Of a stretch of 47,797 nt of DNA, positions 1 to 47,797 are shown one piece after another; position 1 is the first letter of the stretch, and every line of letters begins with the position of its first letter. The stretch lies in assembly GCA_021648525.1 (NCBI GenBank), contig JAKISP010000030.1, forward strand, positions 1 to 47,797, read 5' to 3'. Under the pieces are notes generated by a model. That model was not told the DNA's origin. It did not search any database and was given only the letters and a program-made list of their open reading frames with translations. This DNA is from Gammaproteobacteria bacterium (GTDB lineage: Bacteria; Pseudomonadota; Gammaproteobacteria; SZUA-140). Made by a program: the position numbers and the translations under genes.

Positions 1-124
1 TTTTTAAAGTACTCCCTCAAGCGGCTAGTGTTGAGGATATCGAAGCGCTACTGCCCTGGAACGTGAACCTGGAATCAGCTGTTATTAAATGAATTTTGCT
101 AGATGGGGTTTGTTGAGCGCTTAC
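1..124 (+). mobile_element. IS66-family insertion sequence, right-end fragment
   Basis: The window opens inside an IS66-family element. It holds the last codons of the transposase and then the element end, which finishes at 124 with GAGCGCTTAC, the complement of the GTAAGCGCTC terminus typical of IS66. The same 28-base terminal block occurs inverted at 47671-47698, so both window ends lie in copies of one element. The bases just outside the two copies differ (TCTCATTA here, GTATGTAA at the other end), so they are separate insertions. The rest of the element lies outside the window. Confidence 0.85.
3..92 (+). CDS. IS66-family transposase (TnpC), C-terminal fragment
   Basis: Partial gene; only the last 29 residues are present, ending at a TGA at 90-92. 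The tail contains VEDIEALLPWN, the characteristic C-terminus of IS66 TnpC transposases. The 5' part is missing only because the window starts here. A nearly identical tail, with VEDIEALLPWN and AAVK at the end, is encoded on the minus strand at 47704-47797. Transposases of this family catalyse DDE-type transposition together with the accessory proteins TnpA and TnpB. Confidence 0.85.
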   Translation, partial: FKVLPQAASVEDIEALLPWNVNLESAVIK

Positions 125-454
125 TCTCATTAAGTTAAGCGTGAAACCCCCTTATTTATAAAGTGTACGGTGCGCACCAATGCTCAAGCTTCTCCCATAA
201 AAGCGTGTGCCATGGCGATTACGGAGCAATGCCACTGCCGACTTGGGTAAACGGCGAGTCTGCCCAAGTTTTTCAGTAGTACGGTATTGAAGTATTGCAC
301 ATAACATTGGCTAACCGATTGCATAGTTTTGTGGCATCATTTTCGCGGGATAAAACACGGGTGGCCAGGGTTATTCCCTGTACACTATTAAGCCTGAGCC
401 ACTACACCTTATGGGTGCCCGGATAAATAGGGGATAAAGTTGTTCTTTATTAGC
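125..454. other. Gap with a possible decayed reading frame (229-426)
   Basis: No intact gene is seen between the IS66 end and the next mobile element. One plus-strand frame at 229-426 (MPLPTWVNGES start, LSHYTLWVPG end) would give 65 residues but is broken by a TAG at 277-279. Its residue make-up looks coding-like and the frame stays open upstream to about 157, so it may be a remnant of an unknown gene. I do not recognise the family. Confidence 0.25.
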
Positions 455-770
455 AAAGGGGTTAAATCTTTACTTGTAGTATTTAATTTTATGCCCTTCC
501 CCATATCTAGGCCGCTGAGAATAGAATACGAAAATGCCTATAACCAGGTCATGAATCGGGGCAGGGGGAACCCCAATCTCCCCAGATGGATAGCAATGAA
601 ATTATTCCAGGATCAGACAGGGCAAACATTAGAGAAGCCAGGAAAGCTATATGGGGTCAGCAATTACTACATAGTGTCTTAGTCAATTTCGAGGCTAAAA
701 TTATTGGCAAGTAAAGAAAATTTTATTGTGGATAATTTAAACTCTATAAGTAAAGACTTGACCCCTTTAT
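455..770. mobile_element. Mini-element derived from a REP-associated tyrosine transposase (RAYT)
   Basis: About 315 bp bounded by imperfect inverted repeats. The left repeat at 455-479 starts AAAGGGGTTAAATC and the right repeat at 744-770 is its complement with the core AAGACTTGACCCC. Inside is a short reading frame that joins the N- and C-terminal ends of a RAYT (IS200-like TnpA_REP) protein with the catalytic middle missing. Such an element cannot move alone but could be moved by a full-length relative elsewhere. A similar CTTGACCCC plus pyrimidine tract recurs at 2260-2316. Confidence 0.65.
491..682 (+). pseudogene. REP-associated tyrosine transposase with large internal deletion
   Basis: A 63-residue frame starting at the ATG at 491. 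Residues 4-22 (SRPLRIEYENAYNQVMNRG) match the N-terminus of RAYT/IS200-like transposases, usually written RPLRIEY..A.YHVMNRG. The remaining residues match the C-terminal helix-turn-helix end of such proteins (AMKLFQDQTGQTLEKPGKLYGVSNYY). The HUH motif and catalytic tyrosine that lie between these parts in a protein of roughly 200-300 residues are absent, so it is not an active transposase. The frame is open, so the deletion kept phase. Confidence 0.65.
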
Positions 771-1022
771 TTTCTTTATTCTTTCAGTTACCCATATTTG
801 AACAGGAAAGGACTCCAGAACCATTACGTCCCTAAGAATTCCCTTTTTTTCTAGGTCTTGAACCATTTTTAAGATTGGATCAGGATGCCCCGCACTCCCA
901 ATTATAAGTACATCCTCTACTTCTCCAACTATTGTTGAGTCACTAGCGTAAACTAATATTCCTCCTACAAAGCTCAGAGCCGATAGATAAACAATGGCAG
1001 TTGTCTTCAGTTTAATAAGCAT
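744..1022 (-). CDS. Small exported hypothetical protein
   Basis: About 92 residues. The ATG at 1022 is preferred over an upstream TTG. Residues 1-26 form a signal peptide or N-terminal anchor (LKTTAIVYLSALSFVGGILVYAS), followed by an acidic mature part with VEDVLIIGSAGHPDPILKMV. No family is recognised. The last 8-9 codons (IKGSSLYL) and the stop codon lie in the right inverted repeat of the neighbouring RAYT-derived element, so the original C-terminus was probably replaced when that element inserted. It lies leftmost among the cassette-like minus-strand genes. Confidence 0.45.
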   Translation of the reverse strand: MLIKLKTTAIVYLSALSFVGGILVYASDSTIVGEVEDVLIIGSAGHPDPILKMVQDLEKKGILRDVMVLESFPVQIWVTERIKKIKGSSLYL

Positions 1023-1098
1023 AATTATCAATCTCTATCCCGAGCACCAAATCTAAACGCCAAGGTGAACTGTCCAGGTTAATTGGCCTCATGTGATT

Positions 1099-1521
1099 TC
1101 ATGCGCGTGCTCGCTTTGCCATCCGCCAATGAAAAAAGAATACTACTGATGCAATAAGAACAATGATAAAAGATCTAACCATACTCATAATTGATTCTGT
1201 TTTCATTCGTTTTCCCGCCATTTCTAAATTCCGTTTATTATTCTCTTGAATCAGTTTGTTTCTTTCATCATCACTCGCTATGCTCTTTTGCACAGGGGGA
1301 GGTCTTAATGGTTGGCCTGCCACTATAGGTATTACTGGATTTATATTCATAACCCCATGATTAGAAAACTGTGGAGGGTAATGCATTATTTGGGTATTCA
1401 TGGTTGATGGAAATGAAACTTCAACGGCATTGTATAAAAATATGCCACTAAATATGCTCAAACACCCCAGAGAAACGAAACTCACAGATAATGCATATAT
1501 TTGCAATAATTTTTCATTCAT
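1099..1521 (-). CDS. Hypothetical two-helix membrane protein (cassette gene)
   Basis: 140 residues. A hydrophobic segment lies at about residues 8-31 (YALSVSFVSLGCLSIFSGIFLYN) and a second at about 113-132 (FIIVLIASVVFFFHW), followed by a basic tail (RMAKRARA). Between them is a proline-rich stretch (PPQFSNHG, LRPPPVQK) and a charged, probably helical stretch. This suggests an inner-membrane protein with a periplasmic loop. A weak AGGATT ribosome site precedes the ATG. It directly follows the attC-like site at 1575-1667 in the direction of transcription, as expected for an integron cassette gene. The family is not recognised. Confidence 0.5.
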   Translation of the reverse strand: MNEKLLQIYALSVSFVSLGCLSIFSGIFLYNAVEVSFPSTMNTQIMHYPPQFSNHGVMNINPVIPIVAGQPLRPPPVQKSIASDDERNKLIQENNKRNLEMAGKRMKTESIMSMVRSFIIVLIASVVFFFHWRMAKRARA

Positions 1522-1574
1522 TCAAAATAATCCTATTCAAATAATTAATTACTAGAAATTAACCATATTAGACA

Positions 1575-1667
1575 CATAACGCCTAAAATCAGCGGCAATT
1601 TAAAGGGGCACGTTTTTGCGCAAGCAAAAAAAGTGACGCTTTAAATTGTCCGCTGGATTTTTTTTGT
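1575..1667 (-). repeat. attC-like recombination site A, interrupted by a group II intron
   Basis: The outer arms CAGCGGCAATTTAAAG (1590-1605) and CTTTAAATTGTCCGCTG (1639-1655) are complementary except for one unpaired base, the extrahelical base expected of attC sites. An inner stem (CACGTTTTTGC with GCAAAAAAAGTG) continues the hairpin. Read on the minus strand the site ends in GGCGTTATGTG, a GTT-type core box, and the next minus-strand gene starts about 55 bases later. The other core box is missing because a group II intron begins at 1666-1668. Confidence 0.7.
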
Positions 1668-2146
1668 GTACGCCCAGCATGGGCATGAACTAATGAGGTG
1701 AAAGTCCTCTGTAGGAATATCACCGTCGAACACCGTGTTGTTAGTAGACGATAACTACTAGCGAATGGCAAGGGCCAATCCGCGAGGAGCGGTCTGAGGA
1801 AGCCGGACGCAAAACTGCGAGCTGATGAACAAAAACATCATATGAGGCGTAGGCTGGAGGCGAGTCAGCAGAGCCTGCCCCACGAAGTGCTTTGGGTACG
1901 AGACATCGAAGCCACGTGATCTAACGGCCACCGTAAATGATGCAGTTGCGCGCCCCTAGGAAGTGCCCCTGGGGTACAGGGACAGTTCACGTTCCTATAC
2001 CCCTCAAGGGGGTACTAAAAAGAGTCTGGGGAGATTTGCTTAACAAGCGATCGGTAGATAACCAGTAAGGCCACTGGTCGACCAGACCCTGGCATACAAT
2101 AATCATCGCCCTGTATGAGCGAATGAGATGAAAACCGATAGCGCCA
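1666..2146 (+). ncRNA. Group IIC-type intron ribozyme, 5' part, copy 1 (truncated)
   Basis: The sequence starts GTGTACGCCCAGCATGGG and carries conserved group II ribozyme blocks: GGTGAAAGTCCTC (1699-1711), GCGAATGGCAAGGG, GAAGCCGGACGCAAAAC, ATCATATGAGGC. These are typical of domain I in group IIC introns. It is closely similar to 3458-3943 (copy 2). No reverse transcriptase gene and no domain V or VI follow. Similarity to copy 2 stops at GCGCCA (2141-2146), where an IS91 transposase fragment begins. It lies antisense to the cassette genes. The exact 5' end is uncertain by two bases. Confidence 0.75.
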
Positions 2147-2232
2147 CCGGGTGCCAGGCAATGAAGGTGAACATGCTGACTCAGGTTTTTCTCCCAAGTA
2201 TGAAGAACAGCGGTCACCGGTCGGTTAAGATT
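2140..2232 (-). pseudogene. IS91-family transposase fragment
   Basis: On the minus strand about 30 codons read NRPVTAVLHTWEKNLSQHVH followed by LHCLAPGGA. This matches the conserved block of IS91-like rolling-circle transposases (LHTW.QNL..H.H.HC..PGG) that contains the metal-binding HUH-type histidines. Nothing else of the protein is present, and a stop lies a few codons upstream. The fragment abuts the truncated group II intron at about 2140-2146, so one event probably removed the intron 3' half and left this piece. Confidence 0.65.
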
Positions 2233-2257
2233 ATCAAATCATAATATATAGTGCAAT

Positions 2258-2317
2258 ATTGTACTTGACCCCTTTTTCTTTCTGACCCCTTTTTCTTTTT
2301 CTCTCTTTTTCTCTCAG
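2258..2317. repeat. Pyrimidine-rich tract with repeated TGACCCCTTTTTCTTT
   Basis: TTGACCCCTTTTTCTTTC is followed at once by TGACCCCTTTTTCTTTT and a CT-rich tail ending CTCTCAG. The layout resembles the right end of the RAYT-derived element (CTTGACCCC, pyrimidines, CTTTCAG at 757-786). It is probably a scar from a related REP-type element. No gene lies here. Confidence 0.4.
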
Positions 2318-2332
2318 AATCTGAAAATTATT

Positions 2333-2450
2333 GTGCTAACGACATACATCAGCGGTTGGTAAAAGTAGTGTTTTTTTGTGTTTGAAAGAGCGAAGCGAAT
2401 GACACAAAAAAACACTACTTTTGCCAATCCGCTGGATGTACTCGTTAGAA
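2333..2450 (-). repeat. attC-like recombination site B (complete)
   Basis: A long imperfect palindrome bounded by CTAACGA and TCGTTAG. Outer arms CATCAGCGGTTGG and CCAATCCGCTGGATG pair with unpaired bases, and an inner arm AAAAGTAGTGTTTTTTTGTG pairs with CACAAAAAAACACTACTTTT. Read on the minus strand it goes from TTCTAAC to GTTAGCA, close to the RYYYAAC and GTTRRRY core boxes. It begins about 8 bases past the stop codon of the 2458-3000 gene, the normal cassette layout. This is the only attC-like site here without an intron. Confidence 0.8.
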
Positions 2451-2457
2451 TTAAAAT

Positions 2458-3000
2458 TCACTTGAAATAAGACATGCATTGGTCTCCTTTAACTTTACCT
2501 AGCGACATTATAATTAACTCTTTGTTCTGTTTGATAAAGGGTACTTTTTTCTCTTCGTTCTTGTCTTCAAAACCAAAATATCTATTCATATAATAACAAG
2601 TTGAAGGTATTAAAAAATTACGACTTGCCAACGACTTTAAAAGCAGTGCTTTATTTTGATTGTATATTGGTATTATATCGGTTGCTAATGACTCTGATGT
2701 TGAGGCATCTAAAATAGCTCTCGCTACAAACCCAATGAATAATAGGTGCTTCATTTCCTGTTTTGTTAACTTTTTATTTTTTTCAAATGGTTTTGCATAT
2801 TTAATATATACGCGGCTCCATGCTTTATATTCTAACAAAGAATCATAAGTCGCCTTACCTTCATTCGTTATTGTGTTATATTTATCATTTTTAATATTCA
2901 ATAGCATATCTAATATTATCTTTGCATCTTGTTCGCTAGAGTGAGCAATAATAGGATTGATGCTTATTAAACATAATAATAGTAAAGGTTTTAAATTCAT
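2458..3000 (-). CDS. Exported protein, candidate immunity partner of the upstream L,D-transpeptidase-like protein
   Basis: 180 residues. Residues 1-20 are a clear signal peptide (MNLKPLLLLCLISINPIIAH) with probable cleavage near HS-SEQ, so the mature protein should be periplasmic. The rest is lysine-rich and mostly helical in character, with three cysteines (C137, C174 and one in the signal peptide). The start overlaps the stop of the upstream gene by 4 bases (ATGA), implying coupled translation. The pair shares one cassette ending at attC B. By analogy with Tlde1/Tldi1-type pairs I infer a periplasmic antagonist of the upstream enzyme. The family itself is not recognised. Confidence 0.55.
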   Translation of the reverse strand: MNLKPLLLLCLISINPIIAHSSEQDAKIILDMLLNIKNDKYNTITNEGKATYDSLLEYKAWSRVYIKYAKPFEKNKKLTKQEMKHLLFIGFVARAILDASTSESLATDIIPIYNQNKALLLKSLASRNFLIPSTCYYMNRYFGFEDKNEEKKVPFIKQNKELIIMSLGKVKGDQCMSYFK

Positions 3001-3374
3001 GCTGTATTCCTATTTTTTATTTTAACAGTAACGTTTTTTGCATTTTTAGGACTTATTGAGTTCCATATTTTTAGAAGTTCTTGCTCGTTAATAACAATGC
3101 AGCCCTCAGACCAAGCTGCACTAGTACCCATATGAATAAATATGCCGGCACGGTTAGTTTGACCATTAGGTAGATAAATTCCTTCTCGCGGGGTACCTGT
3201 TGAATTTTTCTTTTTATCCATATGTGTTGCTGAGCATTGTATATATGACTTTTCTGTTATGCTGTTTTGTATTTCAAACCAGCATGGCGTATCCACTGAT
3301 ACGCTTCCAGATGAATATTTTAATGTCCCAGTTCCATTTGTCACGTTTCTATCAACTTCAATTAAAAATATCAT
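2997..3374 (-). CDS. L,D-transpeptidase-like (Tlde1/DUF2778-type) protein, putative toxin
   Basis: 125 residues with no signal peptide. The C-terminal half carries IFIHMGTSAAWSEGCIVI, matching the H...SxGC catalytic signature shared by YkuD-type L,D-transpeptidases and T6SS effectors of the Tlde1 group. H81, S89 and C92 are the expected active-site residues. The N-terminal half is beta-rich and unassigned. A strong AAGGAG site precedes the ATG. In direction of transcription it starts right after the GTTAG core of attC C. Absence of a leader and a signal-peptide partner overlapping by ATGA fit a cytosolically made toxin that acts in the periplasm. No secretion gene is in the window. A DUF5675-like enzyme is an alternative. 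Confidence 0.55.
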   Translation of the reverse strand: MIFLIEVDRNVTNGTGTLKYSSGSVSVDTPCWFEIQNSITEKSYIQCSATHMDKKKNSTGTPREGIYLPNGQTNRAGIFIHMGTSAAWSEGCIVINEQELLKIWNSISPKNAKNVTVKIKNRNTA

Positions 3375-3391
3375 TTTTTTCTCCTTTTAAA

Positions 3392-3459
3392 TTCTAACGT
3401 TTAGCATGAGCCGGATATTTTGGAACGCAGTGACAGAATATGTCGGACTCTATACTTGT
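3392..3459 (-). repeat. attC-like recombination site C, split by a group II intron (remainder at 6123-6127)
   Basis: On the plus strand the left box is TTCTAACG (3392-3399). An imperfect stem follows, CCGGATATTTT pairing with AGAATATGTCGG. The right box is broken after CTTGT at 3459. The missing bases TAGCC lie at 6123-6127, directly after the intron 3' end; joined they give GTTAGCC. On the minus strand the site thus runs GGCTAAC to CGTTAGAA. It starts one base past the stop codon of the 6129-6686 gene and ends just ahead of the AAGGAG of the 3374 gene. Confidence 0.7.
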
Positions 3460-4233
3460 GTACGCCCAGCATGGGCATGAACTAATGAGGTGAAAGTCCT
3501 CTGTAGGAAGATCACCATTCTTAATAATATATATTGTTATTAGATGCTAACTACTAGCGAATGGCAAGGGCTAAGCCGCGAGGATTGGTCTGAAGGAAGC
3601 CGGACGCAAAACTGCGAGCTGATGAACAAAAACATCATATGAGGCGTAGGCTGGAGGCGAGGTGGCAGAGTCTGCCCCACGAAGTGCTTTGGGTACAAGA
3701 CACCGAAGCCATGTGATCTAACGGCCACCGTAAATGATGCGGCAGTGCGCCCGTAGGAAGTGCCCTTGGGGTACAGTGACAGTGCATGTTCTTATACCCC
3801 TCAAGGGGGTACTAAAAAGAGTCTGGGGAGATCTGCTTAGCATGCGATCGGTAGATAACCAGTGAGGCCACTGGTCGACCAAGCCTTGGCATACGGGAAT
3901 CATCGGCCTGTATGAGCGAATGAGATGAAAACCGATAGCGCCAACAGGGGCAACTCTATGGGTGATTAAGCAGAAGTCAGCAGACGGCATAATAGTAGCC
4001 AAATGCCCATCGTAATGGTTGGGACACGGTGAAGGCCTGAACCTGAAGATCAGTGCGGAGCCTGTGCAGCTTAACGTATCCATGCCCGACCGGGTTAAGG
4101 AACGTTAGCGCAAAATCAGTAGCCAGCACTGGGGTAAGTCGGCGCTAATTGGTCAGCTTACTTTAAACATCTTTGGGAAACGCCCTGTGCGGATCCGCAT
4201 GCAGGGTGTTGTGGACTTTCTATTACCCATAAG

Positions 4234-5659
4234 TTATGTACTCTGTGCGAGAATCCAGCCTCGCGAAATATCATTTAGTCGTTTCCAGCCTCGCCACAAT
4301 GTTGTTATTCCTGGGTCTCCATCACCCGCCCTTCCTAAAAACCCTCCAAGCATAGCAATCCACCTAACAGTATTGCCCATTGTGGGTGCCCTTTTGGGCA
4401 GTTTTTTATTTTTATGAATTTCCAAATAGAGTGGCATCCAGTGCTGCCTGTCGATAAAAATCTCACAAGATATTTCTGGATCTGTTCTGGCGATCAACGT
4501 TAGCATAAACAGCTTCCACGCAACAACGCTCATTACCGCAATAAATTTGACTAATTTGTCCGCATCTCCCAGGCGACATTCTTCGATCTGGAGTCCAGAT
4601 TTTAGAACCTTGAAATATGTTTCAATGCGCCAGCGAAGGCAATACCACTTAACCTTTTCGGACGCATCTGCAAAGCTTGTTACCGGAAGATTGGTCAACA
4701 ACATCCATTCGAGTGGTTTTACGCCTTTTGGCGGGTTAATTTCATAGGCGTAGACGGCATGCATTTTAAGGTCAGGAAGTGTTTCAGTTCTGTGCTTTAT
4801 GTTATTTCTGGGCGGACTCAGCCTGAAATCTCCATATTTAATACCGATCTTTGCCACTCTCGATGATTGTTTGATGCTATTGCGCTTGTTATTTTTTGAA
4901 GGCACGTTGATTTTATACGACCCTTTACATCGCTTCTGTCCCATGAAGTCCCACAGCTTTAAAACATCTTTCTCTGCATACAGGGATTTTTTGTTCACTG
5001 CCCGGTTTACACTTGCTCGCACAACGAAGGGAGAGCCAATATCATCACCGAGCTTTAAGAAGTCATACATATCCGCTTCCCTGTCGCATACGGTGACAAC
5101 CCGGGTATCAGGAAGCTGTACAGAATAATTTTTCAACCATCTATAACTTTCTTTCTCTTCTAATTGGTGTGATATTCCTTTTTCGTTTAACTTCATCACT
5201 GTTGAGTTTTCTCGGAAAGGTATTCTGATCCAGAATACCTATCGGTAACCCGTCCGTTGATACCGCAAGGCAACTATGGGATACAAGGCCTTTCGAATAA
5301 ATTTTCTTAACATTTTTCCCTTCTTTAACCGAAATCTTGCCAAGTCCCGTTGTTGCCGGATGCTTGCTATAGACCATATAGCTCGTGTCCTGGGTAGCCA
5401 GGATAGTCTTATGTTCTTTAGCCCGGATGACCGCTTTTGCGCTATGAGCCCTGATAATTTCCTCACCACTCGTTTTATCATTGGCGAAAAACCGATATGC
5501 CGCCTTGGTTGCAGCCCAGCCTGAGCATGCCTGGTTAATGGAACATTCTGGTGAATCGGAAAAACTATCACATATTTTCACTAGTCTGCTATTGAGTCGT
5601 TCATCCCCAAAATCTACATCAGAGAATTCGTCAGCTGCCCAGCTGTTTTGTGTGCTCAT
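4234..5659 (-). pseudogene. IS4-family transposase, frameshifted
   Basis: Two overlapping minus-strand frames together give a full transposase of about 470 residues. The first (5659-5141) starts MSTQNSWAADEFSDVDFGDE, has the Tn5-like N-terminus, and includes the first catalytic Asp in LATQDTSY. The second (entering about 5160 and ending at 4234) carries VTVCDREADMYDF with the second Asp and the C-terminal YCLRWRIETYFKVLKSG (YREK-type signature with the catalytic Glu). The frames meet at ACACCAATTAGAAGAG (5155-5170), where skipping one base restores TPIEEKESYRWL. This is a one-base shift, either decay or a read error; programmed frameshifting is less likely. The stop lies inside the left terminal repeat. 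Confidence 0.85.
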
Positions 5660-5733
5660 ATAAATTCGCTAGCCTATTATTAATAATAGACGTATTATAA
5701 ACGTCTCCTAAATATAAGATATTGGTTTTCATA

Positions 5734-6048
5734 ATGAATAAGCTGGAAATTAAGAGAGAGGCATTAATGGAGCGGCTGGCGAAGTATAGTTACTTCGTCA
5801 AAGGCAGTCTGACTAGCGTGTGCATGGCGTGCAGCCGCGCAAACTGTGTTTGCCCGGAACCAAAAGGAATCTTGGCACACAGACTTACCTATAAAGACAA
5901 GAATCAAAAGACACAAACCGTCTATGTACCAGACAGCAGGGTAAAAGAGGTGAGAAGATTGATTTTAAACTATAGAAAGTATCGAGATATTACAGAAATG
6001 ATTCTTAATCTTAACATCAGAATATTCAAGGAAAGCAGTCGCAACTAA
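5734..6048 (+). CDS. DUF6788-type passenger protein of the IS4 element
   Basis: 104 residues from the ATG at 5734 (an upstream in-frame TTG at 5722 is less likely). The sequence has a small Cys-rich patch, VCMACSRANCVCPEPKG, at about residues 27-43, then TYKDKNQKTQTVYVPDSRVKEV and a basic helical end. I recall this pattern as DUF6788, small proteins found beside transposases and thought to bind nucleic acid. It diverges from the transposase and lies wholly between the terminal repeats, so it travels with the element. Function is unproven. Confidence 0.65.
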   Translation: MNKLEIKREALMERLAKYSYFVKGSLTSVCMACSRANCVCPEPKGILAHRLTYKDKNQKTQTVYVPDSRVKEVRRLILNYRKYRDITEMILNLNIRIFKESSRN

Positions 6049-6128
6049 TTTAGTCGCGTAAACTTATGGGTAATAGAAAGGTGTTGTGGAAGCTGGGGGA
6101 GAGAAACCCCCGGCTATCCGATTAGCCA

Positions 6129-6686
6129 TTATTTTGCAAAGAGCTGCTTAATATCTAAACCGACGCCCGAAATATTCGGCTCTAAAATGATAGCGTCTGC
6201 TATACGCCTAAAGCCATTTTTGTTTATCTCTTTCGCAATTGAAAAACCAGATAGCTTTTTCTTTTCTCGAATGTCTTTGAAAATAGATTTAATCAGGTTA
6301 ATAACGTCATCAGTTGTTTTGCAAGCCTTCTTTAGAGGGATTATCAAGAGTTTATCTTTAAGTTCATCTGAGCCACTAAACTCGTCATAACTCTCTTTGA
6401 AATATGAAGGGGTTAATGTCGTTATCAATATCGCGGGTAGAGTTTCTCCTCCATCCTCTCCATTAATTCTGTGCCATGAGAAAACCTCATTTGCAAAATG
6501 TACCGGTTCAATACCTGCGACAACTACAGACCTTGTTTCGGAAGCCATTCTTGCCATATTTGTAAAATTGGCAACAAGTGCATCAGTCAGTGGTTCTTTC
6601 CACCCATAATCTAAAACATAGATAAAGTAATCTCTTCCATCAACGGTGTTTGGAAGATTTCCTAAATTATGTACATGCAATCCCAT
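6129..6686 (-). CDS. Hypothetical protein, first integron cassette
   Basis: 185 residues, no signal peptide or membrane segment. It begins MGLHVHNLGNLPNTVDGRDYFIYVLDYGW, has an ILITTLTPSYF segment near the middle, a lysine-rich helix (IKSIFKDIREKKKL) and ends ILEPNISGVGLDIKQLFAK. I do not recognise a characterised domain. A strong AAAGGAG ribosome site precedes the ATG, and 16 bases further upstream is a GTTAGCC core. The stop codon is one base from the GGCTAAC box of attC C, so this is a compact one-gene cassette in the attI-proximal position. Such cassettes often carry defence or interaction functions, but nothing here proves that. Confidence 0.6.
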   Translation of the reverse strand: MGLHVHNLGNLPNTVDGRDYFIYVLDYGWKEPLTDALVANFTNMARMASETRSVVVAGIEPVHFANEVFSWHRINGEDGGETLPAILITTLTPSYFKESYDEFSGSDELKDKLLIIPLKKACKTTDDVINLIKSIFKDIREKKKLSGFSIAKEINKNGFRRIADAIILEPNISGVGLDIKQLFAK

Positions 6687-6702
6687 GACGACTCCTTTTG
6701 AT

Positions 6703-6709
6703 GGCTAAC
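6703..6709 (-). other. attI-like core site (GTTAGCC)
   Basis: Read on the minus strand this is GTTAGCC, a perfect GTTRRRY integron core. It lies between the divergent integrase-like pseudogene (6841 rightward) and the first leftward cassette gene (6686), where attI is expected. A partner TGTAAC lies just beside it, giving TAAC-A-GTTA symmetry on the plus strand. Confidence 0.5.
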
Positions 6710-6713
6710 AGTT

Positions 6714-6764
6714 ACATAGACAGACGACTGTATTTCCCGGACATAGGCAGTCATCTGGCTATGT
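6714..6764. promoter_or_regulatory. 17-bp inverted repeat between attI-like core and integrase remnant
   Basis: ACATAGACAGACGACTG at 6714-6730 and CAGTCATCTGGCTATGT at 6748-6764 are complementary at 15 of 17 positions, with a 17-base spacer. It lies in the region where an integron keeps its integrase promoter and accessory integrase-binding sites. It could be an operator, an extended attI, or a relic of another element. No SOS box was seen. Confidence 0.35.
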
Positions 6765-6840
6765 CTATTTGAAATTTCAATGATCTCGTTACACACTTGC
6801 GATCAAGTAACACCCTGTTCACTGCTATAACGATCTAAGG

Positions 6841-7200
6841 ATGGCGCGTATGCAGAACGACCAAATTACCCATTTCCAGGGTAAATATATCATAAAATTA
6901 ATGCATTACAACGCTCCCGATAAATCGTGGCGCGGGTATGTGAAGCATATTGGGAATGACATCTAGGCTCACCAAAAGCTGCGACTTAAGCAGCATACTG
7001 AGCAATACCCGACTTAATACCTCAACGACTTAGACAGAAATGAGCACCTTCAAACATGGCAATTTAAGCAAGCCATCAATGCACTTCGAATGCTTTTTAT
7101 CGATATGATGGATGCCCCTGGGGCAGATAAATTTTCCTGGCGCCACGATGTCGAGGCAGCAACACCAGCGAACCATTCAACTATTGTGCGGGATATAATG
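6841..7200 (+). pseudogene. Integron integrase, N-terminal extension remnant
   Basis: One frame from the ATG at 6841 to 7200, interrupted by TAG at 6964 and TAA at 7015. After the second stop it reads YLNDLDRNEHLQTWQFKQAI, then ALRMLFIDMMDAPGADKF and HSTIVRD. This fits the N-terminal extension I remember from some gammaproteobacterial integron integrases (WQF.QA..ALR.LF.D...APWA..F.W, then H.TI.R). The catalytic tyrosine-recombinase domain is absent; the frame runs straight into an IS66 remnant. Position and direction, divergent from the cassettes with the attI-like core between, support intI. Family assignment rests on memory of the pattern. Confidence 0.55.
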
Positions 7201-7211
7201 CCGGATAATCA

Positions 7212-7461
7212 AACCACAAGCTCATCGATTATCTGGCCGATGGTCGCCTTGAGATTGATAATAACACCGCAGAGAATGCGATCCGGCCTTTTGTCATCGG
7301 GCGTAAAAACGGGTTGTTCAGCGCCTCAGTTAAAGGCATCAAAGCCTGTGCTAGCCTATATTCATGAGCGAGCGTGCAAAGCAAACGGACTGGAGCCGTA
7401 TGCTTACCTCAGGCATCTCTTCACCGAATTCCCAAAGGCCGAAACGGTAGCAGCCATGTAA
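7212..7461 (+). pseudogene. IS66-family transposase remnant (C-terminal part)
   Basis: Translation in the frame of 7221 gives LIDYLADGRLEIDNNTAENA, then IRPFVIGRKNGLFSASVKGI up to a TGA at 7353. A shift then gives ANGLEPYAYLRHLFTEFPKA and a stop at 7461. Together these are the hallmark IS66 TnpC segment (YL.DGRLEIDNN.AE.AIRPFVIGRKNWLFS...KANGLEPYAYLRH.FTELPKA). One frameshift, loss of the upstream part and lack of terminal repeats show that it is dead. It differs from the IS66 copies at the window ends, whose C-termini read LLPWN. Confidence 0.85.
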
Positions 7462-7512
7462 ATTGCGCCGGCACTGATTGACCACTCAGTACGATTTCAC
7501 TATGCTGGACGG

Positions 7513-7950
7513 ATGAAAATATCCCACTATATATTCGCGGTACTCATCGCCAGCACCCTGATGGCCACACCCGCCATCGCTTCAGACAAACCGCTACAGC
7601 AGCAGGTCGATGCACTCACTGAACGCCTCAGCGAACTGGAGCAACGCCTCATCTCCATCGAAAAAAGACCGACAACGGTGACTCGCACCACCATCATCAA
7701 AACCGATAACTCACTGCCACCACCCACCAATCCCGGTGAATGGCAAGATACCACCAACTGGATTCACCTCAAGGTCGGTATGGACTATCAGGATGTACGC
7801 GATTTGCTCGGTGAACCGCTCAAAATTCGCCGCGGTGCTTCTGAGTTCTGGTATTACACCGATAAAAAATTCGGCGGCCCTCATCTCAAGTTTCTCTTCA
7901 AAAAAGTGAACGCGTGGACAGCACCCGAAGGGATTGCGGGTACCGACTAA
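7513..7950 (+). CDS. Exported protein with coiled coil and SmpA/BamE-like domain
   Basis: 145 residues. Residues 1-23 are a signal peptide (MKISHYIFAVLIASTLMATPAIAS). Residues 25-52 form a heptad-like coiled coil (LQQQVDALTERLSELEQRL). The C-terminal half (VGMDYQDVRDLLGEPLKIRRGASEFWYYTD) resembles the small SmpA/OmlA (BamE-like) fold found in periplasmic and outer-membrane proteins. There is no lipobox cysteine, so it should be soluble in the periplasm. It lies 15 bases ahead of the DASS transporter in the same direction and may be co-transcribed with it. Role unknown. Confidence 0.7.
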   Translation: MKISHYIFAVLIASTLMATPAIASDKPLQQQVDALTERLSELEQRLISIEKRPTTVTRTTIIKTDNSLPPPTNPGEWQDTTNWIHLKVGMDYQDVRDLLGEPLKIRRGASEFWYYTDKKFGGPHLKFLFKKVNAWTAPEGIAGTD

Positions 7951-7965
7951 ACCCTTCCGCTCACA

Positions 7966-9417
7966 ATGATAAAACGCGTTAGACAGATCGCGCTACTACT
8001 CGGCCCTGCCCTTGGGCTATCGATAGCCGCCTTTGTCGATATCCCAGGTCACCCATATGCGGCCTCAATGCTCGGCGTAGTGGTGTGGATGGCAATCTGG
8101 TGGCTGAGTGAATGTGTACCACTCGCCATCACCGCACTGCTACCGCTGATCACCTTTCCATTGATGGGCATCGCCACTGCCAGAGAGACGGCCCCACGCT
8201 ACATGGGCAGTATCATGTTTCTCTTCATCGGGGGCTTTTTGATTGCACAGGCGATGGAGCGCACCGGACTGCATCAGCGCATCGCACTGGTGATCCTGTC
8301 ACACCTGCATGGCAGCCCATTTCAGATATTAATCGGTTTTGCCCTCTCCACCGCGTTTCTTTCGATGTGGATCTCAAACACAGCCACTACCATGTTGATG
8401 GCCACCATTGCGATCGCGGTCCTGACGCGCCTCGACAAAGTCTTCGACGGCAAAACAATGGTGGTGATGGCGAGCACGCTACTACTCACCATTGCCTACT
8501 CTGCCAACATTGGCGGCATGGGCACCCCGGTAGGCACCGTGCCGAACCTGGTCTTCCTCGAAAACATGCGCGCTGCCGCACCTGATGATGTTCCCAGCTT
8601 TTTAGAATGGATGATGGTCGGCGTGCCGATGGTGATCGTCGGCATCACCATTGTGGTCTTTTATCTAGGGCGCCGCGTACGTAACCTGAGTTGGTCAAAC
8701 GCCGCGGTCGAGGGGATTGCGGACGAACTAAAAAGCCTCGGCACCATGCGCCGCGATGAACGCTTTGTTGCCTGGGTACTGGGCCTCACCGCCATCGCGT
8801 GGATGACCCGCAAAGGGATTCAGGGCGAAGGGATCAACATCCCCGGCTGGGCATCACTGCTGCCCTATGATGGGGTTGATGACGGCACTGTGGCGATCGT
8901 TGCGGCATTGATTCTCTTTCTGGTGCCGATTCGTGATGGCAAGCCGATCATGGATAAAACCACCATCGGGCGTCTGCCGTGGGACATCATCCTGCTGCTC
9001 GGCGGTGGTTTTGCCCTCGCTATGGGGATGAAAAACTCCGGCCTCTCATTCTGGATAGGCGATCAGCTGCAATTTTTTAGCGCGGTGCCACTGCCACTGA
9101 TGCTACTCGGTATCGCGTTGGTGATTGTCTTCCTCACAGAGGTCACCAGTAATACCGCCACGACGCAGGTGATGCTACCGGTGCTGGCGGCCGTCGCCAT
9201 CGCCAGTGACCATGACGTTACGCAACTGCTACTCACCGCGACGCTCGCCGCCTCATGTGCCTTTATGCTGCCAGTGGCCACGCCGCCCAATGCAATCATC
9301 TTTGGCACCGATCGGGTGTCGATGGGCGAGATGATCAAAGCCGGTTTTCGCCTCAACCTGGTCTTTCCACTGGTAGTACTGGCCGCCGTTCTGGCGCTAC
9401 GCCCACTTATGCCGTAA
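7966..9417 (+). CDS. DASS/SLC13-family anion:sodium symporter
   Basis: 483 residues with about 11-13 hydrophobic segments along its length. Two copies of the SNT signature that forms the sodium and substrate site in the DASS family (VcINDY-like) are present: WISNTATTMLM near residue 140 and VTSNTATTQVM near 390. IGGMGTPVGTVPNLVF and MLPVATPPNAIIFGTDRV are the companion motifs after each SNT. Family members carry C4-dicarboxylates, citrate or sulfate into the cell with sodium; the substrate cannot be told from sequence. The length is normal. Confidence 0.88.
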   Translation: MIKRVRQIALLLGPALGLSIAAFVDIPGHPYAASMLGVVVWMAIWWLSECVPLAITALLPLITFPLMGIATARETAPRYMGSIMFLFIGGFLIAQAMERTGLHQRIALVILSHLHGSPFQILIGFALSTAFLSMWISNTATTMLMATIAIAVLTRLDKVFDGKTMVVMASTLLLTIAYSANIGGMGTPVGTVPNLVFLENMRAAAPDDVPSFLEWMMVGVPMVIVGITIVVFYLGRRVRNLSWSNAAVEGIADELKSLGTMRRDERFVAWVLGLTAIAWMTRKGIQGEGINIPGWASLLPYDGVDDGTVAIVAALILFLVPIRDGKPIMDKTTIGRLPWDIILLLGGGFALAMGMKNSGLSFWIGDQLQFFSAVPLPLMLLGIALVIVFLTEVTSNTATTQVMLPVLAAVAIASDHDVTQLLLTATLAASCAFMLPVATPPNAIIFGTDRVSMGEMIKAGFRLNLVFPLVVLAAVLALRPLMP

Positions 9418-9599
9418 AGGCTATTAATCTGTTAAATTCCGGTGATCTTCTTCGATTCTGTCGTAATCTCCACGGATCTAGACAAAATCCTCCAAATGGT
9501 GCTAAATTAGCTTCATAGCGAGTGGATTTATCTAAAAACCACCAGTTAATAGCAATTTAACGGGATTTAGCAGGACTTAACGGGACAATAACCACACTG

Positions 9600-10043
9600 A
9601 TGGCTAAGTTACTCATTTTAAACGGCCCCAATCTAAACCTGCTTGGCGTGCGAGAAACCAGGCACTACGGCAACGACACACTAGCCACTATCAATCAGCG
9701 CCTCGAAAGCGCCGCACAGGCCGCAGGGCATACGCTCACCAGCTTTCAAAGTAATGCTGAACATGAGCTGGTCGATCAGGTACAAGCAGCAAAAAAGAAT
9801 GATGTTGCCTTTATCATCATCAACCCTGCCGCCTTCACCCATACCAGTGTTGCGATTCGGGATGCATTTAGCGCCACCCACATCCCATTTATTGAGATTC
9901 ATCTTTCAAACGTCCACGCACGAGAAGAATTCAGACAGCACTCCTTCTTCTCAGATATTGCGGTGGGTGTGATCTGCGGGTTCGGGCCAATTGGCTACGA
10001 GCTAGCACTACAGGCCGCAATTAAGCGACTTGAAACAGACTAA
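9600..10043 (+). CDS. aroQ: 3-dehydroquinate dehydratase, type II
   Basis: 147 residues, the normal size of the dodecameric type II enzyme. It converts 3-dehydroquinate to 3-dehydroshikimate in the shikimate pathway. The N-terminus [16 protein letters not shown] and the YG after it give the catalytic Arg and Tyr of the flexible loop. [19 protein letters not shown] and [16 protein letters not shown] are the remaining signature blocks with the catalytic His. It is first in the aroQ-accB-accC series, 32 bases before accB, an arrangement common in proteobacteria. The 182-base gap upstream shows no gene and may hold the promoter. Confidence 0.95.
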
Positions 10044-10075
10044 AACTTAATCATTAATTTTTAAAGAGCGCCCTA

Positions 10076-10525
10076 ATGGACATACGAAAAATAAAGAAAC
10101 TGATAGAGCTGCTTGAAGAGTCAGATCTCGCAGAGATCGAAATTCATGAAGATAAAGAATCGGTGCGCATTAGCCGCACCAGCCAGGTGGTTGCCGCTCA
10201 ATCTGCAATGATTATGGCACCACCTCAAGTTGCCGCACCAGCACCTCAGACAGCAGCAGAACCCGTAGCCAAAGCAGAAGCTGTCGCCAACGGCAACCCG
10301 ATTACCGCGCCAATGGTGGGCACCTTCTACCGTTCAGCAACACCGGGTGCAAAACCATTTGCTGAAGTGGGCCAGCGCGTCAACGTTGGCGACACTCTGT
10401 GCATCATTGAAGCGATGAAGATGCTAAACCAGATTGAAGCCGATAAGGCGGGTGTGATTATCGATGTTCTTGTTGAGAACGGGCAGCCAGTTGAATATGG
10501 CGAAACCCTTTTCATCGTTGAATAA
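10076..10525 (+). CDS. accB: Biotin carboxyl carrier protein of acetyl-CoA carboxylase
   Basis: 149 residues. The N-terminal helical part ([21 protein letters not shown]) is followed by an Ala/Pro/Gln-rich linker at about residues 38-72, then the biotinyl domain. The biotin attachment motif EAMKM has its lysine at residue 115. [20 protein letters not shown] is the typical thumb-bearing start of the domain in the E. coli type. The product carries biotin between AccC and the AccA/AccD carboxyltransferase in malonyl-CoA synthesis. It is followed 15 bases later by accC, so the two are surely one transcript. Confidence 0.96.
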
Positions 10526-10540
10526 TTCGGGATAGCTGCC

Positions 10541-11890
10541 ATGTTTGAAAAGATCGTTATCGCCAACCGAGGCGAAATTGGCCTACGCATTCTGCGCGCC
10601 TGCCGTGAACTCGGGATTAAAACAGTTGCCGCACATTCATCTGCCGACCGCGACCTGAAACATGTGCGCCTTGCGGATGAGTCTGTCTGCATCGGCCCAC
10701 CGGCATCGATCGACAGCTATCTCAACGTACCCGCGATCATCAGCGCGGCTGAGGTGACCGACGCCGTTGCGATCCACCCTGGCTATGGCTTCCTCTCCGA
10801 GAATGCCGACTTTGCCGAACGTGTTGAGCAGAGCGGCTTTGTTTTTATCGGGCCACGGCCCGACACCATTCGCACCATGGGTGACAAGATTGCCGCCATC
10901 AGTGCGATGAAAAAGAGCGGTGTTCCTTGCGTACCCGGTTCCGACGGCCCGCTTGGCGACGATTCCGAGACCAACCTGGCGCTGGCACGTGAGATCGGTT
11001 ACCCGGTGATCATCAAGGCCGCAGGCGGTGGTGGCGGGCGTGGCATGCGCGTAGTGCATAGCGATGCGGCACTTAACAATGCCGTTGCACTCACCCGTGC
11101 CGAAGCCGGTAGTGCCTTTGGTAATGACACCCTCTACATGGAAAAATACCTGGAAAATCCGCGTCATGTTGAGATCCAGGTGCTCTCTGATTCACACGGC
11201 AACGCGATTCACCTCGGTGAGCGCGACTGTTCAATGCAGCGCCGCCATCAAAAGGTCGTTGAAGAGGCACCCGCGCCGGGTATCAGCGAGGAGCTACGCA
11301 ACCAGATTGGTGAGGTTTGCGCCAATGCCTGCCGCGAGCTAGGTTACCTCGGTGCAGGTACCTTTGAGTTCCTTTACGAAAACGACAAGTTCTACTTTAT
11401 CGAGATGAATACTCGCCTGCAGGTAGAGCACCCTGTCACCGAGATGGTGACCGGTGTCGACCTGGTGAAAGAGCAGCTGCGTATCGCATCGGGTGAAGAG
11501 CTAGCCTACAGACAGAGCGATATCGTACTCAGGGGGCATGCCATCGAGTGCCGTATCAACGCGGAAGACCCAAAAAATTTCACCCCATCTCCCGGCAAGG
11601 TCACCCAGTTTCACCAGCCAGGTGGCCCCGGTGTGCGTGTCGATACCCATCTCTACAATGGCTACACCGTGCCACCTTATTACGACTCGATGATCGGCAA
11701 AGTGATCACCCATGGTAATTCACGCACCTCGGCCATTAACCGTATGCGCACTGCGCTGGGCGAGTTAGTGATCGAAGGGATCACCACCAATACCCAGCTG
11801 CACCGCGACATCATGAATGACCCTCATTTCCAGGAAGGCGGAACCAACATCCATTATCTGGAGAAGAAGCTGGCAAAGGCCAACAGCTAG
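10541..11890 (+). CDS. accC: Biotin carboxylase subunit of acetyl-CoA carboxylase
   Basis: 449 residues, standard length. The start [25 protein letters not shown] is the family's biotin carboxylase N-terminal domain. The ATP-grasp domain shows the glycine-rich loop [12 protein letters not shown], then [21 protein letters not shown] and [16 protein letters not shown] with catalytic residues. It carboxylates the biotin on AccB using ATP and bicarbonate. It ends the aroQ-accB-accC unit and is followed by a hairpin at 11904-11934. In many gammaproteobacteria prmA, dusB and fis come next; here they start 12 kb further on. Confidence 0.97.
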
Positions 11891-11903
11891 CCCTTAGACA
11901 CCA

Positions 11904-11940
11904 CATCCCGTACCTGAGCCTCAGGTATGGGATGATCTTT
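11904..11940 (+). terminator. Probable terminator after accC
   Basis: CATCCCGTACCTGA (11904-11917), loop GCC, then TCAGGTATGGGATG (11921-11934): a 14-bp stem with one G-T pair, followed by ATCTTTCTC. The U tract is short, so termination may be partial. It separates the aroQ-accBC unit from the ABC-F gene. Confidence 0.6.
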
Positions 11941-12018
11941 CTCACGGCATATCCATGCAATGTGCGATAATCGCGCCACATTAATCCTTGCACGACCGAA
12001 TACGGAACACCCTGAACC

Positions 12019-13899
12019 ATGGCAATTATCACCCTACGCGCCGTTAATCTCGGCTTTGGCGGCCCTGCACTGCTCGAACATATCGATCTAAAGATCGAGC
12101 GTGGTGAACGCCTCTGCCTCGTTGGCCGCAACGGTACCGGCAAATCGACCTTAATGAAATTGATCGCAGGTGAGATTAAGGCCGACGAAGGCGAGACTGT
12201 CTATAAACAGGGGATCAACATCACCCGCCTTACGCAGGAAATACCGCGTGACCTCTCCGGCACCATCTTTGATATCGTCGCCGAAGGGCTCGGCGAACAA
12301 GGCAAACTACTGGCCGAGTTCCACCACATCAGTCATGAGCTGGCGCACGATACGAGTGACAAAATCATGAAACGTTTTGAGCAGGTACAACATGAGCTGG
12401 AAGCGTGTGGTGGCTGGGAAGTGGATCAAAAAGTCACCGCCACGCTGACCCGCATGCAGCTTGATCCCGACATGGAATTCAGCGCACTCTCGGGCGGACT
12501 AAAACGCCGCGTGTTGCTGGCACGTGCGCTGGTAAACAATCCCGATCTATTGATGCTTGATGAGCCAACTAATCATCTCGACATTGAAGCCATTCGCTGG
12601 CTGGAAACGTTCCTGCTCGATTTCGACGGCACATTGCTATTTGTGACACATGATCGCGCACTATTAAAAAAACTGGCAACACGCATCATCGAACTGGATC
12701 GTGGTCGCCTCACCAGCTGGCCCGGTAACTATGAGACCTATCTGCAACGTAAGCAGGAAGCACTTGATGCTGAAGCAACCGAACACGCATTGTTTGATAA
12801 AAAGCTCGCGCAGGAAGAGGTATGGATTCGCCAGGGGATCAAAGCACGTCGTACCCGTAACGAAGGCCGTGTGCGCGCACTGGAAGAGATGCGCCAACAA
12901 CATAGCGACCGTCGTAAAAAGATGGGCACCGTGCGGATGGAACTGCAGGGCGGTGCCAATTCCGGCAAGCTGGTGGTTGAAGCCGACCATATCTGTCAGG
13001 CCTATGGCGATAAAACTATCATCAAAGATTTTTCCACCGTTATTTTACGGGGCGATAAAATCGGCATCCTCGGCCCTAACGGCGCAGGTAAAACCACGTT
13101 ACTGAAAGCACTACTGGGTGAAGAAGAACCGAAGTCAGGCACGATTAAACTTGGTACCAAAATTGAGGTTGCCTATTTTGATCAACATCGTTCCGTGCTT
13201 GATGAATCAAAGAGCGTGATCGACAACCTCGCCCAGGGCAGCGACAAGGTGACGATAAACGGCGTTGAGCGTCACATCATCAGCTACCTGCAGGACTTTC
13301 TCTTTTCACCCGAACGTGCGCGCACACCAGTGAAGGCGCTCTCGGGTGGTGAACGTAATCGCCTGTTATTAGCACGCCTTTTCACCAGGCCCGCTAATCT
13401 GCTCATCATGGATGAGCCGACCAATGATCTCGATATAGAAACACTCGAACTGCTTGAAGAGCTGCTACTAAACTACAAAGGCACACTCTTACTGGTTAGC
13501 CATGATCGTGCCTTTATCAATAATGTCATCACTAGCACGCTGGTGTTTGAAGGTGATGGCATGATCAACGAATATGTCGGTGGTTACGACGACTGGTTAC
13601 GCCAGAAGTCAGATACCCAACCTGCGGTATCGACTAAAAAGGCCAAAACACAGGCCAACAACACACCAAAGACCGAGCAAAAGAAAAAGCTCAGTTATAA
13701 AGACCAGCGTGAACTTGATACGCTGCCAAAAAAAATCGAAAAACTAGAAGATGAACAAAGTGAGCTGATGGAGAAACTAGGCGACCCCGATTTTTACCAG
13801 CAACAAGGTGATGTTGTGGCGAAAACCAATGAGCGAATTGCTGAGATCGAAGCGGAACTTGTCATCTGTTATCAACGCTGGGAAACGCTGGACGCATAA
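12019..13899 (+). CDS. uup: ABC-F family ATPase, Uup type
   Basis: 626 residues. Two ABC ATPase domains: Walker A GRNGTGKST near residue 37 and GPNGAGKTT near 355; signatures LSGGLKRRV and LSGGERNRL; Walker B LLMLDEPTNHLD and LLIMDEPTNDLD. An inter-domain linker rich in charged helix (about 240-300) and a C-terminal coiled coil (about 560-626, KKKLSYKDQRELDTLPKKIEKLEDE) identify the Uup branch. No membrane segments are present. ABC-F proteins act on ribosomes; Uup has also been linked to precise excision of transposons and branched DNA. The stop is 11 bases from the next gene. Confidence 0.9.
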   Translation: MAIITLRAVNLGFGGPALLEHIDLKIERGERLCLVGRNGTGKSTLMKLIAGEIKADEGETVYKQGINITRLTQEIPRDLSGTIFDIVAEGLGEQGKLLAEFHHISHELAHDTSDKIMKRFEQVQHELEACGGWEVDQKVTATLTRMQLDPDMEFSALSGGLKRRVLLARALVNNPDLLMLDEPTNHLDIEAIRWLETFLLDFDGTLLFVTHDRALLKKLATRIIELDRGRLTSWPGNYETYLQRKQEALDAEATEHALFDKKLAQEEVWIRQGIKARRTRNEGRVRALEEMRQQHSDRRKKMGTVRMELQGGANSGKLVVEADHICQAYGDKTIIKDFSTVILRGDKIGILGPNGAGKTTLLKALLGEEEPKSGTIKLGTKIEVAYFDQHRSVLDESKSVIDNLAQGSDKVTINGVERHIISYLQDFLFSPERARTPVKALSGGERNRLLLARLFTRPANLLIMDEPTNDLDIETLELLEELLLNYKGTLLLVSHDRAFINNVITSTLVFEGDGMINEYVGGYDDWLRQKSDTQPAVSTKKAKTQANNTPKTEQKKKLSYKDQRELDTLPKKIEKLEDEQSELMEKLGDPDFYQQQGDVVAKTNERIAEIEAELVICYQRWETLDA

Positions 13900-13910
13900 C
13901 CAACATCATC

Positions 13911-14906
13911 ATGACGGATAACAAAGACAATGAATCCTATGCCGCACTTGGCCCCGATACGATTCTGGATGCGGTTGAAAGCCTGGGCTATCACTGCAAC
14001 GGCCAGTTTCTTGCGCTTAACAGTTATGAAAATCGTGTCTATCAGGTCGGCATTGAAGATCAAGAACCACTGATCGCCAAGTTCTATCGCCCTGCGCGCT
14101 GGAGTAATGAGGCGATCATCGAAGAGCATGAATTTACCCTGGCATTGAGTGATCTTGAGATTCCGGTGATTGCACCCATCGCAGACAAAGAGGGTATCAC
14201 CTTACATTGTCATAACGGTTTTCGGTTTACACTATCACTCCGTCGCGGTGGCCGCTCACCAGAACTCGACGACCCCGAACACCTGGAACAGATGGGGCGC
14301 TTTATGGCACGCATTCATAACATGGGCGCGGCACATCCGTTCAAACATCGCCCGACATTGAACATCGAGAACTTCGGCGTCGATTCATACCAATACCTAT
14401 TGGGTAAAGGGTTTGTACCCGAAGGTCTCACCGACGCCTATCGTTCGCTGGCCGAAGACCTGATTACACGCGTGCGTACCTGCTATGCCGCCGCTGGCGA
14501 TGTCGAGATCATTCGACTACACGGCGACATGCACCCCGGTAATGTCCTATGGCGTGACAATGGCCCCCACATTGTTGACTTTGATGACGCACGCATGGGG
14601 CCAGCCATTCAGGATATCTGGATGTTTCTCTCCGGTGACAGACCATACATGACCGCACGCCTTGCCGATTTTCTAAACGGCTATATCGAATTTCGCGAGT
14701 TCGATCCAAAAGAACTACACCTGCTCGAAGCACTGCGCACATTAAGGATGATGCACTACGCAGCGTGGATCGCACGCCGCTGGAACGATCCTGCCTTTCC
14801 GCAAGCATTTCCATGGTTCAACACAGGCCGTTATTGGGATGATCATATTCTTGCGCTACGTGAACAGGCGGCATTGATGGATGAGCCGCCGTTGGTCTGG
14901 GATTAG
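13911..14906 (+). CDS. srkA: Stress response kinase A (YihE/SrkA), Ser/Thr kinase of the APH fold
   Basis: 331 residues. RLHGDMHPGNVLW (about 202-214) is the Brenner-type catalytic loop and HIVDFDDARMGP (about 220-231) the metal-binding DFD of aminoglycoside-phosphotransferase-like kinases. The N-terminal lobe NSYENRVYQVGIEDQEPLIAKFYRPARWS carries the ATP-binding Lys. These match YihE/SrkA, a cytoplasmic protein kinase that in E. coli protects against stress-induced cell death. It starts 11 bases after uup, so they are likely one unit. Confidence 0.9.
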   Translation: MTDNKDNESYAALGPDTILDAVESLGYHCNGQFLALNSYENRVYQVGIEDQEPLIAKFYRPARWSNEAIIEEHEFTLALSDLEIPVIAPIADKEGITLHCHNGFRFTLSLRRGGRSPELDDPEHLEQMGRFMARIHNMGAAHPFKHRPTLNIENFGVDSYQYLLGKGFVPEGLTDAYRSLAEDLITRVRTCYAAAGDVEIIRLHGDMHPGNVLWRDNGPHIVDFDDARMGPAIQDIWMFLSGDRPYMTARLADFLNGYIEFREFDPKELHLLEALRTLRMMHYAAWIARRWNDPAFPQAFPWFNTGRYWDDHILALREQAALMDEPPLVWD

Positions 14907-15021
14907 CTTAACAAGGCATTACATCCACTTCACTCATGTGAGTCATGACAATTTCGTTTCTTGAGGAGATAGTGTGATGGATTGCCTTTTTTTAGCGGCA
15001 ACTAAATATCTAAACAAGAAT

Positions 15022-15405
15022 TTAAAGCCTGGTAAAAATCGCCTCAAGAACTCCCGGCCCTTCAACCACATTAATCGGTTTTAAAACATAACTACTCATA
15101 CCAAGCTTGCTACATTCTACAATCGAATCTTTATCTGCCCTGGAGGTGACCATTATCACTGGCAGATTTTTATTGATTTCGCGGATTTTTTTCAACGCTT
15201 CCTTGCCATCCATCACGGGCATAACAATATCTAAAAAAACAGCACCTATATCATGCTCGCCACTCTCTATAATATTTAAGGCTTGCTTGCCATGTTCTGC
15301 CTGCATAGTATTTTCATAACCCATCGAAGCCAATACTCGACGCAATCCCTCTCGCATCATCATCGTATCATCGACGATTAAAATAATTTTTTCTTTATCC
15401 AGCAT
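15022..15405 (-). CDS. Single-domain CheY-like response regulator
   Basis: 127 residues, receiver domain only. Acidic pocket D12-D13 (LIVDDTMMM), phosphoacceptor D59 (VFLDIVMPVMDG), switch Thr/Ser at 87-88 (IMVTSRA) and K109 (YVLKPIN) are all present. With no output domain, it should work like CheY, passing phosphate or binding a target protein. It lies 20 bases downstream of the CheX-like gene in the same direction, suggesting that the CheX-like protein dephosphorylates it. The cognate kinase is not in this window. Confidence 0.9.
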   Translation of the reverse strand: MLDKEKIILIVDDTMMMREGLRRVLASMGYENTMQAEHGKQALNIIESGEHDIGAVFLDIVMPVMDGKEALKKIREINKNLPVIMVTSRADKDSIVECSKLGMSSYVLKPINVVEGPGVLEAIFTRL

Positions 15406-15425
15406 ACGACCTGTCCTTATTCTTA

Positions 15426-15950
15426 TTATCGTACAAGAAAGCTTAAATAAAACCGGCCTGCATTTTCTAAATCCACTGGCACCGTCATAATATTTTTCAC
15501 GCCATCTAACAAAAATTCGCTGTCCTCTTTATTATATAAATATAATGGAGCACCAAAAGATATTTTGTGACCGGTTTCGTTGATCTCACGAGTAGCTAAA
15601 CCAACCACAGTATTCAAAAACTCAGCCAGCGCCTCTTTGTTTACATCGTTTAAAGTAGTATCCACTTCATTTGTACCAAACATTACTGAGCGTACTTTGT
15701 TACCAATAATAATCGCCGTCTGGGTATCAAAATTCATCACCATATTATTTGTAACACCATTGGTAAAAGAGGCATTAATAGAGACGGCGAAGTCTTTAAA
15801 GGTAAAAACATTCAGCGGCTCATGATAAGTTAATAGATCACTTGAGCCTTTTAAATTAGCCATTGTTTGCAAGGTATGAATCGTTTCACTAACAAAAGGT
15901 AGCAATACGGAATTTCGGATATTATCCGTTGAGATTGCTTCAAGTTTCAT
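15426..15950 (-). CDS. CheX-like CheY-P phosphatase
   Basis: 174 residues, soluble. NKEALAEFLNTVVGLATREI (about 104-123) matches the E-x-x-N catalytic helix of the CheC/CheX/FliY phosphatases (E110 and N113), which hydrolyse the phosphate on CheY. Only one such helix is seen, as in CheX. The rest is beta-rich (VNVFTFKDFAVSI-like segments and a FYLSFLVR end). It is first in a two-gene unit with the receiver gene at 15405. Chemotaxis is one option; such pairs also occur in other signalling systems. Confidence 0.75.
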   Translation of the reverse strand: MKLEAISTDNIRNSVLLPFVSETIHTLQTMANLKGSSDLLTYHEPLNVFTFKDFAVSINASFTNGVTNNMVMNFDTQTAIIIGNKVRSVMFGTNEVDTTLNDVNKEALAEFLNTVVGLATREINETGHKISFGAPLYLYNKEDSEFLLDGVKNIMTVPVDLENAGRFYLSFLVR

Positions 15951-16084
15951 ATTGCCAGCACTATTATCGGTTATCTGATAATCATCTATCGTCTAAAGCA
16001 AAGCTAACTTAAGCGTTTTATAAGCCCCATCAACTGATAATACATTAAAAACATACAAATTATATGGGGATAAATCGCAGCCAC

Positions 16085-16112
16085 AAAAAAAGCGCCATAA
16101 AGACGCCTTCTT
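16085..16112 (-). terminator. Rho-independent terminator after ppiB
   Basis: On the minus strand AAGGCGTC, loop TTTAT, GGCGCTTT, then a run of seven T: an 8-bp stem with two wobble pairs. It lies about 32 bases past the cyclophilin stop codon. Confidence 0.65.
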
Positions 16113-16143
16113 CAACACCAGTTTTCACTAACAACCAGGCAGA

Positions 16144-16662
16144 CTAACAGCCTTCGTCGCGATTCTCATCAGCCACCGCATCAACACGACGCGCCGAGTT
16201 AATGACGACAGGCTCAAGCGGTACATTCTGATGACCACCACTATTACCGGTCTGTACCCTGGAGATTTCGTCAGCAACGTCCATACCATCAACCACTTTT
16301 GCAAATACGGCATAACCAAAATCACGACTACCATTATCAAGGAAATCGTTCTTAACCAGGTTAAGAAAAAACTGTGAAGTCGCACTATCAACGACGGCTG
16401 TACGCGCCATCGACAGTGTACCACGCTCATTTTTCAGGCCGTTGTCGGCTTCATTTTTAATCTCATCACGGGTCTCTTTCTGTGCCATATCAGTAGTGAA
16501 ACCACCACCCTGCAACATGAAACCCGGAATCACACGGTGGAAGATGGTGCCGTCAAAATAGCCGTCATCAACATACTGCAGGAAATTCTCAACTGTAATG
16601 GGTGCTTCGTCAGGGAACATTTCAATGGTGATGTCACCATGTGATGTTGAAAAAATAACCAT
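16144..16662 (-). CDS. ppiB: Peptidyl-prolyl cis-trans isomerase, cyclophilin type
   Basis: 172 residues. The ATG at 16662 is chosen because it starts [20 protein letters not shown], as in PpiB, and has GGAGGT seven bases upstream; the frame is open to 16752 but the extra residues do not look like cyclophilin. [13 protein letters not shown] has the catalytic Arg and Gln; [14 protein letters not shown] and [17 protein letters not shown] are the other family blocks. There is no signal peptide, so the enzyme is cytoplasmic and speeds proline isomerisation in folding proteins. Divergent from purT. Confidence 0.93.
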
Positions 16663-16790
16663 TTTCGACCTCCACGCGATCTTTGCTATATTTAAGTTGG
16701 CGCATTGTAACGGCTGAGCGTTTTCATTAACAGGGATAACCGCTATCATCATCAGACATAGCCATTATTCCAGGCAACAGGACTATAAAA

Positions 16791-17990
16791 ATGAAAATCG
16801 GCACTCCTTTCACCCCTACCGCAACCCGTGTAATGCTGCTTGGCAGTGGCGAACTTGGTAAAGAAGTGATTATTGCATTGCAACGCCTTGGCGTTGAGAC
16901 CATTGCGGTAGATCGCTATGCCGATGCACCAGGGCATCAAGTGGCTCACCATGGCCATGTAATTAATATGGCCGATCCAACAGAACTACGCGCACTGATC
17001 GAACAGGAAAAGCCGGATATCATCGTGCCAGAGATCGAGGCGATTGCGACCGAGGTGCTGGCCGAAATCGAAGGCGATGGTATTGAAGTGATCCCCACCG
17101 CGCGCGCCACACAACTCACCATGAACCGAGAAGGGATTCGTAAACTCGCCGCCGAAGAGCTTGCGTTACCAACCTCACGTTACGCCTTTGCCGAGAGCCT
17201 TAATGGACTACGAATGGCGATCGATGGCGGGGTTGGTTATCCCTGCATTGTTAAGCCAGTGATGTCGTCATCTGGCAAGGGACAATCGACCATCAATGAG
17301 CCAGAAGAAGTTGAGGCCGCGTGGGACTATGCAATGAGCGGCGGACGTATTAAAGGTGGGCGCGTGATCATAGAAGAGATGATCGAGTTTGATTTTGAAA
17401 TTACATTATTGACCGTGCGCGCACGTAAAAGCGATGGCGAGATTGGGACTCACTTTTGCGCACCGATCGGTCATCGCCAGGTCAACGGTGATTATGTCGA
17501 AAGCTGGCAACCACAACAGATGAGTGCAAAGGCATTGCATCGCGCACAGGAAATTGCTGCCGCCGTGACCAGTAATCTTGGCGGCCGCGGCATCTTTGGA
17601 GTTGAGCTTTTTATCAAAGATGACCAGGTCTGGTTTAGCGAGGTAAGCCCGCGCCCACATGACACCGGTATGGTAACGATGAGCAGCCAGTATCAGAATG
17701 AATTTGAACTACATGCCCGTGCGATCCTGGGCCTGCCGGTATCCATTGAGATGAATGTTGATGCGGCTGCTAGCGCGGTAATTTATGGCACGATGGTTGA
17801 AAAAGGCATCGCCTTTGAGGGTCTCGATATTGCATTACAGGATACGCAAACCGACCTTCGATTATTTGGTAAACCAGAGGCGTTTGAACAACGCCGCATG
17901 GGTGTTGCATTAGCCTATAGTAACAATACCAACGATGCTCGGCGGCGTGCAGGCCGCGTCGCCGAGCAAGTCACACCAGTAAAAAAATAA
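16791..17990 (+). CDS. purT: Formate-dependent phosphoribosylglycinamide formyltransferase
   Basis: 399 residues, typical length. It begins with [33 protein letters not shown] and contains the ATP-grasp core: [15 protein letters not shown] for nucleotide binding and [27 protein letters not shown] for metal and product binding. It makes formyl-GAR from GAR, formate and ATP in purine synthesis, an alternative to PurN. purH and purD for the same pathway are also in the window. It converges with metY at 18002. Confidence 0.96.
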
Positions 17991-18001
17991 CCCGATATCA
18001 C

Positions 18002-19273
18002 CTAAGCCTTTTCAAGCGCCTGACTAATATCAGCAATGATGTCATCCTGATGTTCAATCCCGACTGAAATACGCACTAACGCTTCACTGACGCCTGCGGC
18101 CTTTAACTCATCCGGACCAAGTTGACGATGCGTTGTAGAAGCAGGGTGACAGGCAAGGGATTTTGCATCACCAATATTCACCAGTCGTAAAATCATCTGC
18201 AGCGCATCAATAAAACGTCCGCCCGCCTCTTTACCACCCTTAATACCAAAACTTAAAATACCCGATGCCTTACCTTTGGTAATTTTATCGGCGGTATCTT
18301 TATAGGGGCTATCTGATAACGTCGCATAATTGACCCATTCGATCTTTGGGTGGTTTTGCATCCACGCCGCAACCGCTTCAGCATTTTCGCAATGGCGCTC
18401 CATACGAAGCCCTAATGTTTCAAGTCCCTGCAAAATCAAAAAAGCGTTCATTGGTGAAATTGCTGCGCCCATATTACGCAATGGCACCACACGAGCACGA
18501 CCAATATAGGCAGCCTCGCCCAGCGCCTCGGTATAAACCACGCCATGATATGAGGGATCTGGCTCATTCAACATTGGAAAGCGATCTTTATTCTTCACCC
18601 AGTCAAACTTGCCTGAATCAATAATGATGCCGCCGATAGAGGTACCATGACCACCAATGTATTTGGTTAAGGAATGCACGACAATATCAGCACCAAAATC
18701 AAATGGGCGACAGAGGTAAGGGGTAGCCACCGTATTATCAACAATCACTGGCACACCCTGTTTATGAGCAATCTCGGCCAGCCTTTTAATATCGACAATA
18801 TTACCGGCAGGGTTTCCGATGGTTTCACAGAATACGGCGCGTGTTTTGTCATCGATCAATTTTTCAATGCCATCAAAATCATCATACGATGCCATCCGTA
18901 CATCAATGCCCTGGCGTGGAAAGGTGTGCTTAAACAGATTATAGGTACCACCGTAAAGCTGGGAGATAGAAACAATATTATCACCCATTTCGGCGATGGT
19001 CTGAATCGCATAAGTGATCGCCGACATACCCGAGGCCAGTGCCAACGCACCAATGCCACCTTCCATTTCAGCCAGGCGCTGTTCCAGTACCGACGAGGTA
19101 GGGTTCATGATCCGTGTGTAGATATTACCGGCAACTTTCAGGTCAAACAGGTCTGCGCCATGCTGCGTATCATCAAATGTATAACTGGTGGTTTGATAGA
19201 TTGGAACCGCAGCCGATTTTGTGGTCGCCTCAGATTCATACCCATGATGCAAGGCCAGTGATTCCAGCTTCAT
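18002..19273 (-). CDS. metY: O-acetylhomoserine sulfhydrylase (aminocarboxypropyltransferase)
   Basis: 423 residues from the ATG at 19273, which has GAAGGGG seven bases upstream; an ATG 15 bases earlier is less likely. It is a PLP enzyme of the Cys/Met-metabolism fold: YTRIMNPTSSVLEQRLAEMEGG at the start, IVDNTVATPYLCRPFDFGADIVVHSLTKYIGGHG with the PLP-binding Lys in SLTKY, and RISVGIEHQDDIIADI at the end. Its length of over 420 with the internal insertion fits MetY rather than MetB or MetZ. It makes homocysteine from O-acetylhomoserine and sulfide. Confidence 0.92.
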   Translation of the reverse strand: MKLESLALHHGYESEATTKSAAVPIYQTTSYTFDDTQHGADLFDLKVAGNIYTRIMNPTSSVLEQRLAEMEGGIGALALASGMSAITYAIQTIAEMGDNIVSISQLYGGTYNLFKHTFPRQGIDVRMASYDDFDGIEKLIDDKTRAVFCETIGNPAGNIVDIKRLAEIAHKQGVPVIVDNTVATPYLCRPFDFGADIVVHSLTKYIGGHGTSIGGIIIDSGKFDWVKNKDRFPMLNEPDPSYHGVVYTEALGEAAYIGRARVVPLRNMGAAISPMNAFLILQGLETLGLRMERHCENAEAVAAWMQNHPKIEWVNYATLSDSPYKDTADKITKGKASGILSFGIKGGKEAGGRFIDALQMILRLVNIGDAKSLACHPASTTHRQLGPDELKAAGVSEALVRISVGIEHQDDIIADISQALEKA

Positions 19274-19332
19274 TTTTTTCCCCTTCAAATGATATAAATA
19301 ATAACGACGGCACTATTTTTCTACGGCTTTAT

Positions 19333-20202
19333 TTATTCAAAACCTGTTTTCAAACCACCCTTCAATTCTTTCGATGTGTCATGCATACGCTGCTGCATAT
19401 CACGCTGCTGCTGCATTATTCCATCTATATCGATCTCAGGCATCGCATCGATCTGCTCCTGAACCGGCTTTACCCGATCGGCAAGACGTTGGCGCATCTC
19501 TGCACGACTCAACAGTTCATAACCAGCAGGAATTGTCATCTCTTCATTGGTTAACATGCTATGTTGATTGATCTGTGTAATCTCATGCGTCACCAACCCC
19601 TCGCTGTCCACTGAGCGCATTGGTAAACCTTTTTCAGCGTATTCATCATCCACAATATCGGCTGCAGCCTCACACATCTGCTCTTCGCCGAACAGTGACG
19701 CCATGATGATGGCATCAACTCCATCAGAACCACGCGCCATCGCTGCGACAAAGTTTTTTACCATTTTATTTTCAGTCGCTGTTGGTGCCAGGTACTCATC
19801 AGAGCAGTGAATGGTGTCGTTAATCATCACGCGATAATGAACAGTAGCAAAGCCATTGACCACCGGGCCTTCACCCTGCTTTAACAGTTCAACCTTCGGC
19901 AGCATACGATCTTTAATCGCACTGGTAATATGTTCGCTGGTGACAACTGCCGACTCAAGGTCGATCACTACCCCTTCTAGATGGTTCACGGTGTAAGTCT
20001 TACCACTGGCAAGGTCCATCAACAGGTAATCATCAACCGAACCGCTATCGATCCGCGCACGCGTCGCCTCAATACTGACTTTGCTATGCATCTGATGTTT
20101 ATTAACACTTTCAATCACCACACCAGCACTTAGCGGAGATGCAATAACAACCATGGATGCCGCCATTAAAAATGGCGCTATCATCAATCTGGATACGCTC
20201 AC
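19333..20202 (-). CDS. Exported hypothetical protein
   Basis: About 289 residues. The GTG at 20202 is chosen because AGGA lies five bases upstream; a further GTG at 20214 is possible. A signal peptide (MIAPFLMAASMVVIASPLSAG) is followed by a beta-rich region with YLLMDLASGKTYTVNHLEGVVIDLES and two cysteines (about C160 and C205), and a C-terminal charged, Gln/Met-rich helix (IDGIMQQQRDMQQRMHDTSKEL) that may be a coiled coil. A periplasmic location is likely. The first half resembles the DUF4412-type fold only loosely. Function unknown. Confidence 0.6.
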   Translation of the reverse strand: MSVSRLMIAPFLMAASMVVIASPLSAGVVIESVNKHQMHSKVSIEATRARIDSGSVDDYLLMDLASGKTYTVNHLEGVVIDLESAVVTSEHITSAIKDRMLPKVELLKQGEGPVVNGFATVHYRVMINDTIHCSDEYLAPTATENKMVKNFVAAMARGSDGVDAIIMASLFGEEQMCEAAADIVDDEYAEKGLPMRSVDSEGLVTHEITQINQHSMLTNEEMTIPAGYELLSRAEMRQRLADRVKPVQEQIDAMPEIDIDGIMQQQRDMQQRMHDTSKELKGGLKTGFE

Positions 20203-20375
20203 AACAATCCTCACTACTAATTAAAACCATTCCGCTTATAAGTAGGTAACGAACCCGTTCAATACAATCAAACTGGGGACGCACATATACGCTGCTTAGT
20301 CTAGCATGAGAAAAGTATTAGATTGGAAGACTATCCTGATGCAGAGCATCGAATAATCATCCACTTACAGGGGCT

Positions 20376-21272
20376 TTACCAGAAGAGGCTTGCCGTCTCA
20401 ACAAACTGAATACCAGCTTCTCCGATAATTTCTTCACGATCAAATGTATCTTTCTTCAGCCCCGTCGCAAGCCATGCCGCGCCATCAATCTCTGTCTCAG
20501 GCACCTTAACTTCACAAAAAGCGCCTAATTCCGATTGATTAGCCAATACATTCGCAATATGTACAATCGCAGCTTCCATCCTCGCTCCTTTGGCTCTCCC
20601 TGGCTGGTGATGAAAAGCGACCGCCTCCTGTAAGCTCTCGGGCAATGTCCACTGCTTTAGCAATTCTCCACCCAGGTCGGCATGGGTAAAACCCAGCTCC
20701 TCAGACTCTATCGCAAATAGCATCTCTTCATCGCCATTAGCCGTATCCAGCATTCGCTTCGCAATATCAGGCACACGGTTATAAATCACCAGGCTACCAA
20801 TATCATGTAACAATCCCGCGATAAATAGACGCTCGGTATGCAACACGTTACAGCGTTTGGCTAGCAGGCGGGAAATGATGCTGCAGTAGATACTATGCCG
20901 CCAGAAGGTATCCATATTAACCACGTCATTAGGAATAGCAGAAAAAGATTTTACAGCAGATACCGCCACCACCAGACTATAAAGCTCACGCAGCCCCACT
21001 ACTGCCACGGCGCGTGAAACGGTATCGATGCGCGAACTAAAGTTGTAAAAAGGGCTGTTGACGATTTTAAGCAGGCGCGCTGTCAGACTTGGATCCTGAC
21101 AGATAATCTGCCCCATATCGTCTGCGGTAGCCGTCGGAGACTCCATTAAATCGAACACCTTCACATAGACATCAGGGGGAGAGACCAGACCTGACACTTC
21201 ACCGAGCCAACGTGACGAGACCTTACTTGCAGTCGCATCCTCTTGATCTTTAAGAACATTCATCTCGCTCAC
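20376..21272 (-). CDS. HDOD-domain signalling protein
   Basis: 298 residues. The GTG at 21272 has GGAG at good spacing. The HDOD domain covers most of the protein: SLTARLLKIVNSPFYNFSSRIDTVSRAVAVVGLREL, then FWRHSIYCSIISRLLAKR, LLHDIGSLVIYNRVP and AVAFHHQP. HDOD is a degenerate HD domain, so phosphodiesterase activity is not expected; members take part in signal transduction. It is divergent from the DUF1631-like gene at 21441. Confidence 0.9.
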   Translation of the reverse strand: MSEMNVLKDQEDATASKVSSRWLGEVSGLVSPPDVYVKVFDLMESPTATADDMGQIICQDPSLTARLLKIVNSPFYNFSSRIDTVSRAVAVVGLRELYSLVVAVSAVKSFSAIPNDVVNMDTFWRHSIYCSIISRLLAKRCNVLHTERLFIAGLLHDIGSLVIYNRVPDIAKRMLDTANGDEEMLFAIESEELGFTHADLGGELLKQWTLPESLQEAVAFHHQPGRAKGARMEAAIVHIANVLANQSELGAFCEVKVPETEIDGAAWLATGLKKDTFDREEIIGEAGIQFVETASLFW

Positions 21273-21440
21273 TCAATTCTCCAAAATTTAAACGCTACGT
21301 GCGTACCGTCACACACAACATATATTTTATGATATCGCTCACTAAACAGAATTATTGAGCGTGGAGTCACAATAAAAAATAAATAATTTTGCTATAAATA
21401 GCTACTCCAATAGGGATTTTACATTTTCAGGGCCAGGATT

Positions 21441-22133
21441 ATGACAACCGACAGAGACTCCACCACTTTACTCAAGCATCCACAAGATACTCAACCATCC
21501 GTCTCCAGTAAGGAATTCCAGGAACAGTGCCTGGCTGCAGCAGAGCGATTTTCCGAGCACTTTATGTCAATCATTGATGGTCTCAGTGAAACCCTCTATC
21601 AAATGGCTGACCAGGCTGATGAACACGAATTGCGCCGCCTCTACTTCAGCGCACTACAGGAACTCTATAGCAGCCGGAGTAAATCCAAAAACGACTTCAA
21701 AAAGCAGTTCCTGGCCACTATCAAAGCTGAAATTCAATCACAGCCCAACAGGCAAGCCGCTTTATTTACAAATGCAGCCCTTACGGGCATCGAACAGTTA
21801 ACTAAATTACCCCCTCAACAGAAGCCCCAGGAGGAGACGATGCCTGAACCGCCTGCTATCGATCAGAACGCAGAAGATAAACATAGCCAAATGGCCAACT
21901 CACTACCTAAAGGCAGCTGGATCGAATTCAACGCCCCTGACTCACCAACACTCAAAGCTCGCTTTACCTGGACAAACCCCGTCACGGGTATCTATCTATT
22001 CATCGACCGCGATGGTAGAAAAGCACCCGATAGAACACCCGATGAGCTTGCGACTGCATTTCGTAACGGCCATGCATCACTCATTCAAGATGCCGCTCAG
22101 CTTGCCCGTGCCGCTAGCAACCATTCGCGCTAG
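21441..22133 (+). CDS. DUF1631-related protein, short form
   Basis: 230 residues. The C-terminal part (LPKGSWIEFNAPDSPTLKARFTWTNPVTGIYLFIDRDGRKAPDRTPDEL) matches the end of DUF1631 proteins, which resembles a PilZ-like beta domain. DUF1631 proteins are usually over 600 residues, so this is a short paralogue with a helical N-terminal 115 residues and a Pro-rich linker. AGGA precedes the ATG. It is transcribed away from the HDOD gene; the 168-base gap between them probably holds both promoters (TATAAAT near 21392 is a -10 candidate). Function unknown. Confidence 0.65.
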   Translation: MTTDRDSTTLLKHPQDTQPSVSSKEFQEQCLAAAERFSEHFMSIIDGLSETLYQMADQADEHELRRLYFSALQELYSSRSKSKNDFKKQFLATIKAEIQSQPNRQAALFTNAALTGIEQLTKLPPQQKPQEETMPEPPAIDQNAEDKHSQMANSLPKGSWIEFNAPDSPTLKARFTWTNPVTGIYLFIDRDGRKAPDRTPDELATAFRNGHASLIQDAAQLARAASNHSR

Positions 22134-22312
22134 CTCGCATTGATTGACTTCCTCTAACATCACTGGCAGACTGCGCGCCATGAACAGAACTCTGAACAAA
22201 CCAGTGCACGTTATTCGCGTCCATCTGCCTGAATGGCCGGTGGCGATTAATCATGCGTGCCTGAAAACAGAGAACCTGATGTAGCAATAAATTTCATCAA
22301 TCTGTTTTATCA

Positions 22313-22350
22313 AAAAGGCCGCTGAATGAAAATTCCGCGGCCTTTTTTGT
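22313..22350 (+). terminator. Rho-independent terminator
   Basis: AAAAAGGCCGC, a 14-base loop, GCGGCCTTTTTT, GTTTTT: a strong GC stem with A and T tracts on both sides, so it could act in both directions. It lies between the DUF1631-like gene and the DMT exporter, just ahead of the latter's ribosome site. Confidence 0.85.
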
Positions 22351-22383
22351 TTTTAAATTTAAAGAAAATATGGAGAAATAACC

Positions 22384-23271
22384 GTGCAAGTTCCCGCCGC
22401 CTTTGCGGCCGTCGTCCTCATCTGGTCAACCACACCGCTCGCCATTCAATGGAGCAGCGAAGGTCAAGGCTTCCTTTTTAGTGTCTTCAGCAGAATGGTG
22501 CTGGGAATGGTGTTATGCCTGCTCATCGTTAAAGTGATGAACATAGCGTTGCCATGGCACAAAAAAGCATGCGAGGCCTATCTCTCCGCGGCTGTTAGCA
22601 TTTACGCCTCAATGTTATGTGTCTACTGGGGAGCACAGTTTATCCCTTCTGGGGTTATCTCTGTGCTGTTTGGCCTAACCCCCATTGTGACAGGAATTTT
22701 AGCTGTCATCTGGCTAGGCGAAAGTAAATTTACAACGACAAGAATCATCGGCCTGTTACTGGCCGTGGCAGGGCTGGTCGTTGTCTTTGGCGCTGATTTT
22801 TCACTCGGTGAAAAGGCAATGCAGGGTACCAGTGCCGTACTGCTTTCGATCGCCCTGGCCGCAGTGAGTACGGTGTGGCTTAAACGTACCAATACAGGTT
22901 TTTCACCTATTGCGATCACCGCTGGGGCATTGATCATCTCAACGCCACTTTATGCGCTGACATGGCTGCTATTTGATGGCCAACTGCCCACTGAAATCCC
23001 TGCACGTGCACTCAGTGCCACTGTGTATTTAGGGACCATTGGTTCTGTTGCCGGGTTTATTCTGTTTTTCTATCTGCTGAAAAACATGGAAGCCAGTCGC
23101 GCTACATTGCTCACGCTAATCACGCCAGTGCTAGCGCTACTGCTTGGACACGCGTTAAATAACGAACGGGTTGGAATTGAAGTGTGGCTCGGTGCAGGAA
23201 TGATTCTGGTCGGTTTAATGAGCCACGAATGGGGTAATATTTTACTCAAAAAAACAGCGCAAAGATCATAG
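22384..23271 (+). CDS. EamA/DMT-family transporter
   Basis: 295 residues from a GTG start (GGAG about 10 bases upstream). Ten hydrophobic segments can be traced in two five-helix halves, each an EamA repeat; the ends FGLTPIVTGILAVIWLGE (first half) and LLTLITPVLALLLGHALNNE (second half) are the typical conserved helices. Members export or take up metabolites such as amino acids. The substrate is unknown. It follows a terminator and ends before a convergent hairpin at 23295, so it is a single-gene unit. Confidence 0.9.
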   Translation: MQVPAAFAAVVLIWSTTPLAIQWSSEGQGFLFSVFSRMVLGMVLCLLIVKVMNIALPWHKKACEAYLSAAVSIYASMLCVYWGAQFIPSGVISVLFGLTPIVTGILAVIWLGESKFTTTRIIGLLLAVAGLVVVFGADFSLGEKAMQGTSAVLLSIALAAVSTVWLKRTNTGFSPIAITAGALIISTPLYALTWLLFDGQLPTEIPARALSATVYLGTIGSVAGFILFFYLLKNMEASRATLLTLITPVLALLLGHALNNERVGIEVWLGAGMILVGLMSHEWGNILLKKTAQRS

Positions 23272-23294
23272 GCCGCTAATGCAGTCTAACCATA

Positions 23295-23325
23295 CCCAGG
23301 TAGTTTCTTGCTGCCTGGGCTTTTA
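23295..23325 (+). terminator. Terminator between convergent genes
   Basis: CCCAGG (23295-23300), spacer, CCTGGG (23314-23319), then CTTTTAA. AG/CT next to the loop can extend the stem. It is placed after the DMT exporter and close to the end of the opposite gene. Confidence 0.6.
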
Positions 23326-23342
23326 ACCCCACTGTCGTTTGT

Positions 23343-23696
23343 TCAATTACTCGCGCTTTGCAATGGCATGTTACTACGCGCAGCACAGGCATAGAAAACC
23401 TTAATCGCATAGCTGTGCGGGGTGTCATCCCAGAGGTAAGCTGCAAGAATAGTGTTAAGCATGCTAGTAGAGTATTCATCTCCCATCGCAACATGCATCG
23501 ACGAGTTCAGGCTTAATCCTAACGCATGCTCAGCAGGCACGCCTAAACGAGAGTTAATCACTGAATCCATTCCAACCATCGCCTGGCCATAACAACTATT
23601 TTCTGCCATTCCAGTCACATGGTTATCGTAAGCCTGAGAACTGCCTGCCAATAACATCAACACTAATCCAGTGAGCGTGTTTATTGTCTTTTTCAT
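23343..23696 (-). CDS. Small exported hypothetical protein
   Basis: 117 residues from the ATG at 23696, which has AGGAGG at good spacing (the frame is open to 23726). Residues 1-22 are a signal peptide (MKKTINTLTGLVLMLLAGSSQA, cleavage before YDNH). The mature part is about 95 residues with two cysteines (NSCYGQAMVG and FYACAARS) that could form a disulfide, and a central MGDEYSTSMLNTILAAYLWDD. I recognise no family. It is a single gene, convergent with the DMT exporter. Confidence 0.6.
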   Translation of the reverse strand: MKKTINTLTGLVLMLLAGSSQAYDNHVTGMAENSCYGQAMVGMDSVINSRLGVPAEHALGLSLNSSMHVAMGDEYSTSMLNTILAAYLWDDTPHSYAIKVFYACAARSNMPLQSASN

Positions 23697-23835
23697 TGTA
23701 AACGCCTCCTGTGCTACCGGGGCCATGAAGCACTAAAAAATAACAACTCTTATAATGGTTATCGGCGTTTACAATTTTTGTTTTAGCTAAATATCATCCG
23801 TCAACTACATATAAATATAGACTATTTTAATAAAT

Positions 23836-23984
23836 ATTTTGAGACCTTTGCACGAGAACTAGTTTTCATTCCAGCAAGGCATAAATGAACGAAAAAATGA
23901 AATTTACACCAGGTAAATGACTGTTTTAAGATAATTTATAACGCGGCTGGAGCGGAAAATAGACTCGTGCAAAGATCTCATTTT
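23836..23984. mobile_element. MITE-like element with 16-bp terminal inverted repeats
   Basis: GAGACCTTTGCACGAG (23841-23856) and CTCGTGCAAAGATCTC (23964-23979) are complementary at 15 of 16 positions and bound a 139-bp non-coding unit. ATTTT occurs directly on both sides (23836-23840 and 23980-23984) and may be the target duplication, although this DNA is AT-rich. Its GAGACCTTTGCA ends are like those I remember from IS5-type sequences. The rest of the 23697-24227 gap shows no gene. Confidence 0.65.
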
Positions 23985-24227
23985 ATTTCATCTGGTGATT
24001 ACAGCGTCACATCAAAATTCGCCTCCTGCAATAAGAGAAACGCCATCAATAACTCATTCATCACACACCTTTCAATCACATCACTTACCAGCAATTTTTT
24101 AAATACGACAAACCAGACGCATTAAATCCTTGTCAACATAGGCCAATAAAATCAGGTTCGCCATACTCCCACTCATGCGCGTACAATAAAAACCTGTCAA
24201 TAAGTAAGAAGCGTGATAAAACCAACT

Positions 24228-25115
24228 ATGCCGTGGCAAGAACTTACATTTGATGTATCGCCCTCAGAGGTGGAGACACTTTCAGAAATTCTGTGCGAAG
24301 CAGGCGCCGCCGCCGTCACGTTCAAAGATAATGCTGACACACCAATATATGAACCCGCAGCGGATGCTAGCGATCTATGGGCCAGTACTTGTGTGGTTGG
24401 TCTGTTCGATGCCGAAGCCGATTTTGATGCCGTACTCGCACGGGTTCAGCAAACAGCACTGTTTCCTGCCCTGCCGCCTTATCGCATTACCGAACTAAAA
24501 GAGCAGCAGTGGGAACGCCTCTGGATGGATGAATTCAAACCGATGCGCTTTGGTGAGCACCTATGGATCTGCCCAACCGAAACCACCCCGTCCGAACCCG
24601 GGGCACTCAATATCATGCTCGATCCCGGCCTCGCTTTTGGCACCGGCACCCATCCTACCACTGCGCTCTGCCTGGAGTGGATTGATCAAAATGATCTCGA
24701 CGATAAAACCATGATCGACTTCGGCTGCGGCTCTGGTATTCTTGCCATTGGCGCCGCAATGAGTGGCGCCACCTCGATTGAGGCGATCGACATTGACCCC
24801 CAGGCGCTGCTGGCCACCAACAGTAATGCCACCCAGAACAATATCGCTTCAAAAATTACCACAACACTGCCTAATGAATGTAATAAACTACCAGCCGTTG
24901 ACTGCCTGCTAGCCAACATCCTCGCTAATCCAATCATGGAACTAGCCGACTATTTCTCGACACTGGTAAAACATAACGGCATTATCGTGTTGTCGGGGAT
25001 TTTAAGTGAACAGGCAACAGAGGTGATTAGCCATTATGAAAAATGGTTCGAGTTTCAACCCATCGTCGAAAAAGAGGGTTGGGTTCGACTGGTCGCCACC
25101 CGCAACGAGCAATAA
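24228..25115 (+). CDS. prmA: Ribosomal protein L11 methyltransferase
   Basis: 295 residues from the ATG at 24228 (MPWQELTF, as in E. coli PrmA, MPWIQLKL); a GTG at 24213 is possible. The N-terminal substrate-binding domain ends near WMDEFKPMRFGEHLWICPTE. The SAM-binding core reads MLDPGLAFGTGTHPTTALCLEW, then MIDFGCGSGILAIGA and LLANILANPI. It trimethylates L11 with SAM. It begins the prmA-zinc ribbon-dusB-fis-purH block, a set that directly follows accC in many relatives. Confidence 0.95.
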   Translation: MPWQELTFDVSPSEVETLSEILCEAGAAAVTFKDNADTPIYEPAADASDLWASTCVVGLFDAEADFDAVLARVQQTALFPALPPYRITELKEQQWERLWMDEFKPMRFGEHLWICPTETTPSEPGALNIMLDPGLAFGTGTHPTTALCLEWIDQNDLDDKTMIDFGCGSGILAIGAAMSGATSIEAIDIDPQALLATNSNATQNNIASKITTTLPNECNKLPAVDCLLANILANPIMELADYFSTLVKHNGIIVLSGILSEQATEVISHYEKWFEFQPIVEKEGWVRLVATRNEQ

Positions 25116-25169
25116 CAGCACCAATCATTTTTTAAACACAGATTGACCACAGGAACGCGACAGAGATAG

Positions 25170-25901
25170 ATGTTTACCCAATGCCCGCAGTGCCATACAA
25201 ATTTCAGTATCAGTGACCAGGATCTCACTGCCGCTGGCGGCAAGGTACAGTGCGGAAAATGTAGCAATACCTTTAATGCACTCTACACACTCTCAAAACA
25301 CCCGTTAAGCAGTAGTGAGCCAGCTGAAATTCTGGAGATCTCGTCAATCGACCGCCTGAGTAATGACAATGTTGCCGAAAGTTACCAGCTCACCGATACA
25401 GCCGCACCACAAACAACCACATCCGGAAAACTATCAATTCTGAAGTGGGGCGTACCTGGCATGCTCTTATGTGCCCTGCTCTTTGCCCAGGCAAGCTATT
25501 TTTTGAGCGATAAACTCGCACAGGGGTACCCAGTATTACGCCCATGGCTCGAGCAATTCTGTGCGGCCAGCGGTTGCCAGCTTTCACTACAACGCGCGAC
25601 GGATAAAATTAGTATCGTCAATCGCGATGTTCGCAGCCATCCAACGGTGCCCAGGGCGCTATTGATCAATGTCACGCTGCAAAACAACGCCAGCTTCACT
25701 CAACCTTATCCGCTACTCAAACTGAGCTTTTTTGACATCAACCATACTCTGCTCGCCACCCGCGCCTTTCAACCAGATGAATATCTCTCACAAGAGGTTG
25801 ATATTAATAGTGGATTCCCGACAGGCAAACCATTAAGAGCTATCCTCGAATTGATCGACCCAGACAAACAGGCCACCAATTTCGAATTCGAACTTAAATA
25901 A
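25170..25901 (+). CDS. Zinc-ribbon protein with DUF3426 domain
   Basis: 243 residues. The N-terminal CPQCHTNFSISDQDLTAAGGKVQCGKCSNTF is an MJ0042-type zinc ribbon with its CxxC...CxxC pairs. A single membrane segment follows at about 93-113 (GVPGMLLCALLFAQASYFL). The C-terminal half (LLINVTLQNNASFTQPYPLLKLSFFDIN...ARAFQPDEYL) is the DUF3426 beta-sandwich, expected in the periplasm. This gene commonly sits between prmA and dusB. Its role is not established. Confidence 0.85.
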   Translation: MFTQCPQCHTNFSISDQDLTAAGGKVQCGKCSNTFNALYTLSKHPLSSSEPAEILEISSIDRLSNDNVAESYQLTDTAAPQTTTSGKLSILKWGVPGMLLCALLFAQASYFLSDKLAQGYPVLRPWLEQFCAASGCQLSLQRATDKISIVNRDVRSHPTVPRALLINVTLQNNASFTQPYPLLKLSFFDINHTLLATRAFQPDEYLSQEVDINSGFPTGKPLRAILELIDPDKQATNFEFELK

Positions 25902-25998
25902 TCGATTAAAAAAGCAACAATTTCTACTTTATCCGCGTCCATGGAGCAGGTATCATGTGGCCTCTGTATTTCTCTCCAAATCGACTCAGATCGAGGTG

Positions 25999-27048
25999 AT
26001 GGAAATCAATGTTATCGCGCTAAAAAACATGCAAATCGGATCATACAAATTAGTTAATAACCTGATGCTCGCGCCCATGGCGGGAGTCACTGACCGCCCA
26101 TTCCGCCAGCTCTGTAAGCGGCTAGGAGCTGGTATGGCCGTGTCTGAGATGATCTCATCAAATTCACTGCTGTACGGCAGTGCAAAGACGCTGCGACGCG
26201 CCAATCACGATGGCGAAACAGAGCCTCGTTCTGTACAGATCGCCGGTTCTGACCCTGCGATGATGGCCGAAGCGGCCAGACACAACGCCGATAATGGCGC
26301 TCAAATCGTTGATATCAACATGGGCTGCCCAGCAAAAAAGGTCTGTAATGTGATGGCTGGTTCAGCACTACTGCAAGACGAAGACCTCGTCGCCCGCATT
26401 CTCGACTCAGTAGTCAACGCCGTTGATATTCCAGTAACGCTAAAAATTCGCACCGGCTGGGATCTTGAAAACCGTAACGGTGTCGCCATTGCACGAATTG
26501 CCGAACAGGCAGGCATTCAGGCACTCGCCGTACATGGCCGCACCCGTGCCTGCGCTTACCGCGGCGAAGCTGAGTACGAGACCATCCGCCAGATCAAACA
26601 AGCGATCCATATCCCGGTGATCGCCAACGGCGATATCAACACCCCCGAAAAGGCAAAATGGGTACTTGAACAAACCGGTGTCGATGCCATCATGATCGGC
26701 CGAGCAGCCCAGGGCAGGCCATGGATCTTCAATACGATCAACCATTACCTGGCAACGGGTGAACACCTTGCTGAACCCACTGTCAGCGAAGTGAGCACCA
26801 TCATGCTCGGCCACCTTGAACGTCTGTATGAGTTTTATGGCGAGTACATCGGGGTTCGTATGGCACGCAAACATATCTCGTGGTATAGCAAGGGCCAGAC
26901 TGGTGGCGGGGCGTTTCGCCAGCGGGTCAATCGGGTCGATAGCATCGAGCAACAACTGGCACTCACCCGTGAATTTTTCGAACAACGAGAAGAAGCAGCA
27001 GCACACCAAAATTCAAAACAACCTAACCTGGAAGAAGCCGCCGCATAA
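25999..27048 (+). CDS. dusB: tRNA-dihydrouridine synthase B
   Basis: About 349 residues from the ATG at 25999, with AGG just ahead; the ATG at 26029 (MQIGSYKL) aligns with E. coli DusB and is the alternative. LMLAPMAGVTDRPFRQLCKRLGAG is the FMN-binding start; INMGCPAKKVCN contains the catalytic Cys; LKIRTGW, AVHGRTR and PVIANGDI, MIGRAAQGRPWIF complete the TIM barrel. It reduces uridines in the tRNA D-loop using FMN and NADPH. It overlaps fis by one base (TAATG), as in the widely conserved dusB-fis operon. Confidence 0.95.
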   Translation: MEINVIALKNMQIGSYKLVNNLMLAPMAGVTDRPFRQLCKRLGAGMAVSEMISSNSLLYGSAKTLRRANHDGETEPRSVQIAGSDPAMMAEAARHNADNGAQIVDINMGCPAKKVCNVMAGSALLQDEDLVARILDSVVNAVDIPVTLKIRTGWDLENRNGVAIARIAEQAGIQALAVHGRTRACAYRGEAEYETIRQIKQAIHIPVIANGDINTPEKAKWVLEQTGVDAIMIGRAAQGRPWIFNTINHYLATGEHLAEPTVSEVSTIMLGHLERLYEFYGEYIGVRMARKHISWYSKGQTGGGAFRQRVNRVDSIEQQLALTREFFEQREEAAAHQNSKQPNLEEAAA

Positions 27049-27305
27049 TGAATACAGACAAACTGGAACGTCGCAAACAACCCATCAGCGCTTGCATCGA
27101 TAGTGCACTGGAACGCTATTTTCACGACCTTGATGGCCACCAGCCTGCCGATCTCTACCGCATGGTGCTGAATGAAGTAGAACAACCGCTACTCAAAGCC
27201 GTGCTGGATTACACCCGAGGCAATCAAAGTAAAGCATCAGAGATTCTGGGCATCAATCGCAGCACGCTGCGCAAAAAATTAGAAGCCCACGACCTCAATA
27301 ATTAA
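27048..27305 (+). CDS. fis: DNA-binding protein Fis
   Basis: 85 residues, slightly shorter than E. coli Fis (98). The C-terminal helix-turn-helix GNQSKASEILGINRSTLRKKLEAHDL is nearly the same as in Fis. The N-terminal half has the helical dimer region (LYRMVLNEVEQPLLKAVLDYT). Fis is a nucleoid protein that bends DNA and controls growth-related genes. The start codon overlaps the dusB stop, implying coupled translation. Confidence 0.93.
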   Translation: MNTDKLERRKQPISACIDSALERYFHDLDGHQPADLYRMVLNEVEQPLLKAVLDYTRGNQSKASEILGINRSTLRKKLEAHDLNN

Positions 27306-27394
27306 TCGAATTGTATCGATATCGAGGCAATCAAAATGGTTCGCTATCGATTCAGTTCCATTTGTTTCACCCAACTTAAAGATCACAACAGCCT

Positions 27395-28969
27395 ATGACG
27401 ATTAAACGCGCACTCATCAGTGTCTCGGATAAAACCAATATTCTAGAATTTGTCCAGGGCCTACAGTCGATGAAGGTAGAGATACTGTCTACTGGTGGCA
27501 CTGCCAAATTACTAGCGGACAATGGCATCGACGTCATTGAGGTCTCTGATCACACCGGTTTTCCTGAAATGATGGATGGCCGTCTCAAGACGCTTCACCC
27601 AAAAATTCACGGTGGTATTCTTGGTCGTCGCGAGATCGATGGCGATGCGATGACGGAACACAACATCGCACCGATTGATCTGGTTGTGGTTAACCTCTAT
27701 CCCTTTGAACAGACCGTTGCCAGGCCAGAGTGCGATCTACCACTGGCGATTGAAAACATCGATATTGGCGGGCCGACCATGGTGCGCGCCGCAGCTAAAA
27801 ATCACAAAGATGTCGCCATCGTTGTTGATGTTAACAACTACGCAGAAGTACTGGAAGAGATGGCTGAAAACAACAACACACTCAGCCATGCAAGCCGTTT
27901 TTCACTCGCCGTTAAGGCCTTCGAACATACTGCCGCCTACGACAGCACCATTGCTAACTACCTGGGTAGTATCACCGATGGCGGTATTTCAAACGAAAAT
28001 CGTGCGACGTTTCCGCACAGCTTCAATGCGCAATTCATCAAGTCGCAAGATATGCGCTACGGTGAAAATCCGCATCAAAAAGCGGCGTTTTATATTGAAG
28101 CACGCGCACAGGAGGCATGCATCGCCACTGCCGTCCAACTTCAGGGTAAAGCCCTGTCGTTTAACAACATCGCCGATACCGATGCCGCGCTGGAATGCGT
28201 CAAACAGTTCGAAAGAGCCGCCTGTGTTATCGTGAAACATGCTAATCCCTGTGGCGTAGCGGTCGCCGATTCGCTGATCAATGCCTATGACAACGCCTAT
28301 AAAACGGATCCGACCTCTGCCTTTGGCGGCATCATCGCCTTTAATCGCCCACTCGACACTGAAACAGCTCGCGCCATTATCGACCGTCAGTTTGTTGAGG
28401 TTATTATCGCACCCACTGTCACGGAGAGCGCACTGGCGATCATCGCTGAAAAAGCAAACGTCCGTCTGCTCACCTGCGGTGAATGGCCGTTAGAGCGAAT
28501 CGTATCACTCGACTACCGTCGCGTGAATGGTGGCATGTTGCTACAGACATCCGATTCAGCCATGGTGAGCGCTAGCGACCTCAAAGTCGTCACCGAAATC
28601 GCGCCATCTGATAAAGTGATGGAAGACCTGTTATTTAGCTGGAAGGTAGCGAAATTTGTAAAATCTAACGCCATTGTCTATGGCAAAGATCTCACCACAA
28701 TAGGTGTTGGGGCAGGGCAAATGAGCCGCATCTATAGCGCCCGTATCGCAGCGATCAAAGCAGCCGACGCTAACCTGCTAGTGAAAGGATCCGTCATGGC
28801 AAGCGATGCCTTCTTCCCGTTCCGTGATGGTATTGATGCCGCAGCCGAAGTAGGCATCACCGCAGTGATTCAGCCAGGTGGTTCAATGCGAGACCAGGAA
28901 GTGATTGATGCTGCGAACCAACATGGCATGGCAATGGTCTTTACCGGCATGCGCCATTTCCGCCACTAA
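27395..28969 (+). CDS. purH: AICAR transformylase/IMP cyclohydrolase
   Basis: 524 residues, full length. The N-terminal IMP cyclohydrolase domain has [23 protein letters not shown] and [23 protein letters not shown]. The C-terminal transformylase domain has [14 protein letters not shown] with the catalytic Lys-His, [14 protein letters not shown] and the end [27 protein letters not shown]. It carries out the last two steps of IMP synthesis. It follows fis by 90 bases. In most relatives purD comes directly after; here a 9.3-kb opposite-strand module lies between. Confidence 0.97.
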
Positions 28970-28996
28970 AAAGAGATAACCCGCGTGTGGGCGGCG

Positions 28997-31900
28997 TTAA
29001 TGCATCGTCGTCCGCATACTACGCCAACGCAATAGTAATCCGTATAGTGCAAACAACCACACCGCAAAACCACTCGCCCCGACACCGCTGCGCCCAACGC
29101 TACTAAAGGTAAAGGCGTAAACCTCAAAACCAGAAACTTCTTCGTTCCCCAGCTCATCAATAGAGAGAAAGCGTATTACCGACGCAGATGAAATCGGAAT
29201 CGGCCCAGTGTACACCTGCGTCGCTCCGCCGGTTCCCACCTCGGATGGTGTTGGCACCCCGCCACCAATCGTATAATAGATGCTACTCTCTCGACAGCCA
29301 GAACCAGTCGCCGCGGTCGTCACACCTGGGGGCAGCTCACTAAAACCAGATGGCGTATCACCATAATCATAACATTCCAGTACCACATGGATTTCAGAAG
29401 TAAAGACATTACCCTCTGTATTCGGTGTCGCTGTTGTTTCTGGCGCTCCGATATCCACATAGTAGATTTCACTCTTCACACCGCTACCAGATGAATCAGC
29501 CTCACTATTGCCCGCCCTGTCGATTGAGAAAAACTTCAATTCAATAAAGCCATACAAGCGTGTTCTCGGAATAAACTCAGCCGGGATCTGCTCCAGCGTA
29601 ATATTTTTTTTTCTCACTGCATCAAGCACGATACGATTATCCTCCCCACCCAGCACCCGCTGAATCAGCGGCACCTGAGAGGCGGTAATATAGGTGGGCG
29701 GTGGTGTATCCGATGCTGGAATATCTGCCAATGAATAGGCCGTCCTTGAAATTGAACCGAGGGTAATTTGATTCAGATCCAGATCCTCCAGGTCGATATC
29801 TGCAAACGTCTCGGCCCCGTCAGGGATATTAGCTGATGCCACCACATTCGCCAGAATATTCCCTGGAATCGAATCAATCCTAACTGCCGCTAAATCCACA
29901 TATTCAAGCACACGCTGCAACTCAATACTATTACGCGCAACGGCCACAGGGGGAATATCAGCTAATGTAAATTTAGTTAAATCAATTCGAAATCTGGCTT
30001 CCTCAACCGAGGAGACAATATCAGCCAATGTCATCTCTTCAAAAATATCCTGCTCAGCACCCACCAGATCATCCAGGGTGTAAGAATCAAGCGGCAATAG
30101 CTGTTTGGGTGTTAGTGGTAGTATATATAGCTGCGCATCTTTACTGGGGGTACCATCGCCATCATTGGGTGCTGATCCATCCGTGGTGTAGTAGGTATTA
30201 CCACAGTTAGCACCGCCACTATCTTCACACACCAGGGCAATTTCGATCCCCGTATCTGAAACTTCCATATAGCCATCACCATGTAAAATATCCTTCAAGA
30301 TAATATTTGGCTGCGCTGTTGTCGTTGGGAAATCACCATCAATGCCATAGTTCGCTGAATTAATTTCACTGACCGTGCCATGTGCATCTTTTGCAAAAAA
30401 CTTCACCTCAGCATCTGCTGTAATCACATCTATTCTAGGTGGTGGTGGTGGCTCAGGTGGCGCGGGTGGAGGCTGGACATAAATTGCTGACAAAGCAGAC
30501 AATTGTTTCGGCTCGGTACCATCTAACGTGTAAAAAATCGTGCATGGCCCTGCGGTGCTATTATGGGTGCATGAAAGAACCACATCCAATGAGGGTGTAT
30601 TGTAAAAACTACCCGCAACATGATTGGTCACGGTAGGGCGCGCAGTATCAAAAACAGCGAGATTATTGCGAGCAGTAGCAGGGGCGTTGCCAACAGTATT
30701 AAAGTCACCCCCCACAATCATCAGGGAGTCATCGGTATTTCGTTTCATCGCATAAACCACCGTACCGGTAGAGATATCAGGATTCCACTCAGTTAAATCA
30801 TTGGCTGGTGTCTCTGCAAGGTTAAGCCGTGCTACATGATTTCTTGGAGTATTACTCACCGTTACATTCGAAAAATTGCCACCAAGCCATAACATATCAT
30901 CATCAGTAGAGAACGCCAGCGAATAGATACCTGTACCATTCGTAACATTCGGGTCATCGGTGGTCACACGCCACTTATTACTAATCGGATCAACCTCAAG
31001 CGCTGCAACGCGATTTCTAGGATAAGTGGTAGCATTTTCCTCTGTGATCGAAGTAAAATCGCCACCAAAATAGAGCGTTTTATCGTCACTGCTCAATGCG
31101 AGGCTACGCACGATGCCATTCACATTTGCCACTGCCCATAAGTCATCAGGGGGAATGTCAGCCAATGACATGCCACTCCCTGTTTTTAGTGCCGCAATGT
31201 TCACATTTGAATGGCCGCCAGCCCGGATATAGTCACCACCAACAAAGACAAGCTCGCCATCACTACTCACCACCAACGCGTGCACTTCACCCGCTACACC
31301 ATCAATGCTGCCTATCGCGCTACTGCCATTCAGCACGCCCAGCCCATCAATGCCTTCCACAGTCAGATCCAATGCCGCAATATTATTACGGCTCTGCCCT
31401 GCAACCTGTGAAAACAAGCCGCCCGCATAGAGCGTTGTATCGTCAGGTGAAAATGCCAATGCCCTCACTTTAGCTCCCGCACCACCCGTTATCGATGGGT
31501 TCCAGACTGAAACATTGTTAGAAGAGGCACTTAGTAAAGCCATATTATTTCTTGGCGTTGATGCACTAACAACAACTGAAAATTGACCGCCAATATAGAC
31601 CCCCTGACCATTACTCGTTGAGGCAATGCTATACACCGGCCCATTAACAAACACATCCCATTCAGTCGCCATACCTCGCGAGGTGCTAGTGCTTAAATCA
31701 AGCTCTGCAATATTACTCCGAATACGGCCACCGCCCGACTCAAACGTTCCCGCAACAAATATTTGATCATCGGCCACCGCAATTGTATTAATTAACCCAC
31801 CACTGGCATCACTCGACCAGGAGACTGCGCCTGTCCCCGAGTTAAGCACCGCCATTCTAGAGACCGCTCGGTTAGATGAATCGGTATCAAGCTCGCCATT

Positions 31901-33076
31901 CGAAGCAACGTAGATCCGACCACCTGCGACTATTATTTGGCTCACGCTAATACTTGCTTCCTCAGCACCGCTAAAAGGAAGTTGATTCCCACTCCAGGCA
32001 ACAATAGTAACTAAAGAAAGATCAGACACATCGCTGACTGCAAAACCAGGCCAACTGGCCCCATTGATTGTAGAAAAATCACCGCCGATATAGAGCAAGT
32101 TACCTAATAATGCCAGCGTACGAACAATACCACCGTCAGCATCTGGGTTCCAGCCGAGGTCATTATTTGCATTGCCTGTGGTATCAAATGCCGCTAAATA
32201 ATTGCGTGATATCGCTCCACCATTCACTTCCGTAAAATCACCGCCAGCATAAAGCCTGTTATTTACCGCATCAAGCAGCAGTGTTCGAACAATGTCATTA
32301 ACATCAGGATTCCAGTCAGTGGCTACATCTTCACTACCCGCAATCAATAGATTAAAGTGCGCAATGTTATTTCTTGTTGGCTGTGTCGCCTGACTACCTA
32401 TTCTTGCAAAGCTCCCGCCCACATAAAGGCTCTCACTAGCGTTACCCAATACCATCGCATGCACTGGGCCATTGGCATTTGGATTCCAGCTTGCCAACGT
32501 ATTATTAGATATATCGAATGCCGCTAAATAATTACGCATTATTACACCATTCACCTGTGTGAAATCACCACCAACATAAAGCATGCCATTTACCGTATCG
32601 AGCAGGAGTGTTCGAACAACCCCATTAACGTCTGGATTCCAGGCCAGCACCTTGCCATCAGCATCTATCTCAGCAAGATTATTACGATTTTGGGAGCCAG
32701 AACTATCAATCACCTGGGTAAAATTACCCCCGATATACCAGCCGCCATTATCTGATGCAATCGCAACGTGAACACCAATATCAGCACCAGCACCACCAGT
32801 AAACGTAAGATCAAAGAGAGTATGATTTGGTGCGGTTGAACTAACCGCAACAGCATTTCCAGATTCAGGGCCAACATAGGTAAAATCACCGCCAATAAAA
32901 GCGCTATTGGCGCCGCCGCCCCTCACCATCTCCACAGTATAAACTGGGCCGTTGGGCTGCCATACCTCATCCAGCGGAACGGCTGCAGCCTTAAGCGCTA
33001 CGTTGAACACCAGTGCCAGACACATTGGCATCAACAGCGATAAGTTTTTCATGCGAAAGTTCGATGACAACATCAT
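28997..33076 (-). CDS. Giant secreted DUF5122 beta-propeller protein with C-terminal anchor (second of tandem pair)
   Basis: 1359 residues from the ATG at 33076, which overlaps the previous gene's stop as ATGA and has GGGG upstream. A signal peptide (MKNLSLLMPMCLALVFNVALKAAA) follows a short basic lead. Thirteen repeats of about 45-60 residues share LYVGGDFTxVxG...RNNxA...WNP, the DUF5122/delta-60 beta-propeller pattern. Three chitobiase C-terminal-like units follow (IFYTLDGTEPK, YYTTDGSAPN, IYYTIGGG). Between the second and third is a stretch with repeated LADIP-like motifs. The end (VGASGFAVWLFALYGLLLRWR) is hydrophobic plus basic, like a surface-sorting tail. Probably a cell-surface protein; ligand unknown. 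Confidence 0.8.
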   Translation of the reverse strand: MMLSSNFRMKNLSLLMPMCLALVFNVALKAAAVPLDEVWQPNGPVYTVEMVRGGGANSAFIGGDFTYVGPESGNAVAVSSTAPNHTLFDLTFTGGAGADIGVHVAIASDNGGWYIGGNFTQVIDSSGSQNRNNLAEIDADGKVLAWNPDVNGVVRTLLLDTVNGMLYVGGDFTQVNGVIMRNYLAAFDISNNTLASWNPNANGPVHAMVLGNASESLYVGGSFARIGSQATQPTRNNIAHFNLLIAGSEDVATDWNPDVNDIVRTLLLDAVNNRLYAGGDFTEVNGGAISRNYLAAFDTTGNANNDLGWNPDADGGIVRTLALLGNLLYIGGDFSTINGASWPGFAVSDVSDLSLVTIVAWSGNQLPFSGAEEASISVSQIIVAGGRIYVASNGELDTDSSNRAVSRMAVLNSGTGAVSWSSDASGGLINTIAVADDQIFVAGTFESGGGRIRSNIAELDLSTSTSRGMATEWDVFVNGPVYSIASTSNGQGVYIGGQFSVVVSASTPRNNMALLSASSNNVSVWNPSITGGAGAKVRALAFSPDDTTLYAGGLFSQVAGQSRNNIAALDLTVEGIDGLGVLNGSSAIGSIDGVAGEVHALVVSSDGELVFVGGDYIRAGGHSNVNIAALKTGSGMSLADIPPDDLWAVANVNGIVRSLALSSDDKTLYFGGDFTSITEENATTYPRNRVAALEVDPISNKWRVTTDDPNVTNGTGIYSLAFSTDDDMLWLGGNFSNVTVSNTPRNHVARLNLAETPANDLTEWNPDISTGTVVYAMKRNTDDSLMIVGGDFNTVGNAPATARNNLAVFDTARPTVTNHVAGSFYNTPSLDVVLSCTHNSTAGPCTIFYTLDGTEPKQLSALSAIYVQPPPAPPEPPPPPRIDVITADAEVKFFAKDAHGTVSEINSANYGIDGDFPTTTAQPNIILKDILHGDGYMEVSDTGIEIALVCEDSGGANCGNTYYTTDGSAPNDGDGTPSKDAQLYILPLTPKQLLPLDSYTLDDLVGAEQDIFEEMTLADIVSSVEEARFRIDLTKFTLADIPPVAVARNSIELQRVLEYVDLAAVRIDSIPGNILANVVASANIPDGAETFADIDLEDLDLNQITLGSISRTAYSLADIPASDTPPPTYITASQVPLIQRVLGGEDNRIVLDAVRKKNITLEQIPAEFIPRTRLYGFIELKFFSIDRAGNSEADSSGSGVKSEIYYVDIGAPETTATPNTEGNVFTSEIHVVLECYDYGDTPSGFSELPPGVTTAATGSGCRESSIYYTIGGGVPTPSEVGTGGATQVYTGPIPISSASVIRFLSIDELGNEEVSGFEVYAFTFSSVGRSGVGASGFAVWLFALYGLLLRWRSMRTTMH

Positions 33077-36000
33077 ACCAGGCCCCTGTCTCGGCACATT
33101 TGATCCGCCATACGATGGCGACGGAATCGCCAGCACAGCCACGGCAGCAGCAACAAACCAGCACTTAATGGCCCAATAGCGCCAGCATTTTCACTATAGT
33201 TTTTTACATAACTGGCACGCTGTATTATCGACTCATTGCCAATATGGTCTACCGCAATGAATTTCACCACCGTGCTATCTGACAGGCGAATCGGCCCAGT
33301 GTAGAGCGTCGATGCTGTGGTGGGTGTTGAATCATCCAGTGTATAATAAACTCCACGACACCCGGTTATAAAACGATCATTGTCATCAACACTCGCCTCC
33401 CCCGTCACTGGAGGGTCATCCGGCTGTGATGGATTACTCGCATCAGGAATATCGCCAATGGATGCCGCCGTGACTTCAGTGTCATCACTGCATAACAGTG
33501 TCAGCTCAAACGCTTCAGTATAAAATATTTGTGTTGGCGGGTCTGCCACCACGATAGGTGCTGCCAGATCAAGCCAATACTGCTCTACATTTATATCCAT
33601 CACCTCCCCGCCATTAGATTCATCATTACGCGCCTGATCAAATGCAAAATACTTCAATGTTGTATTTTGACTAAGGGTAATCGGCCCGGTGTAAACCGTT
33701 GATGTATCCGTCGGCTTAGTACCATCAACCGTATAATAGATCTCCGCGCAACCCGCATTACCCGCATCCACACAGTCCAATACAATATCCAGCTCATCAT
33801 TACTACTCAGTATTTTTCCATCTGGCAGCGGGCCGGAAGGTAAGGCTGTTGTTGTGGGAGGCAGTTCATCAATCACATAAAGCATCGTCTGTATTTCAGA
33901 TTGATTACCAGCATCATCTTTCACAATCAGCTGAAGTGTTGTATTAACCGAAATATTAATTTCCTGGTCTGGTGCTAAACCATCAGGATCAGGCGTTACA
34001 TTACTATTAATGGTGTAATAAACACTCCCGCTACAATCCCTTGGCACATCAATGCAACTCACTGTTAATGTGCTGGTCTCTAATGCATCTTTATATGCAC
34101 CTGCGGGTGGGTTTGTAACCACCCGAGGAAAACCAACATCCACCGTCGTCAAACCTTCACGTAAGTAGGTCGTCATCGGCGTAATGGTAGCCGTTACCTG
34201 TTTAAAGTCACCACCAATAATCATTCTGTCATCAGTACGACTGATTCCCAGATGCCGCACGGTTGCATCCACCCGTAAATCCCACCACGAAAGCGGTGCA
34301 CCATCAACAAAATCGAGTGCGGCCATCCGCTCACGTGAAATATTATTAATTTCAGTAAAATCGCCACCCACAAAAATAACATCATCCGTTAATGTAATCG
34401 CCTCAACCAGGCCGTTAGCTCGTGGGTTCCAACTGAGCAGATTAAAGGCATTGGCGGAGGTATCAAGGGCAGCAAGATAGTCTCGACTCTGTGTAAGGCC
34501 ACCGTCATTAATAAAGCGGAAGTCCCCGCCAATATAGAGCGTAGAACCCGCATTCACCATTCCATACACAGGACCATCGACAGCAGGCGCCCATGCTAAC
34601 GCATTATTTATGTCCTGAGTAATATTTAGTGCAGCAAGATGGGAGCGAAATATATTCTGGCTATTCGTATTAACATTAGCAAAATCACCGCCAATAAATA
34701 AAGTATCACCATTTAAGGCAATCGTATAAACAACGCCGCCCACTGATGGATTCCAACCAGTATCGTCACCACTCGCTACATCAATTGCACCCACGTTATT
34801 ACGTACTGTACTGCCTATCGTTTCAAACTCACCTGCCACGTAAAGTACGCGTTCATTCGGGGAGAGTTCAATGTCATGCACGGCTGTAGTCGATGAGCTA
34901 CCATTTATATCAGGATTCCAGCTCCTGGCACTACCGGTTGTCGTCTTTAATGCCGCAACATGGTTACGTGACTGGCCGCCCACAGAAGTAAAGTCGCCAC
35001 CCACATAAAGCGTTTCACCGTCGGCACTTAACACCATATCTCTTACGGCTGCATCTGATCCAGTATTAAAACTGGAACTCAGAATACCCGTACTCGAATC
35101 AATTGCAGCCAGACGCTCTCGAGTAACACCGCCAACCGACGAAAAAGCCCCGCCAATAAAAATACTGGTTCCAGTGCCTGGTGATAATGCATACACCGTA
35201 TTACCAACTGAAGGGTTCCAGATGGTGGAAACATCCTCATTATTATTGACAGCACTCAGATTAAATGCCGCTGCTCGATTACGTAACAACCGGCCAATGA
35301 ATGTAAAATCGCCACCGACATAAAGGTTATTATCATCTAGCAGCAACGTTCTCACAACGCCATTGGCATCTGGATTCCAACCAGGGTCAGCCGCGCCCTG
35401 AGCGGTATTAATGAACGCTATATTGTTTCTTTCCTGGCCACCAATATTTGCAAAGTCACCGCCCACATAAACACCTGCCACGCTAATAGCTATCGTTCGC
35501 ACAATACCATCAGCATTGGGGATCCAGTTCACATCTGCCGTACCTGCGGGAGTATTGATCAATGCAATATTGTTTCTTGTTGGCTCAGCGCCGATTGACG
35601 TAAAATCACCGCCCACATAAACATTGGTTCCGCTAACCGCTATCGTCCGCACGACATCATTGGCATTGGGATTCCAGGCAGTGGCAACATCTTCATTATT
35701 TGTATCTGCAAGATCAAAATGTGCGGCATAATTTCTTGTTGGCTGAACGCTCTGACTACCAATGAGTGTAAAATCACCACCCACATAAACATCTGAGCCG
35801 CTAACGGCTATCGTCCGTACGACATCATTGGCATTGGGATCCCAGTTCACATTTGCCGCACCTGTAGTAGTATTGACCAACGCAATACGGCTTCTCACCT
35901 GACCGCCAATGTTTGAAAAATCACCACCCACATACAGGTTTGAGCCATTAAGGCCCATCGCCCGAACAGGCGCATCCGCATCTGGATTCCAGGTAGAATT

Positions 36001-37941
36001 TACAACTCCAGCATACGAAATATATGCAATGTTATTACGAGCAACAGCACCAACACGTGAAAAGCTACCGCCGATATACCAACCATCAGCATCATCGCTA
36101 ATTACAGTATAGATATCCCCGTCAATCTCCGGCCAAGCTGACTGTACACCTCCAGTAGCGTTCACCACCACACCACTGCCTGTACTCGGCCCAATATAGG
36201 TAAAGTCACCACCAATATAAAGCTGCGACTCATCCTCCACTGAGGTGAATTTACCACCTGCAATCAGAACATCTCCTTCACGCTCAATCGCAAGCGCCAT
36301 AACGGTGCCATTTACTGGTTTAGGATTCCATCCCGTTCTCAAGGTACCTTCCACTACCAGGACACCGGCCAAATTAGCAAAAGCGGCATCACCCTCGACC
36401 TCTGTAAATTCACCACCCACATAAACCGTATCATTCGTTTGTGCCAGCGAAGTTACCACACCGCTACTGAAATCCACATCCCATGAGGTCGCGTTGTTAA
36501 CCGCCAAAATGATATCAAGCACCGCAAAATTATCCCGGTCCTGCCCGCCAATTCGCTCAAAATCGCCGCCAACATACAATAACTCGGTCTCGTTTCCCCT
36601 CGTTTCGTCCACACTAAATTCCTGAAGCAACATTACATTGATTTCTGTCGTTTCCTTCGCACCAGTCTCCCCTGGGTTCCATGGTGTTAACACATTAATA
36701 TTCGTTGTCACATCAAGCTCAGCAATGCTCTGTCTGGCAACATCATTTGCAGCATTAGTTGGAACATTAATCGCAATATTCTCAAAATCACCGCCAATAA
36801 ATAGCCGCCCACGATCTTTCGCTAGCACCATTGCCTTGACAGGGCCATCAACGTTAGGGTTCCACTCACGAACCACCATTCCATTGCTTGTTTGATTTAA
36901 ATCAAGGGAGACGATGCTCTGCCGAACATCACCTGCTTCGGGATAGGTTTGTTCGAGTGGAGTATCTAAGGCTGTCCCGGAAAGATCATATTTTACGTCG
37001 ATCGTTTGATCCACATTGCCATCGCCATTCACATCAATATCGATATCACCATCACCATCCACATCAATGTCGTATATTCCATCAGCAAAAATTTCCTTTG
37101 TTATTTCGAAGATGCCATCATCATCCATATCAATGCCCACCACCCCATTGATATCGACATCTAGCTGACCATCCCCATTACTATCACGCGGTCCAGTACC
37201 TTGCACCGTGGTAAAGGCGCCGCCAATATAGACTAGGCGATCTTCTAATTCATCATCATCAGCAATCGTCGCTATTGCATACACAAAGCCATCCAGACTT
37301 AGCGTTAGCTCAAGTGCGGTTACCGGTTTCGAGACCGATCCAGTGTGAAGCTCTGCAAAATACCAACGTGTCTCACCATGTATTTCAGTAAACTCTCCAC
37401 CTACCAGCAGGCGTAAACCCGCTTCGCGTGTATGAAATCTCAGGGCGTGAACAACACCATCAGGATTTGGTCGCCAGTCACTACTAACCGTTAAATCCGA
37501 TTGAATATAGGCAAGGTTTCTTAACTCAATCCCACCCACGTGGGTAAAGTCACCGCCAATCACCCAACCGCCCAAACCATCTCCAACAATGGCATTGATC
37601 TGTCCAGCCACACCTGACTTCGTAACTTTTGGGAATCGTGGATCAACCAGCGCCGTATCCAGATCAATGGCAGCACCATGCCCCATATTTTTACCCGTAC
37701 TTGAACCAAATGATGCGCTCGCTAACACCGGGCCATTGGTCACCAGGTTTGCAGCTGCAGGGAATGCCGCATAAGCTGCAGGGAATACCACATCAGCTGC
37801 TAAAGCATCAGAATTGGCTTCAATATCCGGCGCGGCAAAAGACTCGGCAGAAAGAACACAAAAGACAACCGCAGCACAAAGCCATCGAGCCATGACATTG
37901 TGTGAGTGAAAGGTGCTTTGCTGGTGCTGCATGGCCGACAT
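33073..37941 (-). CDS. Giant secreted DUF5122 beta-propeller protein with Asp-rich insertion (first of tandem pair)
   Basis: 1622 residues from the ATG at 37941 (MSAMQHQQ, with AGGA eight bases upstream); the frame is open to 38040. Signal segment: MARWLCAAVVFCVLSAESFAAP. I count 21 repeats of the type VYVGGDFxxIGG...RNNIA...WNPNANDVVRTIAV, several almost identical in the middle. An Asp-rich insert (36975-37195) has DGDGDIDIDVNGDGNVD, like calcium-binding loops. Near the end are three chitobiase C-terminal-like units (VYYTINSN, IYYTVDGTKPTDTSTVYTGP, VYYTLDDSTPTTASTLYTGP), then a hydrophobic tail and RFRRHRM. It is a paralogue of the next gene and translationally coupled to it. Confidence 0.8.
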   Translation of the reverse strand: MSAMQHQQSTFHSHNVMARWLCAAVVFCVLSAESFAAPDIEANSDALAADVVFPAAYAAFPAAANLVTNGPVLASASFGSSTGKNMGHGAAIDLDTALVDPRFPKVTKSGVAGQINAIVGDGLGGWVIGGDFTHVGGIELRNLAYIQSDLTVSSDWRPNPDGVVHALRFHTREAGLRLLVGGEFTEIHGETRWYFAELHTGSVSKPVTALELTLSLDGFVYAIATIADDDELEDRLVYIGGAFTTVQGTGPRDSNGDGQLDVDINGVVGIDMDDDGIFEITKEIFADGIYDIDVDGDGDIDIDVNGDGNVDQTIDVKYDLSGTALDTPLEQTYPEAGDVRQSIVSLDLNQTSNGMVVREWNPNVDGPVKAMVLAKDRGRLFIGGDFENIAINVPTNAANDVARQSIAELDVTTNINVLTPWNPGETGAKETTEINVMLLQEFSVDETRGNETELLYVGGDFERIGGQDRDNFAVLDIILAVNNATSWDVDFSSGVVTSLAQTNDTVYVGGEFTEVEGDAAFANLAGVLVVEGTLRTGWNPKPVNGTVMALAIEREGDVLIAGGKFTSVEDESQLYIGGDFTYIGPSTGSGVVVNATGGVQSAWPEIDGDIYTVISDDADGWYIGGSFSRVGAVARNNIAYISYAGVVNSTWNPDADAPVRAMGLNGSNLYVGGDFSNIGGQVRSRIALVNTTTGAANVNWDPNANDVVRTIAVSGSDVYVGGDFTLIGSQSVQPTRNYAAHFDLADTNNEDVATAWNPNANDVVRTIAVSGTNVYVGGDFTSIGAEPTRNNIALINTPAGTADVNWIPNADGIVRTIAISVAGVYVGGDFANIGGQERNNIAFINTAQGAADPGWNPDANGVVRTLLLDDNNLYVGGDFTFIGRLLRNRAAAFNLSAVNNNEDVSTIWNPSVGNTVYALSPGTGTSIFIGGAFSSVGGVTRERLAAIDSSTGILSSSFNTGSDAAVRDMVLSADGETLYVGGDFTSVGGQSRNHVAALKTTTGSARSWNPDINGSSSTTAVHDIELSPNERVLYVAGEFETIGSTVRNNVGAIDVASGDDTGWNPSVGGVVYTIALNGDTLFIGGDFANVNTNSQNIFRSHLAALNITQDINNALAWAPAVDGPVYGMVNAGSTLYIGGDFRFINDGGLTQSRDYLAALDTSANAFNLLSWNPRANGLVEAITLTDDVIFVGGDFTEINNISRERMAALDFVDGAPLSWWDLRVDATVRHLGISRTDDRMIIGGDFKQVTATITPMTTYLREGLTTVDVGFPRVVTNPPAGAYKDALETSTLTVSCIDVPRDCSGSVYYTINSNVTPDPDGLAPDQEINISVNTTLQLIVKDDAGNQSEIQTMLYVIDELPPTTTALPSGPLPDGKILSSNDELDIVLDCVDAGNAGCAEIYYTVDGTKPTDTSTVYTGPITLSQNTTLKYFAFDQARNDESNGGEVMDINVEQYWLDLAAPIVVADPPTQIFYTEAFELTLLCSDDTEVTAASIGDIPDASNPSQPDDPPVTGEASVDDNDRFITGCRGVYYTLDDSTPTTASTLYTGPIRLSDSTVVKFIAVDHIGNESIIQRASYVKNYSENAGAIGPLSAGLLLLPWLCWRFRRHRMADQMCRDRGLV

Positions 37942-38296
37942 ACTTAAATCCTGCTCGTATGGTGGAATAGAGTTTCTGAATGAATTTTTAATGGCTGAAC
38001 GCCAGAAATAAAGACCCAGAGCTACTAAATACACCAACATAGTACCATATTTTCCTTTTTATTTCAATCGATTAGACATTATGTATAACATTGCAAAACA
38101 ATAACTTACGCGCCCGGTGAGAATTACATCGCCAATACAGCGCGAAGATGACCCGGCACCCTTGAATGCGTTACTCTTACGCTCTTGAAAAAGATAGAGC
38201 GCAGATGGTCAGACACTGAACATATCGAAGCAAAAAAACCATCCTGCACAATGCTTAATAGCGTCATTTAGACCAACATATTAAAGATATTAAATC
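37942..38296. other. Divergent gap between giant protein genes and purD
   Basis: No RNA gene or mobile element is seen. The part next to 37941 continues the giant gene's frame to 38040 (MLVYLVALGLYFWRS), so a longer start is possible. The rest is AT-rich near 38041-38100 and probably holds two divergent promoters. An AAAGAT ribosome site precedes the purD ATG at 38297. Confidence 0.5.
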
Positions 38297-39580
38297 ATGA
38301 AGGTACTCATTATTGGCGGCGGTGGTCGCGAACACGCTCTGGCCTGGAAGGCAGCGCAATCGGCACGTGTTAAAACTGTTTATGTTGCGCCCGGCAATGC
38401 GGGCACCGCAGGCGAAGCGAAACTTGAAAACATCGCTATCGGTGCTGAGGATATTCCGGCGCTGCTCACCTTTGCCAAAGAAAATAGCGTCGGCCTGACC
38501 ATCGTTGGGCCTGAAGCACCACTAGTTGCCGGTGTGGTTAACCGCTTTGAAGAGGCCGGTCTGCGCTGCTTTGGCCCAACCGAAGGCGCTGCCCAGCTGG
38601 AAGGCTCCAAGGCGTTCACCAAAGATTTTCTGGCGCGCCACAATATTCCGACCGGTAGCTACCAGAATTTTACCGAGATCGACCCCGCCATCGCTTATCT
38701 ACGCGAACAGGGCACACCGATCGTGGTCAAGGCCGATGGCCTGGCGGCTGGCAAAGGGGTGATCGTGGCGATGACTCTCGTTGACGCCGAGGCAGCTGTT
38801 AAAGATATGCTCGCCGGTAACGCCTTTGGCGAAGCGGGCCACCGCGTGGTGATCGAAGAGTTCCTGGAAGGCGAAGAGGCGAGCTTTATCTGCATGGTCG
38901 ATGGCAAAAATATCCTGCCAATGGCCACCAGCCAGGATCATAAACGGGTCGGTGAAGGCGATACCGGCCCTAACACTGGCGGTATGGGGGCATACTCCCC
39001 CGCGCCCGTCGTTACCGATGAGATCCACGCCCGCATCATGAAAGAGGTGATTGAACCCACTGTTGCAGGCATGGCGAGCGAAGGTAACCCATATACTGGT
39101 TTCCTCTATGCAGGGCTGATGATCAACGCCGACGGTACGCCAAGAGTAATCGAATACAACTGTCGTTTTGGTGACCCTGAAACCCAACCCATCATGATGC
39201 GCCTCAAATCGGATATCACCGAGTTATGTGATGCCGCACTCGACAAAAAACTGGATCATGTCAGTGTAGAGTGGGATAAACGCGTGGCGCTCGGCGTGGT
39301 GATTGCCGCCGCAGGCTATCCCGGCAGCTACCCAAAGGGTGATGTGATCAGCGGGCTTGATAACGACACCGATAACAGTAAAGTGTTTCATGCGGGCACG
39401 AGGATGGATGGCAATAACGTGGTTACTGCAGGTGGGCGTGTGGTTTGTGTTTCTGCACTCGGCGCAACCGTAAGCGAAGCACAACGAAATGCCTATGCCC
39501 ACGTTAAAAAGGTCAGCTGGAACGGTGCTTTTTATCGCAACGACATCGGCTACCGCGCCGTTGCACGTGAACAAAACTAA
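38297..39580 (+). CDS. purD: Phosphoribosylamine-glycine ligase
   Basis: 427 residues, standard. The N-terminus MKVLIIGGGGREHALAWK is the family's first nucleotide-binding loop. The ATP-grasp part shows PIVVKADGLAAGKGVIVA, FLEGEEASFICMVDG, SQDHKRVGEGDTGPNTGGMGAYSPAP and VIEYNCRFGDPETQP. It makes GAR, the substrate of PurT found at 16791. It normally follows purH in one operon; here it is 9.3 kb away and needs its own promoter. tsaC starts 16 bases later. Confidence 0.97.
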   Translation: MKVLIIGGGGREHALAWKAAQSARVKTVYVAPGNAGTAGEAKLENIAIGAEDIPALLTFAKENSVGLTIVGPEAPLVAGVVNRFEEAGLRCFGPTEGAAQLEGSKAFTKDFLARHNIPTGSYQNFTEIDPAIAYLREQGTPIVVKADGLAAGKGVIVAMTLVDAEAAVKDMLAGNAFGEAGHRVVIEEFLEGEEASFICMVDGKNILPMATSQDHKRVGEGDTGPNTGGMGAYSPAPVVTDEIHARIMKEVIEPTVAGMASEGNPYTGFLYAGLMINADGTPRVIEYNCRFGDPETQPIMMRLKSDITELCDAALDKKLDHVSVEWDKRVALGVVIAAAGYPGSYPKGDVISGLDNDTDNSKVFHAGTRMDGNNVVTAGGRVVCVSALGATVSEAQRNAYAHVKKVSWNGAFYRNDIGYRAVAREQN

Positions 39581-39596
39581 ATTACGATTAGCTTAG

Positions 39597-41172
<1,576 letters not shown>

Positions 41173-41200
41173 AACCAGCTAATAACACCACACCGACAAC

Positions 41201-41236
41201 GCCCGGCCGAGATATTCGAGCTGGGCATTTTTTGTT
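41201..41236 (+). terminator. Rho-independent terminator after hemF
   Basis: GCCCGGCCGA, loop GATAT, TCGAGCTGGGC, then ATTTTTTG. The stem includes G-T pairs and ends in a T run, closing the purD-tsaC-hemF unit. Confidence 0.8.
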
Positions 41237-41308
41237 GTCGCCACACCACTTTCCAATTTCACTCAACAGCCGCTATGATAAGTTAACAATAACTTAACGA
41301 GGTGGCAC

Positions 41309-42517
41309 ATGCAGGCTGAGTGGCTCATCCACAACGTCAACATCGCAACCATGCAACCGGGCAACAAACCCTACGGCACGATTGTCGATGGCCTGCTCGC
41401 AATGGCTAATGGCAAGATCGCCTGGGTTGGCCCGCGGTCTGATGCACCCACCTTTGAAACCACCAACACTATCGATGGCAATGGTGGCTGGCTCACACCC
41501 GGATTGATCGACTGCCACACGCACCTGATCTATGGCGGCAATCGCGCTGCTGAATTTGAACAACGCCAACAGGGCATTCCTTACGCTGAAATTTCAGCCA
41601 ATGGTGGTGGCATCAATAGCACTGTTATTGCAACACGTAACGCCTCCATTGGCGAGCTAATGGAAAGTGCACAACAACGGCTTGCTTGCCTGCAACAAGA
41701 AGGGGTTACCACTGTTGAAATAAAATCGGGTTATGGACTCGACCTTGAAACAGAACTACGCATGCTGCGTATTGCACGAGCACTTGGCAAACAACTACCC
41801 ATCACAATCAAAACAACTTATCTCGGTGCACATGCCGTGCCGCCTGAGTTTAAAGATAGACCGGATGATTATATTCACTTCGTCTGCAATGAAGTACTGC
41901 CTGCTGTCGCCACAGAAAACCTCGCTGATGCGGTTGATCTTTTTTGTGAGGAGATTGGTTTCACCATTGAGCAATGCACAAAAATTATCGACCGTGCGCG
42001 GCAATCAGGGCTTCCAGTAAAAGGCCACGTTGAACAACTGAGTGACATGGGCGGCGCAAAAATGGTCGCCGCCGCCAATGGTCTTTCGGTCGATCACCTT
42101 GAATACCTGCCCGCAAGTGATATCGCCACACTTAAACAACACAACACTGTCGCCGTACTGCTACCGGCCGCATTTTATTATCTGCGTGAAAAACAGTTAC
42201 CGCCGATTGATGCCATGCGTAAAGCACAATTATCCATGGCCGTTGCAACAGACTGCAACCCCGGTAGTGCGCCGGTTGCATCACTACTCAGCGCAATGAA
42301 CCTGGCCTGCGTTTTATTTGGCCTCACTCCTGAAGAGGCACTGCGCGGCACAACCATCAATGCGGCACAGGCACTGGGCATAAAAAAGAAAGGCATGTTA
42401 GCAAGCGGCTTCGATGCTGATCTTCTATTATGGCAGATCGATTCTCCCGCAGAATTAAGCTATGCGATTAATATGCACCGTCCCAAACAGATATGGATTG
42501 CAGGCCAGCATGTTTAA
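41309..42517 (+). CDS. hutI: Imidazolonepropionase
   Basis: 402 residues. It is an amidohydrolase: DCHTHLIYGGNRAAEFEQRQQG carries the metal-binding HxH and substrate Arg; TVEIKSGYGLDLETELRML, KTTYLGAHAVPPEF, VKGHVEQLSDMGG (metal His) and VAVATDCNPGSAP (metal Asp) follow in order. It opens the imidazolone ring in histidine breakdown to give N-formimidoyl-glutamate. It overlaps hutG by 8 bases. The earlier pathway enzymes HutH and HutU are not in this window. Confidence 0.95.
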   Translation: MQAEWLIHNVNIATMQPGNKPYGTIVDGLLAMANGKIAWVGPRSDAPTFETTNTIDGNGGWLTPGLIDCHTHLIYGGNRAAEFEQRQQGIPYAEISANGGGINSTVIATRNASIGELMESAQQRLACLQQEGVTTVEIKSGYGLDLETELRMLRIARALGKQLPITIKTTYLGAHAVPPEFKDRPDDYIHFVCNEVLPAVATENLADAVDLFCEEIGFTIEQCTKIIDRARQSGLPVKGHVEQLSDMGGAKMVAAANGLSVDHLEYLPASDIATLKQHNTVAVLLPAAFYYLREKQLPPIDAMRKAQLSMAVATDCNPGSAPVASLLSAMNLACVLFGLTPEEALRGTTINAAQALGIKKKGMLASGFDADLLLWQIDSPAELSYAINMHRPKQIWIAGQHV

Positions 42518-43478
42518 ACCGGCAGAGATGTCGTTATGGCAAGGGCGCATTGATGATGAGGCCGATGCCCTGCGCTTACATCAAGTTATCAAACCGCTCA
42601 ATAATAATTCCAACATTGAAAATTCATCTGTGCTGCTTGGCTTTGCCTGCGATGAAGGGGTAAGACGCAACCATGGCAGGCCCGGCGCAAAAGATGGCCC
42701 CGCTGTTATTCGCCGCGCACTCAGTAATGTTGCATGGCATCACGATAGCGCCATCTTTGATGGCGGTGATGTGATTTGCGAAGGCCCACAACTTGAAGCG
42801 GCACAACAGCTATTAGCAGATAAAGTCACGGCTGTGTTAAATCATAATGGCCGACCATTGATTCTCGGCGGTGGGCATGAAATAGCATGGGGAAGCTTCC
42901 TCGGCCTTTCAAATCATCTGCAACAAACAACACCCAAAAGCCGCATCGGTATTATTAATCTCGACGCCCACTTTGATCTGCGCGCACCCACACCAGAGGC
43001 AACATCCGGCACTCCCTTTCGACAGATCGCAGAACTGTGTCACACACAACAGCAACCATTTAATTACATGGTGCTGGGCATTAACCCACTTGCCAATACA
43101 ACAACGCTATTTGAATTTGCCAGCTCACAGAATGTAACGTGGCGTTATGACACTGACTGCACCCACGACCAACTGCCATCAATCACACAACAGCTTGACA
43201 ACTTTTGCCAGCAGATCGACGAACTCTACTTCACCATCTGCCTTGATGTCTTTGCACCACACAGCGCCCCCGGCGTTAGCGCACCGTCAACCATCGGTAT
43301 CGAACCACAATTTGCATTACAGTTAATCGAAATCATCAAGCAGCGTTGCACACAACATCACGTGGCATGGCGAGTGAGTGACATTGCGGAAATGAATCCC
43401 ATTTATGATATTGACCAACGCACAGCACGGCTTGCTGCGCGCTTAATCGAGTCGACTATAAAACTTCACCATCGCTAG
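42510..43478 (+). CDS. hutG: Formimidoylglutamase
   Basis: 322 residues from the ATG at 42510, which overlaps the hutI stop (ATGTTTAA); the frame is open upstream within hutI but that part looks non-native. It is of the arginase/ureohydrolase fold: LGFACDEGVRRNHGRPGAKDGP, LILGGGHEIAWGSFLGL, INLDAHFDLRAP and CLDVFAPHSAPGVSAPS give the His and Asp ligands of the two Mn ions. It hydrolyses N-formimidoyl-glutamate to glutamate and formamide, following the HutI step. Confidence 0.94.
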   Translation: MFKPAEMSLWQGRIDDEADALRLHQVIKPLNNNSNIENSSVLLGFACDEGVRRNHGRPGAKDGPAVIRRALSNVAWHHDSAIFDGGDVICEGPQLEAAQQLLADKVTAVLNHNGRPLILGGGHEIAWGSFLGLSNHLQQTTPKSRIGIINLDAHFDLRAPTPEATSGTPFRQIAELCHTQQQPFNYMVLGINPLANTTTLFEFASSQNVTWRYDTDCTHDQLPSITQQLDNFCQQIDELYFTICLDVFAPHSAPGVSAPSTIGIEPQFALQLIEIIKQRCTQHHVAWRVSDIAEMNPIYDIDQRTARLAARLIESTIKLHHR

Positions 43479-43616
43479 CGAAAAATACCTTTAAAATACA
43501 ACCTATTAACAATAATAATTGATAAAAAAATGCTTTCGTAAGCATAGCCCTCCTCGTAAGCCTGTTTTACATCCATGCTTCTCTATATACTGTATGAAAA
43601 ATAACAGGTTAATGTG

Positions 43617-45825
43617 ATGACTCAATTTAATACAAAACTGATGATGTTAGGCCCACTGCTTCTGGCTGGTAGTGTCAATGCGGCTGGGCCGGGGTTTGTC
43701 AGCTCAACTAACAACTTGTCTGGCTGCGCAACAGGGGCAACTCAATGCACACCGCCTGTCTCCGGGGTAGGCTTTCTACAGCAAGAAGTTACTTTAAACA
43801 CAAATGCTTATATACAGACTGTAATAATTGGCCCATCAACAGCGAGTACGAGTACGATTACTAATATCGACATATCAACACTAGCGTTTTCTGATCTCAC
43901 CTTTATTCAAGCAATGGGTTCTGCTTCTGGCATCACCTCACCGCAATCAATAACGCCACCCCCAAACCAAAGTAATGTAGGGATAGGGGGCTTTATCCCG
44001 GCTGGAACTGTAGGTGATGAAGTAATTATAAACAGCTATAGGCGGCGACATATTATTACCATCTAATGGCGATCTCCTTATCACTCCAGTACCAGCCACT
44101 ACTTACCCGCGCATTATTCTGGACCTTCCTGAAATCACTATTCCGGCCACTGGACGCATTACCCATATCGACCCCGCCATTCTCGGTGGTTATCGCGTTG
44201 TGGCTCTCTACGAGGATGGCAATGAGCAAACAATCCTTACCCGCGCTGCGAGCACCACTGATGGCAGCGCTAGCTTTGGTGCATTTAGACCAGGAACAAA
44301 CACGATATCCTGGGTAGTTCCGACCCAGGAAGGCATTGATAGCGCAGTCGGTGTCACACAGACCCTCAACATAGAACCGCAGGTCATGTTTGGCCCAGCA
44401 GCTGTAATTCCCGTCGGCGAAGGCAGCCAGGTAACAATCCCGGTTTTTTTAAACGGTTCGGCGCCTCAATATCCCATCATCATCGAATACAGTGTTAGCG
44501 GCAATGCTAGTAACCCGGAAGATCACAATGCGATCTCAGGTACTGTCGACATTATCTCCGGAACCAAAGGTGAAATAAAATTTAACGTAGCCTCTGATAA
44601 TATTTATGATGCCAACGAAGAGATCATCTTCACACTCCATTCACCGCAGAATGCCAGCTTGGGATTAAAGTCGACGCAACGCGTTGTGATCACAGAGACC
44701 TATGTCCCTCCGCATCTTGATCTGATTGTTGATCAATTTGGTTATGATAGCAGTATCATACTCAATAACACATCTAGCGCTGCCTCTACCGTTACCGCCT
44801 CTGTTGCAGTTGTATCATTCAATGCAGCCAAAAACATTGATATCGACTGGAGCGCTACCGATAACGCTCTTTTGACACAGAGCACGATCAGTAACAACCA
44901 ACTGACGTTTGCAGCAACCAGCATGCCAAACGGCACTTATAAAATTAGAGCAACGGTGACTGATTATGAAGATCCTGAATATAGGCAATACCATTTCGAA
45001 AGAACCATATTAAGCCACGATTTATCTAATCTACTTGAACTACCACAACCACCAGCAGATGTACCATATATATTTGCCACCTCTGCAGGTGCAACGATAA
45101 ACTGGCCTTTTGTACCGGAAAATGTAGAAGTAGTTTTTCAACCTCAACCATTGTATACAGCAAGGCTTGGATCATATAATTTCAGGCTCTTCACCGAAAA
45201 ATTGCCAATTATTCCAGGCGGACTAAAACTCAGAAGAGGTGATATCTCACTTCAAGCAAACAGCCAGACGGGTGGGTATAATCTTGTTAAAAGCGATATC
45301 GCTGAGTATGGTGGCCCTAATGGTGGTCCATCCCTATACCCAGCAGATGATAATCGACTCCCTGATCAGATTGTCGAGTTTGAGATCGCCGGTTTAACGA
45401 CACCTGGCCAGCGTATCAGTATTGTGATCCCTCAAGAAAGCCCTGTTCCTGAAAACCCACTCTATCGAAAATACATGCCACATACTGGGTGGGTAACTTT
45501 CGTCGAAAATGCTAATAACAGCCTTGCTAGCACCATAAAAGTCAATGGCATCTGCCCACCACCGGGGGATAGCGCATATACGCCCGGTCTCGCTGCGGGA
45601 GACAACTGTATTCAACTAACCATTGAAGATGGCGGCCCAAATGACGCCGACCAACAAGCCAACAGCATCATTAAAGACCCTGGCGGTGTTACCAGTGAAA
45701 CTGCGACGACTACAAGTGTGAGCGCTAGCAGCGATAATGATTCTGGTGGAGGTGGAGGCGGGGGCTTAAATTTACTATGGCTTTTAATGCTATTTATAGG
45801 TAGGAAGGCCTGCCGTTTTCGCTAA
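43617..45825 (+). pseudogene. Surface protein with Calx-beta-like domain and GlyGly-CTERM tail, frameshifted
   Basis: Two frames together give about 735 residues. The first (43617-44066) has a signal peptide (FNTKLMMLGPLLLAGSVNA) and a Thr/Ser-rich stretch. Near 44038-44043 the frame is lost; the other frame goes on as GGDILLPSNGDLLITPVPAT and runs to 45825. Adding back one TA pair in AGCTATAGG restores NSYIGGD. A Calx-beta-like region lies at about 44400-44700 (VGEGSQVTIPVFLNG, then DIYDANEEIIFTLHSP-like). The end GGGGGGGLNLLWLLMLFIGRK is a GlyGly-CTERM signal, cut by rhombosortase in other bacteria. The shift may be real, phase-variable or a sequencing error. Confidence 0.75.
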
Positions 45826-46083
45826 CCCGTGTCAGCCGATCAAAAATAAAAGAGCCTACAGGTAATCGATGAAGCTAGTCGTTGATTTCAACAGGGAGCC
45901 AGTAAGCAGTAACACGTTGCGCCGTATGCAGCCGGTACAAGACATAAAAAAAGGTCGATGCGCAGAACAAGGGGGAATCAAAACACTCTCAGCGTGCAAC
46001 TTGATGATTGCCAGGCCATATGAGTTTTATTATGATGGGTGTCTCGGTAAGTAAGCATTCCAAAAATGGTAAGATAAAAAAAT
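45826..46083. other. Gap before the LysR gene
   Basis: No gene I can defend. A short frame at 45869-46054 has a fair AGGTAA ribosome site but no recognisable features. The sequence just ahead of the LysR ATG (AAGATAA) serves as its ribosome site. Confidence 0.4.
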
Positions 46084-47025
46084 ATGTCAGATATTGATTC
46101 ATCAGCGCTATTTGTCAGGGTAATTGAAAATCGTAGTTTCTCCGAAACATCTAAACGTTTCGGGGTACCTGTATCAACAATCAGCCGTCGTATTACCCAG
46201 CTTGAATCTAACCTCGGTGTCAGGTTAATAGAACGCTCTACACGTAAGCTAAGGCTAACAGAATTAGGAAAGGTTTATTATGATCATTGTCGCTTAGCCT
46301 TAAACGAATTCGATTTGGCCAAATTAGCACTAAGAGATCGTGAAGTTGAAGTTAGCGGTTTAATAAGAGTATCTGTACCACCTAGCCTTGAGCGCTGCTG
46401 TGTTGTGCCTTTGGTGGCTGCCTTTCAAAAATGTTACCCAAAGGCCAGGGTGCGTATTTGCGTTACTGAACAAAAACTGAATTTAATTAAAGACCATGTC
46501 GATATTGCTTTGCGTGTAGGCAATATAGAAAATGAGAGCGTCGTTGCTCGTCCTTTGATCTCTTATCGCCATGTACTTGTTACAACACCAGAATATTTAG
46601 GGGCATCTTCTTACCCAACTCACCCATCTGACTTGAATAAATATCAATTGATCTGTTTTACTGACTGGTATGGCGATACTATCTGGATCTTTAAAAAAGA
46701 TGCCATTACCGAGGAGATTAAAGTTAAAGAGATTATCTCTTTGAATGACTTTTCTGGTATTCAGGTATCAATCGAATCTGGACTTGGTATAGGTGAACTG
46801 CCATCCTTTATGTGTGATAAAGCGATTAAGGACGGTGTGCTTGTTGAAGTATTACCAGACTGGGGGTTTAGCCCACTTTCCTCAACCCTGGCATCTCTTT
46901 CAGTGGTTTACCCTGATAACCGACATTTATCGAGACTAGTGCGGGTATTTAAAGATTTCTGCATTGAAAACATAAGCAAAATTTTATCCTGTGATAGTAA
47001 TAGGCCTACACAATTAAAAAGGTAA
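46084..47025 (+). CDS. LysR-family transcriptional regulator
   Basis: 313 residues. The N-terminal winged helix-turn-helix is at residues 1-60 (DIDSSALFVRVIENRSFSETSKRFGVPVSTISRRITQLESNLGVRLIERSTRKLRLTELG-like). A periplasmic-binding-protein-like effector domain follows from about 90 (GLIRVSVPPSLERCCVVPLVAAFQKCYPKARVRI...VDIALRVGNIE). It resembles the CrgA/PA0477-type branch that often regulates neighbouring genes. The next gene, 330 bases on in the same direction, encodes a SnoaL-like exported protein. The effector is unknown. Confidence 0.92.
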   Translation: MSDIDSSALFVRVIENRSFSETSKRFGVPVSTISRRITQLESNLGVRLIERSTRKLRLTELGKVYYDHCRLALNEFDLAKLALRDREVEVSGLIRVSVPPSLERCCVVPLVAAFQKCYPKARVRICVTEQKLNLIKDHVDIALRVGNIENESVVARPLISYRHVLVTTPEYLGASSYPTHPSDLNKYQLICFTDWYGDTIWIFKKDAITEEIKVKEIISLNDFSGIQVSIESGLGIGELPSFMCDKAIKDGVLVEVLPDWGFSPLSSTLASLSVVYPDNRHLSRLVRVFKDFCIENISKILSCDSNRPTQLKR

Positions 47026-47037
47026 CTATTCAGCTCA

Positions 47038-47125
47038 CCCCTGATTGGCCCGATTACGGCGTCAAAAATTCTCATTTACACCTGTAAACTGCAAATTTTT
47101 TCCTTGTACTCGAACAAATCAGGGG
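47038..47125. repeat. Hairpin-forming non-coding element between LysR and SnoaL-like genes
   Basis: CCCCTGATT (47038-47046) and AATCAGGGG (47117-47125) are perfect inverted repeats. Between them AAAATTCTCATTTACA, CC, TGTAAACTGCAAATTTT makes a second, inner palindrome. The 88-bp unit is non-coding and could be a small repeat element or a structured terminator for the LysR transcript. The remainder of the 47026-47354 gap shows nothing else. Confidence 0.5.
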
Positions 47126-47354
47126 CAATCTGCACAGTGACTATTTTATTTTTCACTATGCTGAATAGTGACTTAAAAAGTTGACTAAAATTTTATCGTT
47201 ATAAAGCAGAACTCAGGAATACTGAATCCAGCTCGCATTTAATGTGGGCTTTCCAGAATTGGAAAGCTTATTTTCACAAAACAGATCTAATTTAATTGAC
47301 GAAAATCAAATATCCTGAATCAAACGTATATGGTGCACAAACAGGAAAATTGAT

Positions 47355-47696
47355 ATGAAGAAAATATTTCATCTTACAGCTGTTCTGGGTTTTTTATTTA
47401 GCAATCTGGCAGTTGCTTCGTTACAACAAGATATTTCAAAGGAAATTAAAGCCGTTATTTACGCTTACGGAAAAGCAATGAACGCATCTAATGTAGATGA
47501 AGTTGTCAGGCTATACGCAAAAGACGGTCTATTTATGCCATCTGGACTGCCTACAGCTGTAGGTGAAAATGAGATTAGAGATGCATATAAACATGAATTC
47601 GAGGTCATTGATCTTGATGTGAACATGGATATAGATGAAATAGCCTATGATGGTAACATAGCGTATGTAAGTAAGCGCTCAACAAACCCCATCTAG
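47355..47696 (+). pseudogene. Exported SnoaL/NTF2-like protein, truncated by IS66 insertion
   Basis: The native part runs 47355-47670, about 105 residues. A signal peptide (MKKIFHLTAVLGFLFSNLAVAS) is followed by a SnoaL-like start (IKAVIYAYGKAMNASNVDEVVRLYAKDGLFMPSGLPTAVGENEIRDAYKHEF), typical of small cone-shaped proteins related to ketosteroid isomerase. These are usually about 130-150 residues after the leader, so the last strands are lost. From 47671 the frame reads into the IS66 terminus (KRSTNPI) and stops. The insertion probably inactivates the gene. The LysR gene upstream may have been its regulator. Confidence 0.75.
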
Positions 47697-47797
47697 CAGA
47701 AGCTCATTTAACGGCAGCTGATTCCAGACTCATGTTCCAGGGCAGTAGCGCTTCGATATCCTCAACACTAGCCGCTTGAGGAAGCGCTTTAAAAACA
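47671..47797 (-). mobile_element. IS66-family insertion sequence, end fragment
   Basis: The element starts at 47671 with GTAAGCGCTCAACAAACCCC, the IS66-type terminus, and continues past the window end. It contains the transposase C-terminus on the minus strand. The 8 bases before it (GTATGTAA) would be one copy of the 8-bp target duplication expected for IS66; the other copy is outside the window. Confidence 0.88.
47704..47797 (-). CDS. IS66-family transposase (TnpC), C-terminal fragment
   Basis: Partial gene entering from the right edge; the last 31 residues end at a TGA (47706-47704). It contains LPQAASVEDIEALLPWNMSL, nearly identical to the fragment at 3-92 with a few substitutions (NMSLESAAVK against NVNLESAVIK). 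So at least two slightly different copies of this element exist in the genome. Confidence 0.85.
   Translation of the reverse strand, partial: VFKALPQAASVEDIEALLPWNMSLESAAVK

Follow-up and report, generated by a model that had tools for sequence, protein, structure and literature searches.

The window, that is, the whole stretch of 47,797 nucleotides that was analysed, is contig 57 of the genome of an uncultivated gammaproteobacterium (3.36 Mb, 99.9% complete), whose closest named relative in a contig scan is the Gammaproteobacteria MAG SZUA-128. Two large genes, here termed A and B, lie between purH and purD and run antisense to both, with a gap of only 27 bases between the purH stop and the B stop. 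The sequence-only reading had placed two genes with a four-base ATGA overlap in this interval, and its coordinates, strands and overlap were all exact. The features are listed below.

27395-28969, plus strand: purH
28997-33076, minus strand: gene B, 1359 aa, with a signal peptide, two predicted seven-bladed propellers (13 clear blades and 1 degenerate), CHB_HEX_C_1 domains and a sorting-type tail
29000-29104, minus strand: B tail, with a Gly motif, a Leu-rich hydrophobic segment and a basic end (GRSGVGASGFAVWLFALYGLLLRWRSMR...)
29105-30613, minus strand: CHB_HEX_C_1 Ig-like domains of B, one with a large insert (Pfam)
29507-30094, minus strand: insert of ~195 aa in the Ig-like region of B, with L-A-D-I-P repeats (LADIP/LEQIP/IDSIP)
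30614-32959, minus strand: B propellers 1 and 2, aa ~40-821 (unit HMM)
32978-33076, minus strand: predicted Sec signal peptide of B, ..LSLLMPMCLALVFNVALKAAA|VP
33073-33076, minus strand: ATGA overlap for translational coupling, B ATG at 33076-33074 and A TGA at 33075-33073
33073-37941, minus strand: gene A, 1622 aa, with a signal peptide, three predicted seven-bladed propellers (21 blades), three CHB_HEX_C_1 Ig-like domains and a sorting-type tail
33076-33186, minus strand: A tail, with a Gly motif, a Leu-rich hydrophobic segment and a basic end (AGAIGPLSAGLLLLPWLCWRFRRHR...)
33187-34116, minus strand: three CHB_HEX_C_1 / Fn3_assoc Ig-like domains of A (Pfam)
34117-36246, minus strand: A propellers 2 and 3, 14 blades, aa ~566-1275 (unit HMM, AlphaFold models)
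35359-35973, minus strand: A blades 11-14, aa 657-861, a hotspot of recurrent blade homogenisation
36226-37764, minus strand: A propeller 1, aa ~60-572 (unit HMM, ring tree by position)
36937-37203, minus strand: Asp/Gly-rich insert of A (DxDxDG-type, DSNGDGQLDVDING...DVDGDGDIDIDVNGDGNVD), splitting one blade of propeller 1
37834-37941, minus strand: predicted Sec signal peptide of A, ..ARWLCAAVVFCVLSAESFA|AP
38297-39580, plus strand: purD

Both signal peptides were read from the translations. No RNA element or riboswitch was found above threshold at the locus, and the promoter and terminator scans gave signals not in excess of those in shuffled sequence.

Conservation of the pair and its place

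A- and B-like proteins are encoded by all 19 relatives in the family (19/19). In the 18 family loci that were fetched, the genes lie between purH and purD or, at contig breaks, beside whichever of the two is present; G006, where no more than a short piece of A is present, at the end of a contig, stands outside this neighbour check. Of 17 pairs from the host and related genomes, 16 retain the overlap, mostly as ATGA or (A/G)TGATG, which supports the proposal of a coupled pair. Overlap-based co-translation suggests that A and B may act together in a fixed ratio. Beyond the family, G041 and G188 of a second family have a one-gene version, likewise flanked by purH and purD. Among 11 other class members, purD lies directly after or near purH in six and slightly further off in G053, the remaining ones carry other genes after purH, and none of the 11 has propellers at purH.

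Further arrangements were observed in a third family, f75. In G322, a gene for a propeller, Ig-like domains and a tail is followed by a gene for a subtilase-like protein with a similar Gly/Leu/Arg tail (L082:2339-4981) and then by purH. In two f75 genomes, the gene for a protein of ~911-915 aa with a different repeat type ATGA-overlaps a small propeller/Ig/tail gene (L092:7591-11600 and L096:6326-10350), giving the coupled-pair layout with a different passenger and an unrelated-looking first gene; a Gly-rich tail is visible in the first-gene protein of L092, and purH was not found in the region of either pair. In G018, A and B occupy a single frame of 2028 aa (L041:6961-13047). Because the A tail directly abuts the B signal peptide inside it, this frame is probably the result of an indel or of read-through, and it was rejected as proof of an A-B interaction.

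Propeller rings and Ig-like domains

Pfam searches placed three families above their curated cut-offs in both A and B: CHB_HEX_C_1 (PF13290; 128.2 and 64.5 bits against 22; E 1e-37 and 8e-18), DUF5122 (PF17164; 66.5 and 38.6 bits against 27; E 2.5e-18 and 1.2e-9) and the Rax2 propeller (PF12768; 64.1 and 55.9 bits against 28.8; E 1.7e-17 and 5.5e-15). Fn3_assoc was also above its cut-off in both. The chitobiase C-terminal-like units recognised earlier are thus present in the two proteins, which resemble chitobiase/beta-hexosaminidase in this domain; unlike those enzymes, A and B have no catalytic domain and use CHB_HEX_C_1 as tandem stalk modules. The stalk is also weakly similar to OmpL47-type repeats, the only NCBIfam matches to it, all of them sub-threshold. 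Neither insert has a Pfam match. Both are kept across the genus, and that of A is calcium-binding-like by sequence; a simple motif search did not find the DxDxDG insert in G014, G016 or G018.

Blades were counted with an HMM trained on the repeat units of the window itself. A yields 22 segments, of which two are halves of the insert-split blade and one is partial, resulting in 21 blades, and B yields 13 blades plus a degenerate one in the gap at 365-427, resulting in 14. The earlier counts of 21 and 13 repeats were both right, and with the degenerate fourteenth blade of B they are best read as 3 x 7 and 2 x 7. Blades come in sevens in the relatives as well: with the same HMM, sister-genus B has exactly seven blades in seven genomes (an eighth, G012, gives five), and 14 were counted in the A protein of G016 and in the one-gene versions from G041 and G188. 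Each of five A orthologues within the genus has 22 segments, and some sister-genus A proteins have an intermediate 18-20, including partial units. The G041 single gene also contains a different repeat type, YCF48-like by eye, at aa ~640-940 within its second ring (L039:8786-12556).

Seven A blades (aa 598-968) were modelled with AlphaFold from an alignment with three homologous rows; the model has a pLDDT of 81.5 and a pTM of 0.86, with three main strands assigned per blade and a short fourth. VIA-align of this model against seven-bladed WD40 rings gave Z ~29 and an rmsd of 2.3-2.5 over ~275 aligned residues at 10-19% identity, and the matches include a WD40 domain from a prokaryote and a designed protein with seven blades. 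The predicted structure of this stretch is therefore a closed seven-bladed ring, in agreement with the propeller fold proposed at first reading. A model of 14 A blades has a low pLDDT of 57.6, yet it also matches seven-bladed rings and was used as support only. The other rings of A and B are assigned as propellers by repeat homology and blade counts. Against solved structures, the A profile gave weak matches, among them the designed propeller 8pjs and a hexosaminidase, and the B sequence gave no match. In a whole-ring tree, each ring clusters by position across the genus, with weak deeper branches; the three plus two rings are therefore older than the genus.

C-terminal tails and putative surface display

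The hydrophobic-basic tails are present on both proteins and, together with the predicted signal peptides, point away from a cytoplasmic location. Tail features were defined according to PMC3237569 and assigned by inspection in A and B and by common pattern in 34 related proteins. The 36 tails have in common a motif with Gly, a short hydrophobic stretch rich in Leu and a column in which Arg is invariant, with the Gly motif directly before the core in nearly all of them, and a tail of this type is found in every complete relative at the purH/purD locus. The core composition, taken from the most hydrophobic 14-mer of each of these mutually related tails, is Leu 39%, Gly 14%, Ala 13%, Val 9%, Phe 5% and Ile 3%. 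Published values are Leu 34, Gly 13, Ala 10, Phe 8 and Ile 6 for the GlyGly-CTERM core and Leu 17, Val 12, Ile 12 and Ala 10 for ordinary transmembrane helices (PMC3237569). The GlyGly-CTERM model TIGR03501 matched neither full-length A nor full-length B, and only one of the 36 tails (E 0.077). After the 14-residue core, 10 residues follow in B, 23 in A and 6-12 in many sister-genus tails, compared to 0-5 after the hydrophobic segment in the GlyGly-CTERM type (PMC3237569). Because of the missed model and the longer post-core segment, we refer to the tails as GlyGly-CTERM-like; judged by their residues, they look like a divergent form and not GlyGly-CTERM proper. The sequence-only reading had missed both this likely sorting role of the tails and how widely the locus is conserved.

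The host genome encodes a rhombosortase (173.3 bits against a cut-off of 84) and a GspD secretin (593.6 bits against 351), which served as the marker of a putative type II secretion system. It also has five GlyGly-CTERM matches clearly over the cut-off and a marginal sixth. Three GlyGly-CTERM matches lie on one 20.7-kb host contig (L054, G000:C14; at 7572, 15344 and 18949), two of them in open frames of ~1140 codons with repeated Ig-like domains. The JDVT-CTERM/MrtJ route was rejected, as the MrtJ protease has no match in the genome. Within the family, 19 of 20 genomes have a rhombosortase above the cut-off, the remaining genome being 74% complete; so do G041 and all of the relatives with such tails that were checked in families f23, f37 and f75. 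No rhombosortase above the cut-off was found in G119, G273, G363, G383 and G052, where the propeller proteins have no such tail. Since rhombosortase is family-wide anyway, its co-occurrence with the tails inside the family is not independent evidence, and there are counter-examples, in that rhombosortase is present but the tail is absent from the G305 protein and from the second propeller gene of G012.

In Vibrio cholerae, VesB carries an Ig fold and a GlyGly-CTERM. Rhombosortase cleaves it at the second Gly and a moiety containing glycerophosphoethanolamine is added; the type II system brings VesB to the surface, the Ig fold serving as secretion signal (PMC6219818, PMC13393428). Propellers are unmentioned in the two key rhombosortase papers. 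A and B share the order of VesB (passenger, Ig-like domains, Gly/Leu/Arg tail), and thus propellers as the passenger are the most economical reading. Based on sequence features, we propose that A and B are probably a co-translated, exported and surface-displayed multi-propeller pair with an Ig-like stalk, type II export and rhombosortase-type anchoring. Sec would carry both proteins into the periplasm, and the tail would park each of them in the inner membrane. The host rhombosortase would then cut at the Gly motif and pass the protein on to a lipid-type anchor. The stalk would consist of the Ig-like domains, which would probably double as the type II secretion signal, a role that the Ig fold plays in VesB. 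The propellers would be retained at the cell surface, as rings that bind ligands or partners.

Alternatively, the tails might be plain C-terminal transmembrane anchors, making the propellers periplasmic scaffolds tethered to the inner membrane, comparable to BamB at the outer membrane. BamB is among the fold neighbours listed by Foldseek, and failure to match the GlyGly-CTERM model and long post-helix segments would be expected of such anchors. However, the short, Leu/Gly-rich cores are unlike ordinary transmembrane helices, the preceding Gly motif and the invariant Arg that follows are hard to reconcile with a plain anchor, and the genome encodes a rhombosortase. We regard this alternative as rather unlikely.

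It is less likely still that A and B are adhesion or surface-layer proteins binding carbohydrate via their chitobiase-like units, as had been suggested from the carbohydrate-domain-like appearance of these units. That suggestion does not follow from the domains, because CHB_HEX_C_1/Fn3_assoc is an Ig-like module of a spacer family. The proteins are large, repetitive, exported and probably surface-held, ligand binding is common among propellers, and Fn3/Ig-like modules of chitinases can bind polysaccharide weakly (PMC7426924), all of which would suit such a role. On the other hand, no S-layer-type family matched A or B in the Pfam or NCBIfam searches, and the evidence does not set adhesion apart from any other binding role.

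Blade homogenisation in A and comparison with known systems

The 22 segments of A were compared with those of other species in the genus. Most of them find their best match at their own position (13-20 of 20 comparisons, mostly 20), whereas for units 11-14 this holds in only 5-10 of 20. The mean best within-protein identity of these four units is 74-79%, against about 60% elsewhere. The closest blades occur at the same place of the 14-blade block in three genera (up to 96% in G004, 93% in G016, 82% in G014 and 97% in G018), most of the compared genomes being draft assemblies in which near-identical repeats are prone to misassembly. The pN/pS between close blades is 0.17-0.95, mostly 0.2-0.5. 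By these comparisons, blades 11-14 of A evolve in concert at one fixed place, with purifying selection prevailing overall; they would be repeatedly homogenised by exchange between neighbours while the ring stays at seven. The description of the central repeats as near-identical was overstated, as identity between the best copies is 71-76% in DNA and 60-67% when whole units are compared. Nor did the recent internal duplication read from them hold, since all five genus members compared have the same number of blades and the central blades evolve in concert. Recent repeat expansion in the host genome was likewise rejected on the basis of the 71-76% identity, the constant blade number and a TRF search of the window, which found no blade-length tandem array.

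Blades 11-14 might form a self-renewing recognition face, displayed with B in a fixed ratio, in which exchange between neighbours alters the binding surface between lineages and the ring remains seven-bladed. We consider this speculative and improbable; if true, it would be a cell-surface bacterial counterpart of fungal incompatibility propellers. Diversifying selection for recognition on the central A blades, as in fungal HET NLR propellers, is the least probable of all, for although the same blade positions are homogenised in at least three genera and orthology is lost mainly there, the pN/pS values indicate purifying selection overall.

In the preferred reading, that of a surface-displayed pair, A and B resemble the GlyGly-CTERM/rhombosortase proteins VesA, VesB and VesC in having a signal peptide, a passenger, an Ig-like fold and a tail with a Gly motif, a Leu-rich core and a basic end, and in having a rhombosortase and a type II secretin encoded in the same genome. 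They differ in that the passenger is a set of propellers instead of a protease, the tail falls below TIGR03501 with a longer post-core segment, and two candidate substrates share one overlapping operon. Rax2 is a fungal polarity protein, and we know of no function assigned to DUF5122. The open-access literature treats DUF5122 in structural-modelling work, and nothing on Rax2 propellers in bacteria was found there. With DUF5122/Rax2-type WD40-like propellers, A and B share scores above the Pfam cut-offs and a predicted seven-bladed ring, but they differ in having three and two tandem rings, Ig-like stalks and a sorting tail. Highly repetitive, still-amplifying propellers (PMC9218822, PMC6805158) likewise have near-identical neighbouring blades and a preference for seven; in A, by contrast, only four blades of one ring are homogenised, and repeatedly so, at a constant number of blades among orthologues.

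Taken together, the pair is real and conserved, is probably surface-displayed and is made of known modules; what is new is the way the modules are combined, their location in the genome, the diverged sorting tail and the homogenisation hotspot. The layout of the pair, its conserved place at purH/purD and the homogenising blade patch appear to be undescribed, while the component parts are known. DUF5122/Rax2-type bacterial propellers thereby gain a testable place, the cell surface, reached via a rhombosortase-type route, and the tails suggest that the diversity of GlyGly-CTERM-like signals exceeds what the current model picks up. With its 7, 14 and 21 blades and a single homogenising patch, the locus offers a natural series for the growth and change of propellers.
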